From NCBI RefSeq assembly GCF_000330705.1, contig NZ_ANAM01000006.1:248001-312000 (forward strand): 64,000 nucleotides of DNA, written 5' to 3'. Within the stretch, counting starts at the first letter, position 1. The number at the start of each line of letters is the position of its first letter. The notes beneath the pieces were generated by a model. It had not been told where the DNA came from and made no database searches. It worked only from the letters and a program-made list of their open reading frames with translations. Both the position numbers and the translations under genes were made by a program. Source of the stretch: Salinicoccus carnicancri Crm. GTDB taxonomy: Bacteria > Bacillota > Bacilli > Staphylococcales > Salinicoccaceae. Positions 1 through 64,000 of the stretch are shown piece by piece.

Positions 1-29
1 AGAGCGAAAAGAAATAATGGAGGGTTATT

Positions 30-1091
30 ATGGACGAGAGACAAAAAGCGATTGAAACAGTGATAAAGAACATGGAGAAGTCGTTCGGTAAAGGGGCGGT
101 CATGAAGCTCGGTGATGAGACAGGCCGTAAAGTTTCCACAGTATCCAGCGGATCCATCACCCTGGACAACGCACTTGGGGTCGGTGGATATCCAAAAGGC
201 AGAATCGTCGAAGTCTATGGTCCGGAATCCTCCGGTAAAACGACGGTTGCCCTTCATGCAATCGCTGCAGCACAGAAAGAAGGCGGTATCGCCGCTTTCA
301 TCGATGCAGAACACGCACTTGATCCCGAGTATGCGAAAAACCTCGGCGTTGATATAGAAAACCTTTATCTGTCCCAGCCGGATACCGGCGAACAGGGACT
401 GGAGATAGCTGAGGCATTCGTAAGGAGCGGTGCGGTGGATATGGTTGTCGTCGATTCTGTTGCAGCGCTCACGCCGCGGGCGGAGATAGAAGGTGAGATG
501 GGCGACGCCCATGTCGGCCTCCAGGCACGTCTCATGTCGCAGGCCCTGAGAAAACTTTCAGGTGCAATTTCCAAGAGTAACACGACAGCCATATTCATCA
601 ACCAGATCAGGGAAAAGGTCGGCGTGATGTTCGGCAATCCGGAAACTACTCCGGGCGGACGGGCTCTCAAATTCTACAGCTCTGTCCGGCTTGAGGTGCG
701 CCGTGCTGAACAGCTCAAACTCGGTCAGGAAATTGTGGGTAACCGCACGAAGATCAAAGTTGTCAAAAACAAGGTTGCGCCGCCATTCCGTGTGGCTGAA
801 GTGGATATCATGTACGGCCTTGGCATTTCCAAGACCGGTGAGCTCATCGACCTCGGTGCAGAACATGAAATCATCCAGAAGAGCGGTGCATGGTATTCCT
901 ATGAGGGAGAACGGCTCGGCCAGGGCAAGGAGAATGTCAAAGAGCATTTGAAAAACAACCCCGACCTGCTTGCTGAGATCGAAGGCAAGCTCCGTAATGC
1001 CCTCGGTTTCGGGGAAAAGCAAGAGGGAGACTCCGAAGAACAGGATGACAATGCAACACAGCCTGATTCGCTCTTCGAGGATAAAGAATAA
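30..1091 (+). CDS. recA: RecA recombinase
   Basis: RecA forms filaments on single-stranded DNA, catalyses strand exchange in homologous recombination and stimulates LexA self-cleavage in the SOS response. The 353-residue protein has the Walker A motif GPESSGKT near residue 65, the Walker B region [10 protein letters not shown] near 140, the L1/L2 DNA-binding loops ([27 protein letters not shown]) and an acidic C-terminal tail rich in D/E. It is near-identical in pattern to staphylococcal RecA. A GGAGGG ribosome site sits 6-7 bases before the ATG. Its promoter, where a LexA box is expected, lies outside the window. RNase Y follows, as in Staphylococcus. Confidence 0.99.
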
Positions 1092-1114
1092 TAGGGACGG
1101 GATCCCCCGATGAC

Positions 1115-1165
1115 AATCAGGCACCTGAATGGAAATAGACCGTTCTGGTGCTTGATTTTATTTAC
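1115..1165 (+). terminator. Rho-independent terminator after recA
   Basis: An 11-bp stem (AATCAGGCACC with GGTGCTTGATT, one G-U pair) and a 21-base loop are followed by a T-rich run. It separates recA from rny. Confidence 0.6.
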
Positions 1166-1254
1166 ATTTATCTTTAGAATTGATTATATATAATATTACG
1201 TTCGACCTATATTATATAAAACAATAGCTAGAGCCTGTTAGGGAGGTGTTTATT

Positions 1255-2814
1255 GTGGACATGATAGACATTTTCTTAATCTTGCTTGGCATTATTCTAG
1301 GTGTTGTAATCGGATATTTTATCGTCAGAAACACTTTGACTAAACGGCAGCAGGAGGCGCGGACTTCCGCAGAACATATTATAAGTGAAGCGGAGAAGGA
1401 AGCGGACAGCCTCAGGAAAGAAAAGCTGCTCGAGGCAAAAGAGGAGACCCAGAATCTAAAGGATGCCTTTGAGCGCGACTCCAATGAAAAGCGGGAAGAC
1501 CTCAAAGCGCAGGAATCCAGGCTTCTCCAGCGGGAGCAGTCGCTTGATCGTAAAAGCGAGGTCCTTGATAAAAAGGATGAAGTGCTGGAGAGCAAAGAAG
1601 CCAAAATTGAAGAAAAACAGCAAATGGTTGATGCCGAGGATCAGAAGATTAAAGAAATCATCAGTCGGCAAGAAGATGAATTATCCCGCATCTCCGGACT
1701 CTCACGTGATGAAGCACGTAACGAAATCTTCACTGAAGTGGAGAAAGAACTGTCACACGATATGGCCGTAATGGTTAAAGAGAAAGAAGATCAGATGAAA
1801 CTTGATGTGGATAAGAAAGCGAAGGAACTCCTTGCTGTGACAGCACAGCGCTATGCAGCGGAGTATACGAGCGAGTCCACAGTATCTGTTGTAAACCTTC
1901 CGAATGATGAGATGAAGGGCCGTATTATCGGCCGGGAAGGTCGTAACATACGAACACTTGAGACATTGACCGGCGTCGACCTCATCATCGATGATACACC
2001 GGAAGCCGTCATACTCTCAGGTTTTGATCCGATTCGCCGTGCCATCGCCAAAAACGCACTGGAAGCGCTGGTTGAGGATGGAAGGATCCATCCCGGCCGC
2101 ATTGAAGAAATGGTGGACAAGGCGAAACGCAATATGGAATCGGATATCAGGGATGCCGGTGAAGCTGCCGCATTCGAACTTGATATCCACAATCTCCACC
2201 CGGAACTTGTCAAGCATCTCGGCAAGATGAAATACCGCCTGAGCTATGGTCAGAATGTGCTCAAGCATTCTGTTGAAGTCGGCTATCTTGCAGGAATGCT
2301 TGCCGGTGAACTTGGTGAAGACATCCAGCTTGCAAGACGCGCGGGGCTGATGCATGACATCGGTAAGGCGATCGACCACGAAGTGGAAGGCAGCCATGTC
2401 GAAATCGGTGTTGAACTGGCAAAACGCTACAAAGAGCATCCGACAGTCATCAACTCCATCCATTCGCATCACGGTGATGTGGAACCGACGAGCATCATCT
2501 CCATCATCGTAGCAGCGGCCGATGCACTCAGTGCAGCCAGACCGGGTGCAAGGCGGGAGACGCTTGAAAACTATGTGAAGCGTCTGGAAAAACTAGAGGC
2601 CATAGCCGAAGGCTACGAAGGTGTGGAGAAGACATTCGCAATCCAGGCCGGACGCGAAATACGCGTCATGGTCAAACCGGATGAACTGGATGATCTCAGC
2701 GCACACAGACTGGCAAGAGATATCAAGAAACAGGTTGAAGATGAATTGCAATATCCAGGGCACATCAAAGTGACAGTGGTCCGAGAGATGAGGGCAGTGG
2801 AATATGCCAAATAG
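1255..2814 (+). CDS. rny: Ribonuclease Y
   Basis: RNase Y is the membrane-anchored endoribonuclease that starts mRNA decay and processing in Firmicutes. The 519-residue protein shows an N-terminal membrane helix (about residues 4-24), a long charged coiled coil (about 25-200), a KH RNA-binding domain ([15 protein letters not shown], near 220) and an HD hydrolase domain ([10 protein letters not shown], near 365). I chose the GTG at 1255: GGGAGGTG ends 6 bases before it, and an in-frame ATG two codons on is the alternative. A TATAAT-like box near 1188 in the A/T-rich leader may be its promoter. ymdB lies downstream, a pairing conserved in Bacillus and Staphylococcus. Confidence 0.98.
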
Positions 2815-2846
2815 AAAAACCAGCAGGTAACCCTGCTGGTTTTTCT
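2815..2846 (+). terminator. Rho-independent terminator after rny
   Basis: The stem AAACCAGCAGG/CCCTGCTGGTTT with a three-base loop is followed by TTTCTTGTTTTTT. It begins directly after the rny stop codon and lies between rny and a convergent small gene. Confidence 0.9.
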
Positions 2847-2861
2847 TGTTTTTTCATTCGG

Positions 2862-3083
2862 TTAAATATTGATTTCGATATCTCTTATACTATTGAAAGC
2901 CTCACTTGTTTCCTGGGTATTATTCGAAAAACGTTCATATTTTTCAGCCAGTTTGTAGGCGCTGAGATAGAGTTCAAGACTGTCCTTGGCCTTATCTTCA
3001 ATAGATTCACTTTCGGAAGGATTGGCCAATAATGTGAATTTGGCAAACTCCCTGGGGTCAATGGATAATGTCAAATTATTCAC
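2862..3083 (-). CDS. Small hypothetical protein on the opposite strand
   Basis: This 73-residue ORF reads leftward between rny and ymdB. The protein is acidic and helical, has no membrane segment or signal peptide, and contains SIDPREFAKFTLLANPSE and a LYLSAYKLAEKYERF helix. I do not recognise the family. A GGAG sits upstream of two in-frame starts: a GTG at 3083 and a TTG three codons on, and the TTG has the better spacing. Its reading frame is the only long one on either strand of this intergenic stretch and it has its own ribosome site, so I consider it a real gene, oppositely oriented to its neighbours. Confidence 0.6.
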   Translation of the reverse strand: MNNLTLSIDPREFAKFTLLANPSESESIEDKAKDSLELYLSAYKLAEKYERFSNNTQETSEAFNSIRDIEINI

Positions 3084-3160
3084 TCCTAATTAATTTATAG
3101 GTAATACATACCCCAAAGCATGTATAATGAAACATGAAATTATAAAAAAGGATGAATTTG

Positions 3161-3934
3161 ATGCGTATTTTATTTATCGGGGATATTGTCGGTAAGGTCG
3201 GCAGAAGAATGCTGAGTGAAAATCTGATGAATCTTAAGAAGGAACACGGAGCTAATTTTACAATAGTTAATGGTGAAAATGCCGCCCACGGGAAAGGGAT
3301 AACGGAGCGGATTTACAAAGAGATACTGGGCTATGGAGCGGATTTCATTACACTTGGCAACCATACGTTTGCCAAGCGTGAGATATATGATGTACTGGAC
3401 CGGGATGTCAGGATGGTCCGGCCCGCCAATTATCCGGAAGGCGTTCCGGGGAAAGGGTACGGCATCGTGAATGTTAATGGCAGAAAACTTCTGATCATGA
3501 ATCTGCAGGGCAGAAGTTTCATGCCGGCAATCGACTGTCCGTTCAAAAAAGCGGATGCCATCCTGGAGCATGTGGAGGCGGATGAAATATTTGTGGATTT
3601 CCACAGTGAAACGACGAGTGAAAGTCTTGCGATGGGTCACTATCTCGACGGCAGGGCGGATGCAGTGGTGGGGACACACACCCATGTACAGACGAATGAC
3701 GAACAGGTACTTCCGGGCGGGACCAAGTATATTACAGATGCGGGGATGACCGGCTTCAAAGACGGCATACTCGGAATCCGCAAAGAGGAGGTCATCGACC
3801 GTTTCCTCTACCAGTTGCCTGTCAGGCACAATGTCCCCGAGGAAGGTGCGGGGATCCTGTCCGGTGTCATCATCGATACGAAAACACATAAGATAGACAA
3901 GATCAGGATAGAGGAAAAGAGTGCTAGGCCGTAG
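3161..3934 (+). CDS. ymdB: YmdB-type metallophosphoesterase (2',3'-cyclic nucleotide phosphodiesterase)
   Basis: The YmdB family hydrolyses 2',3'-cyclic nucleotides and in Bacillus affects biofilm and motility fate. The 257-residue protein carries dinuclear-metal ligands at GDIVGKVGRR (N-terminus), NGENAAHGKG, GNHTF, DFHSETTSE and GTHTHVQTND. The ATG at 3161 gives the family-typical N-terminus MRILFIGDIVG and lies 8 bases after AAAAAAGGA; an ATG at 3152 is in frame but too close to the ribosome site. The gene neighbours RNase Y, with which YmdB is reported to interact in Bacillus. Confidence 0.95.
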   Translation: MRILFIGDIVGKVGRRMLSENLMNLKKEHGANFTIVNGENAAHGKGITERIYKEILGYGADFITLGNHTFAKREIYDVLDRDVRMVRPANYPEGVPGKGYGIVNVNGRKLLIMNLQGRSFMPAIDCPFKKADAILEHVEADEIFVDFHSETTSESLAMGHYLDGRADAVVGTHTHVQTNDEQVLPGGTKYITDAGMTGFKDGILGIRKEEVIDRFLYQLPVRHNVPEEGAGILSGVIIDTKTHKIDKIRIEEKSARP

Positions 3935-4021
3935 GGCTGATTTTGTGTGAATCGGTGCGGTGAATATCGAAAAACAGTCTCGATTCTGATATATTAACAT
4001 AAGGACAAGGAGGCAATATGT

Positions 4022-5761
4022 ATGAAAGAACAATTGTCATGGAAAGTCGGCGGCCAGCAGGGTGAAGGGATCGAATCGACGGGTGAGATCTTTTCCACGA
4101 CCCTTAACAGGATGGGATACCATCTCTATAGCTACAGACATTTCTCGAGCCGCATCAAAGGCGGCCACACAAATAATAATGTAAGGATCTCTGCCAAAGA
4201 AGTAAGGGCAGTGAGTGATAATATCAATATACTGGTTGCATTCGACCAGCAGACCATAGACCTCAACGCACATGAACTGGTGGACGGCGGGGTCATCATA
4301 GCGGACAGCAAGTTCAATCCGACGAAGGACGAATCGCTGGATGTTCAGCTCATACCGATTCCGTTCACTGAAACAGCCAAGGAGCTCGGCAGCCAGCTGA
4401 TGAAGAACATGGTTGCCATCGGTGCCAGTGCCCGGCTAATGAACCTTGAGATGCAGCCGTTCCGTGACATGATCTATACGATGTTCATCCGTAAGGGGGA
4501 ACAGATTGTAGACAGCAACAATGAAGCGCTGAAAGAGGGATACGAGCTGATGGACAGCGCAATGGCTGACATTTCGGGGGATTTCGAAATGGTGCCGTCT
4601 GAACAGGAGGAACGCCTGTTTCTCATCGGCAACGATGCCATCAGTTTCGGTGCACTGAACGCGGGTGTGCGTTTCATGGCGGCATACCCGATCACGCCGG
4701 CAAGTGAAATCATGGAATACATGATTGAGAATCTGCCGAAGGTCGGAGGCACTGTGATTCAGACCGAAGACGAAATATCGGCGGTGACTATGGCGATCGG
4801 TTCAAACTACGCCGGCGCGCGCAGCTTCACATCTTCCGCCGGTCCGGGTCTCTCCCTGATGATGGAATCCATCGGGCTTTCCGGCATGACGGAAACACCT
4901 CTTGTAATCATCGATACGATGCGCGGCGGACCGTCCACCGGACTTCCGACAAAGCAGGAGCAGTCGGATCTGATGCAGATGATTTACGGGACGCATGGGG
5001 ACATACCGAAAGTCGTGCTCGCACCGTCTGATGTCGAAGATGCCTTCTATACGACAATCGATGCCTTCAATATTGCAGAATATTACCAGGTTCCGGTAAT
5101 CCTGCTTTCCGACCTGCAGATGTCACTCGGCAAGCAGTCATCCAGACCCTTCGACCTGTCTTCGGTTGAAATCAGCAGAGGTAAGACGATTACCGAGGAT
5201 CTGGAACGGGACGAAACAGAGTATTTCGAACGCTACAGCGATGAGAAGGATGGCATTTCAAGCCGTCCGATCCCCGGCGTCAAAGGTGGTATCCATCATG
5301 TGACCGGCGTTGAGCACAGTACGACCGGCACACCAAATGAAAGTGCCGACAACCGTCAGGTGCAGATGGACAAGCGGATGAGGAAGCTCAAGGACTTCAC
5401 GATGGATGAACCGTTCAAAGTGAAGGGCACTGTCGGGAGTGAACTCCTCGTCATCAGCTTCCTGAGTGTCAACGGTGTCGTACAGGAAGCAGCTGAACGC
5501 CTGGATGCGGATATTACGACAATCAGCCTCAAGCAGATCCATCCATTCCCGATCGATGCACTCCGTCCGTACCTTGACGGTGCAGAGGAGATACTCGTCA
5601 TCGAACAGAATTACAGCGGACAGCTGAACAGTGTACTGAAGATGAACTACCACGGACACGACCGCATCAAGTCACATGTCAAATATGACGGTACACCTTT
5701 CAAGCCGAATGAAATTGAAACTCATATGAGCTCAATTCTAAAAATTAAGGAAGTGTTGTAA
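4022..5761 (+). CDS. korA: 2-oxoacid:ferredoxin oxidoreductase, alpha subunit
   Basis: This is the large subunit of a two-subunit enzyme that oxidatively decarboxylates a 2-oxoacid (probably 2-oxoglutarate or pyruvate) to an acyl-CoA using ferredoxin. The 579 residues join an N-terminal gamma-type domain (about 1-190, GGQQGEGIESTGE) to the pyrimidine-binding alpha domain (from about 200, AAYPITPASEIMEYM) and a C-terminal domain II. AAGGAGG lies just upstream of the ATG. The stop codon overlaps the korB start by one base (TAATG), indicating translational coupling. The same pair follows ymdB in staphylococci. Substrate is inferred from family only. Confidence 0.94.
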   Translation: MKEQLSWKVGGQQGEGIESTGEIFSTTLNRMGYHLYSYRHFSSRIKGGHTNNNVRISAKEVRAVSDNINILVAFDQQTIDLNAHELVDGGVIIADSKFNPTKDESLDVQLIPIPFTETAKELGSQLMKNMVAIGASARLMNLEMQPFRDMIYTMFIRKGEQIVDSNNEALKEGYELMDSAMADISGDFEMVPSEQEERLFLIGNDAISFGALNAGVRFMAAYPITPASEIMEYMIENLPKVGGTVIQTEDEISAVTMAIGSNYAGARSFTSSAGPGLSLMMESIGLSGMTETPLVIIDTMRGGPSTGLPTKQEQSDLMQMIYGTHGDIPKVVLAPSDVEDAFYTTIDAFNIAEYYQVPVILLSDLQMSLGKQSSRPFDLSSVEISRGKTITEDLERDETEYFERYSDEKDGISSRPIPGVKGGIHHVTGVEHSTTGTPNESADNRQVQMDKRMRKLKDFTMDEPFKVKGTVGSELLVISFLSVNGVVQEAAERLDADITTISLKQIHPFPIDALRPYLDGAEEILVIEQNYSGQLNSVLKMNYHGHDRIKSHVKYDGTPFKPNEIETHMSSILKIKEVL

Positions 5762-6627
5762 TGGCTACATTCAAAGATTTCAGGAATAATATAAAGCCGA
5801 ACTGGTGCCCCGGCTGCGGCGATTTCAGTGTTCAGGCCGCCATTCAGAAGGCATGTGCTGCCAACGGACTCGAGCCGGATGAGCTGGCAGTCATTACCGG
5901 CATCGGATGCAGCGGACGCCTGAGCGGCTACATCAAATCATACGGTTTCCATGCTACTCACGGACGCAGCCTGCCGGTTGCGCAGGGCGTCAAGATGGCA
6001 AATGACGAACTCACAGTCATCGCCTCCGGCGGTGACGGCGACGGGTTTGCCATCGGTATGGGACATACCGTCCATGCACTGAAAAGGAACATCGACATTA
6101 CCTATATCGTCATGGACAACCAGATATACGGACTCACGAAGGGACAGACTTCCCCTTCATCCGAAAAGGGGTTCGTCACAAAATCCACACCGAACGGTTC
6201 CATCGAGAACGCAATACAGCCGATCAGGACCGCGATGGCGAGCGGTGCAACCTTCATCGCACAGAGTGTAAGCTCCGACATCAAGCAGCTCACTGCCATC
6301 ATACAGGAGGCGATGAACCATAAAGGGTTCAGTTTTGTCAACGTCTTCAGCCCGTGTGTCACCTATAACAAAGTGAACACATACGACTGGTTCAAAGAGA
6401 ATCTGACTGCTGTTGAGGATATCGGAGACTACGATAATACAGACCAGAAAGCAGCGATGAATCACATCATGGAACATGAGGGCCTCTTAAAAGGCATCAT
6501 CTATCAGAATAAAGAAGCCTCCTCATATCAGGAACTGATTGAGGGCTATCTCGATCGTCCGACAGTCAAAAAGGAGATGACCCTTGAGAGGGAGACATTC
6601 GATGATCTGATGGCTGCCTTCAGATAA
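5761..6627 (+). CDS. korB: 2-oxoacid:ferredoxin oxidoreductase, beta subunit
   Basis: This is the thiamine-diphosphate-binding partner of KorA, 288 residues. It has the CPGCGDF motif near residue 19 and the TPP/Mg site GDGDGFAIGMGH followed by VMDNQIYGLTKGQTSP. The two-subunit form has no ferredoxin-like delta subunit, so an external ferredoxin must accept the electrons. It shares one base with korA and ends the operon before a strong terminator. Confidence 0.95.
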   Translation: MATFKDFRNNIKPNWCPGCGDFSVQAAIQKACAANGLEPDELAVITGIGCSGRLSGYIKSYGFHATHGRSLPVAQGVKMANDELTVIASGGDGDGFAIGMGHTVHALKRNIDITYIVMDNQIYGLTKGQTSPSSEKGFVTKSTPNGSIENAIQPIRTAMASGATFIAQSVSSDIKQLTAIIQEAMNHKGFSFVNVFSPCVTYNKVNTYDWFKENLTAVEDIGDYDNTDQKAAMNHIMEHEGLLKGIIYQNKEASSYQELIEGYLDRPTVKKEMTLERETFDDLMAAFR

Positions 6628-6633
6628 GCCAGT

Positions 6634-6670
6634 ATACATCCCGGGTAAAATTGCCCGGGATGTATTTTTT
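6634..6670 (+). terminator. Rho-independent terminator after korB
   Basis: The perfect 12-bp stem ATACATCCCGGG/CCCGGGATGTAT with an 8-base loop is followed by TTTTT. It closes the korAB operon. Confidence 0.92.
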
Positions 6671-6748
6671 AATTTGTATATGAAAAAATTTTGAATTGTG
6701 TCATAATTGGGATAATAGTTCGGTAACCGAAAGAAGTGGGTGGGATGA

Positions 6749-8470
6749 TTGCTTACGGTATATAAATTTGCTCTGACTTATAAATGGTACATATTCGTTG
6801 CACTGTCCTTCATGAGCATAGAGCTCGCAGTGGAACTCGCGCAACCTTATCTTATATCAAAAGTCATTGATGACGGCATCGTGTCCGGTGATATCAATAC
6901 TGTATGGTTCTATCTTATGGTGATGTTCCTGCTCAGCATTGCTGCATTCTTAAGCGGTGTGATCAATTCATTCTTTTCAAGCCACATTGCCAACGCTTTC
7001 AGCTATGATCTCCGGACTGCACTTTTCAGGAGGATCCAGTACTTTACACTGACGACTCTGTCGAAGTTTCCGACATCAAGTCTGATCACCAGGATGACAC
7101 AGGATGTACTGCAGACGGAAATGCTTCTTTACATGTCACTCAGGATTGTGCTGCGTGCGCCGCTGATGGTCGTAGGTTCGCTGATCATGTCATTTGTGAT
7201 CAATCCGACGCTCGGGTTCTATCTTTCCTTGCTGACGCCGTTGCTGCTTCTGTTCCTGATCATCGTGTCCATTAAAGGGGGGAAGGTATTCCTGCGCGTA
7301 CAAAAACGCCTGGATAAAATCAACCGTTTCATCCAGCAGAATCTGGAAGGGGTCAGACTGATCAAGGCCAATGATCGCGGATTGTTCGAGATGAAAAAAT
7401 TCCAGGAAGTTGCGGGGAGGCTGAGGGATGACACTGTCTATGCGCTCAGACTGATGGAATCGATCATGCCCATGCTGCTTCTCATCATCAACGGCAGCCT
7501 TCTCGTCGTCATATGGATGGCGTCCGACATGCTGCGGTCGGATACAGTCCAGGTCGGGGAAGTTGTCGCTGTCATCAACTACGGACTCAGAATGCAGGGC
7601 GGTTTTTCAATGTTCGCGTTCATCATAATGGCATTCAGCCGTTCCAAGGCGTCAAGCGAGCGCATGGAAGAGGTACTGAAGTCACCTGTCAGCATCAACA
7701 AGAAAGATGGGACGCTGAAAGAGGACAGGGCAGGGACTGTCAGGTTTGACAACGTCTCATTCAGGTATCCCGGGTCCGCGAGATATATTTTGAAAGATAT
7801 CACATTCGATGTCGCAGCCGATGAAAAGTTTGTCATCATGGGCGGCACCGGATCCGGCAAGAGTACGCTGCTCAGCCTGATTCCGAAGATGTATGATGTC
7901 AAGGAAGGGAAAATATATGTGAATGACAAGAGTCTAGAGGATTGGGAAGAGGATGATCTGAGGCAGACGATCGGTTACGTCCCACAATCTGCAGTCCTGT
8001 TCTCAGGCAGCATCTATGAAAACCTTTTGTGGGGCAACCTTGAAGCTGAAGAGTCGGAAGTCCTCACATCCACCGAAAAGGCGCAAATCCACAGTTCGAT
8101 CGAGGCGTTCGACCACCGCTATGAAACACGGGTCGGCCAGAGGGGTGTCACTTTATCCGGCGGACAGAAGCAGCGGCTTTCCATTGCGCGTGCACTGGTC
8201 AGGAAACCGTCAATACTCATTTTGGACGACAGTACCTCAGCCCTTGATATCCGGACCGAGTCAGCTCTGTGGGAAGCACTGAAGGATGAAAATGCGACCC
8301 GCATCATAGTGACACAAAAAGTGGTCACTGCAAAATCGGCCGACCGTGTGCTGCTGCTTGACGGCGGTCAGGTCAGTGCGATTGGCACACATGATGAACT
8401 GATGGCTTCATCCGGACTTTACCGTTCGATTGCAGAGTCTCAGATGGAAGGTGGGCACCTCGATGATTGA
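6749..8470 (+). CDS. ABC exporter half-transporter, degenerate-site subunit (YfiB-like)
   Basis: This 573-residue subunit has an N-terminal six-helix membrane domain (about 1-300) and a C-terminal nucleotide-binding domain. Walker A is GGTGSGKST (near 370) and the signature is LSGGQKQRLSIARAL. The Walker B end reads LILDDSTSALD, with D where the catalytic E is expected, and the H-loop reads VTQK instead of the usual AHR. This is the pattern of the non-catalytic subunit of heterodimeric exporters such as YfiBC or TM287/288. The TTG start follows GTGGGTGGG at 6737-6744. The next gene overlaps by 8 bases. The substrate is unknown; multidrug or lipid export is only a family expectation. Confidence 0.9.
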   Translation: MLTVYKFALTYKWYIFVALSFMSIELAVELAQPYLISKVIDDGIVSGDINTVWFYLMVMFLLSIAAFLSGVINSFFSSHIANAFSYDLRTALFRRIQYFTLTTLSKFPTSSLITRMTQDVLQTEMLLYMSLRIVLRAPLMVVGSLIMSFVINPTLGFYLSLLTPLLLLFLIIVSIKGGKVFLRVQKRLDKINRFIQQNLEGVRLIKANDRGLFEMKKFQEVAGRLRDDTVYALRLMESIMPMLLLIINGSLLVVIWMASDMLRSDTVQVGEVVAVINYGLRMQGGFSMFAFIIMAFSRSKASSERMEEVLKSPVSINKKDGTLKEDRAGTVRFDNVSFRYPGSARYILKDITFDVAADEKFVIMGGTGSGKSTLLSLIPKMYDVKEGKIYVNDKSLEDWEEDDLRQTIGYVPQSAVLFSGSIYENLLWGNLEAEESEVLTSTEKAQIHSSIEAFDHRYETRVGQRGVTLSGGQKQRLSIARALVRKPSILILDDSTSALDIRTESALWEALKDENATRIIVTQKVVTAKSADRVLLLDGGQVSAIGTHDELMASSGLYRSIAESQMEGGHLDD

Positions 8471-10289
8471 TTTTATCAGACGGCCTTTCGGCCATGATCC
8501 AGTCCTTGGAAAAGAGGATATCGGGAGGAGGAAACGGAAAGAAAATCAGCGGGCAAGTGACGTAGGCGGTACACTCAAGCGGATGTGGCAGTTCATTAGC
8601 GAGGAAAGGAAACTCCTATGTCTGATCATCATGCTCGTTGCACTCACAAGTCTGCTCAGCATCACCGGCCCCTTCCTTGTCGGCTATATTGTGGACAATT
8701 ATTTCGTTCAGCGTGAGTTCGACGGCCTGTTCCGGATTCTGATGATCCTGCTCGCAACATATATTCTGCTCTCAGCCGCCCAGTACAGTGCGGCCTTCCT
8801 GATGGTCGGCCTTTCACAGCGTACGGTCTATAAGCTCAGGGACCGGCTTTTTTCACATATGCAAAATCTGCCTGTACACTTTTTTGACAAGCGGCAGCAT
8901 GGTGAACTGATGAGCCGGATGACAAACGATATCGAGACGATATCCCAGACGCTCAATACTTCATTCATCCAGTTTACGACGAGTGTCGTCACATTGCTCG
9001 GGACGCTAAGCGTCATGCTCTATCTGAGTCCGCTGCTGACTCTGCTGACAGTTACAATCATACCTGTCCTCATACTGGCTGTGGGATTCATTACACGTCG
9101 TACCGGGCCACTGTATAAAAGACGGCAGCGTGCGACCGGTGAACTGAACGGATACATCGAGGAGATGGTATCCGGTCAGGAAATCGTCAAAGTGTTTTCG
9201 CAGGAGGAGACTGCGATAGAAAACTTCAACAAACGAGCCGGGAAGCTCCGTGACATCACATTCTGGGCATTTCTCTACGCGGGTCTCATACCGAAAGTGA
9301 TGAATATGTTAAACAATATCAGTTTCACGATCGTCGCCGGGGCCGGCGGACTGCTCGTGTTCTATACCGACGGTGTGGTGACGATAGGCACCATTGTCGT
9401 CTTTGCCGAATATGCCAGGCAGTTCACGCGGCCACTCGCGGATCTCTCCAACCAGTTCAACCAGGTGCTGTCTGCGATTGCTGGGGCGGAACGGGTCTTC
9501 GGCATCATCGACACCGAACCGGAAGAGGATGAAGGCACAATCCGGGACAGGGAAATACGGGGTAGGATCGGTTTCAGGGATGTGACATTCTCCTATGATA
9601 AGGACCAGAAGTCGCCGACAATCAACAACCTCAGTTTCGACATCGCAGAAGGCGAATCGGTTGCCCTGATTGGTGCGACCGGTGCCGGCAAGACCACCGT
9701 GATGCAGCTGCTTGCGAGATTTTACGAGACGGACCGGGGTGAGGTAACGATCGACGGTGTCGCCATAACGGATTACAGGCGCACAGCTATAAGATCGCAG
9801 ACCGCTTTCGTGCTTCAGGATCCTTATCTGTTCGAGTCGACAATCCGTGAAAATATCCGCTATGGAAAGCTAGACGCGACAGATGAAGAGGTTGCAGAAG
9901 CGGCGAAGCTTGCCAACGCCCACGGGTTTATCATGGAGCTTGAGGACGGCTACGATACGATGCTTGAAATGGATGAGGGGTTCGTCTCCCAGGGGCAGAA
10001 ACAGCTGATTTCCATTGCCCGCGCATTGATCACCGATCCCGCCATACTGCTGCTCGATGAGGCGACCAGCAGTATCGATACAGTCACTGAACTCAAAATC
10101 CAGGAAGCACTCGAACGCCTGATGAAAGACAGGACGAGCATCATCATTGCGCACCGGCTGAATACGATCAAAGCTGTGGACCGGATATTCGTACTGGACC
10201 AGGGCGAGCTGGTCGAGAGCGGCAGCGAGGAAGAACTCATGGCGCTTGGCGGCCGGTACTACCGGATGATGACCGACAACCGAGGCTAG
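8463..10289 (+). CDS. ABC exporter half-transporter, catalytic subunit (YfiC-like)
   Basis: This 608-residue partner of the preceding gene has a roughly 35-residue cytosolic leader, six membrane helices (about 50-345), and a nucleotide-binding domain with Walker A GATGAGKTT, intact Walker B ILLLDEATSSID and H-loop AHRLNTI. Its signature motif is VSQGQKQ rather than LSGGQ. In a heterodimer this leaves one active site (this Walker B with the partner's signature) and one degenerate site. The ATG at 8463 overlaps the upstream stop by 8 bases and has GGAAGGTGGG before it. The gene ends upstream of a TPP riboswitch. Confidence 0.92.
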   Translation: MIDFIRRPFGHDPVLGKEDIGRRKRKENQRASDVGGTLKRMWQFISEERKLLCLIIMLVALTSLLSITGPFLVGYIVDNYFVQREFDGLFRILMILLATYILLSAAQYSAAFLMVGLSQRTVYKLRDRLFSHMQNLPVHFFDKRQHGELMSRMTNDIETISQTLNTSFIQFTTSVVTLLGTLSVMLYLSPLLTLLTVTIIPVLILAVGFITRRTGPLYKRRQRATGELNGYIEEMVSGQEIVKVFSQEETAIENFNKRAGKLRDITFWAFLYAGLIPKVMNMLNNISFTIVAGAGGLLVFYTDGVVTIGTIVVFAEYARQFTRPLADLSNQFNQVLSAIAGAERVFGIIDTEPEEDEGTIRDREIRGRIGFRDVTFSYDKDQKSPTINNLSFDIAEGESVALIGATGAGKTTVMQLLARFYETDRGEVTIDGVAITDYRRTAIRSQTAFVLQDPYLFESTIRENIRYGKLDATDEEVAEAAKLANAHGFIMELEDGYDTMLEMDEGFVSQGQKQLISIARALITDPAILLLDEATSSIDTVTELKIQEALERLMKDRTSIIIAHRLNTIKAVDRIFVLDQGELVESGSEEELMALGGRYYRMMTDNRG

Positions 10290-10344
10290 GCTTCACAAAA
10301 TCATTCTTTTATATTATGATGGTATTAATCGAATAGAAGGCATG

Positions 10345-10422
10345 ACCACTAGGGGTGTCCGCAGACGGACTGAGATTTACCCTTACTACCTGATCTAGAT
10401 TATACTAGCGTAGGGAAGTGGC
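10345..10422 (+). promoter_or_regulatory. TPP riboswitch (THI element) controlling ykoEDC
   Basis: The conserved thi-box strings are visible: AGGGGTGTCC, then CTGAGATT, then ACCTGATCTAGAT, then CTAGCGTAGGGAAGTGG. The P1 arms ACCACT/AGTGG enclose the element. The 5' arm of the following terminator repeats ACCACT, which fits ligand-dependent transcription termination: with thiamine diphosphate bound, the downstream transporter genes are shut off. Confidence 0.95.
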
Positions 10423-10436
10423 ATATTTTTTAATAT

Positions 10437-10467
10437 GCACACCACTCCGCTAGTGGTGTGCTTTTTA
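10437..10467 (+). terminator. Riboswitch terminator before ykoE
   Basis: The 10-bp stem GCACACCACT/AGTGGTGTGC with a CCGCT loop is followed by TTTTTATTT, 15 bases after the TPP aptamer. It is the expression platform of that riboswitch. Confidence 0.93.
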
Positions 10468-10496
10468 TTTGAAAAATATCAATGGAGGTTTTTCTT

Positions 10497-11078
10497 TTGG
10501 CTTTACGAAAAGGGTTAACACTTACTGATGTATTGATTACAGTGGTAATCGCATTGGTCTTTGCAGTCATCTATTCGATATGGGGCGGTGTATATACGAT
10601 GCTCCAGCCGCTCGGGCTCCACTTGAATGAGCTGGTCTACGGCATGTGGTTCATCGCTGCCGTAGTGGCCTATCTCATTATCAGGAAGCCCGGTGTGGCA
10701 ATCATTGCGGAATTTGCAGCAGCATCCGGGGAGACCATCTTCATGCTGCAGTTCGATGTGATACTCATGATTTACGGACTGCTTCAGGGACTGGCTTGTG
10801 AAATCGTATTTGCAATTGTGAAGTATAAAAGCACTGCACTGATGGTTGCAGTGACAGCAGGAGTGGCTGCCGCATTGTCCACCCTGCCGCTCGACTGGTA
10901 TTATGGCTATCTCGGACAGCTTGAGACATGGAACCTCATGCTGATGATCGGCTTCAGAGTGTTGAGTGGTGCACTGATTGCCGGCTGGCTGGCACATGCG
11001 CTCTACAGAGGGCTCGGGGAGACCGGGGTGCTCAAACTGGTGGGTGCCCCTGCCCCGGAACGCAGCGAGAGGCTGTAG
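10497..11078 (+). CDS. ykoE: ECF transporter S component YkoE (thiamine or hydroxymethylpyrimidine uptake)
   Basis: This is a 193-residue substrate-binding membrane protein of an ECF-type vitamin transporter, with about six hydrophobic segments and the YkoE-family stretch YSIWGGVYTMLQPLG near the N-terminus. The start is the TTG at 10497, 8 bases after GGAGG at 10484-10488; an upstream ATG at 10482 overlaps that ribosome site and is unlikely. It is the first gene of a riboswitch-controlled operon with its own ATPase and T component. The ligand (thiamine or its pyrimidine precursor) follows from the TPP riboswitch and family, not from residues I can point to. Confidence 0.92.
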   Translation: MALRKGLTLTDVLITVVIALVFAVIYSIWGGVYTMLQPLGLHLNELVYGMWFIAAVVAYLIIRKPGVAIIAEFAAASGETIFMLQFDVILMIYGLLQGLACEIVFAIVKYKSTALMVAVTAGVAAALSTLPLDWYYGYLGQLETWNLMLMIGFRVLSGALIAGWLAHALYRGLGETGVLKLVGAPAPERSERL

Positions 11079-11081
11079 AAG

Positions 11082-12506
11082 ATGGTGATGGACATTGCAA
11101 ATCTCAGGCTCAGGTTTGACGGGGAGGAGGAGAATCTCTTCCACGGTCTTGATATACGGGTGGAGGAAGGGGAGAAAGTACTCCTGCTCGGACCGAGCGG
11201 CTCCGGGAAGAGTACGCTCCTCAATATAATGGGTGGTTTGATCCCCCGTGTGATTGATGTACCGATGAAAGCCGACAGGCTTCATGTTTCGGATGACGGC
11301 GCATATGTATTCCAGGATCCGGATTCACAGTTCACGATGCCGACAGTCGGGGAAGAACTCGGATTTGTACTTGAGAACAAAGGCGTACCGCAATCGGAGA
11401 TGGAGCAGGAGTTCACAACTGTCCTTGAAGCTGTCGGGCTGGATGTTTCTTTCGGAAAGGATATCCAGGAGCTCTCAGGCGGTATGAAGCAGAAACTTGC
11501 GATAGCCTCCGCCCTGCTCCAGGACTCGGATACGCTGTTCCTTGATGAACCGGCGAGTATGCTTGATGAAGGCTCTGCAAGACATGTCTGGGACACGGTT
11601 GAGAGCATATGGGAGAACCGTACTGTGGTAATCATCGAACACAGGGTGGAGTATATATGGGATAGAATGGATCGTGTAATCCTGATGGATGACTCGGGCG
11701 GAATTGTATGTCAGGGTACACCGGGAGATATGCTCACGAACCATGGAGATCTGCTTACAGCATTCGGTGTCTGGCACCCCCGTTCATGGGACGGCGCTCC
11801 GGCATTGCGGCGTGCGGAACCGTCAGAAGAAACGCTGCTCGAGGCAAACAGCCTGGATGTCAGACGGGGGAAGGATACCATCATAAAAGTGGACGGGATG
11901 AAGATCAAGAGAGGTGAATGGGTGACCATCGAGGGTGCGAACGGTACAGGCAAGACAAGCCTGCTGCTTGCATTGATGAAACTCATTCCATCTGCGGGTG
12001 ACCTTCACTACCGGGGGAAGAAGATCAGGAAGACCAGGCATATTGCCGGCGCCGTATATCCGGTTTTCCAGAACCCGGAACTGCAGTTCATCACGAATAA
12101 AGTTTTCGATGAAGTTTTCATCAATCTTGAAATGCACTTCGACAAAACAGAGGCGATTCGGCAGACTGGAAAGTTGCTTGAGAGGTTCGGGCTGTCCGGT
12201 GTTTCGCATCTTCATCCTCTTGAAATATCGACAGGGCAGAAAAGGCGTCTGAGTGTAGCGACCGCTGCAGGAGGCGTGCCGGAGATCATCATGTTTGATG
12301 AGCCGACATTCGGCCTCGATCAGAGACAGACGTTCAGGCTATTGGAACTGTTTTCTGAAATGACCCGGGCGGGCAAGTCAATTGTCATGATCACGCATGA
12401 TGAGGAAATCAAAAGGCGGTATCCATCAAGGCGGCTGCTGATCGAAGATGGAAGGCTCACGGAAAGGACAGGGGTGAATGATGCTGCAGTCAATCAGGAA
12501 ATATGA
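11082..12506 (+). CDS. ykoD: ECF transporter ATPase with two fused nucleotide-binding domains, YkoD
   Basis: The 474-residue cytosolic ATPase holds two complete ABC domains. The first has GPSGSGKST (about 37-45), ELSGGMKQK and TLFLDEPASMLD. The second has GANGTGKTS (about 283-291), EISTGQKRR and IIMFDEPTFGLD. Fusion of the two ATPases in one chain is typical of YkoD, unlike the shared EcfA1/EcfA2 pair. It starts 3 bases after ykoE and its end overlaps ykoC by 29 bases. Confidence 0.95.
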   Translation: MVMDIANLRLRFDGEEENLFHGLDIRVEEGEKVLLLGPSGSGKSTLLNIMGGLIPRVIDVPMKADRLHVSDDGAYVFQDPDSQFTMPTVGEELGFVLENKGVPQSEMEQEFTTVLEAVGLDVSFGKDIQELSGGMKQKLAIASALLQDSDTLFLDEPASMLDEGSARHVWDTVESIWENRTVVIIEHRVEYIWDRMDRVILMDDSGGIVCQGTPGDMLTNHGDLLTAFGVWHPRSWDGAPALRRAEPSEETLLEANSLDVRRGKDTIIKVDGMKIKRGEWVTIEGANGTGKTSLLLALMKLIPSAGDLHYRGKKIRKTRHIAGAVYPVFQNPELQFITNKVFDEVFINLEMHFDKTEAIRQTGKLLERFGLSGVSHLHPLEISTGQKRRLSVATAAGGVPEIIMFDEPTFGLDQRQTFRLLELFSEMTRAGKSIVMITHDEEIKRRYPSRRLLIEDGRLTERTGVNDAAVNQEI

Positions 12507-13272
12507 AACATTTGTCAACCGCTGCAATCCCATCACTAAAGTCGGACTTGCAGCGGCACTTTTCCTAACAGTCGTTTTCATCCACAACCCGAACTACCTA
12601 TTCCATCTTTCCCTGCTCCTGCTGCTTGCAATGATAATACTGTCCGGTGTGAAACTCCGGTATCTTGCAGCTCTGCTTGCGGTCATGCTTCTACTCGGCT
12701 TCATATCGAGCCTCTACATGATATTCTACGGCGAAGGCACGACCACACTGTACAGTTTCGGAATCATCCGCATTACCGAGGAGAGTTTCATCCGTGGCAT
12801 CCATGTGATGATGCGTGGGCTTACAGTATCATTCTTCGGCGCACTCATCATTTTCACGACCCGCATCACGGATGTATTCTACAGCCTGATGCAGCAGCTG
12901 ATGCTCAAGCCGAAATATGCCTATTCGTTCATGGCCGCGGTGCGCATGGTGCCAATCATCCTTTCGGAGTATGTGGCACTCAGACAGGCGAGGAAGGTGA
13001 GAAGGGCACTCATCCACAAAAAATATGTGACCGGGATGAAAGGGTTCAAAACGACGATCATCACACTGCTGAGCCAGAGCATAAGGCGTGCGTACCGCCT
13101 TGGAATTGCGATGGAATCGAAAGGCTTTGATGACGGACCGAGAACCTACTACCATCGGACGTCGTTTTCGATATCAGATATCTATCTCATTCTGTTCATT
13201 GGCGCATGCATCTTTGTGTCATTCCAGTTGGGCCAGATTATCACTCCGTTTGAGAGCACCGATGCAAGATAG
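12478..13272 (+). CDS. ykoC: ECF transporter T component YkoC
   Basis: This is the energy-coupling transmembrane subunit, 264 residues, with about five hydrophobic segments and the cytosolic coupling-helix region (LRQARKVRRA; AMESKGFDDG) characteristic of EcfT proteins. It starts inside ykoD (29-base overlap), so the two are translationally coupled. With YkoE and YkoD it makes a self-contained ECF transporter. No clear hairpin follows the gene. Confidence 0.93.
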   Translation: MMLQSIRKYETFVNRCNPITKVGLAAALFLTVVFIHNPNYLFHLSLLLLLAMIILSGVKLRYLAALLAVMLLLGFISSLYMIFYGEGTTTLYSFGIIRITEESFIRGIHVMMRGLTVSFFGALIIFTTRITDVFYSLMQQLMLKPKYAYSFMAAVRMVPIILSEYVALRQARKVRRALIHKKYVTGMKGFKTTIITLLSQSIRRAYRLGIAMESKGFDDGPRTYYHRTSFSISDIYLILFIGACIFVSFQLGQIITPFESTDAR

Positions 13273-13339
13273 GGATTTCTGGTCAAATAGCTTTGAAATA
13301 TGGGCTGAAAACAGATATACTGTATAGGAGAATTTATTA

Positions 13340-13396
13340 ATGGAAATGCACGTGCCGGTGTTTCAGAGTATGGGAACACTGATCGTTGCAATTTGA
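13340..13396 (+). CDS. Possible 18-codon peptide ORF
   Basis: An ATG, TAGGAG 8-9 bases upstream of it, and 18 sense codons (beginning MEMHVPVF) lie in the gap between ykoC and ricA. There is no recognised family. It may be chance, a leader peptide, or debris. The remaining gap (13273-13414) shows nothing else clear. Confidence 0.2.
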   Translation: MEMHVPVFQSMGTLIVAI

Positions 13397-13414
13397 TATA
13401 AAGGTGGAAGCAGG

Positions 13415-13837
13415 ATGTATAGCAAAGATGAAATCGTAAATGAGGCAAAGCAGCTGGGCAAGATGATGTCAGAGACCGAGCAGGTTGAGTTCTTCAAGAA
13501 AGCGGAAGCGAAAATCCATGAGAACAAGGATGTCCGCGAGAAGATGGCGAGTCTGAAGAGTCTGCAGAAACAGGCCGTCAACTTCCAGAACTACGGCAAG
13601 GAACGGGCCTACAACCTCACAGAGGAGAAGATCAAAAAGATCGAAACAGAACTGGACGAGATGCCTATCGTCACACAGTTCAAGGAATCACAGGGGCAGG
13701 TCAACGAACTGCTCCAGATGGTGTCACACGCCATAAGCCAGACCGTGACGGATGAAATCATCACCACAACAGGCGGCGACCTGCTCCAAGGCGAAACAGG
13801 GGCGGCGATGAAAAACAAACCCAATCAGGGCAATTAA
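13415..13837 (+). CDS. ricA: RicA/YmcA family regulator
   Basis: This is a 140-residue all-helical protein of the YlbF/YmcA family. In Bacillus the RicA-RicF-RicT (Y) complex modulates RNase Y processing and cell-fate decisions and carries Fe-S clusters. The N-terminus SKDEIVNEAKQLGKMM and the helix VREKMASLKSLQKQAVN fit the family. No cysteine is present, so this subunit cannot supply Fe-S ligands. AAGGTGGAAG precedes the ATG. Location shortly upstream of mutS matches Bacillus ymcA; rny lies 11 kb away in this window. Confidence 0.88.
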   Translation: MYSKDEIVNEAKQLGKMMSETEQVEFFKKAEAKIHENKDVREKMASLKSLQKQAVNFQNYGKERAYNLTEEKIKKIETELDEMPIVTQFKESQGQVNELLQMVSHAISQTVTDEIITTTGGDLLQGETGAAMKNKPNQGN

Positions 13838-13860
13838 AAGCAGAATGAACGAGAGGTGAG

Positions 13861-13894
13861 GGACTGTACATCCGATTGGTGTACAGTCCTTTTA
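13861..13894 (+). terminator. Rho-independent terminator after ricA
   Basis: The 9-bp stem GGACTGTAC/GTACAGTCC with an 11-base loop is followed by TTTTATAAAA. It lies 18 bases before thiW, so thiW may be partly read through or have its own promoter. No thi-box is visible here. Confidence 0.75.
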
Positions 13895-13911
13895 TAAAAT
13901 GGAGGCATCAT

Positions 13912-14409
13912 ATGACAAGGAAATTGACTTTAACTGGCGTATTCACAGCTTTGAACGTCGTGCTCAGCATGTTCATCATCATCCCCCTGGGACCGATAAG
14001 GGCTGCGCCCATCCAGCACCTGATCAATGTCATAAGCGTCGTATTCACAGGTCCCTGGGGAATCGTGCAGGCATTCCTGTCCTCGACGATACGCATTCTG
14101 ATGGGCACGGGATCGCCGTTTGCATACCCCGGAAGCATGGTCGGCGCACTCCTTGGTTGGCTGCTCTACAGACGTTTTGGAAAACTTACGGCTGCAGCAG
14201 CCGGCGAGGTTGCAGGCACCGGGATTTTCGGTTCCATTGCCACCCTGCCGCTTATCATGGTGCTCGGACTTGAACTTGAATTCTTCTATGTCCTCGCACC
14301 GGCCTTCATGGTGAGTTCGCTGATAGGCGCTCTCATTTCATGGGCCCTGCTTGGGCAGCTTGAGAAAAAAGGTGTAATCGACCGCTTCAACAATGAAAGA
14401 CGGACATGA
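13912..14409 (+). CDS. thiW: ECF transporter S component ThiW (thiazole precursor uptake)
   Basis: This 165-residue integral membrane protein has the ThiW pattern: APIQHLINVISVVFTGPWG, LSSTIRILMGTGSPFAYPGS, then AAGEVAGTGIFGS. ThiW is thought to bind hydroxyethylthiazole or a related thiamine precursor and to use the shared ECF ATPase/T module, since no ATPase gene is adjacent. The ATG at 13912 follows GGAGG with 6-base spacing; an upstream ATG at 13876 lies inside the ricA terminator. Unlike most thiW genes it lacks an adjacent TPP riboswitch. Confidence 0.88.
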   Translation: MTRKLTLTGVFTALNVVLSMFIIIPLGPIRAAPIQHLINVISVVFTGPWGIVQAFLSSTIRILMGTGSPFAYPGSMVGALLGWLLYRRFGKLTAAAAGEVAGTGIFGSIATLPLIMVLGLELEFFYVLAPAFMVSSLIGALISWALLGQLEKKGVIDRFNNERRT

Positions 14410-14450
14410 TATAATTCTAGGTATACAATCAGAACAATGGAAGTGTTGAT

Positions 14451-16967
14451 ATGCAGAAAGTAACACCGATGATGCAGCAGTATCTGAAGATAAAAGATGA
14501 GCATCCAGATGCTTTGCTACTATACCGGCTCGGGGACTTCTACGAACTTTTCTACGATGATGCAATCACCGCAAGCAAAGTGCTCGAAATCACCCTGACT
14601 TCACGTGACAAGAAGAAAGATCCCATACCGATGTGCGGTGTGCCCTACCACTCGGCGAAAGGGTATATAGAAAGGCTGATCGACCACGGATATAAAGTGG
14701 CAATCTGTGAGCAGATGGAAGACCCGAAGCAGGTAAAAGGCATGGTGAAACGGGAAGTGGTCCGCATCATCACCCCGGGAACGCTGATCGATGATTTCGG
14801 AATGGAGGATGGCCAAAGCAACTATATCCTCGCGCTAAGCGAAAATAGAGGCAGCTACATCACGGCCTATTCCGATATTTCCACCGGTGAGATAAATGCC
14901 TTTACAACAGATGACCCGGTCATACTCAAAAGTGAAATCGACCGAATCCGCCCGAGTGAGATTGTGTTGGAGGAGGGCATCACGGGCATACTTGCCGAAC
15001 TGTATCAGGACCCGCCGTCCAATACACTGTACAGCAGCGATGAATTCCATGCGCTTGAATGCAGTGTGGAGATTACAGACGAGGAAAAAGAGACGCTGAG
15101 CCTCCTCATATCCTATATCCGTTCTGTAAATATGCGCGAATTGAAGCATTTCAGGACAGTGGAAAAGCATAAGATCAAAGAGACCATGCAGCTGAATTAT
15201 GCTGCAATCTCCAACTTGGAACTATTGGAAAGCCTTCAGACGAAAAAGACGAAAGGGTCACTGTTCTGGTATCTGAATGAGACGGGTACACCGATGGGCA
15301 AGCGCAAGCTCAGAAAATGGGTGGAGCGCCCTCTGCTGAACGAAAGCATGATCATGCTGCGTCAGGACGCAGTCGAAGCACTGCTCGGCCATTTCCTCGA
15401 ACGGGAGGACATGCGCGGCCTGCTTGAGGACGTCTATGACATCGAACGGCTGGTCGGCAGGCTGAGCTTCGGAAACATCGACGCAAAGGACCTGGTGCAG
15501 CTGAGGGACTCCCTCGGTGTCCTGCCGGATCTCCAATCCCTGCTTGCTGATACCGGCCTGCTCGAATCAGAACTCTTCACAGCGTTCGATCCGCTTCAGG
15601 ATGTCCACGCCATCCTGAAGGAGAGCCTGAACGACTCACCGCCGAAAACCATAAGGGAAGGTGGCATCTTCAAGGATGGCTACAGTGAAAAGCTCGATGA
15701 ATTGCGCTATATTTCGAATAACGGCCGTACATGGCTGAACGGCTATATTGAGGATGAGCGCGAGCGCACAGGGATAAAAAATCTAAAAGTCGGTTTCAAC
15801 AAAGTGTTCGGGTATTACATCGAGATCTCCAAGGCCAATGCGGTGGGCTTTGATGCAGACGCGTTCGAATACAATAGAAAACAGACGTTGACCAATGCTG
15901 AACGCTTCATCACGCCGGAACTGAAAGAGATGGAATCCAAAATATTGAGCGCCCAGGATGAGGGCATCATACTCGAGCATAATCTGTTCAATGAGCTGAG
16001 GCTCGCGATGGAATCCTACATCGACAGGCTCCAGACGACAGCGGACCTGATCAGTACACTGGACTGTGTGTTATCATTCGCCACCGTTGCGAATGAATAC
16101 CGACTTGTAAGACCGGAGTTCACGGAGGCTGAACTGGATATTGAAGAAGGGCGGCATCCTGTCGTGGAGAAGGTCATCGGTGAAAATACGTATGTACCGA
16201 ATTCGCTCACGATGGATGATTCCACATTCGTCTATCTGATCACCGGACCGAACATGTCTGGTAAAAGCACATACATGCGCCAGACGGCGATCATCAGCAT
16301 ACTTGCCCAGATGGGTATGTATGTTCCTGCAAAATCCGCCAGGCTCCCGATCTTCGATCAGATTTTCACCCGTATCGGGGCAAGCGATGATCTTGCGAGC
16401 GGTAAGTCCACATTCATGATTGAGATGATGGAAGCGAATGATGCACTTAAAAACGCCACTCGGGACAGCCTGCTCATCTTCGATGAGATTGGCCGGGGCA
16501 CATCCACATACGACGGCATGGCCCTGGCACAGTCGATGCTCGAATTCATCCATGATGAAATCGGGGCGAAGACTTTATTCTCCACGCATTATCATGAAAT
16601 TACGAGACTCGGCCAGTCGCTGTCCGGCCTGAAGAACGTCCATGTCAAGGCGACGGAATACGACGGCAGACTGGTATTTCTCCACAAGGTGAAGCCGGGG
16701 GCGGTGGAGCGGAGCTACGGCATCCATGTGGCGCGGCTTGCAGAACTTCCTGGAAATGTGACGGACAGGGCAGACGAGCTGCTCCACATGTTTGAAAGCG
16801 GCACAGAAGCGCCTGCCCAACAGCTGGAACTGGCGCTTGATGATAACGAAGCATATGATGACCATCCGGTTGTCGATATGCTGAAGCAGACGGATATAAA
16901 CAATCTGACGCCGATGGATGCACTGATGAAACTGAACGAGATGAAAAACAGGTTGAAAGGCGAGTGA
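14451..16967 (+). CDS. mutS: DNA mismatch repair protein MutS
   Basis: MutS recognises base mismatches and small loops, then recruits MutL in an ATP-dependent way. The 838-residue protein has the mismatch-wedge motif F-Y-E at residues 30-32, clamp and lever domains, Walker A GPNMSGKST (near 600), Walker B LLIFDEIGRGTS and the ABC-type STHYHE. The C-terminus has the short dimerisation/clamp-interaction tail. mutL starts 4 bases after the stop. Confidence 0.98.
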   Translation: MQKVTPMMQQYLKIKDEHPDALLLYRLGDFYELFYDDAITASKVLEITLTSRDKKKDPIPMCGVPYHSAKGYIERLIDHGYKVAICEQMEDPKQVKGMVKREVVRIITPGTLIDDFGMEDGQSNYILALSENRGSYITAYSDISTGEINAFTTDDPVILKSEIDRIRPSEIVLEEGITGILAELYQDPPSNTLYSSDEFHALECSVEITDEEKETLSLLISYIRSVNMRELKHFRTVEKHKIKETMQLNYAAISNLELLESLQTKKTKGSLFWYLNETGTPMGKRKLRKWVERPLLNESMIMLRQDAVEALLGHFLEREDMRGLLEDVYDIERLVGRLSFGNIDAKDLVQLRDSLGVLPDLQSLLADTGLLESELFTAFDPLQDVHAILKESLNDSPPKTIREGGIFKDGYSEKLDELRYISNNGRTWLNGYIEDERERTGIKNLKVGFNKVFGYYIEISKANAVGFDADAFEYNRKQTLTNAERFITPELKEMESKILSAQDEGIILEHNLFNELRLAMESYIDRLQTTADLISTLDCVLSFATVANEYRLVRPEFTEAELDIEEGRHPVVEKVIGENTYVPNSLTMDDSTFVYLITGPNMSGKSTYMRQTAIISILAQMGMYVPAKSARLPIFDQIFTRIGASDDLASGKSTFMIEMMEANDALKNATRDSLLIFDEIGRGTSTYDGMALAQSMLEFIHDEIGAKTLFSTHYHEITRLGQSLSGLKNVHVKATEYDGRLVFLHKVKPGAVERSYGIHVARLAELPGNVTDRADELLHMFESGTEAPAQQLELALDDNEAYDDHPVVDMLKQTDINNLTPMDALMKLNEMKNRLKGE

Positions 16968-16971
16968 TGAG

Positions 16972-18837
16972 ATGTCTTCAATCAGAGTGCTTGATCCAAA
17001 AATACAGAACAAAATAGCCGCAGGTGAAGTGGTGGAGCGTCCGAGTTCCGTCGTCAAGGAGCTGATTGAGAACGCCCTTGACGCAAATGCGGATGAAATC
17101 GAAGTGTTCATAGAGGAATCCGGGATGAAGCTGATCCGCATCGTCGATAATGGTGAGGGCATCCATCAGACGGATGCGCCCCTTTTGTTCCAGAGGCACG
17201 CCACGAGCAAGATAGATGATGATTACGACCTTTTCCAGATCAGGTCGCTTGGATTTCGAGGCGAGGCGCTGGCGAGTATCGGCGCTGTAGCCAAAGTGAT
17301 GGTGGAGACAAAGCACCTGGAAGGAGAGCCGGTCACCATCCGGTTTGAAGGTGGGGAGCTGAAGGAACAGGGGCCGGGCAAAGAACGCCAGGGGACGGAT
17401 ATATCCATCAGTGAACTGTTCTTCAACACACCGGCCCGTCTTAAGTATGTCAGATCCATGCGGACCGAGAGCGGCAAAATTATTGATATCATCCAGAGGA
17501 TGGCACTTGCCTACCCGGGTGTCAGCTTCAGACTGACACTCGATCACAATGAGAAGCTCTTCACGAAGGGCAACGGCAATTTAAAGGAGGTTATCAGTGA
17601 CATATACGGCCTCAATATTGCCCGCCATGCTGTAAGAATCGAGGCTCAGGATGCTGATTTCAGAATAACGGGATATGCGATACGGCCGGAAGTGAACCGG
17701 AGCAACAGGAACTACATCAATCTTTCAGTGAACCAGCGGCATATAAGGAATTTCAGGCTGTCGCAGTCCATCATCAATGCCTACCATACTCTGCTTGCCA
17801 AGGAGAAGTACCCGATTGTCGTCATTGACCTGGAGATGGATCCGAAGATTGTGGATGTCAACGTCCACCCGGCCAAAATAGAAGTCCGATTCTCCAAAGA
17901 GAAGGAGCTGAATGACCTGCTTGAATCGGCCGTGCGTACATCACTCAAGGATGAAATGCTGATTCCGGATGTTTCAAAACAGGTTAAAGGGCCAAAGCCC
18001 AGAGCAGAGCAGTCTGCCATTGATTTCACTGTACGGGAAGCACCGGACCCTGCGGAACGCACACGCCATGATGAAGACAGGACGGCACCGGAGCCCGGGG
18101 CCTACAGGAGCGAACAGAGCGCGACATACAGGACATCGAACAGGCAGTCGGACGTTCCGCCCGCAAAAAAACCTGTGCCGGAACCTGCGGAAGAACCGCT
18201 CCCACAGGAAGAACCGGTGGATGAGCCACCGGGGGAAAAAAGGGTAAAGGAGAAGCTCCCATACCTTGAAATCGTGGGCCAGCTTCACGGCACATACATC
18301 ATCCTGCAGAATGAGTCCGGGATGTATATGATGGACCAGCATGCTGCACAGGAACGTATAAAATATGAATTCTACTATGATCGTATCAATGCGGATGCAG
18401 ATCCCGGCGTGCCGCTCCTCATCCCATATACCTTTGAGTTCCCGCTGGATGATATAATAACCATAGACGAAAAACTGAAAGATCTGAGTCGCCTGGGTTT
18501 TGAAATTGAAAAGAGCGGCGTGAAGCAGTATTCGGTGACCCGGCATCCTTCCTGGGTGGATGAAAGGAATCCGGAAGCCGACATTGAACAGCTGATCCAT
18601 TTCGTGGCGGAGAAAGACCACTTCAGTGTGAGTGAATACCGCGAGGAGATGTCGATCATGATGAGCTGTAAACAATCCATAAAAGCGAACCACTATCTGG
18701 ATAAAAGGCACATGGCAGCACTGCTTGAAGAACTCGGCAGGTGCGATTCACCGTATACCTGTCCGCACGGCAGACCGGTCATCATCCACATGACCACCTA
18801 TGAAATAGAGCGGATGTTCAACCGAATAATGAAATAG
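16972..18837 (+). CDS. mutL: DNA mismatch repair protein MutL
   Basis: This 621-residue GHKL ATPase acts with MutS. The N-terminus has GEVVERPSSVVKELIENALDA, DNGEGI and GFRGEALASI; a Pro/Glu/Arg-rich linker spans about residues 340-425. The C-terminal domain keeps the nicking-endonuclease motif DQHAAQERIKYE (near 455), SCKQSIKA and the zinc motif CPHGRP, so it is an endonuclease-type MutL, as expected where MutH is absent. In S. aureus glycerol genes separate mutL from the next hydrolase; here they are absent. Confidence 0.97.
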   Translation: MSSIRVLDPKIQNKIAAGEVVERPSSVVKELIENALDANADEIEVFIEESGMKLIRIVDNGEGIHQTDAPLLFQRHATSKIDDDYDLFQIRSLGFRGEALASIGAVAKVMVETKHLEGEPVTIRFEGGELKEQGPGKERQGTDISISELFFNTPARLKYVRSMRTESGKIIDIIQRMALAYPGVSFRLTLDHNEKLFTKGNGNLKEVISDIYGLNIARHAVRIEAQDADFRITGYAIRPEVNRSNRNYINLSVNQRHIRNFRLSQSIINAYHTLLAKEKYPIVVIDLEMDPKIVDVNVHPAKIEVRFSKEKELNDLLESAVRTSLKDEMLIPDVSKQVKGPKPRAEQSAIDFTVREAPDPAERTRHDEDRTAPEPGAYRSEQSATYRTSNRQSDVPPAKKPVPEPAEEPLPQEEPVDEPPGEKRVKEKLPYLEIVGQLHGTYIILQNESGMYMMDQHAAQERIKYEFYYDRINADADPGVPLLIPYTFEFPLDDIITIDEKLKDLSRLGFEIEKSGVKQYSVTRHPSWVDERNPEADIEQLIHFVAEKDHFSVSEYREEMSIMMSCKQSIKANHYLDKRHMAALLEELGRCDSPYTCPHGRPVIIHMTTYEIERMFNRIMK

Positions 18838-18849
18838 GGGGAAGCAGGC

Positions 18850-19725
18850 ATGAAGATCAGAGAGCAGTATATTGAAAATGAGGGCAGACGCATACGGGTC
18901 AAGGTTTTCATGCCCCGTCACCCCATCTGTGCCATCCAGGTCATGCACGGCATGGCGGAACATATGGAGAGATACGATGAGATGAACAGCTGGCTTGCCA
19001 TGAATGACTGCATGGTCATCATGCATGACCACCGGGGACACGGCAGAGATGCAGAGAACCCGGGGCATTTTGATGATTTTGGACAGCTGCTCAGTGACGC
19101 GGCAGCAGTCTCCGGAATCATTCCCGGGACACTAAAAAAATTCATTCTCGGTCATTCCATGGGGTCCATTGCAGCCCGCAGGCTCCTGGAGCATTCCCTC
19201 TATGACGGAGGTATCATTGTGGGGACCGGCAACAAGGACAATTTCCTGGACAGTGCAGCAGTGCCCGGGCTGGCCGCCCTCGCCGGTGTCAGGGGAAGAC
19301 AAAAATCGCGCGCAGTAAATACGCTTGCCTTCATCGGCTATGATGAGACATTCAGAGGTGTTCAAAAGAACAGGTGGCTCTGCAGTGATCCGAGAGTTGT
19401 AGGCATGTACAATGAAGATCCACTTTGCGGTTTCCTGATGTCGAATGGTGCGCTGTATGAAATTGTCAAAAATATCCGGGAGTCCGGGAAACAAAAGAAT
19501 CTGAAGGCGCTTGCCCCTGATGTGCCCATACTTCTGATCGGCGGGAAAGATGATCCTTTTTCGAACTTCGGCAGGGATATACGGGTGCTCGCCCGGACAC
19601 TGATCCGGTTTACAGATTCTGTGACAGTACAGCTCTATGATGACAGCAGGCATGAAGTCCTGTTCGAAAAGAACCGTGAACAGGTGTATAACAGATTATT
19701 CGAGTGGGTGATGAGGAATGTCTAA
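18850..19725 (+). CDS. Alpha/beta hydrolase, lysophospholipase/monoacylglycerol lipase type
   Basis: This 291-residue serine hydrolase of the PldB-like (hydrolase_4) group has the oxyanion region QVMHGMAEHMERYD, the nucleophile elbow GHSMGS (Ser near 103), an acid in GGKDDPFSNFG (near 237) and His in DDSRHEVLFEKN (near 268). There is no signal peptide, so it is probably cytosolic. The substrate (lysophospholipid or monoacylglycerol) is a family guess. It overlaps miaA by 8 bases, and the same gene precedes miaA in staphylococci. Confidence 0.85.
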   Translation: MKIREQYIENEGRRIRVKVFMPRHPICAIQVMHGMAEHMERYDEMNSWLAMNDCMVIMHDHRGHGRDAENPGHFDDFGQLLSDAAAVSGIIPGTLKKFILGHSMGSIAARRLLEHSLYDGGIIVGTGNKDNFLDSAAVPGLAALAGVRGRQKSRAVNTLAFIGYDETFRGVQKNRWLCSDPRVVGMYNEDPLCGFLMSNGALYEIVKNIRESGKQKNLKALAPDVPILLIGGKDDPFSNFGRDIRVLARTLIRFTDSVTVQLYDDSRHEVLFEKNREQVYNRLFEWVMRNV

Positions 19726-20662
19726 ACTGAAGAAAGTTCTGATTCTGATAGGTCCGACAGCCATAGGCAAGACGGCGCTCAGTATTGAAATCGCCAAAAG
19801 GTTCAACCTTGAAGTCATCAGTGGTGACTCCATTCAGGTATACCGGGGGATGGATATCGGTACAGGCAAAATCAGAGAAGAGGAAAAGGCAGGTATCCGA
19901 CATCATATGATCGATGTCATAGAACCGGAGTCCTCCTTTTCCGTCCAGGAGTTCCAAAAGCATGTGACTGAAATTATTGACGAGATACATGAGGACGACC
20001 GCATACCATTTATTGTCGGCGGCACGGGTCATTATATCCGTGCTCTGATTCATGGTTACGAATTTGATGAAGAGGATGACAAAGAGAAACGAGAATTGAC
20101 GGAAACGCTCGAACAGCTGGGTTCGAGTGTTCTGCACGACCGCCTGAAGAAAATCGATCCGAAGATTGCCGCGGAAATCCATCCGAACAACCGCAAGCGG
20201 GTCATCCGCATGCTGGTGAAATTTGAACTGAGTGACAGGATAAGCAATCGAATCGGTCCCGGCTACACAGATGACATGAAATATGATACATTTATAGTAG
20301 GATTGACACGTGAACGGAAACATATACATGCGAATATCGAATCGCGGGTGGATCAGATGTTCGAACGCGGCCTTCCGGAAGAGGCGCGCCATCTGTTTGA
20401 AAACCGCTCCCCGTCAAAAACAGCCTCTGCTGCCATCGGATACAAGGAATTCCTGCCATATTTCGAGGGCGCTGCCGATCTGGAAAGTGTCAAAGAAATG
20501 ATCAGGCAGCACACGAGGCAGTATGCCAAGCGTCAACTGACATTTTTCAGGAACCAGCTTCCGGTGAAATGGTATGATCTGGACAAAGTACAGAAGGATA
20601 TAATCATGGAAGATATATATCAATTTCTGCATGCAAAGGAGAGAGAGAATCATGGCAAATGA
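19718..20662 (+). CDS. miaA: tRNA dimethylallyltransferase MiaA
   Basis: MiaA transfers the dimethylallyl group from DMAPP to A37 of tRNAs reading UNN codons. The 314-residue protein has the P-loop GPTAIGKT, the substrate motif SGDSIQVYRGMDIGTGK, GGTGHYIRAL and a C-terminal RQYAKRQLTFFRNQ segment. It overlaps the upstream hydrolase by 8 bases and hfq by 11 bases, so translation of the three is coupled. Confidence 0.97.
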   Translation: MSKLKKVLILIGPTAIGKTALSIEIAKRFNLEVISGDSIQVYRGMDIGTGKIREEEKAGIRHHMIDVIEPESSFSVQEFQKHVTEIIDEIHEDDRIPFIVGGTGHYIRALIHGYEFDEEDDKEKRELTETLEQLGSSVLHDRLKKIDPKIAAEIHPNNRKRVIRMLVKFELSDRISNRIGPGYTDDMKYDTFIVGLTRERKHIHANIESRVDQMFERGLPEEARHLFENRSPSKTASAAIGYKEFLPYFEGAADLESVKEMIRQHTRQYAKRQLTFFRNQLPVKWYDLDKVQKDIIMEDIYQFLHAKERENHGK

Positions 20663-20846
20663 TAATTTGCAGGATAAGTTTCTCAAAGACTTCAAAGAAT
20701 CTGGAGTGGAAGTGACCGTGTTTCTGGTAAATGGTTTCCAGTTGAGGGGATCAGTCATCGATTTCGACAAGTTTGTGATACAGCTTCATTCCGGCGGCAA
20801 GGATCATCTGATCTACAAACATGCAATAAGCACATTTCTCAAGTAA
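20652..20846 (+). CDS. hfq: RNA chaperone Hfq
   Basis: Hfq is a 64-residue hexameric Sm-like protein that binds small RNAs and A-rich mRNA tails. It keeps Sm1 (NGFQLRGSVIDFDKFVI) and the Sm2 core YKHAIST, and lacks the long C-terminal tail of enterobacterial Hfq. AAGGAGAGAGA precedes the ATG at 20652, inside the end of miaA, the classic miaA-hfq arrangement. A terminator follows. Confidence 0.97.
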   Translation: MANDNLQDKFLKDFKESGVEVTVFLVNGFQLRGSVIDFDKFVIQLHSGGKDHLIYKHAISTFLK

Positions 20847-20851
20847 TGGAG

Positions 20852-20887
20852 AAGCATCCTGTTCCAGAGATGGAAAGGATGCTTTTT
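20852..20887 (+). terminator. Rho-independent terminator after hfq
   Basis: The 9-bp stem AAGCATCCT/AGGATGCTT with a 15-base loop is followed by a short T-run. It separates hfq from the convergent gpx gene. Confidence 0.85.
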
Positions 20888-20894
20888 AAGTGGC

Positions 20895-21386
20895 TCAGCC
20901 GAGACCGCGCAACAGGTTCTTGATATCATCTTCGAAGGAGAACGGCGCCCGCTGCGGTGCATATCTGAAGGCAATTTCCCCTTCCCGTGAAACCAGGAAT
21001 TTTGTGAAATTCCATTTGATGCGGTTGATGAGCAGGCCGCTTTTGCCTTCGGTCAGGTATTTGTACAACGGATGTAGGGATTTGCCGACGACATCAGTCT
21101 TTTCCATTACCCTGAACGTTACGCCGTACTCATTATTATAATGTGCCTTTGCCTCACTTGAGCCGAGCGGTTCCTGATTCATGAAGTTATCCGAAGGGAA
21201 GGCCAGGATGACGAGCCCCTCGTCCTTATACCTCTGATGAAGTGTTTCAAGATCTGCAAGCTGATTTTTGAATCCGCACTCACTTGCGGTGTTGACAATC
21301 AGGACCACTTTGCCTTTAAAATCGGACATGCTTACGGTATTGCCTGCTTCGTCCTTTGCTTCCAGATCGTAAAAATTAGTTTTCAT
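20895..21386 (-). CDS. Glutathione peroxidase-family thiol peroxidase with altered active site
   Basis: This 163-residue GPx-fold protein has the peroxidatic Cys37 in NTASECGF and the WNF motif (Trp125-Asn126) in IKWNFTKFLV. The usual FPCNQFGGQEP loop reads FPSDNFMNQEP, replacing the loop Cys by Ser65 and the catalytic Gln by Asn67. Cys37 is the only cysteine in the protein, so a two-Cys thioredoxin-type resolving step is not possible within one chain. The start ATG at 21386 follows AAAGGGG. The gene sits between hfq and hflX as in staphylococci, but on the opposite strand. Confidence 0.9.
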   Translation of the reverse strand: MKTNFYDLEAKDEAGNTVSMSDFKGKVVLIVNTASECGFKNQLADLETLHQRYKDEGLVILAFPSDNFMNQEPLGSSEAKAHYNNEYGVTFRVMEKTDVVGKSLHPLYKYLTEGKSGLLINRIKWNFTKFLVSREGEIAFRYAPQRAPFSFEDDIKNLLRGLG

Positions 21387-21519
21387 GCCGTACGCCCCTT
21401 TCTGATCATGGGCATAAATATAGTAATACTTTACACATCCAGGCAGCTGGTTAAACATGATTTTTTTAAATGTCACAATCAGGGTAATTGATATATAGAC
21501 AGAAAATGGAGGTGCTGTT

Positions 21520-22755
21520 ATGACAGAAGCATTCAAAGGAATCATCATAGCGGTTAACACACCCGGGAGGAAGGACATAGACTCCGAAGTGGATGAGCTG
21601 GTCAGTCTTGCAGAGTCGATCGGTATTCAAATTACAGGTACCCATGTCCAGAACAGGGCAGCAATGGATCCAAGGTCATATGCGGGGAGTGGTTTTTTAG
21701 ATGAGGTTTCTTCGCAGTATAAGGACGGCTCGCTTGACTATGTCATAGTAAACGATGAGATTACGGCGAGTCAGAACCGGTCGATCGAAGATGTCATGGA
21801 CACAAGGATCATTGACCGGACTCAGGTGATATTGGATATATTCAGCCTGAGGGCACACTCGAAAGCCGGGCAGCTTCAGGTTGAACTTGCCCAGCTGCAG
21901 TACCTTGTCCCACGCCTGAGAGGCCAGGGCATCAATCTTTCACGGCTCGGGGCCGGCATCGGTACGAGAGGGCCGGGGGAGACGAAACTTGAAACGGACA
22001 GGCGGCATATCAACCACCGTATCAAGGAGATCAGGAAGCAGCTGAAAGTTATCGAATCCCACCGCGAACGCTACAGGGAGAAGCGCAACCGGACTCAGGT
22101 GGTCAAAATTTCCCTGATCGGCTATACGAATGCGGGAAAATCCTCTCTGTTCAATACCATGGCACAAAGCGATACGCTGGAGGAGGATGCACTGTTTGCG
22201 ACACTGGATCCGAAAACACGCAGGCTGATACTGCCGTCCGGATTCGAGTGTGTGATTTCAGATACGGTCGGTTTTATACAGAACCTGCCGACGACACTGG
22301 TCGAAAGTTTCAAGTCGACCCTTGAGGAGGCGGCGGACAGTGACTTTCTGATCCACGTAATCGACAACACTGCTGAAGACCTCGGGACACATTATGATAC
22401 TGTGAAGTCGCTTGTCAGGCAGCTGGAAATGGAGAACATTCCGTCAGTTGTGTTCTTTAACAAGACGGATATAGATGCTGGAAGATACTATATCCCTTCC
22501 GAGACTCATGAATATATCCATAAGGATATGGATTCCGGTTATATCAACGCCCTGCTCGAAGCATTCATGAAAAAGCATATGGAACCGTACCAAACGGCCA
22601 TACCGCTAGCCGAAACGCAGAAATTATATGACCTCAAGCGGCATACCATAGTGGAAGAGGAAATCCTTCAAGAAGAGGATGAGCAGTATTGCATAAAAGG
22701 TCATGAGCCGGAAGGTTCATGGAGTAAAAGAATTGTGGAAAGAAACGGGGAATAG
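21520..22755 (+). CDS. hflX: GTPase HflX
   Basis: HflX is a ribosome-binding GTPase that splits or rescues stalled 70S ribosomes under stress. The 411-residue protein has an N-terminal HflX domain with a GIGTRGPGETKLETDRR loop (near residue 148), a coiled-coil linker, then G1 GYTNAGKSSLFN, G3 DTVGFIQ and G4 FNKTD. TGGAGGTG precedes the ATG. Confidence 0.96.
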   Translation: MTEAFKGIIIAVNTPGRKDIDSEVDELVSLAESIGIQITGTHVQNRAAMDPRSYAGSGFLDEVSSQYKDGSLDYVIVNDEITASQNRSIEDVMDTRIIDRTQVILDIFSLRAHSKAGQLQVELAQLQYLVPRLRGQGINLSRLGAGIGTRGPGETKLETDRRHINHRIKEIRKQLKVIESHRERYREKRNRTQVVKISLIGYTNAGKSSLFNTMAQSDTLEEDALFATLDPKTRRLILPSGFECVISDTVGFIQNLPTTLVESFKSTLEEAADSDFLIHVIDNTAEDLGTHYDTVKSLVRQLEMENIPSVVFFNKTDIDAGRYYIPSETHEYIHKDMDSGYINALLEAFMKKHMEPYQTAIPLAETQKLYDLKRHTIVEEEILQEEDEQYCIKGHEPEGSWSKRIVERNGE

Positions 22756-22759
22756 CGGC

Positions 22760-24016
22760 GTGCAGAATACAAAAATTCAGATAGGGGCCTTGATAGACGG
22801 GGCAATGGATGACATAGCACCGATCATGGCGGAAAATAAAAGGACAGCCAGATTCAATTTCAACAAAGTGATGAAGGCTTTCCACGAAACCGGCGTGTCG
22901 GAGAGTGACTTCGCCGGGACGACCGGCTACGGCTATGATGATACAGGCCGGGATAAGCTCGAGGAAATATACAGACAGGTGTTCAGGAGCGAGGATGCGC
23001 TTGTGCGCAGCCAGATCATCTCGGGCACCCATGCGATCAGCCTCGCACTGCTCGCACTCCTGGAAACAGGGGATGAACTCATCTACATCAGCGGTGAACC
23101 GTATGACACTCTCGGGAAAGTGATTGGAACAGGGGCGGAGGACATCGGCAGTCTCATGGAGAAAGGTGTGCACTACCGGGCAATCGACCTGGTGGATGAC
23201 AGTTTCGATGAGGAAAAAATCATGGAATCAATTTCAGCCAGGACGAAGATGATCGCCATCCAGCGGTCGCGCGGTTACAGTATGAGGAAATCGCTGACTA
23301 TCAGTGAAATCGAAGCGATGATTACAAAAATAAAGGAAAGCTATCCTGAGGTCATAATATTTGTTGACAACTGCTACGGTGAATTTGTGGAAAGACGGGA
23401 GCCTGTTGAAGCCGGTGCAGATATCATCGCAGGCAGTCTGATCAAAAACCCGGGCGGCGGCATCGCGAAAATGGGCGGCTATATCGCAGGACGGAAAGAT
23501 CTTATTGAACGCATCAGCTACAGGCTCACGGTGCCGGGCATCGGCAAGGAAATGGGAGCGAGCCTTACTGTGCTCACGGATATGTACCAGGGATTCTTCC
23601 TCGCACCGCATACTGTCATCGAAAGTTTGAATGGTGCAGTGCTGACCAGCCGTCTGTTCCAAAAGGTCGGGTTGAAAACCGATCCGGCACCGGATGCGGA
23701 CAGGACCGACCTGATACAGAGCGTATCTTTCAATACGGAAGGGGAAATGATTACCTTTACCCAGATGATCCAGAAGGCATCCCCGGTGAATTCGCAGTTC
23801 CTGCCCGTGCCGAGCGATATACCGGGGTATGACAACCCCGTCATCATGGCAGCAGGTACTTTCGTGCAGGGGGCTTCGCTCGAACTCAGTGCAGACGGGC
23901 CGCTCCGTGCGCCGTATACAGTCTTTGTGCAGGGCGGGCTTGTATTCGAACATGTTGTCTATGCACTGGAAGAAGCACTCAGAGAGATGAAAGAGAAAGA
24001 AATGATCAGCTTTTAA
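22760..24016 (+). CDS. PLP-dependent aminotransferase-fold protein, YnbB / aluminium-resistance family
   Basis: This 418-residue protein of the methionine gamma-lyase-like (Alum_res) family is a fold-type I PLP enzyme. The likely Schiff-base lysine lies in SLIKNPGGGIAKMGGY, with an upstream cofactor Asp in VDNCYGEF and substrate loop SGTHAISLAL. Function is unproven in the family. The annotated start is uncertain: I favour the GTG at 22760 after ACGGGG; an ATG at 22703 would overlap hflX by 53 bases. The hflX-ynbB order is conserved in staphylococci and bacilli. Confidence 0.88.
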   Translation: MQNTKIQIGALIDGAMDDIAPIMAENKRTARFNFNKVMKAFHETGVSESDFAGTTGYGYDDTGRDKLEEIYRQVFRSEDALVRSQIISGTHAISLALLALLETGDELIYISGEPYDTLGKVIGTGAEDIGSLMEKGVHYRAIDLVDDSFDEEKIMESISARTKMIAIQRSRGYSMRKSLTISEIEAMITKIKESYPEVIIFVDNCYGEFVERREPVEAGADIIAGSLIKNPGGGIAKMGGYIAGRKDLIERISYRLTVPGIGKEMGASLTVLTDMYQGFFLAPHTVIESLNGAVLTSRLFQKVGLKTDPAPDADRTDLIQSVSFNTEGEMITFTQMIQKASPVNSQFLPVPSDIPGYDNPVIMAAGTFVQGASLELSADGPLRAPYTVFVQGGLVFEHVVYALEEALREMKEKEMISF

Positions 24017-24114
24017 CCTGGTTTTTCAGTATGAATTAATTTTCTCAATATTTATATTTGACAGAATATTTAAACCCTGATATCATTACATCCAATATAC
24101 AAATTAAATAGCAT

Positions 24115-24225
24115 TCCTTATCAAGAGCAGGGGAGGAAATTGGTCCCGTGATCCTGCGGCAACCTCACTTAATTCCAAGTAGAAAGGTGCCCATTCCAAC
24201 AAGCTTATGCTTGAAAGATGAGGAA
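24115..24225 (+). promoter_or_regulatory. SAM-I (S-box) riboswitch upstream of a flavin monooxygenase
   Basis: S-box signatures appear in order: CTTATCAAGAGCAGGGGAGG, then GGTCCCGTGATCCTGCGGCAAC, then AGGTGCCCATTCCAACAAGC, then TGAAAGATGAGGA closing P1. SAM binding should favour the terminator that follows, lowering expression when methionine/SAM is plentiful. Confidence 0.93.
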
Positions 24226-24243
24226 GAGTGTCTGTGTAAACCT

Positions 24244-24273
24244 ACCTCTTCCTTACGGGAAGAGGTTTTTTAA
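24244..24273 (+). terminator. S-box terminator
   Basis: The stem ACCTCTTCC/GGGAAGAGGT with a TTAC loop is followed by TTTTTT. It lies between the SAM aptamer and the monooxygenase start and is the expression platform. Confidence 0.93.
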
Positions 24274-24320
24274 ATCCTGGTTTTTTGATAGGGAATGCTT
24301 ATGACAAGGAGAAATTATTT

Positions 24321-25703
24321 ATGAAAAAGCAAATTCGTCTCAATGGATTCACTTTGAACTCTGTAGCACCGCATTCACCGGGATTATGGCGCCATCCGGA
24401 AGATCAGGGGCAGCGCCACGGGGATCTTGACTATTGGACGGACATGGCCAGGCTTTTGGAAAAAGGGAAATTTGATGCTGTGTTTCTTGCGGATGTGCTG
24501 GGAATCTATGATGTTTACGGAGACAGTCCCGATGCTGCAATCGAACATGCTGTGCAGGTGCCGCTCCACAATACGCTTCTTCAAATATCTGCCATGGCTG
24601 CAGTGACGGAACACATAGGTTTCGCCCCTACATATTCGGCAACCTATACAGAACCGTATAAGCTTGCACGTGATTTTTCAACACTGGATCATCTGACAAA
24701 AGGGCGTGTGGCGTGGAATATTGTAACATCATACTTGAAGAGTGAAGCGGTGAACCTCGGACTCGCAGACCAGATTGAACATGATAAGAGATACGACCGG
24801 GCAGATGAATACATGGATGTGGTCTATAAACTATGGGAGCATAGCTGGGAAGAGGATGCGGTTGAAGCCAACCGTGAAACCGGTGTCTATACAAATCCGG
24901 ACAAAGTGCACCCGATCAACCATAAAGGAGACTATTTCAGTGTCCCGGGCAGCCATCTGGTGGAGCCTTCCCCGCAGCGGACGCCTGTCCTGTTCCAGGC
25001 GGGGGCATCAGAAAAAGGAAGAGCATTCGCAGCCAAACACGCAGAAGCCCTGTTTACCACACTGGCCAGCGACCTGGATGAATTGAAGGCATTTACAAAA
25101 GAGATCAGAGAACGTGCGGTAGATGCCGGGCGTGAAGCGGATGATATCAAAATATTCCCCGGCATCGTGCCGATTGTGGGGAAGACGGAAGAAGCGGCGC
25201 AGAAGAAATATGAAGAACTCCTGTCATATGTCAGCTACGAAGGGACAGCCGCGATGCTCTCCGGACATACCGGCGTAGACTTCTCCCGGTACGACCCGGA
25301 TCAGTATGTGGAAGATGTGACAACGAATGCGTCGCACGGGTTCCTAAAGAAATATTCCTCAAGCACAACCCGGAAATGGACAGTGCGTGAGGCTGTACTG
25401 CATCACGGGCTCGGCATCGGCGCAACCAAAGTGGTCGGTACGCCCGATCAGATTGCCGATGCGCTTGAAGAAATGGCGAACGAGGGGGATGCAGACGGCT
25501 TCAACATCATTCAGGCTGCCAGTCCGGTGACATTCGAAGACTTCATCGAACATGTGGTTCCGGTACTGCAGAAACGCGGCAGCTACAGGACTGAATACGA
25601 AGCATCCACTTTACGGGAGAACCTCTTCGGCGCTGGCAGGGTACGTACTTCAAATAACCATCCCTCCAAGAAGATCGCCGGGTTATCCGGGGTGAACGTT
25701 TAA
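24321..25703 (+). CDS. LLM-class flavin-dependent monooxygenase (NtaA/SnaA/DszA group), SAM-riboswitch controlled
   Basis: This 460-residue bacterial luciferase-like TIM-barrel enzyme belongs to the nitrilotriacetate/pristinamycin/dibenzothiophene-sulfone monooxygenase branch. It shows HSPGLWRHPEDQG, FLADVLGIYDVY, FAPTYSATYTEPYKLARDF and PVLFQAGASEKGR. It oxidises a substrate using reduced FMN from a separate reductase, not encoded nearby. The S-box suggests a role in releasing sulfur from an organosulfur compound, like Bacillus YxeK/CmoJ enzymes acting on S-succinocysteine derivatives. The ATG at 24321 follows AAGGAGA; an ATG at 24285 lacks a ribosome site. Confidence 0.88.
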   Translation: MKKQIRLNGFTLNSVAPHSPGLWRHPEDQGQRHGDLDYWTDMARLLEKGKFDAVFLADVLGIYDVYGDSPDAAIEHAVQVPLHNTLLQISAMAAVTEHIGFAPTYSATYTEPYKLARDFSTLDHLTKGRVAWNIVTSYLKSEAVNLGLADQIEHDKRYDRADEYMDVVYKLWEHSWEEDAVEANRETGVYTNPDKVHPINHKGDYFSVPGSHLVEPSPQRTPVLFQAGASEKGRAFAAKHAEALFTTLASDLDELKAFTKEIRERAVDAGREADDIKIFPGIVPIVGKTEEAAQKKYEELLSYVSYEGTAAMLSGHTGVDFSRYDPDQYVEDVTTNASHGFLKKYSSSTTRKWTVREAVLHHGLGIGATKVVGTPDQIADALEEMANEGDADGFNIIQAASPVTFEDFIEHVVPVLQKRGSYRTEYEASTLRENLFGAGRVRTSNNHPSKKIAGLSGVNV

Positions 25704-25713
25704 AACCTGTGAT

Positions 25714-25750
25714 AAAATCCTCTGAATAGTGCAGAGGATTTTCTTTTTTC
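25714..25750 (+). terminator. Rho-independent terminator after the monooxygenase
   Basis: The stem AAAATCCTCTG/CAGAGGATTTT is followed by CTTTTTTC. Confidence 0.9.
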
Positions 25751-25759
25751 ATTTTTTTA

Positions 25760-25788
25760 TTGATATTCGATAAAAAATTATCTATAAT
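25760..25788 (+). promoter_or_regulatory. SigA-type promoter for the DUF2975/XRE pair
   Basis: TTGATA and a perfect TATAAT are separated by 17 bases, 30 bases before the start codon of the DUF2975 gene. Confidence 0.8.
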
Positions 25789-25817
25789 CAATTTAAAATG
25801 AAAATGAGGTGAGCAAC

Positions 25818-26300
25818 ATGAAGCGCGGTTCGACTTTATTTTTGAAATTTTCCCTGGTCCTCATCGGGCTCCCTGTCCTGGTCATCTGTGTCGCGCTTGT
25901 GCCTGTCATATACAGGAATGTAAGTGATGGAATAGTGGCTTTTGACGGGGTTATGCTCTGTCTTTTGACAATTATGTATTTGGCGGCAATACCGTTTTAT
26001 ATGGCATTGTTCCAGGCATTCAGATTGTTAAGATATATTGATGGGAACGCGGCTTTTTCCAACCGGTCCGTCGTCGCTCTGAAAAAAATCAAGCTGCATG
26101 CTCTTACGATTACAGGACTTTATGTATTGAATCTGCCCTTTTTCTATGTTTTTGCCGAAATCGATGATGCACCGGGTGTGGTCATCATCGGTATGGCATT
26201 TGTATTCGCTCCGTTTGTAATTGCCGTGTTCGCGGCATTGCTTGAAATGCTGCTCTATGAAGCAATCAGGATGAAATCAGAAAACGATTTGACGGTGTGA
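25818..26300 (+). CDS. DUF2975 family membrane protein
   Basis: This is a 160-residue protein with four predicted membrane helices (about 10-32, 45-68, 95-115, 125-148). DUF2975 proteins have no established function but are often encoded next to a small XRE regulator, as here. The ATG at 25818 follows GAGGTGAG; a GTG at 25809 lies within that ribosome site. Confidence 0.8.
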   Translation: MKRGSTLFLKFSLVLIGLPVLVICVALVPVIYRNVSDGIVAFDGVMLCLLTIMYLAAIPFYMALFQAFRLLRYIDGNAAFSNRSVVALKKIKLHALTITGLYVLNLPFFYVFAEIDDAPGVVIIGMAFVFAPFVIAVFAALLEMLLYEAIRMKSENDLTV

Positions 26301-26311
26301 GGTGTAGAAGG

Positions 26312-26533
26312 ATGGCAATCATCATTAATATTGACGTGATGCTGGCAAAAAGAAAGATGAGCGTGACCGAACTTTCCAATGAAGTGGGAATCACAATGGC
26401 CAACCTGTCTGTACTGAAAAACGGTAAGGCAAAAGCTGTCCGTTTTTCGACTCTTGAAAGTATATGCAGAGCGCTGGAATGCCAGCCGGGTGACATACTG
26501 GAATACAGGCCGGATCAGAACGAAGGCGGCTAG
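26312..26533 (+). CDS. Small XRE-family (YozG-like) transcriptional regulator
   Basis: This 73-residue protein is almost entirely a Cro/CI helix-turn-helix (LAKRKMSVTELSNEVG, ITMANLSVLKNGK, LESICRALECQPGDILEY). It starts 12 bases after the DUF2975 stop codon, in the same transcript. It probably controls this two-gene unit; the small size leaves no sensor domain, so the membrane partner may be the sensor or effector. That role is inference. Confidence 0.85.
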   Translation: MAIIINIDVMLAKRKMSVTELSNEVGITMANLSVLKNGKAKAVRFSTLESICRALECQPGDILEYRPDQNEGG

Positions 26534-26596
26534 ATATGTAAAAAATCAACTTTATGCTATAATCTGGATAAATATGAATGAAGGGGATGAATCATT

Positions 26597-27283
26597 TTGA
26601 GTCGCTATGTAGAAATCGGCTATCCGATCCATGAGGATATGCCTGTGCATCCTGCCCTGCCGAAAGTGGGAATTGTGCCACGGGAACGCAAGGTGCACGG
26701 GGATGACTGGAATGGATCGGTTCTGAACATCTACCTGCATGCCGGAACGCATGTCGATGCACCATGGCATCATATGGATAACGGCAAGGGGATAGATGCC
26801 ATTCCGATTGAAGACTTCATCTATGAAAAACCGCTGATGTTGGATGTTCCGCTTGGAAGGAACGGATTTGTTACGGTTGAGATGCTTAAGGAAAACAGTG
26901 AAGTGGAACAGGCGGACCTTCTGATATTCAATACCGGGCACTGGAAGTACAGGGATTCAGACATTGAAAGATATTCCAGCGATTTTCCGGCAGTGTCGCC
27001 GGAAGCAGCGGAATATATGCGTACACAGCTGCCGCATCTGAAGGCGGTTGCAATCGATACACTCAGCATAGAAAACCTGAATGAAGCCCGCAGCAACGGT
27101 TATTTTGTCCACCATGCATTTTTGGACCATGAAAAATATGAAGAACCGACGATGCTGATATATGAGGATGTAAATCCCGAGCCGCTCATCGGGAAACAAT
27201 TGAAATCGGCCTTTGCTGCTCCTCTCAGAATAGTGGATCATGACGCATCTATAGTGAATGTAATTGTAGAAACGGTAGAATGA
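26597..27283 (+). CDS. Cyclase family metal-dependent hydrolase (KynB-like)
   Basis: This 228-residue member of the arylformamidase/cyclase family has the metal-binding motif HAGTHVDAPWHH (about residues 48-59). Members hydrolyse N-formylkynurenine or isatin-like amides; no tryptophan-degradation genes are near, so substrate is open. The TTG start at 26597 is preceded by AAGGGG; an extended -10 (TGCTATAAT, 26555-26563) probably marks its promoter. Confidence 0.82.
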   Translation: MSRYVEIGYPIHEDMPVHPALPKVGIVPRERKVHGDDWNGSVLNIYLHAGTHVDAPWHHMDNGKGIDAIPIEDFIYEKPLMLDVPLGRNGFVTVEMLKENSEVEQADLLIFNTGHWKYRDSDIERYSSDFPAVSPEAAEYMRTQLPHLKAVAIDTLSIENLNEARSNGYFVHHAFLDHEKYEEPTMLIYEDVNPEPLIGKQLKSAFAAPLRIVDHDASIVNVIVETVE

Positions 27284-27329
27284 AAAACTGCGTGAAACCG
27301 GATTTAGGTCTGGCTTCACGCAGTTTTTC
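27284..27329 (+). terminator. Rho-independent terminator after the cyclase gene
   Basis: The 14-bp stem AAAAACTGCGTGAA/TTCACGCAGTTTTT with an 18-base loop starts right at the stop codon. Confidence 0.88.
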
Positions 27330-27442
27330 ATGGCTGTCCCTGTATAATTCAAATAGTGAATAAATATTGTGTACTATTACATCATGAGATGTGTCATAAT
27401 GATAGGTGAAAATGCGAGTTATGACAAAGGAGGGGAAACAGG

Positions 27443-27709
27443 ATGTTTCAATTATTGTTCATCATGCTGGTGTGCTTTTTACTTACATTGGTCTACACGG
27501 TAGTAGCAGGAAGGTTTACAGACAGGAAGCTTATACTGTATATTCCGTCATTCATCGCAATTCTGTGGTTTCTGGGAACTTTATACTGGCATATTACAGC
27601 GCCGCCGGAAGGCATCCAGGGTCTGACCATATATTTTGTGACGCTGTTTGCGATTGCAACCATATCCTCAAACGTTTTTTCCTATATGATCTTTTCGGCC
27701 AGGAAATGA
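27443..27709 (+). CDS. Small hypothetical membrane protein
   Basis: This 88-residue protein has three predicted membrane helices (about 2-22, 31-50, 62-84) separated by short charged turns. I do not recognise a family. AGGAGGGG precedes the ATG. The leader contains an extended -10-like TGTCATAAT near 27392 and the short palindrome ACATCATGAGATGT just upstream, possibly an operator. The 3' end converges with panE, and a GAAAGGGG/CCCCTTTC hairpin between them probably terminates both. Confidence 0.65.
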   Translation: MFQLLFIMLVCFLLTLVYTVVAGRFTDRKLILYIPSFIAILWFLGTLYWHITAPPEGIQGLTIYFVTLFAIATISSNVFSYMIFSARK

Positions 27710-27734
27710 CCTGACATGAAAGGGGCCGGCGATG

Positions 27735-28601
27735 TCATCCCCGTCCCCTTTCATATTCATGTGCATCGAGCAGTACAGTGCATATATCCAAAGCGGGCGT
27801 ATCCAGGTTTCCTTTACGGTCATGCAGATACTTCTGGATGAACTCAAATTCCGTGGGCCTGCCTGCAGTGATGTCATAGTACATGCTGGTGCCCATTTCA
27901 CGGTTATAGCCTCTGTATATATCCAGCGCCTTTTCCCTGAAGCCGGCTTCTATGATTTCTCCGTCCCGGTTGATGATTGCCATACCTTCGTCGAGCAGCC
28001 TTTTTGTCAGCTCTGCAACATTATGCTTATCGAAAATTTTGGCCGTATTCTGTGACAAGCCGGTCAGTGTGTTGATTCCGAGGTTGATCAGCAGCTTTTC
28101 GTACCTCAGCTTTTCAAAGTCAGCGGCCTTTATTATCTCAAGGTCCGTAATTTTCAAATCTTCGATAAGGGAGTCCAGATATTCATAGGCCTGACTGTCT
28201 ATGATCAGCCTGGAATCCTGGAAATGTTCAACCATGTCCTCATGTTTCTGCCCGCTGATATAGACTGCCGCAGGGATGCTGTTTTTGAACCATGCTTCAT
28301 ATCCCATGCCGTTCTGGCACAGGACGACCTCCGTCCGGCTGTGGCACAGCTCCGGTATTCTGCGTGACAGCCTTTTCAATGCAGTGGCCTTGGTGGCCAT
28401 AAAAAGCACGTCGAATTGTAATCCGTCGTGTGCGTTGATATTTTCTATCCCATATGGATAAAAGGTGGACTCTCCGTTTTCATATATCGTGAAACCACTC
28501 CGCTCTGTCCTGCCGAACAGTGTCACTTCATGCTCTGTCCTTTTAAGTTCACGGGCGATGATGCTGCCGACGGCGCCGATGCCGATTACTGCGATTTTCA
28601 T
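27735..28601 (-). CDS. panE: 2-dehydropantoate 2-reductase (ketopantoate reductase)
   Basis: PanE makes pantoate from ketopantoate with NADPH, the step between PanB and PanC. The 288-residue protein has the Rossmann motif GIGAVGS at the N-terminus, QNGMGYE in the middle, and the ketopantoate-binding KLLINLGINTLTGL with the C-terminal ApbA_C domain. AAAGGAGA precedes the ATG. It is divergent from panBCD, sharing a 90-base intergenic region, so all four pantothenate genes are clustered. Confidence 0.92.
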   Translation of the reverse strand: MKIAVIGIGAVGSIIARELKRTEHEVTLFGRTERSGFTIYENGESTFYPYGIENINAHDGLQFDVLFMATKATALKRLSRRIPELCHSRTEVVLCQNGMGYEAWFKNSIPAAVYISGQKHEDMVEHFQDSRLIIDSQAYEYLDSLIEDLKITDLEIIKAADFEKLRYEKLLINLGINTLTGLSQNTAKIFDKHNVAELTKRLLDEGMAIINRDGEIIEAGFREKALDIYRGYNREMGTSMYYDITAGRPTEFEFIQKYLHDRKGNLDTPALDICTVLLDAHEYERGRG

Positions 28602-28690
28602 TATATTTCTCCTTTGGAATAAGAGTGATGACTACATATCAGGATGTGTTAAAATAAGTATAATATACATAAAGCGAAAGGAGTAGCCTG

Positions 28691-29497
28691 ATGAAGACTA
28701 CTAATGAACTGATACAGATGAAACGGGATTCGGAAAAAATAACGATGGTGACGGCATATGATTATCCGGGTGCAAAACAGAGCGAAGCTGCCGGTTTGGA
28801 TACGATTCTGGTTGGGGATTCACTCGGTATGACAGTTCTCGGGTATGACAGCACAGTTCAGGTTACCATGGATGATATGATCCACCATGCGAAAGCGGTG
28901 CGCCGTGGTGCACCGCATACATACACAGTGGTCGACATGCCGTTCGGTTCCTATCATACAAGCGATGATGAAGGGGTCGGAAATGCCCTGACACTGTACC
29001 AGTCCTCAGGAGCAAATGCTGTAAAGTTTGAAGGGGTCGGGTGTGTGGAGATAATCAGACGGGCTGTCCTGGCTGGAGTGCCGGTTGTGGCACATCTTGG
29101 GCTGACACCTCAGTCGGTCGGTGTGACGGGATTCAAAATGCAGGCAGGCTCACTAAAAGAGGCGGAGAAACTGGTTGCAGATGCAAAAAAAGTGGAGAAG
29201 GCGGGCGCATGCATGCTGGTGCTTGAAGCCATACCTGCAGATCTTGCAGAAAAAGTTACGGCATCACTGTCGATCCCGACGATCGGAATCGGTGCCGGAG
29301 CAGGGACAGACGGCCAGGTGCTTGTCTATCATGATGTGCTCCAGTACGGCACTGACAGGCTGCCGAAATTCGTCAAAGCATATGGTGATTTCAACAGTGC
29401 CGGGTCCCAGGCTCTCGCTCAATACGTAAAAGAAGTGAAGTCCGGTATCTTCCCGGATGCAGCGACAACCTATAAAAAAAGGGTGTTTGAAAAATGA
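28691..29497 (+). CDS. panB: 3-methyl-2-oxobutanoate hydroxymethyltransferase
   Basis: PanB adds a hydroxymethyl group from methylene-tetrahydrofolate to ketoisovalerate, giving ketopantoate. The 268-residue TIM-barrel protein has [42 protein letters not shown] and [24 protein letters not shown] lies upstream and a TATAAT at 28659-28664 is the likely -10. The stop overlaps panC (ATGA). Confidence 0.97.
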
Positions 29498-30342
29498 TGA
29501 AAACTTCGGATAATATAAAAGAAACCCGGGAATTACTGAAACCATACAGAGAAGGTAAAATCGCGCTCGTGCCGACGATGGGATACCTTCATGAGGGGCA
29601 TATGACACTGGTGGAAGAAGCGAGGGAACATGCCGATTTCGTCGTGCTCAGCCTGTTTGTCAATCCGCTGCAGTTCGGTCCGGATGAAGACCTGGATACG
29701 TATCCCAGAGATCTCGCCCGGGACCTTAAAATCTGCGAAGAAAATGGCGTGGACTTTGTCTTCCATCCATCAGAAAAGGAAATGTATCCAAAGGTGCAGG
29801 AGCTTAAACTGAATCTCGCAAGCATGTCTTCGATACTGGACGGCATCAAGCGCCCGGGACACTTTGAAGGTGTGATTACGGTTGTAAACAAACTCTTCAA
29901 TATCATTGAGCCCGACTTTGCCGTGTTTGGGGAAAAGGACCGGCAGCAGCTGATGATCATCCAGCGGATGGTGGAGGACTTCAATCATGATTTAGAAATC
30001 ATCGGTGTCCCGACTGCACGGGAACCGGACGGCCTGGCCAAGAGCAGCAGGAACGTGAACCTTACAGATGTGGAGAGGGAGGAAGCGCCGGCAATCCATC
30101 AGGCGCTTGAGATCGGGCGTGACCTGGTGCAGGAAGGCGAGACCGATATAGAAAGCGTCAAAGAACGCATCGAGATGCATGTCATGGATCATACATCAGG
30201 TGAGATAGATGACCTGCAGATCTTCAGCCATCCCGATTTAAATACTATCCAAACAGTATCTGCTGATGTTATAATATTCATTGCTGTAAAGTTCGAACGT
30301 GTACGATTAATAGATAATATGTTGGTGATTATAAATGATTAG
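29494..30342 (+). CDS. panC: Pantothenate synthetase (pantoate-beta-alanine ligase)
   Basis: PanC condenses pantoate and beta-alanine with ATP. The 282-residue protein carries [49 protein letters not shown] and AKSSRNVNL, the class I tRNA-synthetase-like signature motifs. It overlaps panB by 4 bases and panD by 8 bases. Confidence 0.97.
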
Positions 30343-30727
30343 AACAATGATGAACGGCAAGATCCACCGGGCGGTGGTAACTGAAGCAAATCTCAATTAC
30401 GTCGGAAGCATCACGATAGATCCACTCCTCATGGAAGCGGCGGACATACTGCCTGATGAAAAGGTGCAGATTGTGAACAATAATAATGGCGAGCGCCTGG
30501 AGACATACGTGATCGAAGGTGAGCGCCATTCCGGAGAAATCTGCCTGAATGGTGCCGCTGCAAGAAAAGTGCAGGTGGGTGATGTGGTCATTATCATCAG
30601 CTATGTCCAACTGGAACAGTCGGAGCTTTCAGACCACAAGCCGAACGTCGTGATTGTCGATGAGGAAAACAAAATAATTGTTGCAGACTATAAAGAGAAG
30701 AGAAAAACGGAATATACGGCGCATTAA
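30335..30727 (+). CDS. panD: Aspartate 1-decarboxylase proenzyme
   Basis: PanD makes beta-alanine from aspartate. The 130-residue precursor has the self-cleavage site Gly24-Ser25 in [10 protein letters not shown], which generates the pyruvoyl group on Ser25, and the C-terminal [19 protein letters not shown]. It overlaps panC by 8 bases and completes the panBCD operon. Confidence 0.97.
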
Positions 30728-30759
30728 GTAATTAGACAACGGTTTAATTACTTTTTTTG
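30726..30759 (+). terminator. Rho-independent terminator after panD
   Basis: The stem AAGTAATTA/TAATTACTT with a 10-base loop is followed by six further T residues, overlapping the panD stop. Confidence 0.9.
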
Positions 30760-30775
30760 TAATTGGAGGTGCACC

Positions 30776-31765
30776 ATGCTCAAAAAGGCATTATTATTCG
30801 TCCTCTTATATGTGATTGCTGTGCTGCTGGCCCCTGTAATCCAATCTTATGATTTCGAGGAGGGGATGAATGTCCAGTATGCCAAAAGCTGGCTTGAAAA
30901 CCATGTCTATCCTGAATATGACAGGAGTGTCATCCACCAGGTGAACAGTACGCAGACACAGGATGTAGAGCTGGATATGGGAGAGGAATATCAAAGCGGG
31001 GACAATGAAGTACTGGACTCTGAATACAGCGGCAATTTTATCGTCGAGGATGAACCTGGTCTGTTCAGGCTGGTTCTCGTACAGGATGGAAAGGTTGCCG
31101 GCGGATATACGAACAGTGATGATGTATCCATCAGCAACATTAATATCGAAGACCTCGACCGTGAAAAGGTCAGGGAAACATACGGAGAGCCTGAGGAATA
31201 TATACAGAAGGGCTGGAAACGCCTCAGGGTGAATGAAGAAGGCTTCGAGGTGTTCGACCTGAAGGGAAACTATGTCTATTTCTTCTATGACCTGCATCAG
31301 GAGGATAAAGTGAACGGCATGCTTCTGCTTGATAAAGACCAGGTCGCTTCGATTGAAACACTCTATAACAATCCGCCGGCAGAGGATAATTCACGTCTGA
31401 ACCATCTTGTTGTGAACGCCTCGCGGATCGAATACGGGCTGGATCCACTCAGGGTCGATGAGAGAGCATCCAGTGCCGCTCTCGGTCACAGTACAGATAT
31501 GGCACAAAATGACTATTTCGAACACGAATCACCGCAGGGGGTCACTTTGAAAGACCGCATCGAGGAAAGTGGTGCAGACTACCAGAAGGCAGGGGAGAAC
31601 ATAGCCATGGGCCACACATCTGTAATCTTTGCCCATCACAGTCTGCTCAATTCGCCGGATCACCGGGTGAATGTCCTGAGTCCTGATTTTACACACCTTG
31701 GTACTGGCACTGCATACGGAAGAGAGGATGTTCCATATTATACTGAAAACTATTTGCAAAAATAG
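30776..31765 (+). CDS. CAP-domain (SCP/PR1) extracytoplasmic protein
   Basis: This 329-residue protein has an N-terminal hydrophobic signal or anchor (about 3-22), a CAP-associated N-terminal domain (about 90-185) and a C-terminal CAP domain (about 210-329) with LGHSTDMAQNDYFEHESPQG, AGENIAMGH and SPDHRVNVLSP. Such secreted proteins are common in bacilli and staphylococci; their molecular function is mostly unknown. TTGGAGGTG precedes the ATG. Confidence 0.85.
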   Translation: MLKKALLFVLLYVIAVLLAPVIQSYDFEEGMNVQYAKSWLENHVYPEYDRSVIHQVNSTQTQDVELDMGEEYQSGDNEVLDSEYSGNFIVEDEPGLFRLVLVQDGKVAGGYTNSDDVSISNINIEDLDREKVRETYGEPEEYIQKGWKRLRVNEEGFEVFDLKGNYVYFFYDLHQEDKVNGMLLLDKDQVASIETLYNNPPAEDNSRLNHLVVNASRIEYGLDPLRVDERASSAALGHSTDMAQNDYFEHESPQGVTLKDRIEESGADYQKAGENIAMGHTSVIFAHHSLLNSPDHRVNVLSPDFTHLGTGTAYGREDVPYYTENYLQK

Positions 31766-31805
31766 ATGATCGCCCACAAAAGAGTAAAACTATACTTTTT
31801 ATCTG

Positions 31806-31830
31806 GTTTATAAATGGTTTTAAGGGGAAT
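31806..31830 (+). promoter_or_regulatory. Possible SigB-dependent promoter
   Basis: GTTTAT and GGGAAT are spaced by 13 bases, one mismatch from the staphylococcal/Bacillus SigB consensus (GTTTAA-N12-15-GGGWAT). It lies about 75 bases before a 25-codon ORF. Nothing else in this 140-base stretch looks like a SigA promoter. Confidence 0.45.
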
Positions 31831-31905
31831 TTATATATTGGACCAGAAGTTTCCCGCTATCTGAAATCCATCCAAATTGAACGATTGAATGAGGGGATGC
31901 AATTG

Positions 31906-31983
31906 ATGGGTAAGACGCAGGATAAGGATATAAGCGAAGATAAAAACATACTTGAACAGGTAAGGATAATACTCGGAAAATAA
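31906..31983 (+). CDS. 25-residue peptide with C-terminal NILEQVRIILGK
   Basis: This short ORF has a GAGGGG ribosome site 9 bases before its ATG. The N-terminal half is charged (K, D, E) and the C-terminal half is amphipathic. The last residues (NILEQVRIILG) match those of a 27-residue prophage ORF at 60891-60974 (NILEQVKEILG) at 9 of 11 positions, which argues that it is a translated gene. A strong hairpin follows. No known family comes to mind. Upstream in-frame starts (ATG 31897, TTG 31903) are alternatives. Confidence 0.55.
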   Translation: MGKTQDKDISEDKNILEQVRIILGK

Positions 31984-32032
31984 AAGAATACACCGGTTAT
32001 ACAAAGGATGGATTACCGGATAGTCAATATAA

Positions 32033-32066
32033 GAAGGGCGTATGCTTAAGCATACGCCCTTTAATT
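32033..32066. terminator. Bidirectional terminator between the 25-residue peptide gene and lexA
   Basis: The perfect 26-base palindrome made of AGGGCGTATGCTT and AAGCATACGCCCT is followed on the plus strand by TTAATT. It lies between convergent genes and can serve both. Confidence 0.8.
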
Positions 32067-32075
32067 ATGTGCCCT

Positions 32076-32690
32076 TCAGAATTCCCGGAACAGACCGACC
32101 ACTTTGCCCAGTACTGTGACTGCATCCAGATATATTGGATCCATGGTCTGGTTTTCCGGCTGTAATCTGTAATAGCCACTCTCCTTATAGAACCTTTTCA
32201 CCGTCGCCTCATCCTCTTCTGTCATGGCGACGATGATGTCGCCGTTATGGGCGATGTTCTGTTTTCTGACGATCACACGGTCCCCATCATGGATACCCGC
32301 TTCGATCATGCTGTCCCCGGCGACATTCAGCAGGAAAATCTCGCTGTTGTGGTTTGCAGTGAAATGCTCTGGAAGCGGGAAATACTCATCTACATTTTCG
32401 ACTGCTGTAATCGGCAGGCCTGCTGTAACCTTACCGAGTACAGGCACCTGGATGACGGAAGCATACTGGCTGTTCTCCTCCATGACGATCTCGATTGCAC
32501 GGGGTTTGGTAGGATCGCGTTTGATATATCCCTTATCCTGCAGTTTGGCAAGGTGTCCGTGTACAGTAGAACTTGACTGCAGGCCGACAGCATTGCCGAT
32601 TTCCCGGACACTCGGCGGATACCCTTTATCCTGAACGGTCCTCTTGATGTACTGATAGATTTGCTTTTGTCTGTCCGTTAGCTCCTTCAT
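32076..32690 (-). CDS. lexA: LexA repressor
   Basis: This 204-residue SOS repressor has an N-terminal winged helix ([20 protein letters not shown]), a self-cleavage site Ala-Gly in VTAGLPIT, catalytic Ser in GDSMIEAG and catalytic Lys in ATVKRFY. The start follows GGAGG. Its promoter (TTGTAA-17-TAGAAT on the minus strand, 32746-32718) overlaps LexA box 1, so it is autoregulated. sosA diverges from it. Confidence 0.98.
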
Positions 32691-32717
32691 ATTATACCTC
32701 CAGATTTTATTAACCTA

Positions 32718-32746
32718 ATTCTATCATACGAACGATGCCGTTACAA
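32718..32746 (-). promoter_or_regulatory. lexA promoter
   Basis: Reading leftward, TTGTAA (-35) and TAGAAT (-10) are separated by 17 bases, with the -35 overlapping the LexA box at 32744-32757. Confidence 0.7.
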
Positions 32747-32757
32747 ACATTTGTTCG
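32744..32757. promoter_or_regulatory. LexA box 1
   Basis: CAAACATTTGTTCG is the reverse complement of CGAACAAATGTTTG and fits the Gram-positive SOS box consensus (CGAACRNRYGTTYC class). It overlaps the lexA -35. Confidence 0.88.
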
Positions 32758-32773
32758 CTTTGGTGTTGACCCG

Positions 32774-32785
32774 GAACACCCGTTC
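32774..32785. promoter_or_regulatory. LexA box 2
   Basis: GAACACCCGTTC is a perfect GAAC-N4-GTTC. It lies in the spacer of the probable sosA promoter (TTGACC at 32766, TACCAT at 32789). Confidence 0.8.
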
Positions 32786-32801
32786 TGTTACCATTGTTAT
32801 A

Positions 32802-32815
32802 CAAACTTATGTTCC
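32802..32815. promoter_or_regulatory. LexA box 3
   Basis: CAAACTTATGTTCC has AAAC-N4-GTTC, one change from the core. It is just upstream of the sosA ribosome site, giving three boxes in a 140-base divergent region. Confidence 0.7.
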
Positions 32816-32829
32816 GGGGAGGATTTTTC

Positions 32830-33078
32830 ATGACACTGAAAGAATTCCAGATGCTTTCCACTGTGTTCATATTCGTATTGGTTGCTGGTATCATTTTCAT
32901 GCTGCAGTCCCATGACACGACGAACACACATTCCGATGTTGCCTATATAGATGAATTCCAGGTTGTCACTTTTGAAGACAAAAAGAACAGTAAAGATGAA
33001 ACGGATGTTCCAGACGAAGACTATGCAGAAAACTCGAGAATGGACCAGCTGGTGGAACTGATAGGACTTATCAAATGA
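32830..33078 (+). CDS. sosA: SOS-induced cell-division inhibitor SosA (YneA-like)
   Basis: This 82-residue protein has one membrane helix (about 8-27) and an extracytoplasmic acidic tail. Size, topology and divergent location from lexA match S. aureus SosA, which blocks division during DNA damage. It lacks the LysM domain of Bacillus YneA. GGGGAGG precedes the ATG. The three LexA boxes in front predict strong SOS induction. Confidence 0.85.
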   Translation: MTLKEFQMLSTVFIFVLVAGIIFMLQSHDTTNTHSDVAYIDEFQVVTFEDKKNSKDETDVPDEDYAENSRMDQLVELIGLIK

Positions 33079-33083
33079 GGGTG

Positions 33084-33114
33084 AAAGTATGAGGATGGTC
33101 TCATACTTTTTTTT
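33084..33114 (+). terminator. Rho-independent terminator after sosA
   Basis: The stem AAGTATGAG/CTCATACTT with a short loop is followed by seven or eight T residues. Confidence 0.92.
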
Positions 33115-33151
33115 GTGGTAAATTATAATAGAATGGACGGGAGGGTTCATT

Positions 33152-33388
33152 ATGTTGGAAAATCATAAGATTGAGCGTCTCAATGCGCTTGCGGCAAAGA
33201 AAAAATCCGGGACCATTTCAAAACGTGAGCTGCAGGAGCTTGAAGGGTTGAGGGAGGCGTATTTGAAAAATTTCAGATCTTCATTCAGGAAACAGGTGGA
33301 GAATACAAAGGTCATCGATCCTGAAGGAAAAGATGTAACTCCCCAAAAGCTGAAGCGCATACAGCAGGATGAGAATAATAAAAACTAA
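33152..33388 (+). CDS. DUF896 family protein (YnzC-like)
   Basis: This 78-residue basic helical protein has the family pattern [19 protein letters not shown] and [18 protein letters not shown]. Homologues lie beside lexA/yneA in Bacillus and between sosA and tkt in S. aureus; some are SOS-associated but function is unclear. GGGAGGG precedes the ATG. Confidence 0.9.
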
Positions 33389-33401
33389 AGGAGCAAGTAC
33401 T

Positions 33402-35387
33402 ATGACTTTTGATAAAACAGATCAGCTGGCTATAAACACGATCAGGACACTTTCAATCGATGCAGTAGAGAAAGCGAACTCCGGTCACCCGGGCCTGCCC
33501 ATGGGCGCGGCACCAATGGCGTATACTCTTTGGAGCCGCCATCTGAATTTCAATCCGAACTCAGTGAAATGGTTCGACAGGGACCGTTTTGTGCTGAGTG
33601 CCGGCCACGGTTCCATGCTTGTCTACAGCCTGCTGCATCTCTCCGGTGCACTTGAAATGGAAGAACTGAAGGAATTCAGACAGTATGAATCCAAAACGCC
33701 GGGTCATCCGGAATTCAAGCATACAGATGGTGTTGAGATCACTACCGGCCCTCTGGGCCAGGGGCTTGCGATGAGTGTCGGCATGGCAATGGCTGAAAAG
33801 CACCTTGCCGCGCGTTACAACCGCGATGGCTATGATGTTGTCGACCATTACACATATGTCATTGCAAGTGACGGGGACCTGATGGAGGGCATATCCCATG
33901 AGGCCTCCTCACTCGCAGGTCATGTTGGTCTGGATAAGCTGATCGTATTGTATGATTCCAATGATATTTCACTTGACGGCAATCTTGACATGAGTTTTTC
34001 CGAAGACGTGAAAAAGCGTTTTGAAGGGTATAACTGGCACTATATCAGAGTCGAAGACGGCAATGATGTTGAAGAGATCGACAGGGCGATCACCGAAGCC
34101 AAAACTTCTGACAAGCCTGTCATGATCGAAGTGAAGACGATAATCGGCTACGGTTCACCGAACAAACAGGGCAAAAGTGCCTCACATGGTGCGCCACTTG
34201 GTACGGATGAAAGGAACGCGGCATTTGAGCACTACGGTTTCGATCCCGATAAAACTTTCGAAGTGGACGAGTCCGTCTACGACCGCTTCAGTGAAACATT
34301 GAAAATGCGGGGTAATGCTAAAGAAGCAGAATGGATCAAAGTGATGGAAGATTATGCCGTGTCCCATCCGGAACTCCACAAAGAGTTTGAAGATGCAATC
34401 AGCGGTGTCCTTGCTGAAGGGTATGACAGAGATCTTCCGTACTATGAAGCGGGGGAAAAGAAAGCGACACGTGCCACTTCAAGTGATATGATCCAGGTGC
34501 TGTCAGAAACGGTTCCGACATTGTTCGGCGGTGCAGCAGACCTTGCGAGCAGCAACAAGACCAATGTCAAGGAAGAGGCGGACTTCTCCAAAGATGCTCC
34601 GGAAGGAAGAAACGTATGGTTTGGTGTCCGCGAATTCGGCATGGCGGCGGCATTGAACGGCATGGCGGCCCACGGCGGTGTCCGTCCATACGGCGGAACA
34701 TTCTTTGTATTCAGTGATTATCTGAAGCCGGCACTCCGTCTGAGTGCATTGATGAAGCTTCCTGTAACCTATGTATTTACACATGACTCCATCGCTGTCG
34801 GCGAAGACGGTCCGACACATGAGCCTGTGGAACAGCTCGCAGGGCTACGTGCGATCCCGAACCTGAATACGATCCGTCCGGGAGACGGTAATGAGACACG
34901 TGCGGCATGGAAAGTGGCAATGGAGGCGGAAGATGCGCCAACAGCGCTTGTCCTGACACGCCAGGATGTCGAAGTGATCGATGTGCCTTACTCCAAAGTG
35001 GAAGAAGGCGTCAAAAAAGGCGGATATATCGCATATGATGAAGGTGACGAAGCAATCTTGTTCGCATCAGGGAGTGAAGTGCCGCTTGCAGTCAACGCGG
35101 CGAAGCAGCTCAAGACACAGGGTGTGAATGTCAAGGTGGCTTCCATTCCGAACATGCAGCAATTCCTGAAGCAGGATGGGGAATATATCGACAGTGTCCT
35201 CAACCCGCATATTGAAAACCGGACGGCCATCGAGATGGCGGCAAGCCATGGATGGCATCGTTTCGTCGGCATGAACGGCAAGCTGCACACCATCGATACG
35301 TATGGTGCAAGTGCTCCCGGCGACCTCGTAATCGAGAAATACGGCTTTACCGTTGAGAGGGTTCTCCAGACTGTACTAGACAAATAA
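33402..35387 (+). CDS. tkt: Transketolase
   Basis: This thiamine-diphosphate enzyme of the non-oxidative pentose phosphate pathway moves two-carbon units between sugar phosphates. The 661-residue protein has [33 protein letters not shown], the TPP/Mg motif [19 protein letters not shown], and the transketolase motif region [25 protein letters not shown] lies upstream of the ATG at 33402; the start codon upstream at 33369 lies within the preceding gene. Confidence 0.97.
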
Positions 35388-35453
35388 CTTGTTGAAAAAC
35401 ACCTGCTTTTAATGTAAACTTTATAATGGTCTACGAAGAAAGAGGTGAGCAGT

Positions 35454-35711
35454 TTGGCTACTTGGATTTGGATAATTATTGTTACAGTTGCACTCATCGG
35501 TGGCATTGCATTGGGATTCTTCCTCGCAAGAAAGTATATGATGGACTATCTTGAAAAGAACCCGCCTATTAATGAAGACATGCTCAGAATGATGATGATG
35601 CAGATGGGGCAGAAACCTTCCCAGAAGAAAATTAATCAGATGATGACAATGATGAATAAGCAAACGGATTCTAAAGAAGCGAAAAAGCGCGTCAAAGACG
35701 CGAAGAAATAG
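35454..35711 (+). CDS. yneF: UPF0154 membrane protein YneF
   Basis: This 85-residue protein has one N-terminal membrane helix (about 4-24) and the highly conserved [16 protein letters not shown] and [19 protein letters not shown]. The TTG at 35454 gives the family N-terminus (M-A-T-W) after AGAGGTGAG; the GTG at 35445 lies in the ribosome site. The family's function is unknown. It follows tkt, as in staphylococci. Confidence 0.93.
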
Positions 35712-35715
35712 AAAT

Positions 35716-35750
35716 AAAGCCTCCTGCATTATGCGGGGGGCTTATTTTTA
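35716..35750 (+). terminator. Terminator 1 after yneF
   Basis: The stem AAGCCTCCTGC/GCGGGGGGCTT (with wobble) is followed by ATTTTTAT. Confidence 0.8.
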
Positions 35751-35777
35751 TCCGCATTGAATAAATATTTATTTTTC

Positions 35778-35812
35778 AAACACTTCACCCTAGTATGGAT
35801 GAAGTGTTTTTT
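35778..35812 (+). terminator. Terminator 2 after yneF
   Basis: The stem AACACTTCA/TGAAGTGTT with a 12-base loop is followed by TTTTTC, 28 bases after the first. It shields the next gene from tkt transcription. Confidence 0.85.
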
Positions 35813-35881
35813 CATTATAAATGCTTATTCAAGAAATAAAATTACCAATATTATAAATCCTCTAATTTTTCTAAATATTCA

Positions 35882-35910
35882 TTGATTGGGCATAATCATT
35901 CATATATAAT
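35882..35910 (+). promoter_or_regulatory. SigA-type promoter of the substrate-binding lipoprotein
   Basis: TTGATT and TATAAT are separated by 17 bases, 30 bases before the start codon. Confidence 0.82.
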
Positions 35911-35940
35911 TGAATTATACATTCGGGAGGAGGAAATTTG

Positions 35941-37650
35941 ATGAACAGGAAATTTTTTGTATTTTTCTTTGTTCTTGTACTGACATTGGCGCTTGCAGCC
36001 TGTACTGATGACTCAGATGTGGACGATAGCGGTGATGAGAATACAGAGGGCGGAGAGGGGACAGATGAAGATGCTGCCGGCGGTGGGGGCAGTGGGGACC
36101 TGAATATTGCCATGATGGATGATGTAGTCACACTTGACCCGCATGGCAGTAATGATTCGGCTTCGGCGCAGGTCAGAAGGAATATATATGAAACGCTGGT
36201 CTTCCAGGAAACAGATATGGAACTCGCACCGGGGCTTGCAGAGGAATGGGAAGCGACAGAAGATGATGTTTGGAATTTGACACTCCGGGAAGGTACGACT
36301 TTCCATAACGGTTCGGAATTCACAGCTGATGATGTCAAGGCGACACTTGACCGTGTGCGTGACACTGCAGTTGCATCAGAAGTGGCATTCCTGTTTGAAA
36401 TGATAGAAGAAGTGGAAGTGGTCGGGGACTATGAAGTCAATCTACATACAGAATTCCCTTTTGCTCCGCTTCCAAGCCATCTTGCCCATAACACGGCGGG
36501 CATAATGAGCAAGGACCTGATCGACCAGGATTATCAGGCGGCACTCGATGAGGCGGGTGTGGACATGACTGCGGATGAATACTACGGGCTGCGTGATGAA
36601 GGCGGATCTGAATATGAGGATGTTGCAGAGCAGATTTCAGAGCATACAAGCGGTGTAATCGGCTCACAGGCAGATGGTACGAACCATCTGATGCTGCAGT
36701 CGAGGTCTTCGGGAGATGAGACAGTCCTTGAGAAATTCGAAGATTTCCAGGGAGGGGAACGTAATTTTGAAACAGTCAGTTTCCGCGTCATACCTGAAAA
36801 TGGTGCCCGTATGGCTGAACTTGAAACAGGCGGTATACAGATTGCCGGAGACGTCGATTCAAGCAGTGCTGTACGTGTGGCTGAAGGAGCCGACACAGAG
36901 CTTGTTGAACAGGAATCCGTAAGGATGTCCTATCTCGGCTTCAACACTGAGAAAGAACCATTTGATGATATCAAAGTCCGCCAGGCGATTTCCTACGCCA
37001 TCGACCGGGACGAAATCATCTCCGGTGTATACGACGATATGGGAATCGCGGCTACCGGACCACTTGCCCCGGATGTATGGGGGTATGATGAAAACCTTGA
37101 AGGCATAGATTACGATATGGACCGCGCCAAGGAACTGCTTTCGGAAACAGATGTTGCTGACGGTTTCAGCACGACAATCTGGGTGGACGAAGATCCGCAG
37201 ATCATCGACACTGCAGTATACATCCAGGAAAAACTGGCGGAGCTGAACATTGATGTCGATGTGGAACAGTTCGAGTGGGGGGCATATCTTGACCGAACCG
37301 CACAGGGCGATCATGACATGTTCATACTCGGCTGGACGACGGTGACTGCTGATGCCGACTACGGGCTGTACGCACTGTTCCATTCGAACAGTCACGGTGC
37401 GACAGGGAACCGTTCATTCTATACGAATGATGAAGTCGACAGCTTCCTTGATGAAGGCCGTACAGAGCCTGAGGAAGATGCGAGGTTTGAAGCATACAGC
37501 AATGCCCAGCAGATTCTGATAGAGGAAGCACCGGCGGCATATCTGTTCCATACCAACTTTGCACTGGGGGTCAATTCATCCCAGGTAAGCGGTGTAGATC
37601 TTGATCCGGTCGGTAATATCAGAATTGAAAATGTATCATTCAACGAATAA
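35941..37650 (+). CDS. Family 5 solute-binding lipoprotein (OppA/GsiB-like)
   Basis: This 569-residue extracytoplasmic binding protein has a signal peptide ending in the lipobox LAAC (Cys near residue 21), an acidic Gly-rich linker (about 22-55), then the SBP_bac_5 fold with VVTLDPHGSNDSASAQVRRN and VRQAISYAIDRDEII. It binds peptides or related ligands for an ABC importer, but no permease or ATPase genes are adjacent, so its partners are elsewhere. The ribosome site GGGAGGAGG fixes the ATG at 35941. Confidence 0.9.
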   Translation: MNRKFFVFFFVLVLTLALAACTDDSDVDDSGDENTEGGEGTDEDAAGGGGSGDLNIAMMDDVVTLDPHGSNDSASAQVRRNIYETLVFQETDMELAPGLAEEWEATEDDVWNLTLREGTTFHNGSEFTADDVKATLDRVRDTAVASEVAFLFEMIEEVEVVGDYEVNLHTEFPFAPLPSHLAHNTAGIMSKDLIDQDYQAALDEAGVDMTADEYYGLRDEGGSEYEDVAEQISEHTSGVIGSQADGTNHLMLQSRSSGDETVLEKFEDFQGGERNFETVSFRVIPENGARMAELETGGIQIAGDVDSSSAVRVAEGADTELVEQESVRMSYLGFNTEKEPFDDIKVRQAISYAIDRDEIISGVYDDMGIAATGPLAPDVWGYDENLEGIDYDMDRAKELLSETDVADGFSTTIWVDEDPQIIDTAVYIQEKLAELNIDVDVEQFEWGAYLDRTAQGDHDMFILGWTTVTADADYGLYALFHSNSHGATGNRSFYTNDEVDSFLDEGRTEPEEDARFEAYSNAQQILIEEAPAAYLFHTNFALGVNSSQVSGVDLDPVGNIRIENVSFNE

Positions 37651-37654
37651 GCAC

Positions 37655-37690
37655 AAAAACCCGAAGACAATTTTGTCTTCGGGTTTTTTT
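37655..37690 (+). terminator. Rho-independent terminator after the binding protein
   Basis: The stem AAAACCCGAAGACAA/TTGTCTTCGGGTTTT is followed by TTT. Confidence 0.95.
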
Positions 37691-37729
37691 ATGCATAAGT
37701 ATTTACATTGCTGGTGTATTTGTATAGTA

Positions 37730-37758
37730 TTGACCTATTGGCTTTATAGTTATATATT
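37730..37758 (+). promoter_or_regulatory. SigA-type promoter of the AbgT gene
   Basis: TTGACC and TATATT are separated by 17 bases, about 40 bases before the start codon. Confidence 0.78.
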
Positions 37759-37797
37759 ATCATTTGGTTATTTAAAGTAACTTATAGGAGCAAAGTT

Positions 37798-39330
37798 ATG
37801 AAGAACAACAACAAAACATTAAATCTGCTGAACTGGATAGAAAACACGGGCAATAAACTCCCGCATCCCGTCACGATTTTTGCAGTTTTTACTCTGGCCG
37901 TAGTTGTATTGTCACATATTCTCTATGTGCTGGATGTCAGTGTGACATACAACGGTGTCAACAATGAGACGATGGAGCGTGAGATGGTAACAGTCGAGGC
38001 GATCAGTCTGCTGGTGCCCGAGGGCATCGCCTATATGTTCACGAGTGTGGTCGGGAACTTTACGACATTCGTGGCGCTCGGCCCTGTACTGGTGGCGATG
38101 CTCGGTGTGGGAATCGCTGAAAAGAGCGGGTATATCAGCGCATTCATGACAAATACGGTCACCCGGGCACCATCAAAACTTGTCACACCGATCGTAGTCC
38201 TGATGGGTGTGCTGTCAAATGCCGCAGCATCAGTGGGCTATGTCGTACTGGTCCCGCTTGGCGCAATCATCTTTCTCGGTTTCCGACGTCATCCGCTTGC
38301 AGGGCTGGCAGCAGCGTTCGCCGGTGTGTCAGGGGGATATTCCGCCAACCTTGTGCTCGGAACGAATGACCCGCTTCTCAGCGGTATTTCGACAGAGGCT
38401 GCCGGTCTGATCGACCCGGGCTATACGGTCCTTGCAACCGATAACTGGTTCTTCATGCTAGCCTCGACTTTCATCATCGTAATACTTGGAACATTGATTA
38501 CGGATAAGCTGGTGGAACCGAGACTGGGGAATTATGACAAGGAGATTGAAGCTTCCGAAGGTGGTGGAATCACCACACTGGAAAGAAAAGGCCTGATGTG
38601 GGCGAATATTTCAGCCCTCGCTGTAATCAGCGGTGTCGCCCTTCTTGTATTGATACCGGGTGCACCGCTCCAGGGCGAGGACGGCAGTATCATAAACTCT
38701 CCATTCATCGACAGCATCATCTTCATCATGATGCTCATATTCCTGGTACCCGGCGTCGTTTACGGCATCGCCACCAAAGCCATAGAAAATGATAAAGATG
38801 TCGCAGAACTCATGACGGATTCACTCAGCACAATGTCAGGATTCATCGTCCTGATATTCTTTGCCGCCCAGTTTGTCGCATTCTTCAACTATACAAATCT
38901 TGGAACAATCATTGCGGTGAATGGTGCATCGATACTTGAAGCATTGAATTTAGGCGGAGTCCCCGTTTTGGTATCATTGATATTCATCACAGCACTCATA
39001 AATCTCTTCATGGCCGCAGATTCCGCAAAATGGGCCATTATGGCCCCGGTATTCGTACCGATGTTCATGCAGCTTGGAATAGCTCCCGAAGTCACTCAGG
39101 TAGCTTACAGAATAGGTGACTCATCAACAAATATCATCTCCCCGCTGATGCCCTTCTTTCCGCTGATCGTCGCATTCGCACAGCGCTACGGCAAAGAGAA
39201 TGGCATAGGAACAGTTGTGTCACTCATGCTTCCCTATTCTGTAATATTCATCATCGTCTGGTCGGTATTCTTTGTAATATGGTATATGTTCGGCATTCCG
39301 ACAGGGCCGGGAGCAAGTTTAAACTATTAA
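37798..39330 (+). CDS. AbgT family transporter
   Basis: This 510-residue membrane protein has about 11-13 helices and the AbgT patterns NKLPHPVTIFAVF, LSNAAASVGYVVLVPLGA, SGGYSANLVLGTNDPLLSGI and GDSSTNIISPLMPFFPLI. The family imports p-aminobenzoyl-glutamate or exports sulfonamides; the in vivo role here is unknown. It is monocistronic, with its own promoter and terminator. TAGGAG precedes the ATG. Confidence 0.93.
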   Translation: MKNNNKTLNLLNWIENTGNKLPHPVTIFAVFTLAVVVLSHILYVLDVSVTYNGVNNETMEREMVTVEAISLLVPEGIAYMFTSVVGNFTTFVALGPVLVAMLGVGIAEKSGYISAFMTNTVTRAPSKLVTPIVVLMGVLSNAAASVGYVVLVPLGAIIFLGFRRHPLAGLAAAFAGVSGGYSANLVLGTNDPLLSGISTEAAGLIDPGYTVLATDNWFFMLASTFIIVILGTLITDKLVEPRLGNYDKEIEASEGGGITTLERKGLMWANISALAVISGVALLVLIPGAPLQGEDGSIINSPFIDSIIFIMMLIFLVPGVVYGIATKAIENDKDVAELMTDSLSTMSGFIVLIFFAAQFVAFFNYTNLGTIIAVNGASILEALNLGGVPVLVSLIFITALINLFMAADSAKWAIMAPVFVPMFMQLGIAPEVTQVAYRIGDSSTNIISPLMPFFPLIVAFAQRYGKENGIGTVVSLMLPYSVIFIIVWSVFFVIWYMFGIPTGPGASLNY

Positions 39331-39372
39331 ATTTTGAGCTGTGCAATTGCAGGCATCCAAGATATCAAAAAC

Positions 39373-39416
39373 AAAAAAGCGAGAGGCAGGACACCGGTGT
39401 CCTGCCTCTCGCTTTT
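39373..39416. terminator. Bidirectional terminator between the AbgT gene and the convergent methyltransferase gene
   Basis: A long perfect palindrome (AAAAGCGAGAGGCAGGACAC and its complement) is flanked by A6 on the left and TTTT on the right, so it works on both strands. Confidence 0.95.
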
Positions 39417-39417
39417 C

Positions 39418-40470
39418 TTATGCCTTCGTTCTGTATTCAGTGATATGTTCCTGAAGTGTTTCATCTTTACCAAACAGGAAATGCTTTTCCATGTCCGGTG
39501 AATATTTGGAATTGATTGTTTCCAAACCGACTGCTTCTGCGACAGCACGGAGCATGGCGGGTGAAGCGCCGCAGCAAAGTCCGATATAATTGATTCCTGA
39601 ATCATGTGCTTCTTTTGCCCATTCCGCAAGTTCATACCTGTTGTGATACAGAGGATCGAGCGCTGTAGGGAACGTTGTGTCCGTTGGAAGACTGCAGCTG
39701 CATCCGCCGTCGGGCAGATTGAAGAATGTTGGATTTTCTTCAGTTGTACGATAAGGCAAGGGCAGGGCCCCGACATATCCTGCAGTATTTTTACGTATTT
39801 TTTCCAGGTAGGGCTGCATGGTATCCGGCCCCCTGAAGCAGTTCATGCCGACAACCAGTGCGCCATTGTCTTCAAGGATCCTGCAGGATTCCTCTACGGT
39901 ATATCCATCGCGCAAGATGTTTTCGCCCATCAATCCGAGTGTGATGACAGCCGGCAGATCATACTTTTTAATCTCCTCCAGAGCGATTAATGCCTCTTCA
40001 TGATAATAGTATGTTTCTCCGTTGATATAGTCCACGCCTTCATCTTTACACCATGAAACCATCTCATTGAATATGGCTCTTACCTTTTCTTTAGAGCCGG
40101 GATCATCGGGGTTGAATAAATTGGTGTTTGAAATATTGCCCGCGACCAGCGCTTCTTCTGACGGATGTTCTTTTGCGACTTCTTTCGCCAGTTTGATTGC
40201 ATTCCTGTTCAATGGTTCAAGAAGCTCCTCTTTGCCGATGATACGCATCTTTTCACGGTGTGCATTGTATGTGAAGGCGAGGACCACATCGGATCCCGCA
40301 TTCATATAATCACGGTAGACCTGTTTCAATGCTTCCGGATTTTCAAGTGCCACTTCCGGTACAAACGAACCTGCCTGAAGATAGCCTCTTCGTTCCAGTT
40401 CGAATAGATATCCTTCACCAACAATTACGGTACCTTGTTCCAGACGCTCCTTTAAACTTCTTTTGCTCAT
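39418..40470 (-). CDS. Betaine-homocysteine S-methyltransferase-like protein
   Basis: This 350-residue homocysteine S-methyltransferase-fold enzyme makes methionine from homocysteine and a methyl donor. The N-terminus (FELERRGYLQAGSFVPE) and C-terminus (YIGLCCGASPAMLRAVAEA) align with vertebrate BHMT better than with MmuM-type S-methylmethionine enzymes. Zn ligands are Cys in GMNCF and the CC pair in GLCCGA. Glycine betaine is therefore the likely donor, which suits a betaine-accumulating salt-tolerant host; this is inference. An S-box and its terminator lie upstream. AGGAGG precedes the ATG. Confidence 0.82.
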   Translation of the reverse strand: MSKRSLKERLEQGTVIVGEGYLFELERRGYLQAGSFVPEVALENPEALKQVYRDYMNAGSDVVLAFTYNAHREKMRIIGKEELLEPLNRNAIKLAKEVAKEHPSEEALVAGNISNTNLFNPDDPGSKEKVRAIFNEMVSWCKDEGVDYINGETYYYHEEALIALEEIKKYDLPAVITLGLMGENILRDGYTVEESCRILEDNGALVVGMNCFRGPDTMQPYLEKIRKNTAGYVGALPLPYRTTEENPTFFNLPDGGCSCSLPTDTTFPTALDPLYHNRYELAEWAKEAHDSGINYIGLCCGASPAMLRAVAEAVGLETINSKYSPDMEKHFLFGKDETLQEHITEYRTKA

Positions 40471-40520
40471 TGCTTTCGCCTCCTGATAATATTGATATTA
40501 ATAGCCGGGAGATATTCGGG

Positions 40521-40558
40521 AATTTAAAATGCCCTCAGCTTTTGGGAAAGAAGAGGGC
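40521..40558 (-). terminator. S-box terminator (minus strand)
   Basis: Reading leftward, the stem GCCCTC/GAGGGC with a 16-base loop is followed by ATTTTAAATT. It lies between the SAM aptamer and the methyltransferase gene. Confidence 0.72.
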
Positions 40559-40576
40559 AATGTATATATTAAAGTC

Positions 40577-40680
40577 TCCTCTTATCTTCTAGCGTGATGC
40601 TACTGGAATTAGCACAGTGCAGTATATGCCTGTTGCCGAAGTGTCGCAGGGCCAGTCCCTCGACTTCTCTGGATAAGAAA
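40577..40680 (-). promoter_or_regulatory. SAM-I (S-box) riboswitch controlling the methyltransferase
   Basis: On the minus strand the S-box elements read CTTATCCAGAGAAGTCGAGG, GACTGGCCCTGCGA, CGGCAACAGGC, GTGCTAATTCCAGTAGC and AGAAGATAAGAG. The match to the consensus, including the GTGCTAATTCC turn, is very close. Confidence 0.95.
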
Positions 40681-40848
40681 GTGTGTCGGATATTTAATTG
40701 TTGTTTATCACTATAAACAGTAAAAATGTGAAAGTCAATACTAATTTGAAATATAATTTACTTTCCGAACTTTTAATAAAATGAAGCCATATATCTTTGA
40801 AAGTCTTTTGATGTATGATATTCTGAAATCAGAAAATTAAATAGATGG

Positions 40849-40928
40849 ACACTGGGGGAGCCTTCTGGCTGAGACGATTTTCGGACCCTTGGAACCTGAT
40901 CTGGGTAACACCAGCGTAGGGAAGTGGT
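40849..40928 (+). promoter_or_regulatory. TPP riboswitch controlling the thiazole operon
   Basis: The THI element is complete: ACTGGGGGAGCCTTCTGGCT, GAGACG, GACCCTTGGAACCTGATCTG, then ACACCAGCGTAGGGAAGTGG. It precedes tenI-thiO-thiS-thiG-thiF and a terminator. A minus-strand ORF across it is a shadow. Confidence 0.96.
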
Positions 40929-40973
40929 GAAATTTGCTGAATATAATTTATGTAGAGACGAATATATTTTCAA

Positions 40974-41007
40974 AGCCACTCACCCTTGCGGGTGAGTGGC
41001 TTTTTTA
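40974..41007 (+). terminator. TPP riboswitch terminator before tenI
   Basis: The stem GCCACTCACCC/GGGTGAGTGGC with a TTGC loop is followed by TTTTTT. Confidence 0.95.
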
Positions 41008-41046
41008 GTGTTATCATCAATCAGCGCAGGAAAAAGGAGTACTTGA

Positions 41047-41661
41047 ATGAATGGACAGCTGCATCTTATCAGTAATGGTAATTTTTCAAAACAGCATTTG
41101 GATATCCTGTTGAAAATTTACGATGAAATCGATTATTTCCATTTGCGTGAAAAGAAGAAGTCTGCTGCAGAGCTGCTTGAGATTCTTAATATGCTGGAAG
41201 CGGGAAATATGCCCCTGCACAAAGTGATTATAAATGACCGGATTGATATTTCGCTGATGAAGAAATGTGCAGGTGTACAGCTGGCATATCACAGTGCACC
41301 GAGTGCTCTGGTAAGAAAAAGTTTTCCGGAAATAATGATTGGACAATCCATACACTCATTGGAAGAGGCGAAGGGAGTCAGCGCAAATGATATTGATTTT
41401 CTAGTTTATGGTCATATCTTTGAAAGCCGGTCAAAAGTCGGAAAAACACCAAAGGGGATGCACCAGTTAAATAGCATTATTGATTGCATGCCTCTCCCGG
41501 TGATAGCGATTGGCGGCATAACACCGGGACGGGCTGAGGCTGTAATCAATGCAGGAGCCGCAGGGATCGCGGTAATGTCCGGAATCTGGCAGGCAGATGA
41601 TCCGGTGAAAGCAGTCAGGGATTATGGGAAAGCTCTGAAGGGAGATGTAATCGAGAGATGA
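41047..41661 (+). CDS. tenI: Thiazole tautomerase TenI
   Basis: TenI aromatises the thiazole product of ThiG. The 204-residue TIM barrel resembles ThiE but has the TenI pattern: YFHLREKKKSAAELL near residue 30, GQSIHSLEEA, the catalytic His in YGHIFES, and IAIGGITPGRAEAV. It closely parallels Bacillus TenI. AAAGGAG precedes the ATG, and its stop overlaps thiO by 4 bases. Confidence 0.9.
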   Translation: MNGQLHLISNGNFSKQHLDILLKIYDEIDYFHLREKKKSAAELLEILNMLEAGNMPLHKVIINDRIDISLMKKCAGVQLAYHSAPSALVRKSFPEIMIGQSIHSLEEAKGVSANDIDFLVYGHIFESRSKVGKTPKGMHQLNSIIDCMPLPVIAIGGITPGRAEAVINAGAAGIAVMSGIWQADDPVKAVRDYGKALKGDVIER

Positions 41662-42788
41662 TAAAAAAGTTTGACCAGATTATTGTGGGTGGTGGTGTGA
41701 TTGGATGCTCGATAGCATATCAGCTGTCCAAAAGGGGATATCAGGTATTGGTTTTGGAAAGCGCCACGACAGGATGTGAAGCATCTAATTCTGCTGCAGG
41801 CATGTTGGGCGCACAAAATGAATTTACTGAAGAAGGCCCGCTATTCCGATTTGCCCGGGACAGCAGACATTTATTCAAAGAATTGTCTGATGAACTTATT
41901 TCAGAAACGGATATTGATATTCATTATGTCCATGAAGGCATTTTAAAACTGTCGTTTGATCAGCAGCAAAGTCGGCAGTTGGAGGAGATTGCCGCGTTTC
42001 AGAAAAGTATTGGTAATCCTGCATATATCCTTTCACGTGCAGAAGTCCTCGAGATGGAACCCGGTGTTACGTCCGAGGTGGCAAGTGCAGTCTATATGCC
42101 GGATGACGGACAGGTGTCTGCCCCAGACTTGAACAAAGCATTTTTAAAAGCGGCTCAAAATCGGGGAACGGTCATTCACGAAAATGAAAGGGTGGTCAAG
42201 CTATTAGTGACTGATGGATATATATACGGTGTGAGCACGGTCCATGCCGATTACCATGCAGACCAGGTTGTTATAGCAACAGGTGCATTCGGCTCCGGAT
42301 TGCTTCCGGAAACCACTTCAACTATACCGGTAAAAGGAGAATGTCTAGAATTGCAAATGGAAAACCCGGTCATTCAGGCGACAGTTTCATCTGATGGCTG
42401 TTATCTGGTACCGAAACAGGGAGGGAAAGTGCTTGTGGGCGCCTCTTCACTGCCGGGCAGGACTGATAAGGAAATCAGTGCCAGGGCTGTTTCGCTACTT
42501 TTGGAAAAAGCATTCCTTATGGTACCTGAGTTATCGAAAGCAAGCATAAACAGATTATGGACGGGGATTCGCCCGGGAACTTCTGATGGTAAACCATATA
42601 TGGGCGCGGTGCCTGATGTTCCAGGCTTATATATATCGGTCGGCCACTACCGCAATGGGATATTGCTTTCGCCGATTACAGGAGTCTATATGGCAGACCT
42701 GATTACGGGAAAGCGGGTGGATCCATCCTATTATGAAAGTTTTAATGCAGGACGTGTGAACGAATTTATCGGCAGGGGAGGTGGATGA
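41658..42788 (+). CDS. thiO: Glycine oxidase ThiO
   Basis: ThiO is a FAD enzyme that oxidises glycine to the imine used by ThiG. The 376-residue protein has the dinucleotide motif GGGVIGCSIAYQLS at the N-terminus, CEASNSAAGMLGAQNEF, and the C-terminal GIRPGTSDGKPYMG and GHYRNGILLSPITG typical of DAO-family thiO. It shares 4 bases with tenI and with thiS. Confidence 0.93.
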   Translation: MIKKFDQIIVGGGVIGCSIAYQLSKRGYQVLVLESATTGCEASNSAAGMLGAQNEFTEEGPLFRFARDSRHLFKELSDELISETDIDIHYVHEGILKLSFDQQQSRQLEEIAAFQKSIGNPAYILSRAEVLEMEPGVTSEVASAVYMPDDGQVSAPDLNKAFLKAAQNRGTVIHENERVVKLLVTDGYIYGVSTVHADYHADQVVIATGAFGSGLLPETTSTIPVKGECLELQMENPVIQATVSSDGCYLVPKQGGKVLVGASSLPGRTDKEISARAVSLLLEKAFLMVPELSKASINRLWTGIRPGTSDGKPYMGAVPDVPGLYISVGHYRNGILLSPITGVYMADLITGKRVDPSYYESFNAGRVNEFIGRGGG

Positions 42789-42994
42789 AAATGAATTTGG
42801 TCATCAACGGAAACAGCATGGAACTGGGTGATGAAGTGAGCAGCGTCACGACGTTGCTTGAGCATCTAGGGCTGGCGGGGAAGCCGGTCATCATCGAACA
42901 CAACCGAGACATACTGAAACAGGAACACCATCGTCAGAGAATGCTTGAAAATGGAGATACACTGGAAATTGTACATTTTGTCGGAGGAGGATGA
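42785..42994 (+). CDS. thiS: Sulfur carrier protein ThiS
   Basis: This 69-residue ubiquitin-fold sulfur carrier ends in HFVGGG; the terminal glycine is adenylated by ThiF and converted to a thiocarboxylate that donates sulfur to ThiG. The N-terminus has [20 protein letters not shown]. It overlaps thiO and abuts thiG. Confidence 0.95.
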
Positions 42995-42996
42995 TT

Positions 42997-43767
42997 ATGC
43001 TGAATATTGGACAATATCAATTTGAATCACGCTTGTTTCTGGGAACGGGAAAATACCCGGATTATGATATTCAAAAGCAGGCAGTGGAGAAATCACAAAC
43101 AGAAGTACTCACCTTCTCTGTGAGAAGGATGAACATATTTGACCCATCCCTACCAAACTTCCTGGAAAAGATCGATCCAAAAAAATATAGGTTCCTGCCC
43201 AATACCGCCGGGGCGAAAAATGCCGAAGAAGCTGTGAGGATTGCCGGATTGGCTGCCGCTTCCGGGAGGTGTGACATGATTAAAGTGGAAGTGATCGGCT
43301 GTGACAGAACCTTGCTCCCGGATCCTGTGGAGACTTTGAAGGCAACCGATGAACTGTTGAAACAAGGATTTACTGTCCTGCCTTATACGTCGGATGATGT
43401 TGTGTTGGCACGGAAGCTGGAAGAAGCGGGTGCCCATGCCATAATGCCCGGTGCTTCCCCGATAGGAAGCGGCCGGGGGATTATCAATCCGTTGAATCTT
43501 TCGTTCATCATTGAACAGTCGAATGTTCCTGTCCTGGTTGATGCCGGGATTGGTTCCCCTGCTGATGCAGCATTTGCAATGGAGCTTGGGGCTGACGGTG
43601 TCCTGCTCAACACTGCAGTATCTGGTGCAGAAGATCCGGTGAAGATGGCTGAAGCGATGAAGCTTGCTGTCCGTGCAGGCAGGTCTGGATATGAAGCTGG
43701 CCGGATTTCAAAAAAAGGTTACGCTGTGGCGAGCAGTCCGGAGGAAGGTATCAGTGTCAGGGACTAA
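42997..43767 (+). CDS. thiG: Thiazole synthase ThiG
   Basis: ThiG builds the thiazole ring from deoxyxylulose phosphate, dehydroglycine and ThiS thiocarboxylate. The 256-residue TIM barrel has [40 protein letters not shown] with the Schiff-base Lys, and [26 protein letters not shown] lies 6 bases before the ATG at 42997 (family N-terminus M-L-x-I-G); an ATG at 42991 is in frame but adjacent to the ribosome site. Confidence 0.96.
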
Positions 43768-44779
43768 CCGTTACCACCGTCAGACATTGTTTCAACCCAT
43801 TGGTGAAACCGGACAGGACAGGCTGATGGCGAGCCATGTGCTCATTGTTGGTGCCGGTGCTTTGGGATCCGGCAGTGCCGAAGCTTTAGTACGGGCAGGA
43901 ATTGGGAAACTGACGCTTATCGACCGTGATTATGTTGAAGAAAGCAATCTTCAGCGCCAACAATTATTCAGTGAACAGGATGCTCATGAAAAGCTGCCAA
44001 AAGCAATCGGGGCCAAGAACCGGTTGAATGATATCAATAGTACGGTTGAGGTCGAAGCGATCATAGCGGATGCAGGGACAGACCTGTTATCGGGACTTGC
44101 ACCGGCCATTGACTTGATAATCGATGCGACTGATAATTTTGATATCAGGTTGCTGGTGAATGATATTTCACAAAAATTCGATGTGCCGTGGATATACGGT
44201 GCCTGTGTAGCGGGTTATGGAATGACTTTTACAATAATACCGGGTCATACACCCTGTCTTCAATGTCTGCAGGAATATCTGCCTTCCTCCGGTGCCACAT
44301 GTGACAGCGCAGGAGTAATACAGCCGGCAGTGCAGCATGTTGTATCTTACCAGGTAACCGAAGCAATGAAACTTCTAACAGGGAACAGAGCACAAATATC
44401 CGGAAAATTGATTGCATTCGACCTTTGGAAAAATGAACACATGGAGATGGAGATAGAGAAGCTGAAGAAACCGGATTGTTCGTCATGTTCCGACAACAGG
44501 ACCTATAGCCACCTGTCTTACGGAAATCAGACGAAAACCACGGTGATGTGTGGTCGGGACACAGTCCAGATTCGTCCGCAGGGTAGTATGGCCAGTCTAA
44601 GCGAAGTGGCAGAAAAGCTTAGGAGCAATAAAAACCTGCATCTGTCTTGGAACCCGTACCTCCTTTCAATCCAGGATGGAGATTTCCGGATCGTCCTCTT
44701 TCAGGACGGCAGGGCCTTGGTACATGGCACAATGGATGAAATGGAAGCGAAGAATGTATACTATCGCTATATGGGGTGA
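43754..44779 (+). CDS. thiF: ThiF/MoeB-type adenylyltransferase
   Basis: ThiF adenylates the C-terminus of ThiS. The 341-residue E1-like protein has [17 protein letters not shown], the arginine finger region [23 protein letters not shown] and zinc cysteine pairs CLQC and CSSC. The GTG at 43754 follows GAGGAAGG and overlaps thiG by 14 bases; an ATG upstream lies deep in thiG. It is the last gene of the operon. No thiC, thiD, thiM or thiE is in the window. Confidence 0.93.
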
Positions 44780-44813
44780 AAATCACAAAGAATATCAAAG
44801 ATGGAATGTACCG

Positions 44814-44846
44814 ATGCGGTTGCTAGTATGGCAGCCGTATTTTTTA
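44814..44846 (+). terminator. Rho-independent terminator after thiF
   Basis: The 10-bp stem ATGCGGTTGC/GCAGCCGTAT (two wobble pairs) is followed by TTTTT. Confidence 0.75.
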
Positions 44847-44952
44847 TGTATTATTCCAACATCAAAATCAGACCAAATGATTAGATGCATATTATTTCAT
44901 TGTTCGAAATATATGGTAAAATTTAAGCTGAATCGAGAAAAGGGGGGATGGT

Positions 44953-46728
44953 ATGCAGGTCTTCAGGAAACTTGGATGGTTTTTCAAAAGGGAATGGAGA
45001 AGCTATACCCTGGGTATTATTATGCTATTGCTTGTGGCCCTGTTGGAACTTGTTCCACCACAGGTTATTGGTTTTGTGATCGACCACATTACGGAGTCTA
45101 CTTTAACCGGAAACATATTGATGCAATATGTCGTCCTACTTATTGGGGTTGCATTGCTTACATATATCGTAAGGTACTTCTGGCGAATAATGATCTTTGG
45201 TGCAAGTTACCGTCTGGGAAGGATTCTGAGGAACAGGCTCTACAGAAAATACTCTGAGATGAGTCCGGGATTTTATCAGAAAAGACGTACAGGAGATCTG
45301 ATGGCACATGCTACCAATGATATTCAGGCAGTGCAGGCAACGGCGGGAGCAGGAATTCTGACGATTGCGGATTCATTGATTACCGGCGGAGCTGTTTTGA
45401 TTACGATGGCGGTTACGATCAGTCCGAAACTGACTCTGATTACGATGATCCCTTTGCCGCTGATGGTGATACTGACGAGTTATTATGGAAGATTATTAAA
45501 CAGGGGGTTTAAAAAGGCACAGGCGGCGTTCAGTAGACTGAATGACAAAACCCAGGAAAGTGTCGCGGGTATCAAAGTGACGAAGACTTTCGGTTATGAG
45601 GAGAGTGACCATGAGGATTTCCGCAGTCTGAGTGACGAAGTCGTCGAGAAGAACCTGAAGGTGTCGAAGGTGGATGCCTTGTTCGATCCGACAATCATGT
45701 CGGTGATCGGGATGAGTTACTTCCTGTCCATCCTGTTTGGTGCCCGGATGGTGCTCGATGAAACGATTTCCATCGGGCAGCTCGTAACATTTACAACATA
45801 TCTCGGCATGATGGTCTGGCCGCTCCTTGCACTTGGGTGGTTCTTCAACCTTGTACAGCGCGGACGGGCATCATATGACCGGATTGAGGAAGTCATGCTG
45901 ACAAGGAATGATATCGGAACAGATTACAGGATCGAAGACGCTCCGGATGGTGATATAGCATTCGATATTGGCGCCTTCAACTTCCCGGAGGATGAAACGG
46001 CCGGTTTGAGGGACATCGATTTTACAGTAGAAAAAGGGATGACACTGGGCATCGTCGGACGTACCGGTTCCGGCAAAAGTGCCCTCATCAGGCTCCTTCT
46101 CCGCGAGTTCGACACGGTGAATCCTGACGATATAATGTACGGCGGACATGCCATCCGGGACTATGAGCTGAAAAATTTGAGAAGCCGGTTCGGCTATGTG
46201 CCGCAGGACCATTTCCTGTTCTCTGCAACCATCAGGGATAACATCGCATTCAGCAATCCCGGGCTTGATGACAGAACAGTCAGTGAAGCGGCACGGCTCA
46301 GTCATATACACGATGACATCAAATCATTCCCGGATGGATACGGGACCGTGGTCGGGGAGCGTGGCGTGTCATTATCCGGTGGCCAGAAACAGCGGATTTC
46401 AATCGCCAGGGCGCTGGTGCTTGACCCTGAAGTGCTGATACTGGACGATTCACTGTCCGCTGTGGATGCAGAGACCGAGGAGAGGATTCTTGCCAATATG
46501 CAGTCGGCCAGGACAGGTAAGACGAACATCATTACGGCCCACCGCATGAGTGCCGTAAGCCATGCCGATCTGATCATCGTCATGGACCACGGTACGGTGA
46601 TCGAGCGTGGAACACACGGGGAACTGATGGATCTGCAGGGCTGGTACCATGATACCTACAATGCCCAGGCGCTGCGCGAAGAGCTGGAAAGTTCTCTCGA
46701 TGAACTTGTGGAAAGGGGGGATGAGTAA
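44953..46728 (+). CDS. ABC exporter half-transporter, degenerate-site subunit (YheI/BmrC-like)
   Basis: This 591-residue subunit has six membrane helices (about 15-310) and an ATPase domain with GRTGSGKSA, LSGGQKQRISIARAL and Walker B end LILDDSLSAVD, with D where the catalytic E is expected; the H-loop (AHRMS) is intact. That is the signature of the BmrC/LmrC side of heterodimeric multidrug exporters. GGGGGGATGG precedes the ATG. The next gene overlaps by one base (TAATG). A different longer frame over its 5' end (44676-45257) is a shadow. Confidence 0.9.
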   Translation: MQVFRKLGWFFKREWRSYTLGIIMLLLVALLELVPPQVIGFVIDHITESTLTGNILMQYVVLLIGVALLTYIVRYFWRIMIFGASYRLGRILRNRLYRKYSEMSPGFYQKRRTGDLMAHATNDIQAVQATAGAGILTIADSLITGGAVLITMAVTISPKLTLITMIPLPLMVILTSYYGRLLNRGFKKAQAAFSRLNDKTQESVAGIKVTKTFGYEESDHEDFRSLSDEVVEKNLKVSKVDALFDPTIMSVIGMSYFLSILFGARMVLDETISIGQLVTFTTYLGMMVWPLLALGWFFNLVQRGRASYDRIEEVMLTRNDIGTDYRIEDAPDGDIAFDIGAFNFPEDETAGLRDIDFTVEKGMTLGIVGRTGSGKSALIRLLLREFDTVNPDDIMYGGHAIRDYELKNLRSRFGYVPQDHFLFSATIRDNIAFSNPGLDDRTVSEAARLSHIHDDIKSFPDGYGTVVGERGVSLSGGQKQRISIARALVLDPEVLILDDSLSAVDAETEERILANMQSARTGKTNIITAHRMSAVSHADLIIVMDHGTVIERGTHGELMDLQGWYHDTYNAQALREELESSLDELVERGDE

Positions 46729-48509
46729 TGGAGGAGAATACGTACAACCTCACCTTCAATGATCAGAAACGGGTACTCATCCGCCTGATGAAGTATACAC
46801 TGCCGTTCAGGAAGGTCCTTATGGCAGGATTCCTTATGCTCATCATTTCGACGGTGGCGGGTGTCGCGACACCTTATATCGTCATGATTTTCATCGATGA
46901 ATATTTGACGCCGGGAGTATTTCCAGAATCCGATATAACCTGGCTCATCGTCATCTTCTTCCTGGTTCAGGTGGTCGGAGCCGTTACGACATACATGCAG
47001 ATCTACCTTTTCCAGTATCTTGCATTCAGGGTCATCCAGCAATTGAGGATTGATGCATTCAGCAAGATCGGCAGGCTGGGCATGCGTTATTTTGACAAAG
47101 TGCCGGGTGGCAGTGTGGTTTCAAGGCTCACCAATGATACAGAGGCGATTGTCGAGATGTTCATCGGAGTGCTGGCGACATTTCTCATGGCATTCTTCAT
47201 GGTGATTTCCAGTTTCATCATGATGTTCGTACTGGATTTCAAACTGGCATTGTTTGCGCTCATATTCATGCCTGTCATCGTATTGATTCTTGCAGTCTAC
47301 CGCCGGTATTCCGCCAACTTCTTCTCGCATGCGAGACAGCTTCTCAGTGACCTGAATGCAAAGCTCGCAGAAGGTATAGAGGGTATGAAGATCATCCAGG
47401 TCTTCAATCAGGAGAAACGGCTCAGGAATGAATTTGAGCAGATCAACGAAATGCACTACCGGTATAATATGAAGAACGTCAAACTCGACGGACTGCTTCT
47501 GCGGCCTGCGATCAGCATGATCAGTGTTCTGGCGATTGCACTGATCCTGTCATATTTCGGGCTCCTGAGCTTCGGCGGCACCGTCACTGCTGGTGTGGTA
47601 TTTGCATTCCTGCAGTATATGGAACGTTTTTTCGAACCGATAAACCAGGTCAGCCAGAACCTGAATATTTTCCAGCAGGCACTGGTATCCGCAAGCAGGG
47701 TGTTTGCACTGATTGATGATGGCCGCACGGAGCCTGCGCAGAACGGAAATGAAGACTATGGCATCACAGCAGGCAGGGTCGAGTTCAGGAATGTCACTTT
47801 CAGCTATGACGGTAAAGTGGATGTCCTGAAGGACATTTCGTTCACGGCAGAGCCCGGGCAGACGGTGGCGCTGGTCGGCCATACCGGTTCCGGGAAAAGT
47901 TCGATCATCAATCTGTTCATGCGGTTCTATGAATTTGAAAAAGGGGAAATACTGATTGACGGACAATCGATCAGGGAACTGCCGAAAAAGGAGATGAAGG
48001 AGAAAATTGGTCTTGTGCTCCAGGACCCCTTCATCTTCTACGGGACCGTGGAGTCGAACATCCGGCTGTATCATCAGGATATGTCCTTCGGTCAGGTGAA
48101 GGAGGCGGCACGATTCGTAAGGGCTGATAAGTTCATACAGAAGCTGCCGGGTGACTACAGTCACAAAGTGATTGAAAAGGGCAGTGCGTTCTCAAGCGGT
48201 GAGCGCCAGCTCATCGCCTTCGCACGGACCATGGCGATGGATCCCAAAATACTGATCCTGGATGAGGCGACCGCAAACATCGACTCTGAAACTGAGGAGG
48301 AAATCCAGAAATCCCTTGAAAGGATGCAGCAGGGCCGGACGACGCTTGCGATCGCGCACAGATTATCAACCATTCAGGATGCCGATCAGATCATCGTCCT
48401 GAACCGCGGCGAGATCGCTGAAAGAGGGACGCACGATGAACTGATCAGGACCGGCGGCATCTATCACAAGATGTATCAGCTGCAGAACGGTCAGGGAGAA
48501 ATGTCATAG
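46728..48509 (+). CDS. ABC exporter half-transporter, catalytic subunit (YheH/BmrD-like)
   Basis: This 593-residue partner has GHTGSGKSS, complete Walker B ILILDEATANID and AHRLST, but a variant signature FSSGERQLIAFAR, as in BmrD/LmrD. It forms one active and one degenerate ATP site with the preceding protein. In Bacillus bmrCD expression is controlled by a leader attenuator; I see no comparable leader peptide here. The substrate is unknown. Confidence 0.9.
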   Translation: MEENTYNLTFNDQKRVLIRLMKYTLPFRKVLMAGFLMLIISTVAGVATPYIVMIFIDEYLTPGVFPESDITWLIVIFFLVQVVGAVTTYMQIYLFQYLAFRVIQQLRIDAFSKIGRLGMRYFDKVPGGSVVSRLTNDTEAIVEMFIGVLATFLMAFFMVISSFIMMFVLDFKLALFALIFMPVIVLILAVYRRYSANFFSHARQLLSDLNAKLAEGIEGMKIIQVFNQEKRLRNEFEQINEMHYRYNMKNVKLDGLLLRPAISMISVLAIALILSYFGLLSFGGTVTAGVVFAFLQYMERFFEPINQVSQNLNIFQQALVSASRVFALIDDGRTEPAQNGNEDYGITAGRVEFRNVTFSYDGKVDVLKDISFTAEPGQTVALVGHTGSGKSSIINLFMRFYEFEKGEILIDGQSIRELPKKEMKEKIGLVLQDPFIFYGTVESNIRLYHQDMSFGQVKEAARFVRADKFIQKLPGDYSHKVIEKGSAFSSGERQLIAFARTMAMDPKILILDEATANIDSETEEEIQKSLERMQQGRTTLAIAHRLSTIQDADQIIVLNRGEIAERGTHDELIRTGGIYHKMYQLQNGQGEMS

Positions 48510-48543
48510 AAAGTTCTAAAACAACTGTATAAACTATACAACA

Positions 48544-48582
48544 ACCCCCGTTCCATCTGATAGAATATTTATGAATGGGGGT
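48544..48582 (+). promoter_or_regulatory. Hairpin sequestering the ccdA ribosome site
   Basis: ACCCCCGTTC (48544-48553) pairs with GAATGGGGGT (48573-48582), 10 bp with one G-U, and buries the only Shine-Dalgarno-like GGGGG of ccdA, 6 bases before the ATG. It could restrict translation or be a DNA inverted repeat bound by a regulator. Confidence 0.5.
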
Positions 48583-48588
48583 ATTATC

Positions 48589-49293
48589 ATGGGCAGTGAA
48601 GTAACATTCCTCCTTGCATTCGGAGCAGGTGTCCTGAGTTTTATCTCGCCCTGTGTGCTTCCGGTGTTTCCTGCGTTCGTCTCTTACATAACAGGGATGA
48701 GCTTCAACGAAGTGGAAAATAAAAAATTCAATGCAAGAGCGATATTCCATACACTTTTCTTCCTGATCGGATTCAGTCTGGTCTATATAGCACTCGGTTT
48801 TGGAACGGTTTTTCTGGGCGGTGTCCTGATTGAATATTCGAACCTGATCCGTCAGCTCGGCTCTATACTGATCATAATATTCGGACTGATCATCACCGGA
48901 GTGCTAAATTTTGACTTTCTGATGAAAGACAGAAAACTGCAATTCAAAAACAGGCCCTCGGGGTTTGTAGGGTCCGTATTCATCGGCATGGCATTTGCCG
49001 CAGGCTGGTCGCCGTGCAACGGGCCGATCATCGGTGCGATATTTGCAATGAGCGCCACCGAACCGAACAATGCCCTGGTTCTGATGATCGTCTACTGTCT
49101 CGGCTTTGCAGTGCCTTTCTTCATTTTAAGTTTCTTCGTCTCCCGCACGCGCTGGATGCTGAAATATTCCAATACCATCATGAAAGCGGGCGGTGTCATA
49201 ATGATCCTGATGGGAGTTCTGCTGTACTTTGACGGACTGACACAGATCATCATCTGGCTGCAGCCGTTCTTCGGGGATTTCCAGGGGTTCTGA
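48589..49293 (+). CDS. ccdA: Cytochrome c biogenesis / thiol-disulfide transmembrane protein CcdA
   Basis: This 234-residue DsbD-gamma-like protein has six membrane helices. It carries reducing equivalents from cytosolic thioredoxin across the membrane; active-site cysteines lie in ISPCVLPVFPAF (helix 1) and GWSPCNGPIIG (helix 4). The start is the ATG at 48589; an in-frame ATG at 48571 is inside the leader hairpin. ccdC follows directly. Confidence 0.93.
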   Translation: MGSEVTFLLAFGAGVLSFISPCVLPVFPAFVSYITGMSFNEVENKKFNARAIFHTLFFLIGFSLVYIALGFGTVFLGGVLIEYSNLIRQLGSILIIIFGLIITGVLNFDFLMKDRKLQFKNRPSGFVGSVFIGMAFAAGWSPCNGPIIGAIFAMSATEPNNALVLMIVYCLGFAVPFFILSFFVSRTRWMLKYSNTIMKAGGVIMILMGVLLYFDGLTQIIIWLQPFFGDFQGF

Positions 49294-49294
49294 T

Positions 49295-49780
49295 ATGGGT
49301 ATGGAAAATATATTATTCATAACAGCTTCCATAATGGCGGTTTTCATGGGCATTGGTGCAATCATAGTCAGGCAGAAGGCGGCGAAGCGTCCGCTCACGA
49401 TGAAGAAAATATTGATTCCGCCCGTCATGATGTCGACCGGTGCACTGATGTATGTGTTTCCGTACTTTAGGCTGACGCCCGTCGAAATCGGGGAATCGGT
49501 GATAATGGGCGCCATCTTTTCCATACTGCTGGTGCTGACTACCAGATATGAAGAGAAGGACAGCGCGCTCTATGTAAAGCAATCCAGACTTTTCCCGCTC
49601 ATACTTGTCACATTGCTCGTGCTGAGAATAATACTCAAAACGATTCTATCCATGAGTATCTCACCCGGAGAGATTGGCGGTATGTTCTTCCTGCTGGCAT
49701 TTGTCATGATCGTCATATGGCGGCTCAGCATGTATATCAACCTGAGGGCATTCAAAAAGCAGCAGATCAGTTCATTCTGA
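49295..49780 (+). CDS. ccdC: CcdC family membrane protein (DUF1453)
   Basis: This 161-residue protein has four or five membrane helices and RPLTMKKILIPPVMMSTGALMY-type family sequence near residue 30 (RPLTMKKILIPPVMM). It corresponds to Bacillus YneJ/CcdC in the ccdA region, though it is not required for cytochrome c maturation there. The single-domain response regulator YneI found between them in Bacillus is missing. Its 3' end overlaps the convergent yneK by 9 bases. Confidence 0.85.
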   Translation: MGMENILFITASIMAVFMGIGAIIVRQKAAKRPLTMKKILIPPVMMSTGALMYVFPYFRLTPVEIGESVIMGAIFSILLVLTTRYEEKDSALYVKQSRLFPLILVTLLVLRIILKTILSMSISPGEIGGMFFLLAFVMIVIWRLSMYINLRAFKKQQISSF

Positions 49781-50266
49781 TCTGCTGCTTATTCTTTCTG
49801 TCTGTTCGAATATAGAAAATTTCTGCTTTTCATCATCCGCATACTGGAACAGGTCCTCGTACGGTGTATAATCTATCTCCAGTTCATTGAGCTTTTTCTT
49901 CATGAATTTATGGTCCTTTTTCGGCGTGGCAATGATATATCCCTTCATTATATGGTCGAGGGTGATTTCTCCTGCCCTGTCATCCAGTGCAATCTTTGAT
50001 ATCCTCCCGGCAATGCGTTCTTTGGCCACATCCCTGAACAGCTCGGGCACAGGGGAAACCAGTTCATTCAGCAAAGCTTTCGATTCTTCGTTCCATAATG
50101 GAAGGGCCTGCTGTATGTAATGATCCTGCCAGTCGAGTTCACTGTAGCCGTCCTCCCGGGGCAGTTTCTTTAAAAACTTTCTGAACATGAAATATCCGCC
50201 AATTATCATCAGTCCCAGCATGATGAATGTCCAAAGGACTATCAGCCATATAAAAATGTCGTTCAT
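49772..50266 (-). CDS. yneK: DUF2621 family protein YneK
   Basis: This 164-residue protein has an N-terminal membrane anchor (about 5-27) and a cytosolic domain (LDWQDHYIQQALPLWNEESK; RIAGRISKIALDD) of the YneK/DUF2621 type. Function is unknown; the location next to ccdC is conserved from Bacillus. TAGGAGGTGAGC precedes the ATG. It is antiparallel to ccdA-ccdC. Confidence 0.83.
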   Translation of the reverse strand: MNDIFIWLIVLWTFIMLGLMIIGGYFMFRKFLKKLPREDGYSELDWQDHYIQQALPLWNEESKALLNELVSPVPELFRDVAKERIAGRISKIALDDRAGEITLDHIMKGYIIATPKKDHKFMKKKLNELEIDYTPYEDLFQYADDEKQKFSIFEQTERISSRSE

Positions 50267-50357
50267 ACGCTCACCTCCTAGCCATTATAAGATTTAAAAG
50301 TATAATTGTCCATCTAACAATTTGTGTCGATATATGGTGTGAAAGGAGGTGGAACAC

Positions 50358-50558
50358 ATGATCAAGAGCCTGAGTGCAAAGTTCTATTTCATTGAAGTCG
50401 ACGGTGAAGGTGAGGAAAGGCTGCGTTTCAGATCCGTGAGGAACCTGGATACGAACGCAACGGATGCGGATATCAACACGCTTGCTGATATATACCAGAA
50501 TCTGAGCAATGATTTCTATCCGACAGTGGAAAAAGAAGAAGTGTATGTAATCAAGTAG
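50358..50558 (+). CDS. DUF1659 family small protein
   Basis: This 66-residue protein has the DUF1659 pattern (RSVRNLDTNATDADI, LADIYQNLSND). Such proteins are typically encoded just before a DUF2922 protein; no function is established. AAAGGAGGTGG fixes the ATG at 50358. Confidence 0.75.
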   Translation: MIKSLSAKFYFIEVDGEGEERLRFRSVRNLDTNATDADINTLADIYQNLSNDFYPTVEKEEVYVIK

Positions 50559-50584
50559 ATTCAAAATCAGAGGAGGAATAATGA

Positions 50585-50755
50585 ATGGATAAGAAACTGG
50601 TTGTTGTATTCAACACAGATGCAGACCGCCGTTTTACACTCAACATCAGCAATCCGGCTGATGATCTGACTGAGGAGACGCTCCTGCAGGAAGCAGGTCG
50701 CCTCATCTCCACCAATGCGCTCGCACCGACGCAGGGCAAGCCGGTATCAGTATAA
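50585..50755 (+). pseudogene. DUF2922 family protein, probably truncated at its 3' end by prophage insertion
   Basis: The 56-codon ORF starts with MDKKLVVVFNTDADRRF and LTEETLLQEAGRLI, the DUF2922 pattern, after AGAGGAGG. Family members are usually about 70 residues and continue past this point with a conserved ARxVERT-like segment. Here the frame stops after GKPVSV, nine bases from the serine-integrase stop codon, where base composition drops sharply. I infer that the prophage attL lies in its last codons and that the missing end is at attR, outside the window. Confidence 0.6.
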
Positions 50756-50763
50756 ACAGACCC

Positions 50764-52152
50764 TCAAAGTGTGAAATTATAGTAAATTTTAATATCGTTA
50801 TTATCTATAACGATACGATCGATTAAAATATTTAACATATTACTCAATTCGGCATTACTGATATTCCTGAAATCAGTTGTTTGCAGTTTGTTCAACTCTT
50901 TTGCAGCAAGATCATTTTTGGGTTCATAATTTTTAAGGTTCTCTTCTACTGCTTTTTTCTCTTTGTTCAGTTTCTCCATCCTAGCATTTAATATATCTAT
51001 CTGGATTGCGCCATCAATATACAAATCTGTTACCCTTTCAATTTGCTTAGTAATTTCTTTTAACTTATTTTTATAGACAGCGATTGTGTCATTATCTTCA
51101 AAGTGTTTTTCAAAATCTAAATCTTCAGATCTCAATTTATCAAGTTGAGTAAAAACTAATTCATGAAGTATATCAGCTCTGTGATTTTTGTTCATACATT
51201 TCTGCCTTTCTGGATATTTAGCGGCAGCAAATCTTCCAAAACAAGAATAGTAATCATATCTTCCTGGTCTATTTTTAGATGAAGGACGACTAGTATAATT
51301 TTTTCCGCACCAATCACACTTTATTAATCCTCTCAGAACAAAATTGGAGTCTTTTATCTTTGGTGTTCTGACTCTTCTTTTATCCCGGAATATTTGGACC
51401 ATATCAAAAGTGTCTTTTGATACAATTCCTTCATGCTCTCCTTCATACTCCTTATTACTATGTTTGATTCGTCCGGCATAGAAAGAATTTTTCAATATAG
51501 CTGTCACCCGAGTATGATCTGGGAATATGTCGCCAAATTTTTGGTTAATGATATTTCTTATTTTAGTTGCACCATGTCCATCAAGATATAATGTATATAC
51601 TTCTTTAACGATCTCAGCTTCGTATGGTTCAATAATCCAGTGCTTGTCTTTTCGTCTATAACCAAAAATTGTTCCCTGAGTATTACCACCGCCGTTCCAG
51701 CGTCCGAGTTTAGCGTTCTGTTCCTTACCCATCATTATGCGCTCTCTGATATTCTCTCGCTCTAGTTGAGCAAATACAGAGAGTATACCGATCATTGCCC
51801 GCCCGAAGGCTGTAGAGGTATCAAATGACTCGCTAATCGATATGAGAGAGGCTTCATACCGATTAAATACTTCTTCAATTAAGTGGAGAGTATCTTTTTG
51901 AGAACGGCTCAATCTATCCAATTTATAAACTAAAATAGATGAAATCTGACCTTGTTTTACATCTCTGATTAATCGTTGCATCTCGGGTCTATTTAATGAT
52001 GCTCCTGAGTAACCATCATCTTTATAAACTTCAATGTTTGATAAGTCTTTTGCTTCCGCAAAAGCTCTTAAACGATTTTCTTGTCCTGCTATGGAGTGTC
52101 CATTTTCTGCTTGTTCTTTCGTTGATACTCTTATGTATAATGCAGTTTTCAT
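50764..52152 (-). CDS. int: Large serine recombinase (phage integrase, A118-like)
   Basis: This 462-residue site-specific recombinase integrates the phage at attB. The resolvase domain has catalytic Ser10 in YIRVSTKEQ and LVYKLDRLSRSQKDTL. A recombinase domain follows (about 160-275), then a zinc ribbon (CDWCGK and later CFGRF, KCMN) and a coiled coil (about 355-415). It resembles Listeria A118-type integrases in length and layout. It starts 3 bases after the ImmA-like gene stop, so it is co-transcribed with the repressor rather than having a private promoter. Confidence 0.95.
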   Translation of the reverse strand: MKTALYIRVSTKEQAENGHSIAGQENRLRAFAEAKDLSNIEVYKDDGYSGASLNRPEMQRLIRDVKQGQISSILVYKLDRLSRSQKDTLHLIEEVFNRYEASLISISESFDTSTAFGRAMIGILSVFAQLERENIRERIMMGKEQNAKLGRWNGGGNTQGTIFGYRRKDKHWIIEPYEAEIVKEVYTLYLDGHGATKIRNIINQKFGDIFPDHTRVTAILKNSFYAGRIKHSNKEYEGEHEGIVSKDTFDMVQIFRDKRRVRTPKIKDSNFVLRGLIKCDWCGKNYTSRPSSKNRPGRYDYYSCFGRFAAAKYPERQKCMNKNHRADILHELVFTQLDKLRSEDLDFEKHFEDNDTIAVYKNKLKEITKQIERVTDLYIDGAIQIDILNARMEKLNKEKKAVEENLKNYEPKNDLAAKELNKLQTTDFRNISNAELSNMLNILIDRIVIDNNDIKIYYNFTL

Positions 52153-52155
52153 AGA

Positions 52156-52641
52156 TTATACCTCCTCTATATTCAAAGGTTCAAATTCGATTAGATAACC
52201 GTCATATTTAACGTAGGCACCAAATTGTTTTTTATAATCTTCAATCGCATCTTTAAAATATGTACGATCTATTTCAAGGTGAAGACATATCGCATACATG
52301 TCTCCCCAGTGTCCACTTTTATAACATTCAATTAATCGCTCTAAAGGCATAATTAACTTAACACCGTATCGTCTGGCCCTGACTTCTTGACGTGCTGAAT
52401 CTAAATTGAATCTCTTTCCTTTATAATGAGTAATATCTCCATATGACGTAGCATGGTGTCCTAGCTCTTCAGCCAGAATACCGTTTTGTAAGTAATAATT
52501 TAAACGCCCGTCTATGACGATATTTCCATGTGGTATTTCCGTATCTCTTTCATATAAACCAGTCAATCCTTTCGGCATATCATAATCTACGTCAATTTCA
52601 ACTTTTGGAAAATATGAAAGCAGTCTTTCTTTTGTTTGCAT
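52156..52641 (-). CDS. immA: ImmA/IrrE-type metalloprotease
   Basis: This 161-residue protein of the ImmA/IrrE family has the metal-site variant AEELGHHATSYGD (E-E-x-x-H form common in phage members) and a downstream ARRYGVKLIMP segment. In ICEBs1 and phages such proteases cleave the adjacent repressor to trigger induction; the repressor gene lies 15 bases upstream. The C-terminal part (about 110-161) is variable. Confidence 0.88.
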   Translation of the reverse strand: MQTKERLLSYFPKVEIDVDYDMPKGLTGLYERDTEIPHGNIVIDGRLNYYLQNGILAEELGHHATSYGDITHYKGKRFNLDSARQEVRARRYGVKLIMPLERLIECYKSGHWGDMYAICLHLEIDRTYFKDAIEDYKKQFGAYVKYDGYLIEFEPLNIEEV

Positions 52642-52656
52642 ATAATCACTCCGAAG

Positions 52657-52989
52657 TTATTTTTTCTTTCTTCTTTGTTTTCTATATTTAATGTAGTCTA
52701 ATATTTCTTCCATCTCTTCTTCGGTTACATCTTCATCAATATGAGCAGCAATCGTTTGGACACTTTCGTTTTCTTCCATTTCATTCGATTCTGTCCATCC
52801 CATTAAATATGCCGGAGAAGTTCTCAGCTTTTTTGCAATCTTCTCTAATGTGACAGCTGGCATTTTTTCTATATCTCCGTTTTCATACCTAAATATAGTA
52901 GCGCGCGAAACACCAGCAGCGATTGCTAAATCATCAGCGTTAATGTCCAATTGTTTTCTACGATGTTTGATCCTATCTCCAATATTCAT
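52657..52989 (-). CDS. CI-like phage repressor (XRE family)
   Basis: This 110-residue protein has an N-terminal helix-turn-helix (ADDLAIAAGVSRATIFRYENG) and an acidic helical C-terminus, without a LexA-type peptidase domain. Induction therefore probably depends on cleavage by the neighbouring ImmA-like protease. AGGAGG precedes the ATG. Its operators lie in the divergent region 53030-53130. Confidence 0.9.
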   Translation of the reverse strand: MNIGDRIKHRRKQLDINADDLAIAAGVSRATIFRYENGDIEKMPAVTLEKIAKKLRTSPAYLMGWTESNEMEENESVQTIAAHIDEDVTEEEMEEILDYIKYRKQRRKKK

Positions 52990-53029
52990 TGAGCATTCCT
53001 CCTATTAATGAATCAAGTATATATTTAAT

Positions 53030-53045
53030 GTTGCATAATTGCAAC
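53030..53045. promoter_or_regulatory. Phage operator O1
   Basis: GTTGCATAATTGCAAC is a perfect 16-base palindrome, close to the repressor start and related to O3/O4 by the core TGCATAA-TGC. Confidence 0.65.
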
Positions 53046-53053
53046 AAAGTAAA

Positions 53054-53067
53054 TCTCATTTTTGCGA
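53054..53067. promoter_or_regulatory. Phage operator O2 (imperfect)
   Basis: TCTCATTTTTGCGA matches the O3 sequence at 10 of 14 positions, with one perfect half-site TGCGA. Confidence 0.45.
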
Positions 53068-53075
53068 TTTTATGT

Positions 53076-53103
53076 TTGACTTTGTATCCTGTTATGGTAA
53101 GAT
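53076..53103 (+). promoter_or_regulatory. Rightward early promoter of the prophage
   Basis: TTGACT and TAAGAT are separated by 16 bases, with O2 upstream and O3 at about the start site, as expected for a repressible early promoter. Confidence 0.7.
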
Positions 53104-53116
53104 TATATTTAATAAG

Positions 53117-53130
53117 TCGCATAAATGCGA
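53117..53130. promoter_or_regulatory. Phage operator O3
   Basis: TCGCATAAATGCGA is a near-perfect palindrome between the rightward -10 and the cro ribosome site; an identical copy recurs at 53361. Confidence 0.75.
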
Positions 53131-53149
53131 TTTATAGGAGGTGTAACTA

Positions 53150-53368
53150 ATGATTAATACATCAAAGCTGAAAGGCATAATAGTAGAAAAAGGAACCTCC
53201 CAAGAAGAAGTAGCTGAAGCCATTGGTATAAATCGTGCTACTTTCTATAGGAAGATGAAAAGAGGAGGAGTTAATTTCACAATTGGTGAAATTCAAAAGA
53301 TGGTGGAAGTCATTCCACTTACTAATGAAGAAGCAATGTCTATTTTTTTTAATACTAAAGTCGCATAA
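53150..53368 (+). CDS. Cro-like regulator (DUF739)
   Basis: This 72-residue helix-turn-helix protein has KLKGIIVEKGTSQEEVAEA and GINRATFYRKMKRGG. It is first in the rightward operon, opposite the repressor, and should favour lytic growth. TAGGAGGTG precedes the ATG. Confidence 0.88.
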   Translation: MINTSKLKGIIVEKGTSQEEVAEAIGINRATFYRKMKRGGVNFTIGEIQKMVEVIPLTNEEAMSIFFNTKVA

Positions 53369-53374
53369 ATGCGA
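53361..53374. promoter_or_regulatory. Phage operator O4 overlapping the cro stop codon
   Basis: This is an exact copy of O3 (TCGCATAAATGCGA), spanning the last codon and stop of the cro-like gene, 244 bases from O3. Confidence 0.65.
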
Positions 53375-53396
53375 TTAATAAAAGAGGTGAATATAG

Positions 53397-53528
53397 ATGA
53401 TGAAAAATGAGCTTAACGTATCAACTTATGATAAAGCCGGCACTCCTATTAATCTCGAAGAGGTGATGATACCGAATGACCTCGCACGAAAAATACTCAC
53501 TATTTTGAGAAAGGAATTAGTCAGATGA
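53397..53528 (+). CDS. Small hypothetical phage protein
   Basis: A 43-residue ORF (ELNVSTYDKAGTPINLEEV; ending RKILTILRKELVR) has AAAGAGGTG upstream of its ATG and overlaps the next gene by 4 bases (ATGA). No family is recognised. It lies just after cro in the early operon. Confidence 0.6.
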   Translation: MMKNELNVSTYDKAGTPINLEEVMIPNDLARKILTILRKELVR

Positions 53529-53704
53529 CTCTAAAACACTGGCTCATTACATTCGCCATAGCAATGTTCTTCTTCGCTGGAGTATTCGATCTCATCACAC
53601 CGGAAGTCGTCGCCTGGATGCTGCTCATTTCATTCCTGGCTATTGCGCTCACAAGCATTTTTTCGGAAGTAAAAATAACCGATTGGAGGATTGATAAGAA
53701 ATGA
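53525..53704 (+). CDS. Small phage membrane protein
   Basis: A 59-residue ORF has two predicted membrane helices (about 5-24 and 28-46) and a basic C-terminus. It is joined to both neighbours by ATGA overlaps. It is locally richer in GC than its neighbours. No family is recognised. Confidence 0.6.
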   Translation: MTLKHWLITFAIAMFFFAGVFDLITPEVVAWMLLISFLAIALTSIFSEVKITDWRIDKK

Positions 53705-53898
53705 TATTCACAGAAGTGAGTAATGAACAGTTCGAGGAACAATGCGAAACAATGATTTTTTCCAACCTCATCCACGGTACTGATTACAGCACATCTTACG
53801 AAACTCTCAACACAACAAAATTGTACGGTCACATGATATTCAGCAGTAAAGCAGAAGCAATGGCGTATCTGAAAAATAAAGGAGTGGCAGTGGAATGA
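53701..53898 (+). CDS. Small hypothetical phage protein
   Basis: A 65-residue acidic protein (EVSNEQFEEQCETMIF; KAEAMAYLKNKGV) overlaps its neighbours by 4 bases on each side. The N-terminal EVSNEQFEE recalls EVTNEEFETLYEH of the protein at 57720, so the two may share an ancestor or fold. Confidence 0.65.
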   Translation: MIFTEVSNEQFEEQCETMIFSNLIHGTDYSTSYETLNTTKLYGHMIFSSKAEAMAYLKNKGVAVE

Positions 53899-54620
53899 AC
53901 CCATTACAAGTATTCGATTTTGAAAACCAGAATGTACGAACAGTAGTAATAAAGGATGAACCTCACTTTATTGGTAGAGACGTTGCATCGATTCTTGGAT
54001 ATGCAAATTCAAGGGATGCGTTAACTCGACATGTAGATGAGGAGGACAGGGGAGTAGCGAAGCTCGACACCCCTGGAGGCAAGCAGAATCAAACAATCAT
54101 TAATGAATCCGGACTTTACAGTCTCATTTTTGCAAGCAGACTTGATTCGGCTAAACGATTCAAACGCTGGGTGACATCTGAAGTGCTTCCGGCCATTCGT
54201 AAAACAGGGAGCTATGAAGTGACGAAAGATCCTCTGGAAATTATGAAATTGAGTATGAAGGCACTCGAACAGACCAATGAGGATGTGAAATCACTCAAAA
54301 GTGATGTGACGTATCTGAAAGATGAAGTGAAACTGGAAGTTGGAGAATATAACTTTCTCAGCAAGCATATAAACAGAGTGGTTAGAGAGACCATTTCAAC
54401 CTTTGCATATGCCAATAACAATGAAGTGCGGTCTGAATTATATAAAGATATCAATAGTGGTGTGAACCAGGTAACAGGCGTGAAGACACGATCTCAATTA
54501 AAGCAGAAGCACTTTGATACAGCGTTTGATTTTATCAACCAATGGACGCCTTCCACAGCTACCAGGATGAAGGTCAAGCAGCTCACTATGAACCTCAATG
54601 AGGAGGCTGTCAATGATTAA
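53895..54620 (+). CDS. Phage antirepressor (Bro-N plus C-terminal domain)
   Basis: This 241-residue protein has an N-terminal Bro-N DNA-binding domain (FIGRDVASILGYANSRDALTR; IINESGLYSLIFASRLDSAK; RWVTSEVLPAIRKTGSY) and, after a coiled coil (about 115-150), an ORF6C-like C-terminal domain. Such proteins counteract phage repressors or regulate early genes. The ATG lies within the end of the preceding gene. Confidence 0.9.
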   Translation: MNPLQVFDFENQNVRTVVIKDEPHFIGRDVASILGYANSRDALTRHVDEEDRGVAKLDTPGGKQNQTIINESGLYSLIFASRLDSAKRFKRWVTSEVLPAIRKTGSYEVTKDPLEIMKLSMKALEQTNEDVKSLKSDVTYLKDEVKLEVGEYNFLSKHINRVVRETISTFAYANNNEVRSELYKDINSGVNQVTGVKTRSQLKQKHFDTAFDFINQWTPSTATRMKVKQLTMNLNEEAVND

Positions 54621-54831
54621 AGAAATTGAAGCACTGAATGCTGACACAGGCACACTGGAACATTACGAGCTGCACAAGGTCAATTACAAAAAGAAAAACG
54701 GTGAGATTGATTCAGTGGAGCTCTTTCAAAACGGCAGTCTCGAAACGTATGTAAAAACAGGCAATGCGATTTTTTATTCAGACTATAAGGCAATCAGCAT
54801 ACCAGCGTATCAATTGAAGGGGGTTAGATGA
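54613..54831 (+). CDS. Hypothetical phage protein
   Basis: A 72-residue protein, rich in charged and aromatic residues (YELHKVNYKKKNGEID, YSDYKAISIPAYQLKG), starts at the ATG after GAGGAGG and overlaps the antirepressor by 8 bases. No family is recognised. Confidence 0.65.
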   Translation: MIKEIEALNADTGTLEHYELHKVNYKKKNGEIDSVELFQNGSLETYVKTGNAIFYSDYKAISIPAYQLKGVR

Positions 54832-55016
54832 TGACTCTGAAAGAGAAAAAGGAAGTGCTCATAAACGATCTGAATCAGCAGGTAGCGCGACTGGATAAAG
54901 GCATTGATCGATGCGAAAAAGAAATTTCTAAGTACATGAAAGAAATCGAGAGTTATAAAGAAAATCGTCAATCGACACTTTCGCTACTGCACGAAATTAG
55001 AAAGATTAAGGCATAA
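54828..55016 (+). CDS. Coiled-coil phage protein
   Basis: A 62-residue protein consists almost entirely of a heptad-patterned helix (QQVARLDKGIDRCEKEISKY). It overlaps the previous gene by 4 bases. No family is recognised. Confidence 0.65.
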   Translation: MMTLKEKKEVLINDLNQQVARLDKGIDRCEKEISKYMKEIESYKENRQSTLSLLHEIRKIKA

Positions 55017-55044
55017 AAAAACGTACTGATAGAGGTCAGTACGT
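55015..55044 (-). terminator. Leftward-reading intrinsic terminator inside the early operon
   Basis: The perfect 9-bp stem ACGTACTGA/TCAGTACGT has seven A residues on its left side, so on the minus strand it is a stem followed by seven T. On the plus strand it has no T-tract. It lies just before the replication gene. Confidence 0.7.
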
Positions 55045-55091
55045 CAGATAAAAACACACTTTTATTATAGCACGTCATGGAGGAAATGAGT

Positions 55092-55793
55092 ATGGAAAAT
55101 CATCCGAGCTACTTTGGGTTCATTACTGCTGAGGTCAGGTACGATGCTGATCTCACTGGTGATGAAAAGATATTATACGCTGAAATCACTGCCTTATCGA
55201 ATAAGCATGGTTATTGCTACGCATCAAATGATTATTTCGCAAAGCTTTTCAGTGTAACTGATGTAACAGTCTCCAGGAGATTAAAGAAGCTAAAAGCAAG
55301 AGGTTACATCAATATCACTTATAAAAGAAATGGCACTGTAGTCACCAATCGAAAGATTTATCCATTAACACAAACGATAACGGCCGTTAACAATACTGAT
55401 AATGGACCGTTAACAGATGAGGCAACGGCCGTTAACAGAACTGTTAAAGAGAATAATATAACTAGTAATAATATAACTAAGAATAAAATAACTAATAAAG
55501 AACATGAGCGTTTTGAGGACTTCTGGAATCTTTATAAAAAGAAAAAGAAAAGACCTCAAGCCATAAGAGCTTTCAATACAGCTATTCAAAATCACAGTTA
55601 CGAAGATATTGAAAAAGGAGTCGTCTCTTATCTGAAAAGTATCAAGATAGGCGATGAAAGATATCAGGCGCATCCAGCTACATTCTTAAATAATGAGATG
55701 TATATGGACGATCACGACTATATCAAAGGCAATCTTTATGAATCCTCTGGAGAGAGTGCACCAGGCGACGATGATTTCCTGAATGGACTGTAG
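55092..55793 (+). CDS. Phage replication initiator / replisome organiser with winged helix
   Basis: This 233-residue protein has an N-terminal winged-helix DNA-binding domain (about 10-95: LTGDEKILYAEITALSNKHG, NDYFAKLFSVTDVTVSRRL), a low-complexity Asn/Thr-rich linker (about 98-137) encoded by repeat DNA, and a C-terminal domain (EDFWNLYKKKKKRPQA) seen in phage replisome organisers. The ATG at 55092 follows GGAGG; an upstream ATG at 55077 overlaps it. It precedes the helicase loader and DnaB genes. Confidence 0.88.
   Translation: MENHPSYFGFITAEVRYDADLTGDEKILYAEITALSNKHGYCYASNDYFAKLFSVTDVTVSRRLKKLKARGYINITYKRNGTVVTNRKIYPLTQTITAVNNTDNGPLTDEATAVNRTVKENNITSNNITKNKITNKEHERFEDFWNLYKKKKKRPQAIRAFNTAIQNHSYEDIEKGVVSYLKSIKIGDERYQAHPATFLNNEMYMDDHDYIKGNLYESSGESAPGDDDFLNGL
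55371..55500 (+). other. Probable phage replication origin (iterons plus AT-rich element)
   Basis: CCGTTAACA occurs three times (55384, 55407, 55429), spaced 23 and 22 bases (about two helical turns), with a degenerate fourth copy at 55441. A very AT-rich stretch with repeated ATAACTA units follows (55450-55500). The array is inside the replication protein gene, where many temperate phages keep their origin. Confidence 0.72.
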
Positions 55794-55801
55794 GTGATGA
55801 T

Positions 55802-56149
55802 GTGGACAAAGAGGAAGCGAAAACAGTAATACGGACCATCAGAGCGTATTATCCGAACTTCATGGCAGACAACGATAGAGAGGTCGCACGGATCTGGATG
55901 TATAAACTCATGAAGGGCAATTTTGAAATGACGATGGCGAAGCTGGACCATTACGCAGAAAAAGAAACATTTGCTCCAAAGCTTGCCCATATCTTATATA
56001 TCGAACCGAAAGAAAAAGTAGACAGTGAAATGATCGCATCCATCGAACAGGTTGAAAGAGAAAAGTCTGATCCTGAGCTCTCCCGGCAGCGTGATGAAAA
56101 ACTAAAGAAACTCAGCGTATTGCTCAAGGGAGGTGCATCAGATGAATGA
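55802..56149 (+). CDS. Replicative helicase loader/inhibitor (G39P-like)
   Basis: This 115-residue helical protein (EEAKTVIRTIRAYYPNFM; VARIWMYKLMKGNFEMTMAK) matches the layout of SPP1 gp39-type loaders, which deliver the phage DnaB helicase to the origin complex. The GTG start at 55802 follows TAGGTGATG. It overlaps the helicase gene by 8 bases. Position between initiator and helicase supports the call. Confidence 0.8.
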   Translation: MDKEEAKTVIRTIRAYYPNFMADNDREVARIWMYKLMKGNFEMTMAKLDHYAEKETFAPKLAHILYIEPKEKVDSEMIASIEQVEREKSDPELSRQRDEKLKKLSVLLKGGASDE

Positions 56150-57410
56150 AATCGCAAACTTTACAGATGTGGAGTACTTCGAGAAGACAGTGCTGGCCAA
56201 AGCGTTGCTGTTTCCTGAACTGCGTAAACAGTTGCGGTTGCTTCCGGAATACTTCGATGATAACCGACATGGCGCAATCGCGAATAAACTGCAGAGTGAC
56301 CTCGCATTTGATAAGCATCAGTTGATCAGTGAAGCCGTGAAGCTTCCAGAAGTATATGGAAATTATGATTTTGTCAGTCAGATTGCTTTTTTGGATATAC
56401 CGACGGATAAAGGGTTCATTGGAGACCAGGAACAGGTCCTGAAGCATTACAAACATAGAGAAATTGCTAAGACAATGGATGCCTACACACAGGATCCCAG
56501 TTTCGATAACAGTATGGCCATGAGAAATAAGATTGACCATCTGGAACAGATTGACCTGGAGCAGGGCGATAAGAAGTTAGATACTCTCGCACAGGTATTC
56601 GATAGCCTCTATGAAGAAAATGCCACAACAATCATAAAGACCGGCATCGATGCAGTGGACAACCTGATTTCATTCGAACCGGCCCAGGTTAACATCATTG
56701 CCGGACGGCCTTCAATGGGTAAGACAGCTCTGGCATTGCAGATGGCATTGAATGTGGCAGACGAAACCACGCAGGTCATATTTTTCTCGCTTGAAACATC
56801 TGAAATCAAACTGACACATCGGATTCTTTCGAACATGTCCGGCGTACATCTTGAAAAATTCAAACAGCCGAGCAAAAGCATGACCAACGAGGACATTGAT
56901 AAAGTCATCGCAGCCATTGAAATCTATCATGGCGCAAATATAAAAATAATAGATGATGCAAGGGTGAGCCCAAATCATATCAGGGCAGAAGCCAATAACA
57001 TTCCTGAGGGCATGAATGGTGTGATATTCATCGACTACTTAACACTTATGAAATCGGATAATAAACATCACGATAAACGCCAAGAGGTCGAAGAGATATC
57101 CAGAGAATTGAAGATCATTGCCAAAGAACAGAATGTGACCATCAACGCATTATCTCAACTCTCCCGGGGACCTGAGAGCCGGCAGGACAAACGGCCGCTC
57201 ATGAGCGACCTGAGGGAATCAGGACAGGTCGAACAGGATGCTGATATCGTCGCCCTGTGCTACCGGGATGATTATTACCTTAGAGATGAAGAAGAGAACC
57301 CCTCAGAGGGCAGCCAACTTGAAGTGATCATCTCCAAGAACAAAGATGGCGCGACCGGCACAGCACTGACGCAATTCTTCAAAACGACGCAAAGAATATT
57401 TACAGGGTGA
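56142..57410 (+). CDS. DnaB-like replicative DNA helicase
   Basis: This 422-residue helicase has an N-terminal DnaB domain (about 1-110) and a RecA-like core with GRPSMGKTAL (near 190), VIFIDYLTLMKSD Walker B, NALSQLSRGPESR and DLRESGQVEQDADIVALCYR. AGGGAGGTG fixes the ATG at 56142. It unwinds phage DNA at the fork. Confidence 0.95.
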   Translation: MNEIANFTDVEYFEKTVLAKALLFPELRKQLRLLPEYFDDNRHGAIANKLQSDLAFDKHQLISEAVKLPEVYGNYDFVSQIAFLDIPTDKGFIGDQEQVLKHYKHREIAKTMDAYTQDPSFDNSMAMRNKIDHLEQIDLEQGDKKLDTLAQVFDSLYEENATTIIKTGIDAVDNLISFEPAQVNIIAGRPSMGKTALALQMALNVADETTQVIFFSLETSEIKLTHRILSNMSGVHLEKFKQPSKSMTNEDIDKVIAAIEIYHGANIKIIDDARVSPNHIRAEANNIPEGMNGVIFIDYLTLMKSDNKHHDKRQEVEEISRELKIIAKEQNVTINALSQLSRGPESRQDKRPLMSDLRESGQVEQDADIVALCYRDDYYLRDEEENPSEGSQLEVIISKNKDGATGTALTQFFKTTQRIFTG

Positions 57411-57415
57411 TGGGT

Positions 57416-57745
57416 ATGCAGACAATCACAGACACATTGCAATCATTTGAGGAAATCATCCGCGAGGCGAACAATGATGCAGCAGTAAGGACCTTCACAG
57501 TCTATAAGTACTCATTGCTCTACCTGGTGCAGACAGACAAGCTTCAGATGAACGACAAGGCGGAGAAATTCATGGAAGGGTATTTGGAGGACTTCGCCAC
57601 ATACGACCACTACAAAGTGGCTCAGGCATATCTCATGAGAAACCAACGCCCTTTATTAAACTATACGCAATCTATTTATCACGGTGCCGGCGCTTGCCCG
57701 TGGCCAAGGAGGCATACAAATGGATTACAAAGAAGTGACCAATGA
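57416..57745 (+). CDS. Hypothetical phage protein
   Basis: A 109-residue protein with a helical N-terminus (ITDTLQSFEEIIREANNDAA) and a distinct C-terminal end (GAGACPWPRRHTNGLQRS) that overlaps the next gene by 26 bases. The ribosome site AGGGTG fits the ATG at 57416. No family is recognised. Confidence 0.65.
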   Translation: MQTITDTLQSFEEIIREANNDAAVRTFTVYKYSLLYLVQTDKLQMNDKAEKFMEGYLEDFATYDHYKVAQAYLMRNQRPLLNYTQSIYHGAGACPWPRRHTNGLQRSDQ

Positions 57746-57956
57746 AGAATTTGAAACACTCTATGAACATATAAATCAACAAGAAGAAGATACATTGTAC
57801 GCTTCAGATTTCGGCTCACACTACGAAGTAATGGACTTTGCAGAGGAATACGCCACTTTCAAATTTGAGGACGGCAGAGAAGCTAAGAGAGCCATTTCAG
57901 AGCGTTATCCATCCTGTAGGTTACAAGAACAAATAAATCTATTCGAGGTGATCTAA
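57720..57956 (+). CDS. Small acidic phage protein
   Basis: A 78-residue protein (EVTNEEFETLYEHINQQEED; KFEDGREAKRAISERYP) with AAGGAGG before the ATG. Its start resembles that of the 53701 gene product. Its stop shares one base with the next start (TAATG). Function unknown. Confidence 0.7.
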   Translation: MDYKEVTNEEFETLYEHINQQEEDTLYASDFGSHYEVMDFAEEYATFKFEDGREAKRAISERYPSCRLQEQINLFEVI

Positions 57957-58156
57957 TGAATATTAAACAGGGAGATAAATTTCAATATGAAAATACTAAC
58001 GGTGATCAGGAAACAGTGGAAATCATTTCTACTATAGGTGACCATGTCGGCTACAAGCATATACAAGGGAGGTCGGCTTCCACAAGTATCCATGAGGACT
58101 TCTTTCAGCAACTGATAAAGAATGGCTACTTCAAGAGAATGGGGGAGGATGCATGA
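57956..58156 (+). CDS. Small hypothetical phage protein
   Basis: A 66-residue protein, probably beta-rich at the start (KQGDKFQYENTNGDQETVE), coupled by TAATG to the upstream gene and by ATGA to the next. No family is recognised. Confidence 0.65.
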   Translation: MNIKQGDKFQYENTNGDQETVEIISTIGDHVGYKHIQGRSASTSIHEDFFQQLIKNGYFKRMGEDA

Positions 58157-58410
58157 AGACTTTCAATCAAATAACTAAAAGTGAACTGTATGAAGAATAT
58201 ATTCACATGAAACGTCAGATCGAGTGGCTTCAGAAAAGATTGACACAGCAACATGAAGAGTTTCTACCACCAGAAATCAGAGACGAGCTACAGAGGCTGA
58301 ATAAAGAGAATCATGACCTGACGGTGGAAACCAGACGATTGACAGCTGTAGTGAATGATTTGAGAAAAGAGTTGGCAGAGTATCAGAAAGATATCACGTG
58401 GGTCATGTAG
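58153..58410 (+). CDS. Coiled-coil phage protein
   Basis: An 85-residue protein with two long amphipathic helices (EYIHMKRQIEWLQKRLTQQ; LQRLNKENHDLTVETRRL). Function unknown. The ATG overlaps the upstream stop. Confidence 0.65.
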   Translation: MKTFNQITKSELYEEYIHMKRQIEWLQKRLTQQHEEFLPPEIRDELQRLNKENHDLTVETRRLTAVVNDLRKELAEYQKDITWVM

Positions 58411-58614
58411 ATGCTATTCAGAGGACTCCTGAACCGCCGGCACATCTATAAAGCCGGCAAGCGATTTGCCACCATGATACCAGGCGCAGATGACGTGTTG
58501 ATACTGCCGAACAAATACCAGGACGTTATCGCATATGAGAGTTTCGAGCTATGTTATCAGCATTACGAACGATGGTTAAAAGAAAATCATTTTGAAGAGA
58601 GGGATCCGGAATGA
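58411..58614 (+). CDS. Small hypothetical phage protein
   Basis: A 67-residue basic protein (LNRRHIYKAGKRFATMIPG; FELCYQHYERWLKENHF) that begins immediately after the preceding stop codon. It overlaps the next gene by 4 bases. No family is recognised. Confidence 0.6.
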   Translation: MLFRGLLNRRHIYKAGKRFATMIPGADDVLILPNKYQDVIAYESFELCYQHYERWLKENHFEERDPE

Positions 58615-58832
58615 AAACCACACCGAACCTAATCAGCGGTGAATTGATGATCATTGAAAAACAAATGAGACACCACATACATGATTCATACGCTCGCATG
58701 TACTCCAAAGCATTCTACGATAAACACTTCGTCAAAGCACTTGGAAGACAGCTCACATATAAGCACATGGATAAAAACATTAATGTGTCTGCAACAGAAG
58801 ATGATTACATCCTGGAAGTGAAACCAATATAA
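58611..58832 (+). CDS. Small hypothetical phage protein
   Basis: A 73-residue protein rich in His, Tyr and Met (KQMRHHIHDSYARMYSKAFY). The ATGA overlap couples it to the upstream gene. No family is recognised. Confidence 0.6.
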   Translation: MKTTPNLISGELMIIEKQMRHHIHDSYARMYSKAFYDKHFVKALGRQLTYKHMDKNINVSATEDDYILEVKPI

Positions 58833-58844
58833 GGAGGTAAGGCG

Positions 58845-59357
58845 ATGACAACTTTAGGTATTATATGGCTCATATGTCTATTGTGGATGACGGTGTCATT
58901 AATATTCTACCGTCCCAGAAAAATGGGCGGTCTGTATGACCATAAGCTGATTAAAGACCGGACTAAAACGAACTTTAATTTAATAGCGCTATATTTCAAT
59001 CTTCGGAATGGAGAATTTATCGATAAAGATTTTCTGACTCGATTCAAACCCCTCACACCGCTCCAAAAGGAAATCCGGGAGGAAGAGCGCACCATTAAGC
59101 AGCTTGAAGCACAGAGAGCGGATATGGAGCGACTGGAGGAGCTGGTCCGGAAGAGAGTAATGTTGTTTGAGGAAGTGGGAGACAAGCATGTTGAGGGTGC
59201 AGGAGTGAGACTTACCAGCCACATAGTTGAACCGGATGGAATCACACATCAAAACACTTATTTCTGCCACAGATGTGAGAAGAATAAAACGTTGAACATG
59301 ATGACTAAAGAAAATCCAATGATGCTTATCTGTAAAAAATGTGAGGAGGAAATTTAA
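58845..59357 (+). CDS. Membrane-anchored coiled-coil protein with zinc-ribbon-like C-terminus
   Basis: A 170-residue protein has one N-terminal membrane helix (about 4-22), a cytosolic helix with strong heptad pattern (about 75-110) and a C-terminal CHRC...CKKC arrangement (about 140-167) that could bind zinc. AAGGAGGTAAGG precedes the ATG. I do not recognise the family. Confidence 0.7.
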   Translation: MTTLGIIWLICLLWMTVSLIFYRPRKMGGLYDHKLIKDRTKTNFNLIALYFNLRNGEFIDKDFLTRFKPLTPLQKEIREEERTIKQLEAQRADMERLEELVRKRVMLFEEVGDKHVEGAGVRLTSHIVEPDGITHQNTYFCHRCEKNKTLNMMTKENPMMLICKKCEEEI

Positions 59358-59662
59358 TGACCTACCAAACAAAATGCAAAGCCGACGGCTCATGTGTCGA
59401 ACGCATAGACAGTCAGGCGGAGTCAATCAAGGCATATCAGGATGAGATTAACAGACTACGCACAATCGTGGAAAAAAAGACCGAAGCGATGGACAGGGCG
59501 GTTAAGCAGATTACGAATTGCCGGAAGTCGAGGCAAAGACTGTTCAACGAGAACAGCGGCCTGAAAGAGCGTATACGCAAGTTGGAGCGTCGTCAGCCGG
59601 TCGTGCTGCGGGAGGATGCTAACTGGGATTCAAGGCCGAGAGAGGAGTCGTGGGAGTTGTGA
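59357..59662 (+). CDS. Coiled-coil phage protein
   Basis: A 101-residue protein with a central coiled coil (about 18-80; AESIKAYQDEINRLRTIVEK) and two N-terminal cysteines (KCKADGSC). It is coupled to the previous gene by TAATG. Function unknown. Confidence 0.65.
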   Translation: MTYQTKCKADGSCVERIDSQAESIKAYQDEINRLRTIVEKKTEAMDRAVKQITNCRKSRQRLFNENSGLKERIRKLERRQPVVLREDANWDSRPREESWEL

Positions 59663-59892
59663 TTACATTACTCACTTCCGCCGCCGTGCTACTGAACGTA
59701 TTACTGCTGCTCATTTGCACGGTGTGCATGATGGAGATAAAAGAAAGGATTGATAAACGCCCGATCAATCAAAACACCGTGAATCCAATTCCGTGGATGT
59801 CAAGCAATACCAGAGAACACTCCGGACCCACAAAAGCGGAGGAAGAATTTTATTTCGGAGATGATGATAAGAAGAATAAGGGGGACGAATAG
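59650..59892 (+). CDS. Small phage membrane protein
   Basis: About 80 residues with an N-terminal membrane helix (about 4-27) and a polar, acidic tail. The start is uncertain: a GTG at 59650 or, with better spacing to GAGAGGAG, the GTG at 59659. It overlaps the previous gene. No family is recognised. Confidence 0.6.
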   Translation: MGVVITLLTSAAVLLNVLLLLICTVCMMEIKERIDKRPINQNTVNPIPWMSSNTREHSGPTKAEEEFYFGDDDKKNKGDE

Positions 59893-59893
59893 C

Positions 59894-60067
59894 ATGACAA
59901 CAGTAAAAGAAATGATGCAATTTCAGGAAGTTATCAATACCAAAGAATCGTTAAAGGTTAAAAAAGTAATTACTAAAGATGACCATGAATTTCTGGAGCT
60001 AAAAGATGAGCACAATAACAAAATCGAAATGAAATTCTATCCGGGATTTTATGAGGAGGACGAGTGA
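59894..60067 (+). CDS. Small hypothetical phage protein
   Basis: A 57-residue charged protein (VINTKESLKVKKVITKDD; NKIEMKFYPGFYEEDE), probably beta-rich. The ATG at 59894 lies one base after the upstream stop; GGGGGACG is the ribosome site. Unknown function. Confidence 0.6.
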   Translation: MTTVKEMMQFQEVINTKESLKVKKVITKDDHEFLELKDEHNNKIEMKFYPGFYEEDE

Positions 60068-60069
60068 AA

Positions 60070-60291
60070 ATGAGAACAGAAACAATCAATGCGGTCTTGG
60101 AACATTCCAAGAAAGACTTGACTTTAGATGACGTTGCGCACCTTTTTGAAGACGATGCTGATTTGGAGGACTTTATAGATGAGTATGATATTGAATTGAG
60201 AATGTTCTTGTCTAAAGTGATTCCCGAGGTCATGCAAAGGCTGAAAATGAGAATGGTATTTGCCAACTCTGGCGAGGAGGGCAATCAATGA
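60070..60291 (+). CDS. Small acidic phage protein
   Basis: A 73-residue acidic helical protein (LDDVAHLFEDDADLEDFID). GAGGAGGA lies 8 bases before the ATG at 60070. It overlaps the next gene by 4 bases. Unknown function. Confidence 0.65.
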   Translation: MRTETINAVLEHSKKDLTLDDVAHLFEDDADLEDFIDEYDIELRMFLSKVIPEVMQRLKMRMVFANSGEEGNQ

Positions 60292-60476
60292 ACAAACACG
60301 TTGAAGAATTCAAAACAGATATGAGGATTAAATTAAACGATGCAAAGGAAACTCTAAAAGACAGAAGTAAACAAAGAGAGCATTACGAAAGGCTTGAAAA
60401 AGAAAGCCAAGAAGAAATTAAAATTATTGAAGAGTCATTACTCGTTATAGATACAGGGGAGGATTATCTGGCATGA
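60288..60476 (+). CDS. Coiled-coil phage protein
   Basis: A 62-residue protein, nearly all helix (DMRIKLNDAKETLKDRSKQR; LEKESQEEIKIIEESLLV). It is coupled by ATGA to both neighbours. Unknown function. Confidence 0.65.
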   Translation: MNKHVEEFKTDMRIKLNDAKETLKDRSKQREHYERLEKESQEEIKIIEESLLVIDTGEDYLA

Positions 60477-60937
60477 ACCAACTCAAAATAAAGAAACTCC
60501 ATCCGGATGCGATGATTCCGACGAGGAGTCATCCACACGATGCGGGATTGGATTTATACGCACTGGAGGATACTAGAATACACAATGGGACTGTAGTATT
60601 AGTAAAAACAGGTATAGCAATAGATATACCGGAAGGTTATGAAGCTCAAGTCAGACCACGTTCTGGAATGACGCTTAAAACACCACTGCAAGTGCAACTT
60701 GGGACAATCGATTGTGGCTATGCAGGTGATGTTGGGGTGATAGTTAGAAGTTTCAAGAAACCGTCCGGCGGTGACCTAGTTTATAGACCGACAGATTATT
60801 TTGAAGACATTGAAGCAGGTGACAAGATAGCCCAACTCGTCATCAGTCCAATCGTCACGCCATCAGTTGAAATAGTGGAGGAATTTGAAAGTGAATCAGC
60901 AAGAGGCACAAACGGATTCGGATCAACAGGGAAGTAA
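60473..60937 (+). CDS. dut: dUTP diphosphatase
   Basis: This trimeric dUTPase hydrolyses dUTP to dUMP. The 154-residue protein has all five motifs: DAGLDLYA, RPRSGM, GTIDCGYAGDVGV, GDKIAQLVI and ARGTNGFGSTG. In staphylococcal phages and SaPIs such dUTPases also derepress pathogenicity islands; whether this one does is unknown. Its end overlaps a 27-residue ORF in another frame. Confidence 0.96.
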   Translation: MNQLKIKKLHPDAMIPTRSHPHDAGLDLYALEDTRIHNGTVVLVKTGIAIDIPEGYEAQVRPRSGMTLKTPLQVQLGTIDCGYAGDVGVIVRSFKKPSGGDLVYRPTDYFEDIEAGDKIAQLVISPIVTPSVEIVEEFESESARGTNGFGSTGK

Positions 60938-60974
60938 TATCCTGGAACAGGTCAAAGAAATATTAGGCAGGTGA
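60891..60974 (+). CDS. 27-residue peptide with C-terminal NILEQVKEILGR
   Basis: This tiny ORF starts at GTG after TGGAGG with 9-base spacing, overlapping the last 47 bases of dut in a different frame. The N-terminal half is Gln/Asp/Ser-rich; the C-terminal NILEQVKEILG is nearly the same as the end of the chromosomal 25-residue ORF at 31906. Shared sequence between two unlinked loci supports translation of both. Family unknown. Confidence 0.55.
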   Translation: MNQQEAQTDSDQQGSNILEQVKEILGR

Positions 60975-60977
60975 TAT

Positions 60978-61070
60978 ATGAACATCGGCGCTGCACTTGC
61001 ACTGATCACTGTACTGTTTTGCATCTGGATCATCATACTCGTCATTATCGGAAACAATATGAATAAGTAA
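60978..61070 (+). CDS. 30-residue membrane peptide
   Basis: An ORF with one hydrophobic segment (about residues 5-24) and a short polar tail starts 3 bases after the stop of the NILEQV peptide gene; AGGTG is its ribosome site. A hairpin terminator follows. It could be a holin-like or toxin-like peptide, but nothing specific supports either. Confidence 0.5.
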   Translation: MNIGAALALITVLFCIWIIILVIIGNNMNK

Positions 61071-61094
61071 GGGAGCAGCGTCAACGCTCCTTTT
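61071..61094 (+). terminator. Possible terminator after the membrane peptide
   Basis: GGAGC/GCTCC arms with inner AGCG/CGCT pairing are followed by TTTT. It is weak, and the operon may read through. Confidence 0.55.
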
Positions 61095-61117
61095 CATCAC
61101 ATGAAGGAGGAAACTCA

Positions 61118-61576
61118 ATGCTGCAGTTAGATATTCAAGATTTGGACTTTTTTGCCACTCGGGATGCGGTCTACGATTTACTCAAAGAATATAGAAAACT
61201 ACTCATGATCGTTCCTGTGAGGGACATGCCATCAGTGACTCAATCATTCAGCTTCATTCCACCGTGCACCAATAAAAGCATGAACAGCATTGAGCAGTCT
61301 GCAGAGCGCAATATACGCAGGCAGCAGTTATTACAGAAACGGAATGAATTGATGGATAAACTGCATCATGCGATAGAGGAGCTCAAACCTTATGAAAAGC
61401 ATATCATCGTGTATTCGCAGATGCAGGAAGACAAGATGATGGATGTAGACATCTATACCGAATTGGGCATCAGTCGTACCAAATACTACGAATTAAAGAA
61501 TGATGCAATCGTCCGTCTGGCATTCTATCTGGGCATTGAGGTCTATGAAAGTGGAAAGGAGGATGACTATGCATGA
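61118..61576 (+). CDS. ArpU-family late transcription regulator
   Basis: This 152-residue protein has a sigma-like C-terminal helix-turn-helix (YTELGISRTKYYELKNDAIV) and the ArpU/RinA-type layout found just before late genes in Firmicutes phages. It probably activates the packaging and structural operon. GAAGGAGG precedes the ATG. It overlaps the recombinase gene by 4 bases. Confidence 0.85.
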   Translation: MLQLDIQDLDFFATRDAVYDLLKEYRKLLMIVPVRDMPSVTQSFSFIPPCTNKSMNSIEQSAERNIRRQQLLQKRNELMDKLHHAIEELKPYEKHIIVYSQMQEDKMMDVDIYTELGISRTKYYELKNDAIVRLAFYLGIEVYESGKEDDYA

Positions 61577-62124
61577 ACTTCGTTGAACCCATACGCAATA
61601 CGGACATGATTGAAGCCATATTGAAGCATTTGAAGAATAAAAATGAACGGGACTACATCATGTTCCTCATCGGAATTTATTCCGGCCTGAGGATTTCAGA
61701 CATACTCCAGCTGCGAGTGGAGCACATACACACAAATGACATACGGATCCGGGAGAAGAAGACAGGTAAGCAACGGAAGATTGTGTTGAATCGGCGACTG
61801 AAAGGGCCACTGCTTGAATACATCGAAGGCAAGGATAGCTGGGAGTATCTCATAAAGAGCCGTGAGGGCTTCAATCAGCCCATCCGGAGGGATAGAGCTT
61901 ATCGCATCGTGAAAGACCTGGAGAACTACTTCCGGATGGATGCAGTGGGCACACATACACTGAGGAAGACGTTCGGCTATCACTATTACCAAGCCACGAA
62001 GGACGTGGGGACGCTGCAGAAGATATTCAACCATTCGCATCCTAACGTAACCCTGCAGTACATCGGGATCATCCAGGACGATATCGACACGGCCATGCGG
62101 GATTTCAAGTACACATACGACTAA
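61573..62124 (+). CDS. Minimal tyrosine recombinase
   Basis: This 183-residue protein is just the catalytic domain of the phage integrase/Xer fold: Arg40 (SGLRISD), Lys near 63, His128-x-x-Arg131 (THTLRK), His154 and nucleophile Tyr163 (LQYIGI). It lacks the N-terminal core-binding domain. The phage already has a serine integrase, so this enzyme is unlikely to be the integrase; homologues sit at the same place in other Firmicutes phages and their role is unclear. Confidence 0.9.
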   Translation: MNFVEPIRNTDMIEAILKHLKNKNERDYIMFLIGIYSGLRISDILQLRVEHIHTNDIRIREKKTGKQRKIVLNRRLKGPLLEYIEGKDSWEYLIKSREGFNQPIRRDRAYRIVKDLENYFRMDAVGTHTLRKTFGYHYYQATKDVGTLQKIFNHSHPNVTLQYIGIIQDDIDTAMRDFKYTYD

Positions 62125-62152
62125 AAGCATCACTTTAGTCGTATCTCTTTTA
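62115..62152 (+). terminator. Hairpin at the end of the recombinase gene
   Basis: The perfect 11-bp stem ATACGACTAAA/TTTAGTCGTAT with an 8-base loop is followed by CTCTTTTA. It probably ends the early transcript. Confidence 0.65.
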
Positions 62153-62193
62153 GCCGTCAGTGATTCATAATGCGACAACGTGTTTCTCATGTT

Positions 62194-62221
62194 TTGAGGG
62201 TATGGGCTCACACCTTATGTA
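62194..62221 (+). promoter_or_regulatory. Possible late promoter with internal palindrome
   Basis: TTGAGG and TATGTA are 16 bases apart; the spacer holds the imperfect palindrome GGTATGGGCTCACACC (62199-62214, 12 of 16 positions symmetric). It lies between the terminator hairpin and the next gene. It could bind the ArpU-like activator or the tyrosine recombinase. Confidence 0.4.
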
Positions 62222-62292
62222 TCAAGGCGTTTAAGCGTTATTACCAGAAATACAGAATATAAGATATGTATTACTCAAGGGAGGATAAAGGA

Positions 62293-62937
62293 ATGAATAT
62301 AAATTTAAAAGAGTATCCAGTAATAAACTCACTGATAGAGGATGAAGGTTGCAGAATAACTTATGAAGAATCTGGAAGTTTGAAGGGTGATTTTAAAATT
62401 AGTTATCGTCTGGAATCATCAAGAGGCCGAAGAATTTCAGATGCATCTTCAATAGTTTCTAAAGAAAAGGCACTCAATTCTTTGGAACAGAGAGTGAGAA
62501 AGAAGATGAATGAAGAATATGATGATGCACGTCCATTCGATAATCTCCGAAAAGACATAAGAAGAATTAATTTGCTTCATGAAACAAAGCGTGGAAGTCA
62601 TCCACAAGTCGGCGGTTATAGTGACCCAATGACATCGTGGGGAATAAACGAAGTAACAGATGTAGAAGAAACTGATGTAGAAATCAATCTCGGTGGCGCG
62701 GGTAACGTCATCATCAAATTTGATGCATTGAAAGATGGTAGCGGAGTATTAGTCAGTTCACAAGGCATCAGCGGTTTCTTCTTGAAGAACAGTATTGGGT
62801 TAGTGCTCGAAGCGATAGCCAGTTATTTATATGTAGACAAAGAAATTAGAAAAGCAGAAATGCAGAAGAAGATGGAACAATCAAGAACATATCAAAGACA
62901 GTTTAAGAATGCTTTAAAAAAAGCTAAGGGAGAGTGA
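62293..62937 (+). CDS. Hypothetical phage protein
   Basis: A 214-residue charged protein has an N-terminal alpha/beta part (KISYRLESSRGRRISDASSI), a middle GSHPQVGGYSDP and a C-terminal basic helix (KKMEQSRTYQRQFKNALKK). GGGAGG and AAAGG precede the ATG at 62293. It is richer in AT than the genes before it. No family is recognised. Confidence 0.7.
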   Translation: MNINLKEYPVINSLIEDEGCRITYEESGSLKGDFKISYRLESSRGRRISDASSIVSKEKALNSLEQRVRKKMNEEYDDARPFDNLRKDIRRINLLHETKRGSHPQVGGYSDPMTSWGINEVTDVEETDVEINLGGAGNVIIKFDALKDGSGVLVSSQGISGFFLKNSIGLVLEAIASYLYVDKEIRKAEMQKKMEQSRTYQRQFKNALKKAKGE

Positions 62938-62942
62938 GCAGG

Positions 62943-63218
62943 ATGCCTAATATAACCCTTAAATTAAGCGAGGAAACATTATTCCAATTACTTCATGCAA
63001 CCGCGCAATCCAGTTGTGGATATTTCACGTCATACGATGATAAGCCAATTCCCTTATCAATGTTACACTGCTGTGATTATAACGAGACGGTACACAAGTT
63101 ATTAGAGCAACTGGCCGATTTAAAATTTGAGGATGAAGATAATAAAGAGTATTACGAGATATTGAAAAAAGAATATGCCGATACGCTTCGGGATTTGAAT
63201 GGGAGTGATTCCGATTGA
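62943..63218 (+). CDS. Hypothetical phage protein
   Basis: A 91-residue acidic protein (NITLKLSEETLFQLLHATA; EYYEILKKEYADTLRDL). The ATG at 62943 is the likely start; a GTG at 62934 overlapping the previous stop is the alternative. No family is recognised. Confidence 0.65.
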   Translation: MPNITLKLSEETLFQLLHATAQSSCGYFTSYDDKPIPLSMLHCCDYNETVHKLLEQLADLKFEDEDNKEYYEILKKEYADTLRDLNGSDSD

Positions 63219-63376
63219 GGATATTCATCTGCGGAGTAATAGCTGCCCTGATCATCGGATTTGCATGGGGAGTGTTCATACCGGACGACGAATATCTAGA
63301 GTTAGGGAATCAAGCAGTTATTGCAGCATTCATTTGTGGGGCAGCATCACAAGCGATTAAACAATTTAAGGAGTGA
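63215..63376 (+). CDS. Small phage membrane protein
   Basis: A 53-residue ORF with a TTG start (overlapping the previous stop) and GGGAGTG upstream. Hydrophobic segments span about residues 3-20 and 33-46. No family is recognised. Confidence 0.55.
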   Translation: MRIFICGVIAALIIGFAWGVFIPDDEYLELGNQAVIAAFICGAASQAIKQFKE

Positions 63377-63381
63377 GTAGA

Positions 63382-63723
63382 ATGCAGATAAGAGACATCG
63401 ACTTGATGATTAAGATATTAGATAACCCGATACGATATGAGGGAATACAAGAAGATTGGCATACTTCATACCAGTTATATCTGTTAGCTGATATGGGTTA
63501 CATCGACGCAACGGTAGTAACAGTTGGCAGCGATAAAGAAATCTATTCTAATATTAAAGTCTCGTCAGTTGGTAAAGATTTCGTTTTTTTATTGGGCAAC
63601 CGAAATATTTATAGAGCAGTTGATATAAGATTGAAGAGCAAAGGTTACAGCATTAAAAAAATGAACTTCGACATAATATTGAGGTTGGCAAAGAAAGAAA
63701 TAGAGGAAATATTATATAAATAG
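63382..63723 (+). CDS. DUF2513-like phage protein
   Basis: A 113-residue protein whose layout (DIDLMIKILDNP, YQLYLLADMGYIDA, VSSVGKDFVFLLGNR, a C-terminal helix ILRLAKKEIEEIL) resembles DUF2513 proteins common in phages. AAGGAG lies 8 bases before the ATG at 63382. Family assignment is tentative. Confidence 0.6.
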   Translation: MQIRDIDLMIKILDNPIRYEGIQEDWHTSYQLYLLADMGYIDATVVTVGSDKEIYSNIKVSSVGKDFVFLLGNRNIYRAVDIRLKSKGYSIKKMNFDIILRLAKKEIEEILYK

Positions 63724-63730
63724 AAACATT

Positions 63731-63767
63731 AAAGATGAAGAGATTATTTCTCCTCTTCATCTTTATC
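63731..63767. terminator. Bidirectional terminator
   Basis: The stem AAAGATGAAGAG/CTCTTCATCTTT is flanked by A/T-rich ends. It overlaps the 3' end of the leftward gene and follows the rightward operon. Confidence 0.75.
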
Positions 63768-63986
63768 ATATTCTTTAATATATTTTTTTGATGCTTTCCT
63801 TATAGGTTCTTCCCATGTAGAAAATAATAGATAGAAAAGATTTGTATCAGTAACAGATGTGTATATTAATATTCCCATGCTAAAATACAAATATCCTTTA
63901 GAAGCAGCTAATATTAACCAACGTTTAAGCTGATCGATATCAATATACTTATATGTTTCATCATCTAAGTCATCGACTGTTAACAT
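63744..63986 (-). CDS. Leftward hypothetical phage protein (possible moron), start uncertain
   Basis: An ORF of at least 80 residues has one or two hydrophobic segments (about 23-55) and a highly acidic/basic C-terminus. It reads against the phage early operon. No ribosome site is visible in the 14 bases left upstream and the frame stays open to the window edge, so it may start further right. Candidate lysogenic-conversion or superinfection gene; unproven. Confidence 0.55.
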   Translation of the reverse strand: MLTVDDLDDETYKYIDIDQLKRWLILAASKGYLYFSMGILIYTSVTDTNLFYLLFSTWEEPIRKASKKYIKEYDKDEEEK

Positions 63987-64000
63987 AGATGTTTGGTAAA

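Follow-up and report, generated by a model that had tools for sequence, protein, structure and literature searches.

A Salinicoccus orthologue of the sigma-B-dependent gene sbrB and its probable phage-borne homologues within nucleotide pyrophosphohydrolase genes

Introduction

The closest described relative of the chromosomal gene studied here is sbrB of Staphylococcus aureus, known since 2011 (Nielsen 2011, cited in PMC8745188), a sigma-B-dependent gene conserved among staphylococci whose product, SbpB, has no known function (PMC8745188). The locus is convergent with lexA, the published promoter reads GTTT-N16-GGGTAA, and the transcript of 145 nt carries an ORF that opens with two consecutive AUGs and has four lysines among its last six residues; the 3' end and the terminator were reported to be non-conserved (PMC8745188). 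Translation of SbrB in S. aureus has been validated by GFP fusion and Ribo-seq (SaSP_039; PMC12607899), although, according to a review, only some S. aureus strains translate it (PMC3861533). S. aureus SbrA (26 aa, sigma-B-dependent; PMC3861533) is likewise a small sigma-B-controlled peptide, the likeness being one of description only. Among S. aureus phages, phi11 sORF15 and phi12 sORF16 (PMC13009471) are likewise unannotated micro-ORFs; they lie upstream of lysis modules, are leader-ORF candidates and fall outside the sbrB-like family.

Results

The window, a stretch of 64,000 nucleotides from Salinicoccus carnicancri Crm, holds two tiny ORFs, one chromosomal (host) and one in a prophage, which the first-pass annotation had linked by their similar C-terminal ends. 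Both are present and as alike as it said, with nine of 11 core residues identical between NILEQVRIILG (host) and NILEQVKEILG (prophage). Among 145 small ORFs of the window preceded by a Shine-Dalgarno sequence (SD), the best pair of 12-residue tails shared 9 of 12 residues; in 60 shuffled windows the best tail pair shared 5-7 residues and no pair shared 8 or more. The resemblance is well above chance. Only 23 of 36 nucleotides of the motif DNA are identical between the two, so this is no recent copy and the likeness lies at the protein level. The host locus comprises the following features.

30776..31765, + strand: CAP-domain protein gene (PF00188 and PF14504), the conserved upstream neighbour by synteny
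31806..31830, + strand: predicted promoter of sigma-B type ahead of the host micropeptide gene (GTTT 31806-31809, 15 nt, GGGAAT 31825-31830)
31891..31896, + strand: Shine-Dalgarno GAGGGG, 6 nt before TTG 31903, the spacing identical in 12 of 12 Salinicoccus species
31903..31983, + strand: host micropeptide CDS, assigned as the Salinicoccus sbrB orthologue, TTG start (12 of 12 genus genomes, synteny, pN/pS 0.30)
31945..31980, + strand: conserved C-terminal motif NILEQVRIILGK, predicted amphipathic helix (alignments A1-A3; AlphaFold2 helix)
32034..32061, no strand assigned: perfect inverted repeat AAGGGCGTATGC-TTAA-GCATACGCCCTT, then TTTAATT, read from the sequence between the micropeptide gene and the convergent lexA
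32076..32690, - strand: lexA, the convergent neighbour, adjoining the micropeptide at the loci examined

The host ORF had been placed at ATG 31906, from which the peptide reads MGKTQDKDISEDKNILEQVRIILGK (stop at 31981-31983). An ORF does stand there, but its start is more likely TTG 31903, because all 12 Salinicoccus species share the arrangement GAGGGG-6 nt-TTG and ATG 31906 is missing from most of them. The peptide is encoded in 12 of 12 Salinicoccus genomes, adjoined by lexA in every one and by the CAP-domain gene in 11 (the CAP match is missing for L009). Profile searches widened the range of the peptide from the genus to the order. Outside Salinicoccus, the gene order peptide-lexA-DUF896-tkt was found at 18 loci of Staphylococcus-like and related genomes, with the CAP gene ahead in most, and the orthologues, of 22-35 aa, lie between the CAP-domain gene and the convergent lexA. 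Further copies that the profile had missed were recovered at lexA loci, for example MTTKKENKTEDILEKVKDVLEKKNEK and MTSKQNHSKQNTVNKKKTTDDILIQVKKILNKN. No peptide was seen at the lexA loci of seven genomes from five other genera of the window's own family, and a class-wide profile search of sampled Bacilli gave matches within the same order and none outside it. Curated collections (Pfam, PHROGs, NCBIfam, Rfam, PDB) returned chance-level matches only. The codon substitution check that the first-pass annotation had proposed gave a pN/pS of 0.30 in the Salinicoccus frame, whereas the shifted frames gave 1.5 and 1.4; by this measure the host reading frame is under purifying selection.

Upstream of the gene, the pattern GTTT-N13-18-GGG(T/A)A was found at 12 of 12 Salinicoccus copies (reversed-pattern control, 0/12), in the form GTTT-N15/16-GGG(A)A(A/T) or a close variant in all 12 genomes, each of which also carries sigB. 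The same sigma-B-like pattern precedes 17 of the 18 other chromosomal copies, and the reversed pattern precedes none; a genome-wide search with the promoter pattern was too permissive to be informative. The host ORF is convergent with lexA on its sosA-distal side and combines a short reading frame and an SD with the core DIL-(E/D)-x-V-K-x-(I/V)-L. From its location, promoter and anatomy we identify it as orthologous to sbrB, the S. aureus gene for SbpB, so the host member of the family is already known. The two have in common the lexA-convergent locus, the promoter GTTT-N15/16-GGG(T/A)A(A/T), a short ORF with a strong SD, a terminator between the gene and lexA, and conservation among relatives. 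The Salinicoccus form differs in its TTG start, its longer 5' leader and the absence of a lysine tail; it has 25-26 codons and a net charge of 0, whereas the published "small basic protein" has 38 aa. One genome, G110 (L220), fits the published sbrB closely, with GTTT-N16-GGGTAA, AUGAUG and four lysines in the last six residues (...NKKERKK); its stop ends at +103 and is followed by a hairpin ending near nt 145, although its peptide reads 27 aa with a charge of +3, against 38 aa for published SbpB. In the S. aureus-like genome G142 (C1, about 1317100; L282), sbrB has an early stop (ATGATGATTTAA), the promoter and the downstream codons being intact. The gene is thus not indispensable, and the early stop agrees with the report of the peptide in some S. 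aureus strains only (PMC3861533).

As a separate observation, a second chromosomal copy with the core KDIV(Q/R)TVKEIL(K/E)RR follows a tRNA cluster in four of the 12 Salinicoccus genomes (G000:C8:394489-394563, L042 and L291; also L288, L289 and L290). It has the SD AAGGAGAGG, no ATG, GTG or TTG, and a conserved ACG at start-codon spacing, which suggests a non-standard ACG start.

The prophage copy of the window lies in the following setting.

60473..60937, + strand: prophage trimeric dUTPase gene dut (PF00692, E 1.7e-25)
60877..60881, + strand: Shine-Dalgarno GGAGG, 9 nt before GTG 60891, an arrangement that recurs in phages
60891..60974, + strand: phage-borne micropeptide CDS, GTG start, matched by profiles A1, A2 and A3

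Read from GTG 60891, the prophage peptide is VNQQEAQTDSDQQGSNILEQVKEILGR (stop at 60972-60974), with the motif NILEQVKEILGR at 60936-60971. The last 47 nt of dut overlap it in a different frame, and its N-terminal half consists of the last dut codons read in that other frame. This accounts for the differing N-terminal halves of the two peptides, which had been pointed out on first reading, as had the good ribosome sites (GAGGGG before the host ORF, GGAGG before the prophage ORF) and the hairpins, one at 32034-32061 after the host ORF and another after a small phage ORF at 60978-61070. That small ORF, hydrophobic and of 30 codons (MNIGAALALITVLFCIWIIILVIIGNNMNK), directly follows the phage micropeptide; after it come the hairpin and a gene of late-activator type (phrog_248, 61118-61576).

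Short queries cannot reach significance, and accordingly tblastn of a 29-mer against phages and an alignment-based locus search gave few matches; the productive searches used DNA patterns, dut-end DNA queries and profile HMMs. At least 120 stretches in IMG/VR match a DNA pattern for the motif and its stop. A DNA query made of the dut 3' end and the peptide of phage QT1 found 195 phage records, of which 190 belong to Staphylococcus phages and 136 match over most of the query; phi11, 3A, phiSLT, phiETA2 and phiPVL types are among them. The peptide is absent from the annotation of the phage records examined that carry it, phi11 included. We tabulated 118 distinct copies, about 109 from phages or prophages; an SD and a start codon were found in 108 of the 118, the start standing most often 16 codons before the motif. 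Nearly all phage copies start within the 3' end of a nucleotide pyrophosphohydrolase gene, and in all but a few of the roughly 109 the overlapped or upstream gene encodes, by domain, a trimeric dUTPase (PF00692), a dimeric dUTPase (PF08761) or a MazG-like enzyme (MazG/PRA-PH). Further loci in genomes of the order show either the lexA or the phage-enzyme context, one being unclassified. Little beyond the dUTPase C-terminus is left in the Salinicoccus prophages L036 and L038 and in the phage contigs L047 and L055, yet all four keep the peptide, an SD and start being recognised in L036, L038 and L055 but not in L047. Plasmids were searched as well and gave no match to the peptide. A sigma-B-like promoter was looked for at 102 phage copies and found at none. 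As the phage ORF has neither this promoter nor the lexA locus that distinguish S. aureus sbrB and sits on dUTPase or MazG genes, we call it a phage-borne homologue and not sbrB. No description of the phage copies was found in the open-access literature, a scope that excludes subscription papers and supplements, and a phage branch overlapping three kinds of nucleotide pyrophosphohydrolase gene appears to be new.

Several phage copies depart from the common layout. In L018, L060, L083, L099, L115, L120 and L159 the motif is directly preceded by an in-frame insert that encodes KGGESHP or something very similar, and the insert DNA (GGGTGGCGAAAGTCACCC in L018) can form a hairpin; other inserts, such as KRVEFEAVKN, occur in L064, L069, L118, L177 and L178. 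Some phages or prophages (L087, L116, L057, L077, L213) carry two motif copies, the measured distances between them running from a few hundred to 1,500 bases, and in L213 one motif forms an in-frame fusion with a DUF1381-like protein.

The relationship between the host and phage peptides was assessed with profiles from either side. Profile A3, built from chromosomal peptides only, gives E 5.0e-5 for the prophage copy of the window; for other phage copies the per-genome values are 1e-9 to 1e-7. Conversely, when the profile was built from 94 phage peptides, with those from Salinicoccus left out, chromosomal copies matched at 3e-5 to 0.02 (values scaled to a single genome), and the Salinicoccus copies at E 0.2-0.4 only. 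The core motif is shared beyond chance, and common descent of the host and phage peptides is likely on these profile matches; convergence on one binding site is a possible alternative, the shared region being about 12 residues long. The phage set has a pN/pS of 0.18, a value biased low because the set was picked by amino-acid pattern. These comparisons strongly support a family of micropeptides common to host chromosomes and phages, with homologues in all 12 Salinicoccus genomes, in other genera and in phages, and with reading frames that are not broken. The first-pass annotation was right that the family is real, and "unrecognised" did not hold for its chromosomal member, sbrB/SbpB. Its further suggestion, a phage mimic that may bind a common target, would fit these data.

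In the AlphaFold2 model the N-terminal half is disordered and the motif is helical (mean pLDDT 90 over residues 21-30 of a 32-residue query). The conserved I, L, V, I/V and L fall on one face of this helix and the remaining positions are charged. The modelled 12-residue amphipathic helix, shared by the two branches, suggests docking on a common partner. With its alternating charges and few hydrophobic residues it does not fit a membrane peptide of the PSM or delta-haemolysin kind, a reading that we rejected.

Discussion

On balance we favour one family in two settings, sigma-B-controlled sbrB in hosts and phage copies within dUTPase or MazG genes, with a docking helix that the phages imitate. 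In this proposal the product would work as a protein. Its polar N-terminal half would be a tether under little sequence constraint, and its C-terminal helix (D/N-I-L-x-K/Q/R-V-K/R-x-I/V-L) would dock its hydrophobic face on a putative partner present throughout the order. Under stress, sigma-B would supply the host peptide. In lytic growth the phage would supply its own copy from an operon between the replication genes and the rinA-type late activator, made independently of sigma-B by coupled initiation on the dUTPase or MazG message. Most likely, the phage peptide would imitate the host peptide at the same putative partner. More tentatively, and with somewhat less than even probability, the phages may carry working SbrB mimics that are produced in lytic growth without stress and act on a conserved host target.

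The same helix could also serve the opposite end, phage copies being antagonists that occupy the SbrB docking site and disarm the host stress response. The phage copies do present the helix in another context and behind a different N-terminal half, they have lost sigma-B control, and many different phages carry one. The charged residues of the helix are, however, equally conserved in phages and hosts, with no hint of a dominant-negative form, and we regard antagonism as unlikely. The position of the phage ORF raises two further readings. It might act in cis only, coupling the dUTPase or MazG gene to the next gene or tuning the mRNA, with the peptide itself irrelevant: it overlaps the upstream gene, and its stop often abuts the next start. 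Yet the following gene varies widely and is sometimes replaced by a terminator, the amino-acid motif is kept with synonymous variation, and the ORF persists where the dUTPase is gone, all of which make a cis-only role decidedly improbable. Similarly, the link of nearly every phage copy with such a gene might mean that the peptide is a partner or regulator of the overlapped nucleotide pyrophosphohydrolase, modulating for example dUTPase or its island-repressor binding. The enzymes that precede it nevertheless fall into three classes with at least two unrelated folds, the host copy adjoins lexA, and some copies lack the enzyme (L036, L038) or follow a different gene (L159), so that this reading, too, has a low probability.

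A role of sbrB mainly as RNA, by antisense read-through into lexA with the ORF secondary, has the read-through seen in one S. aureus strain and the suggested dual-function RNA (PMC8745188, PMC3861533) in its favour, as well as the early stop in G142, but is very improbable in view of the clear protein-level selection, the phage copies that keep the peptide far from lexA, and the non-conserved 3' end and terminator (PMC8745188). More generally, coding selection and persistence without dUTPase disfavour any purely cis or RNA role. A programmed frameshift fusing the helix to dUTPase was rejected as the main reading because of the conserved independent SD and start and the survival without dut, and a structured-RNA reading because Rfam gave sub-threshold matches only.

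We return to the imitation of a host peptide by phages as the preferred reading. The retention of one helix in unrelated genes of so many phages, phi11 included, suggests that the peptide has a target of importance to phages, and comparison of the host and phage peptides offers a direct route to that target. Standard annotation of well-studied phages missed a gene. If phages do carry working SbrB mimics, these would represent a new class of host-takeover micropeptide.
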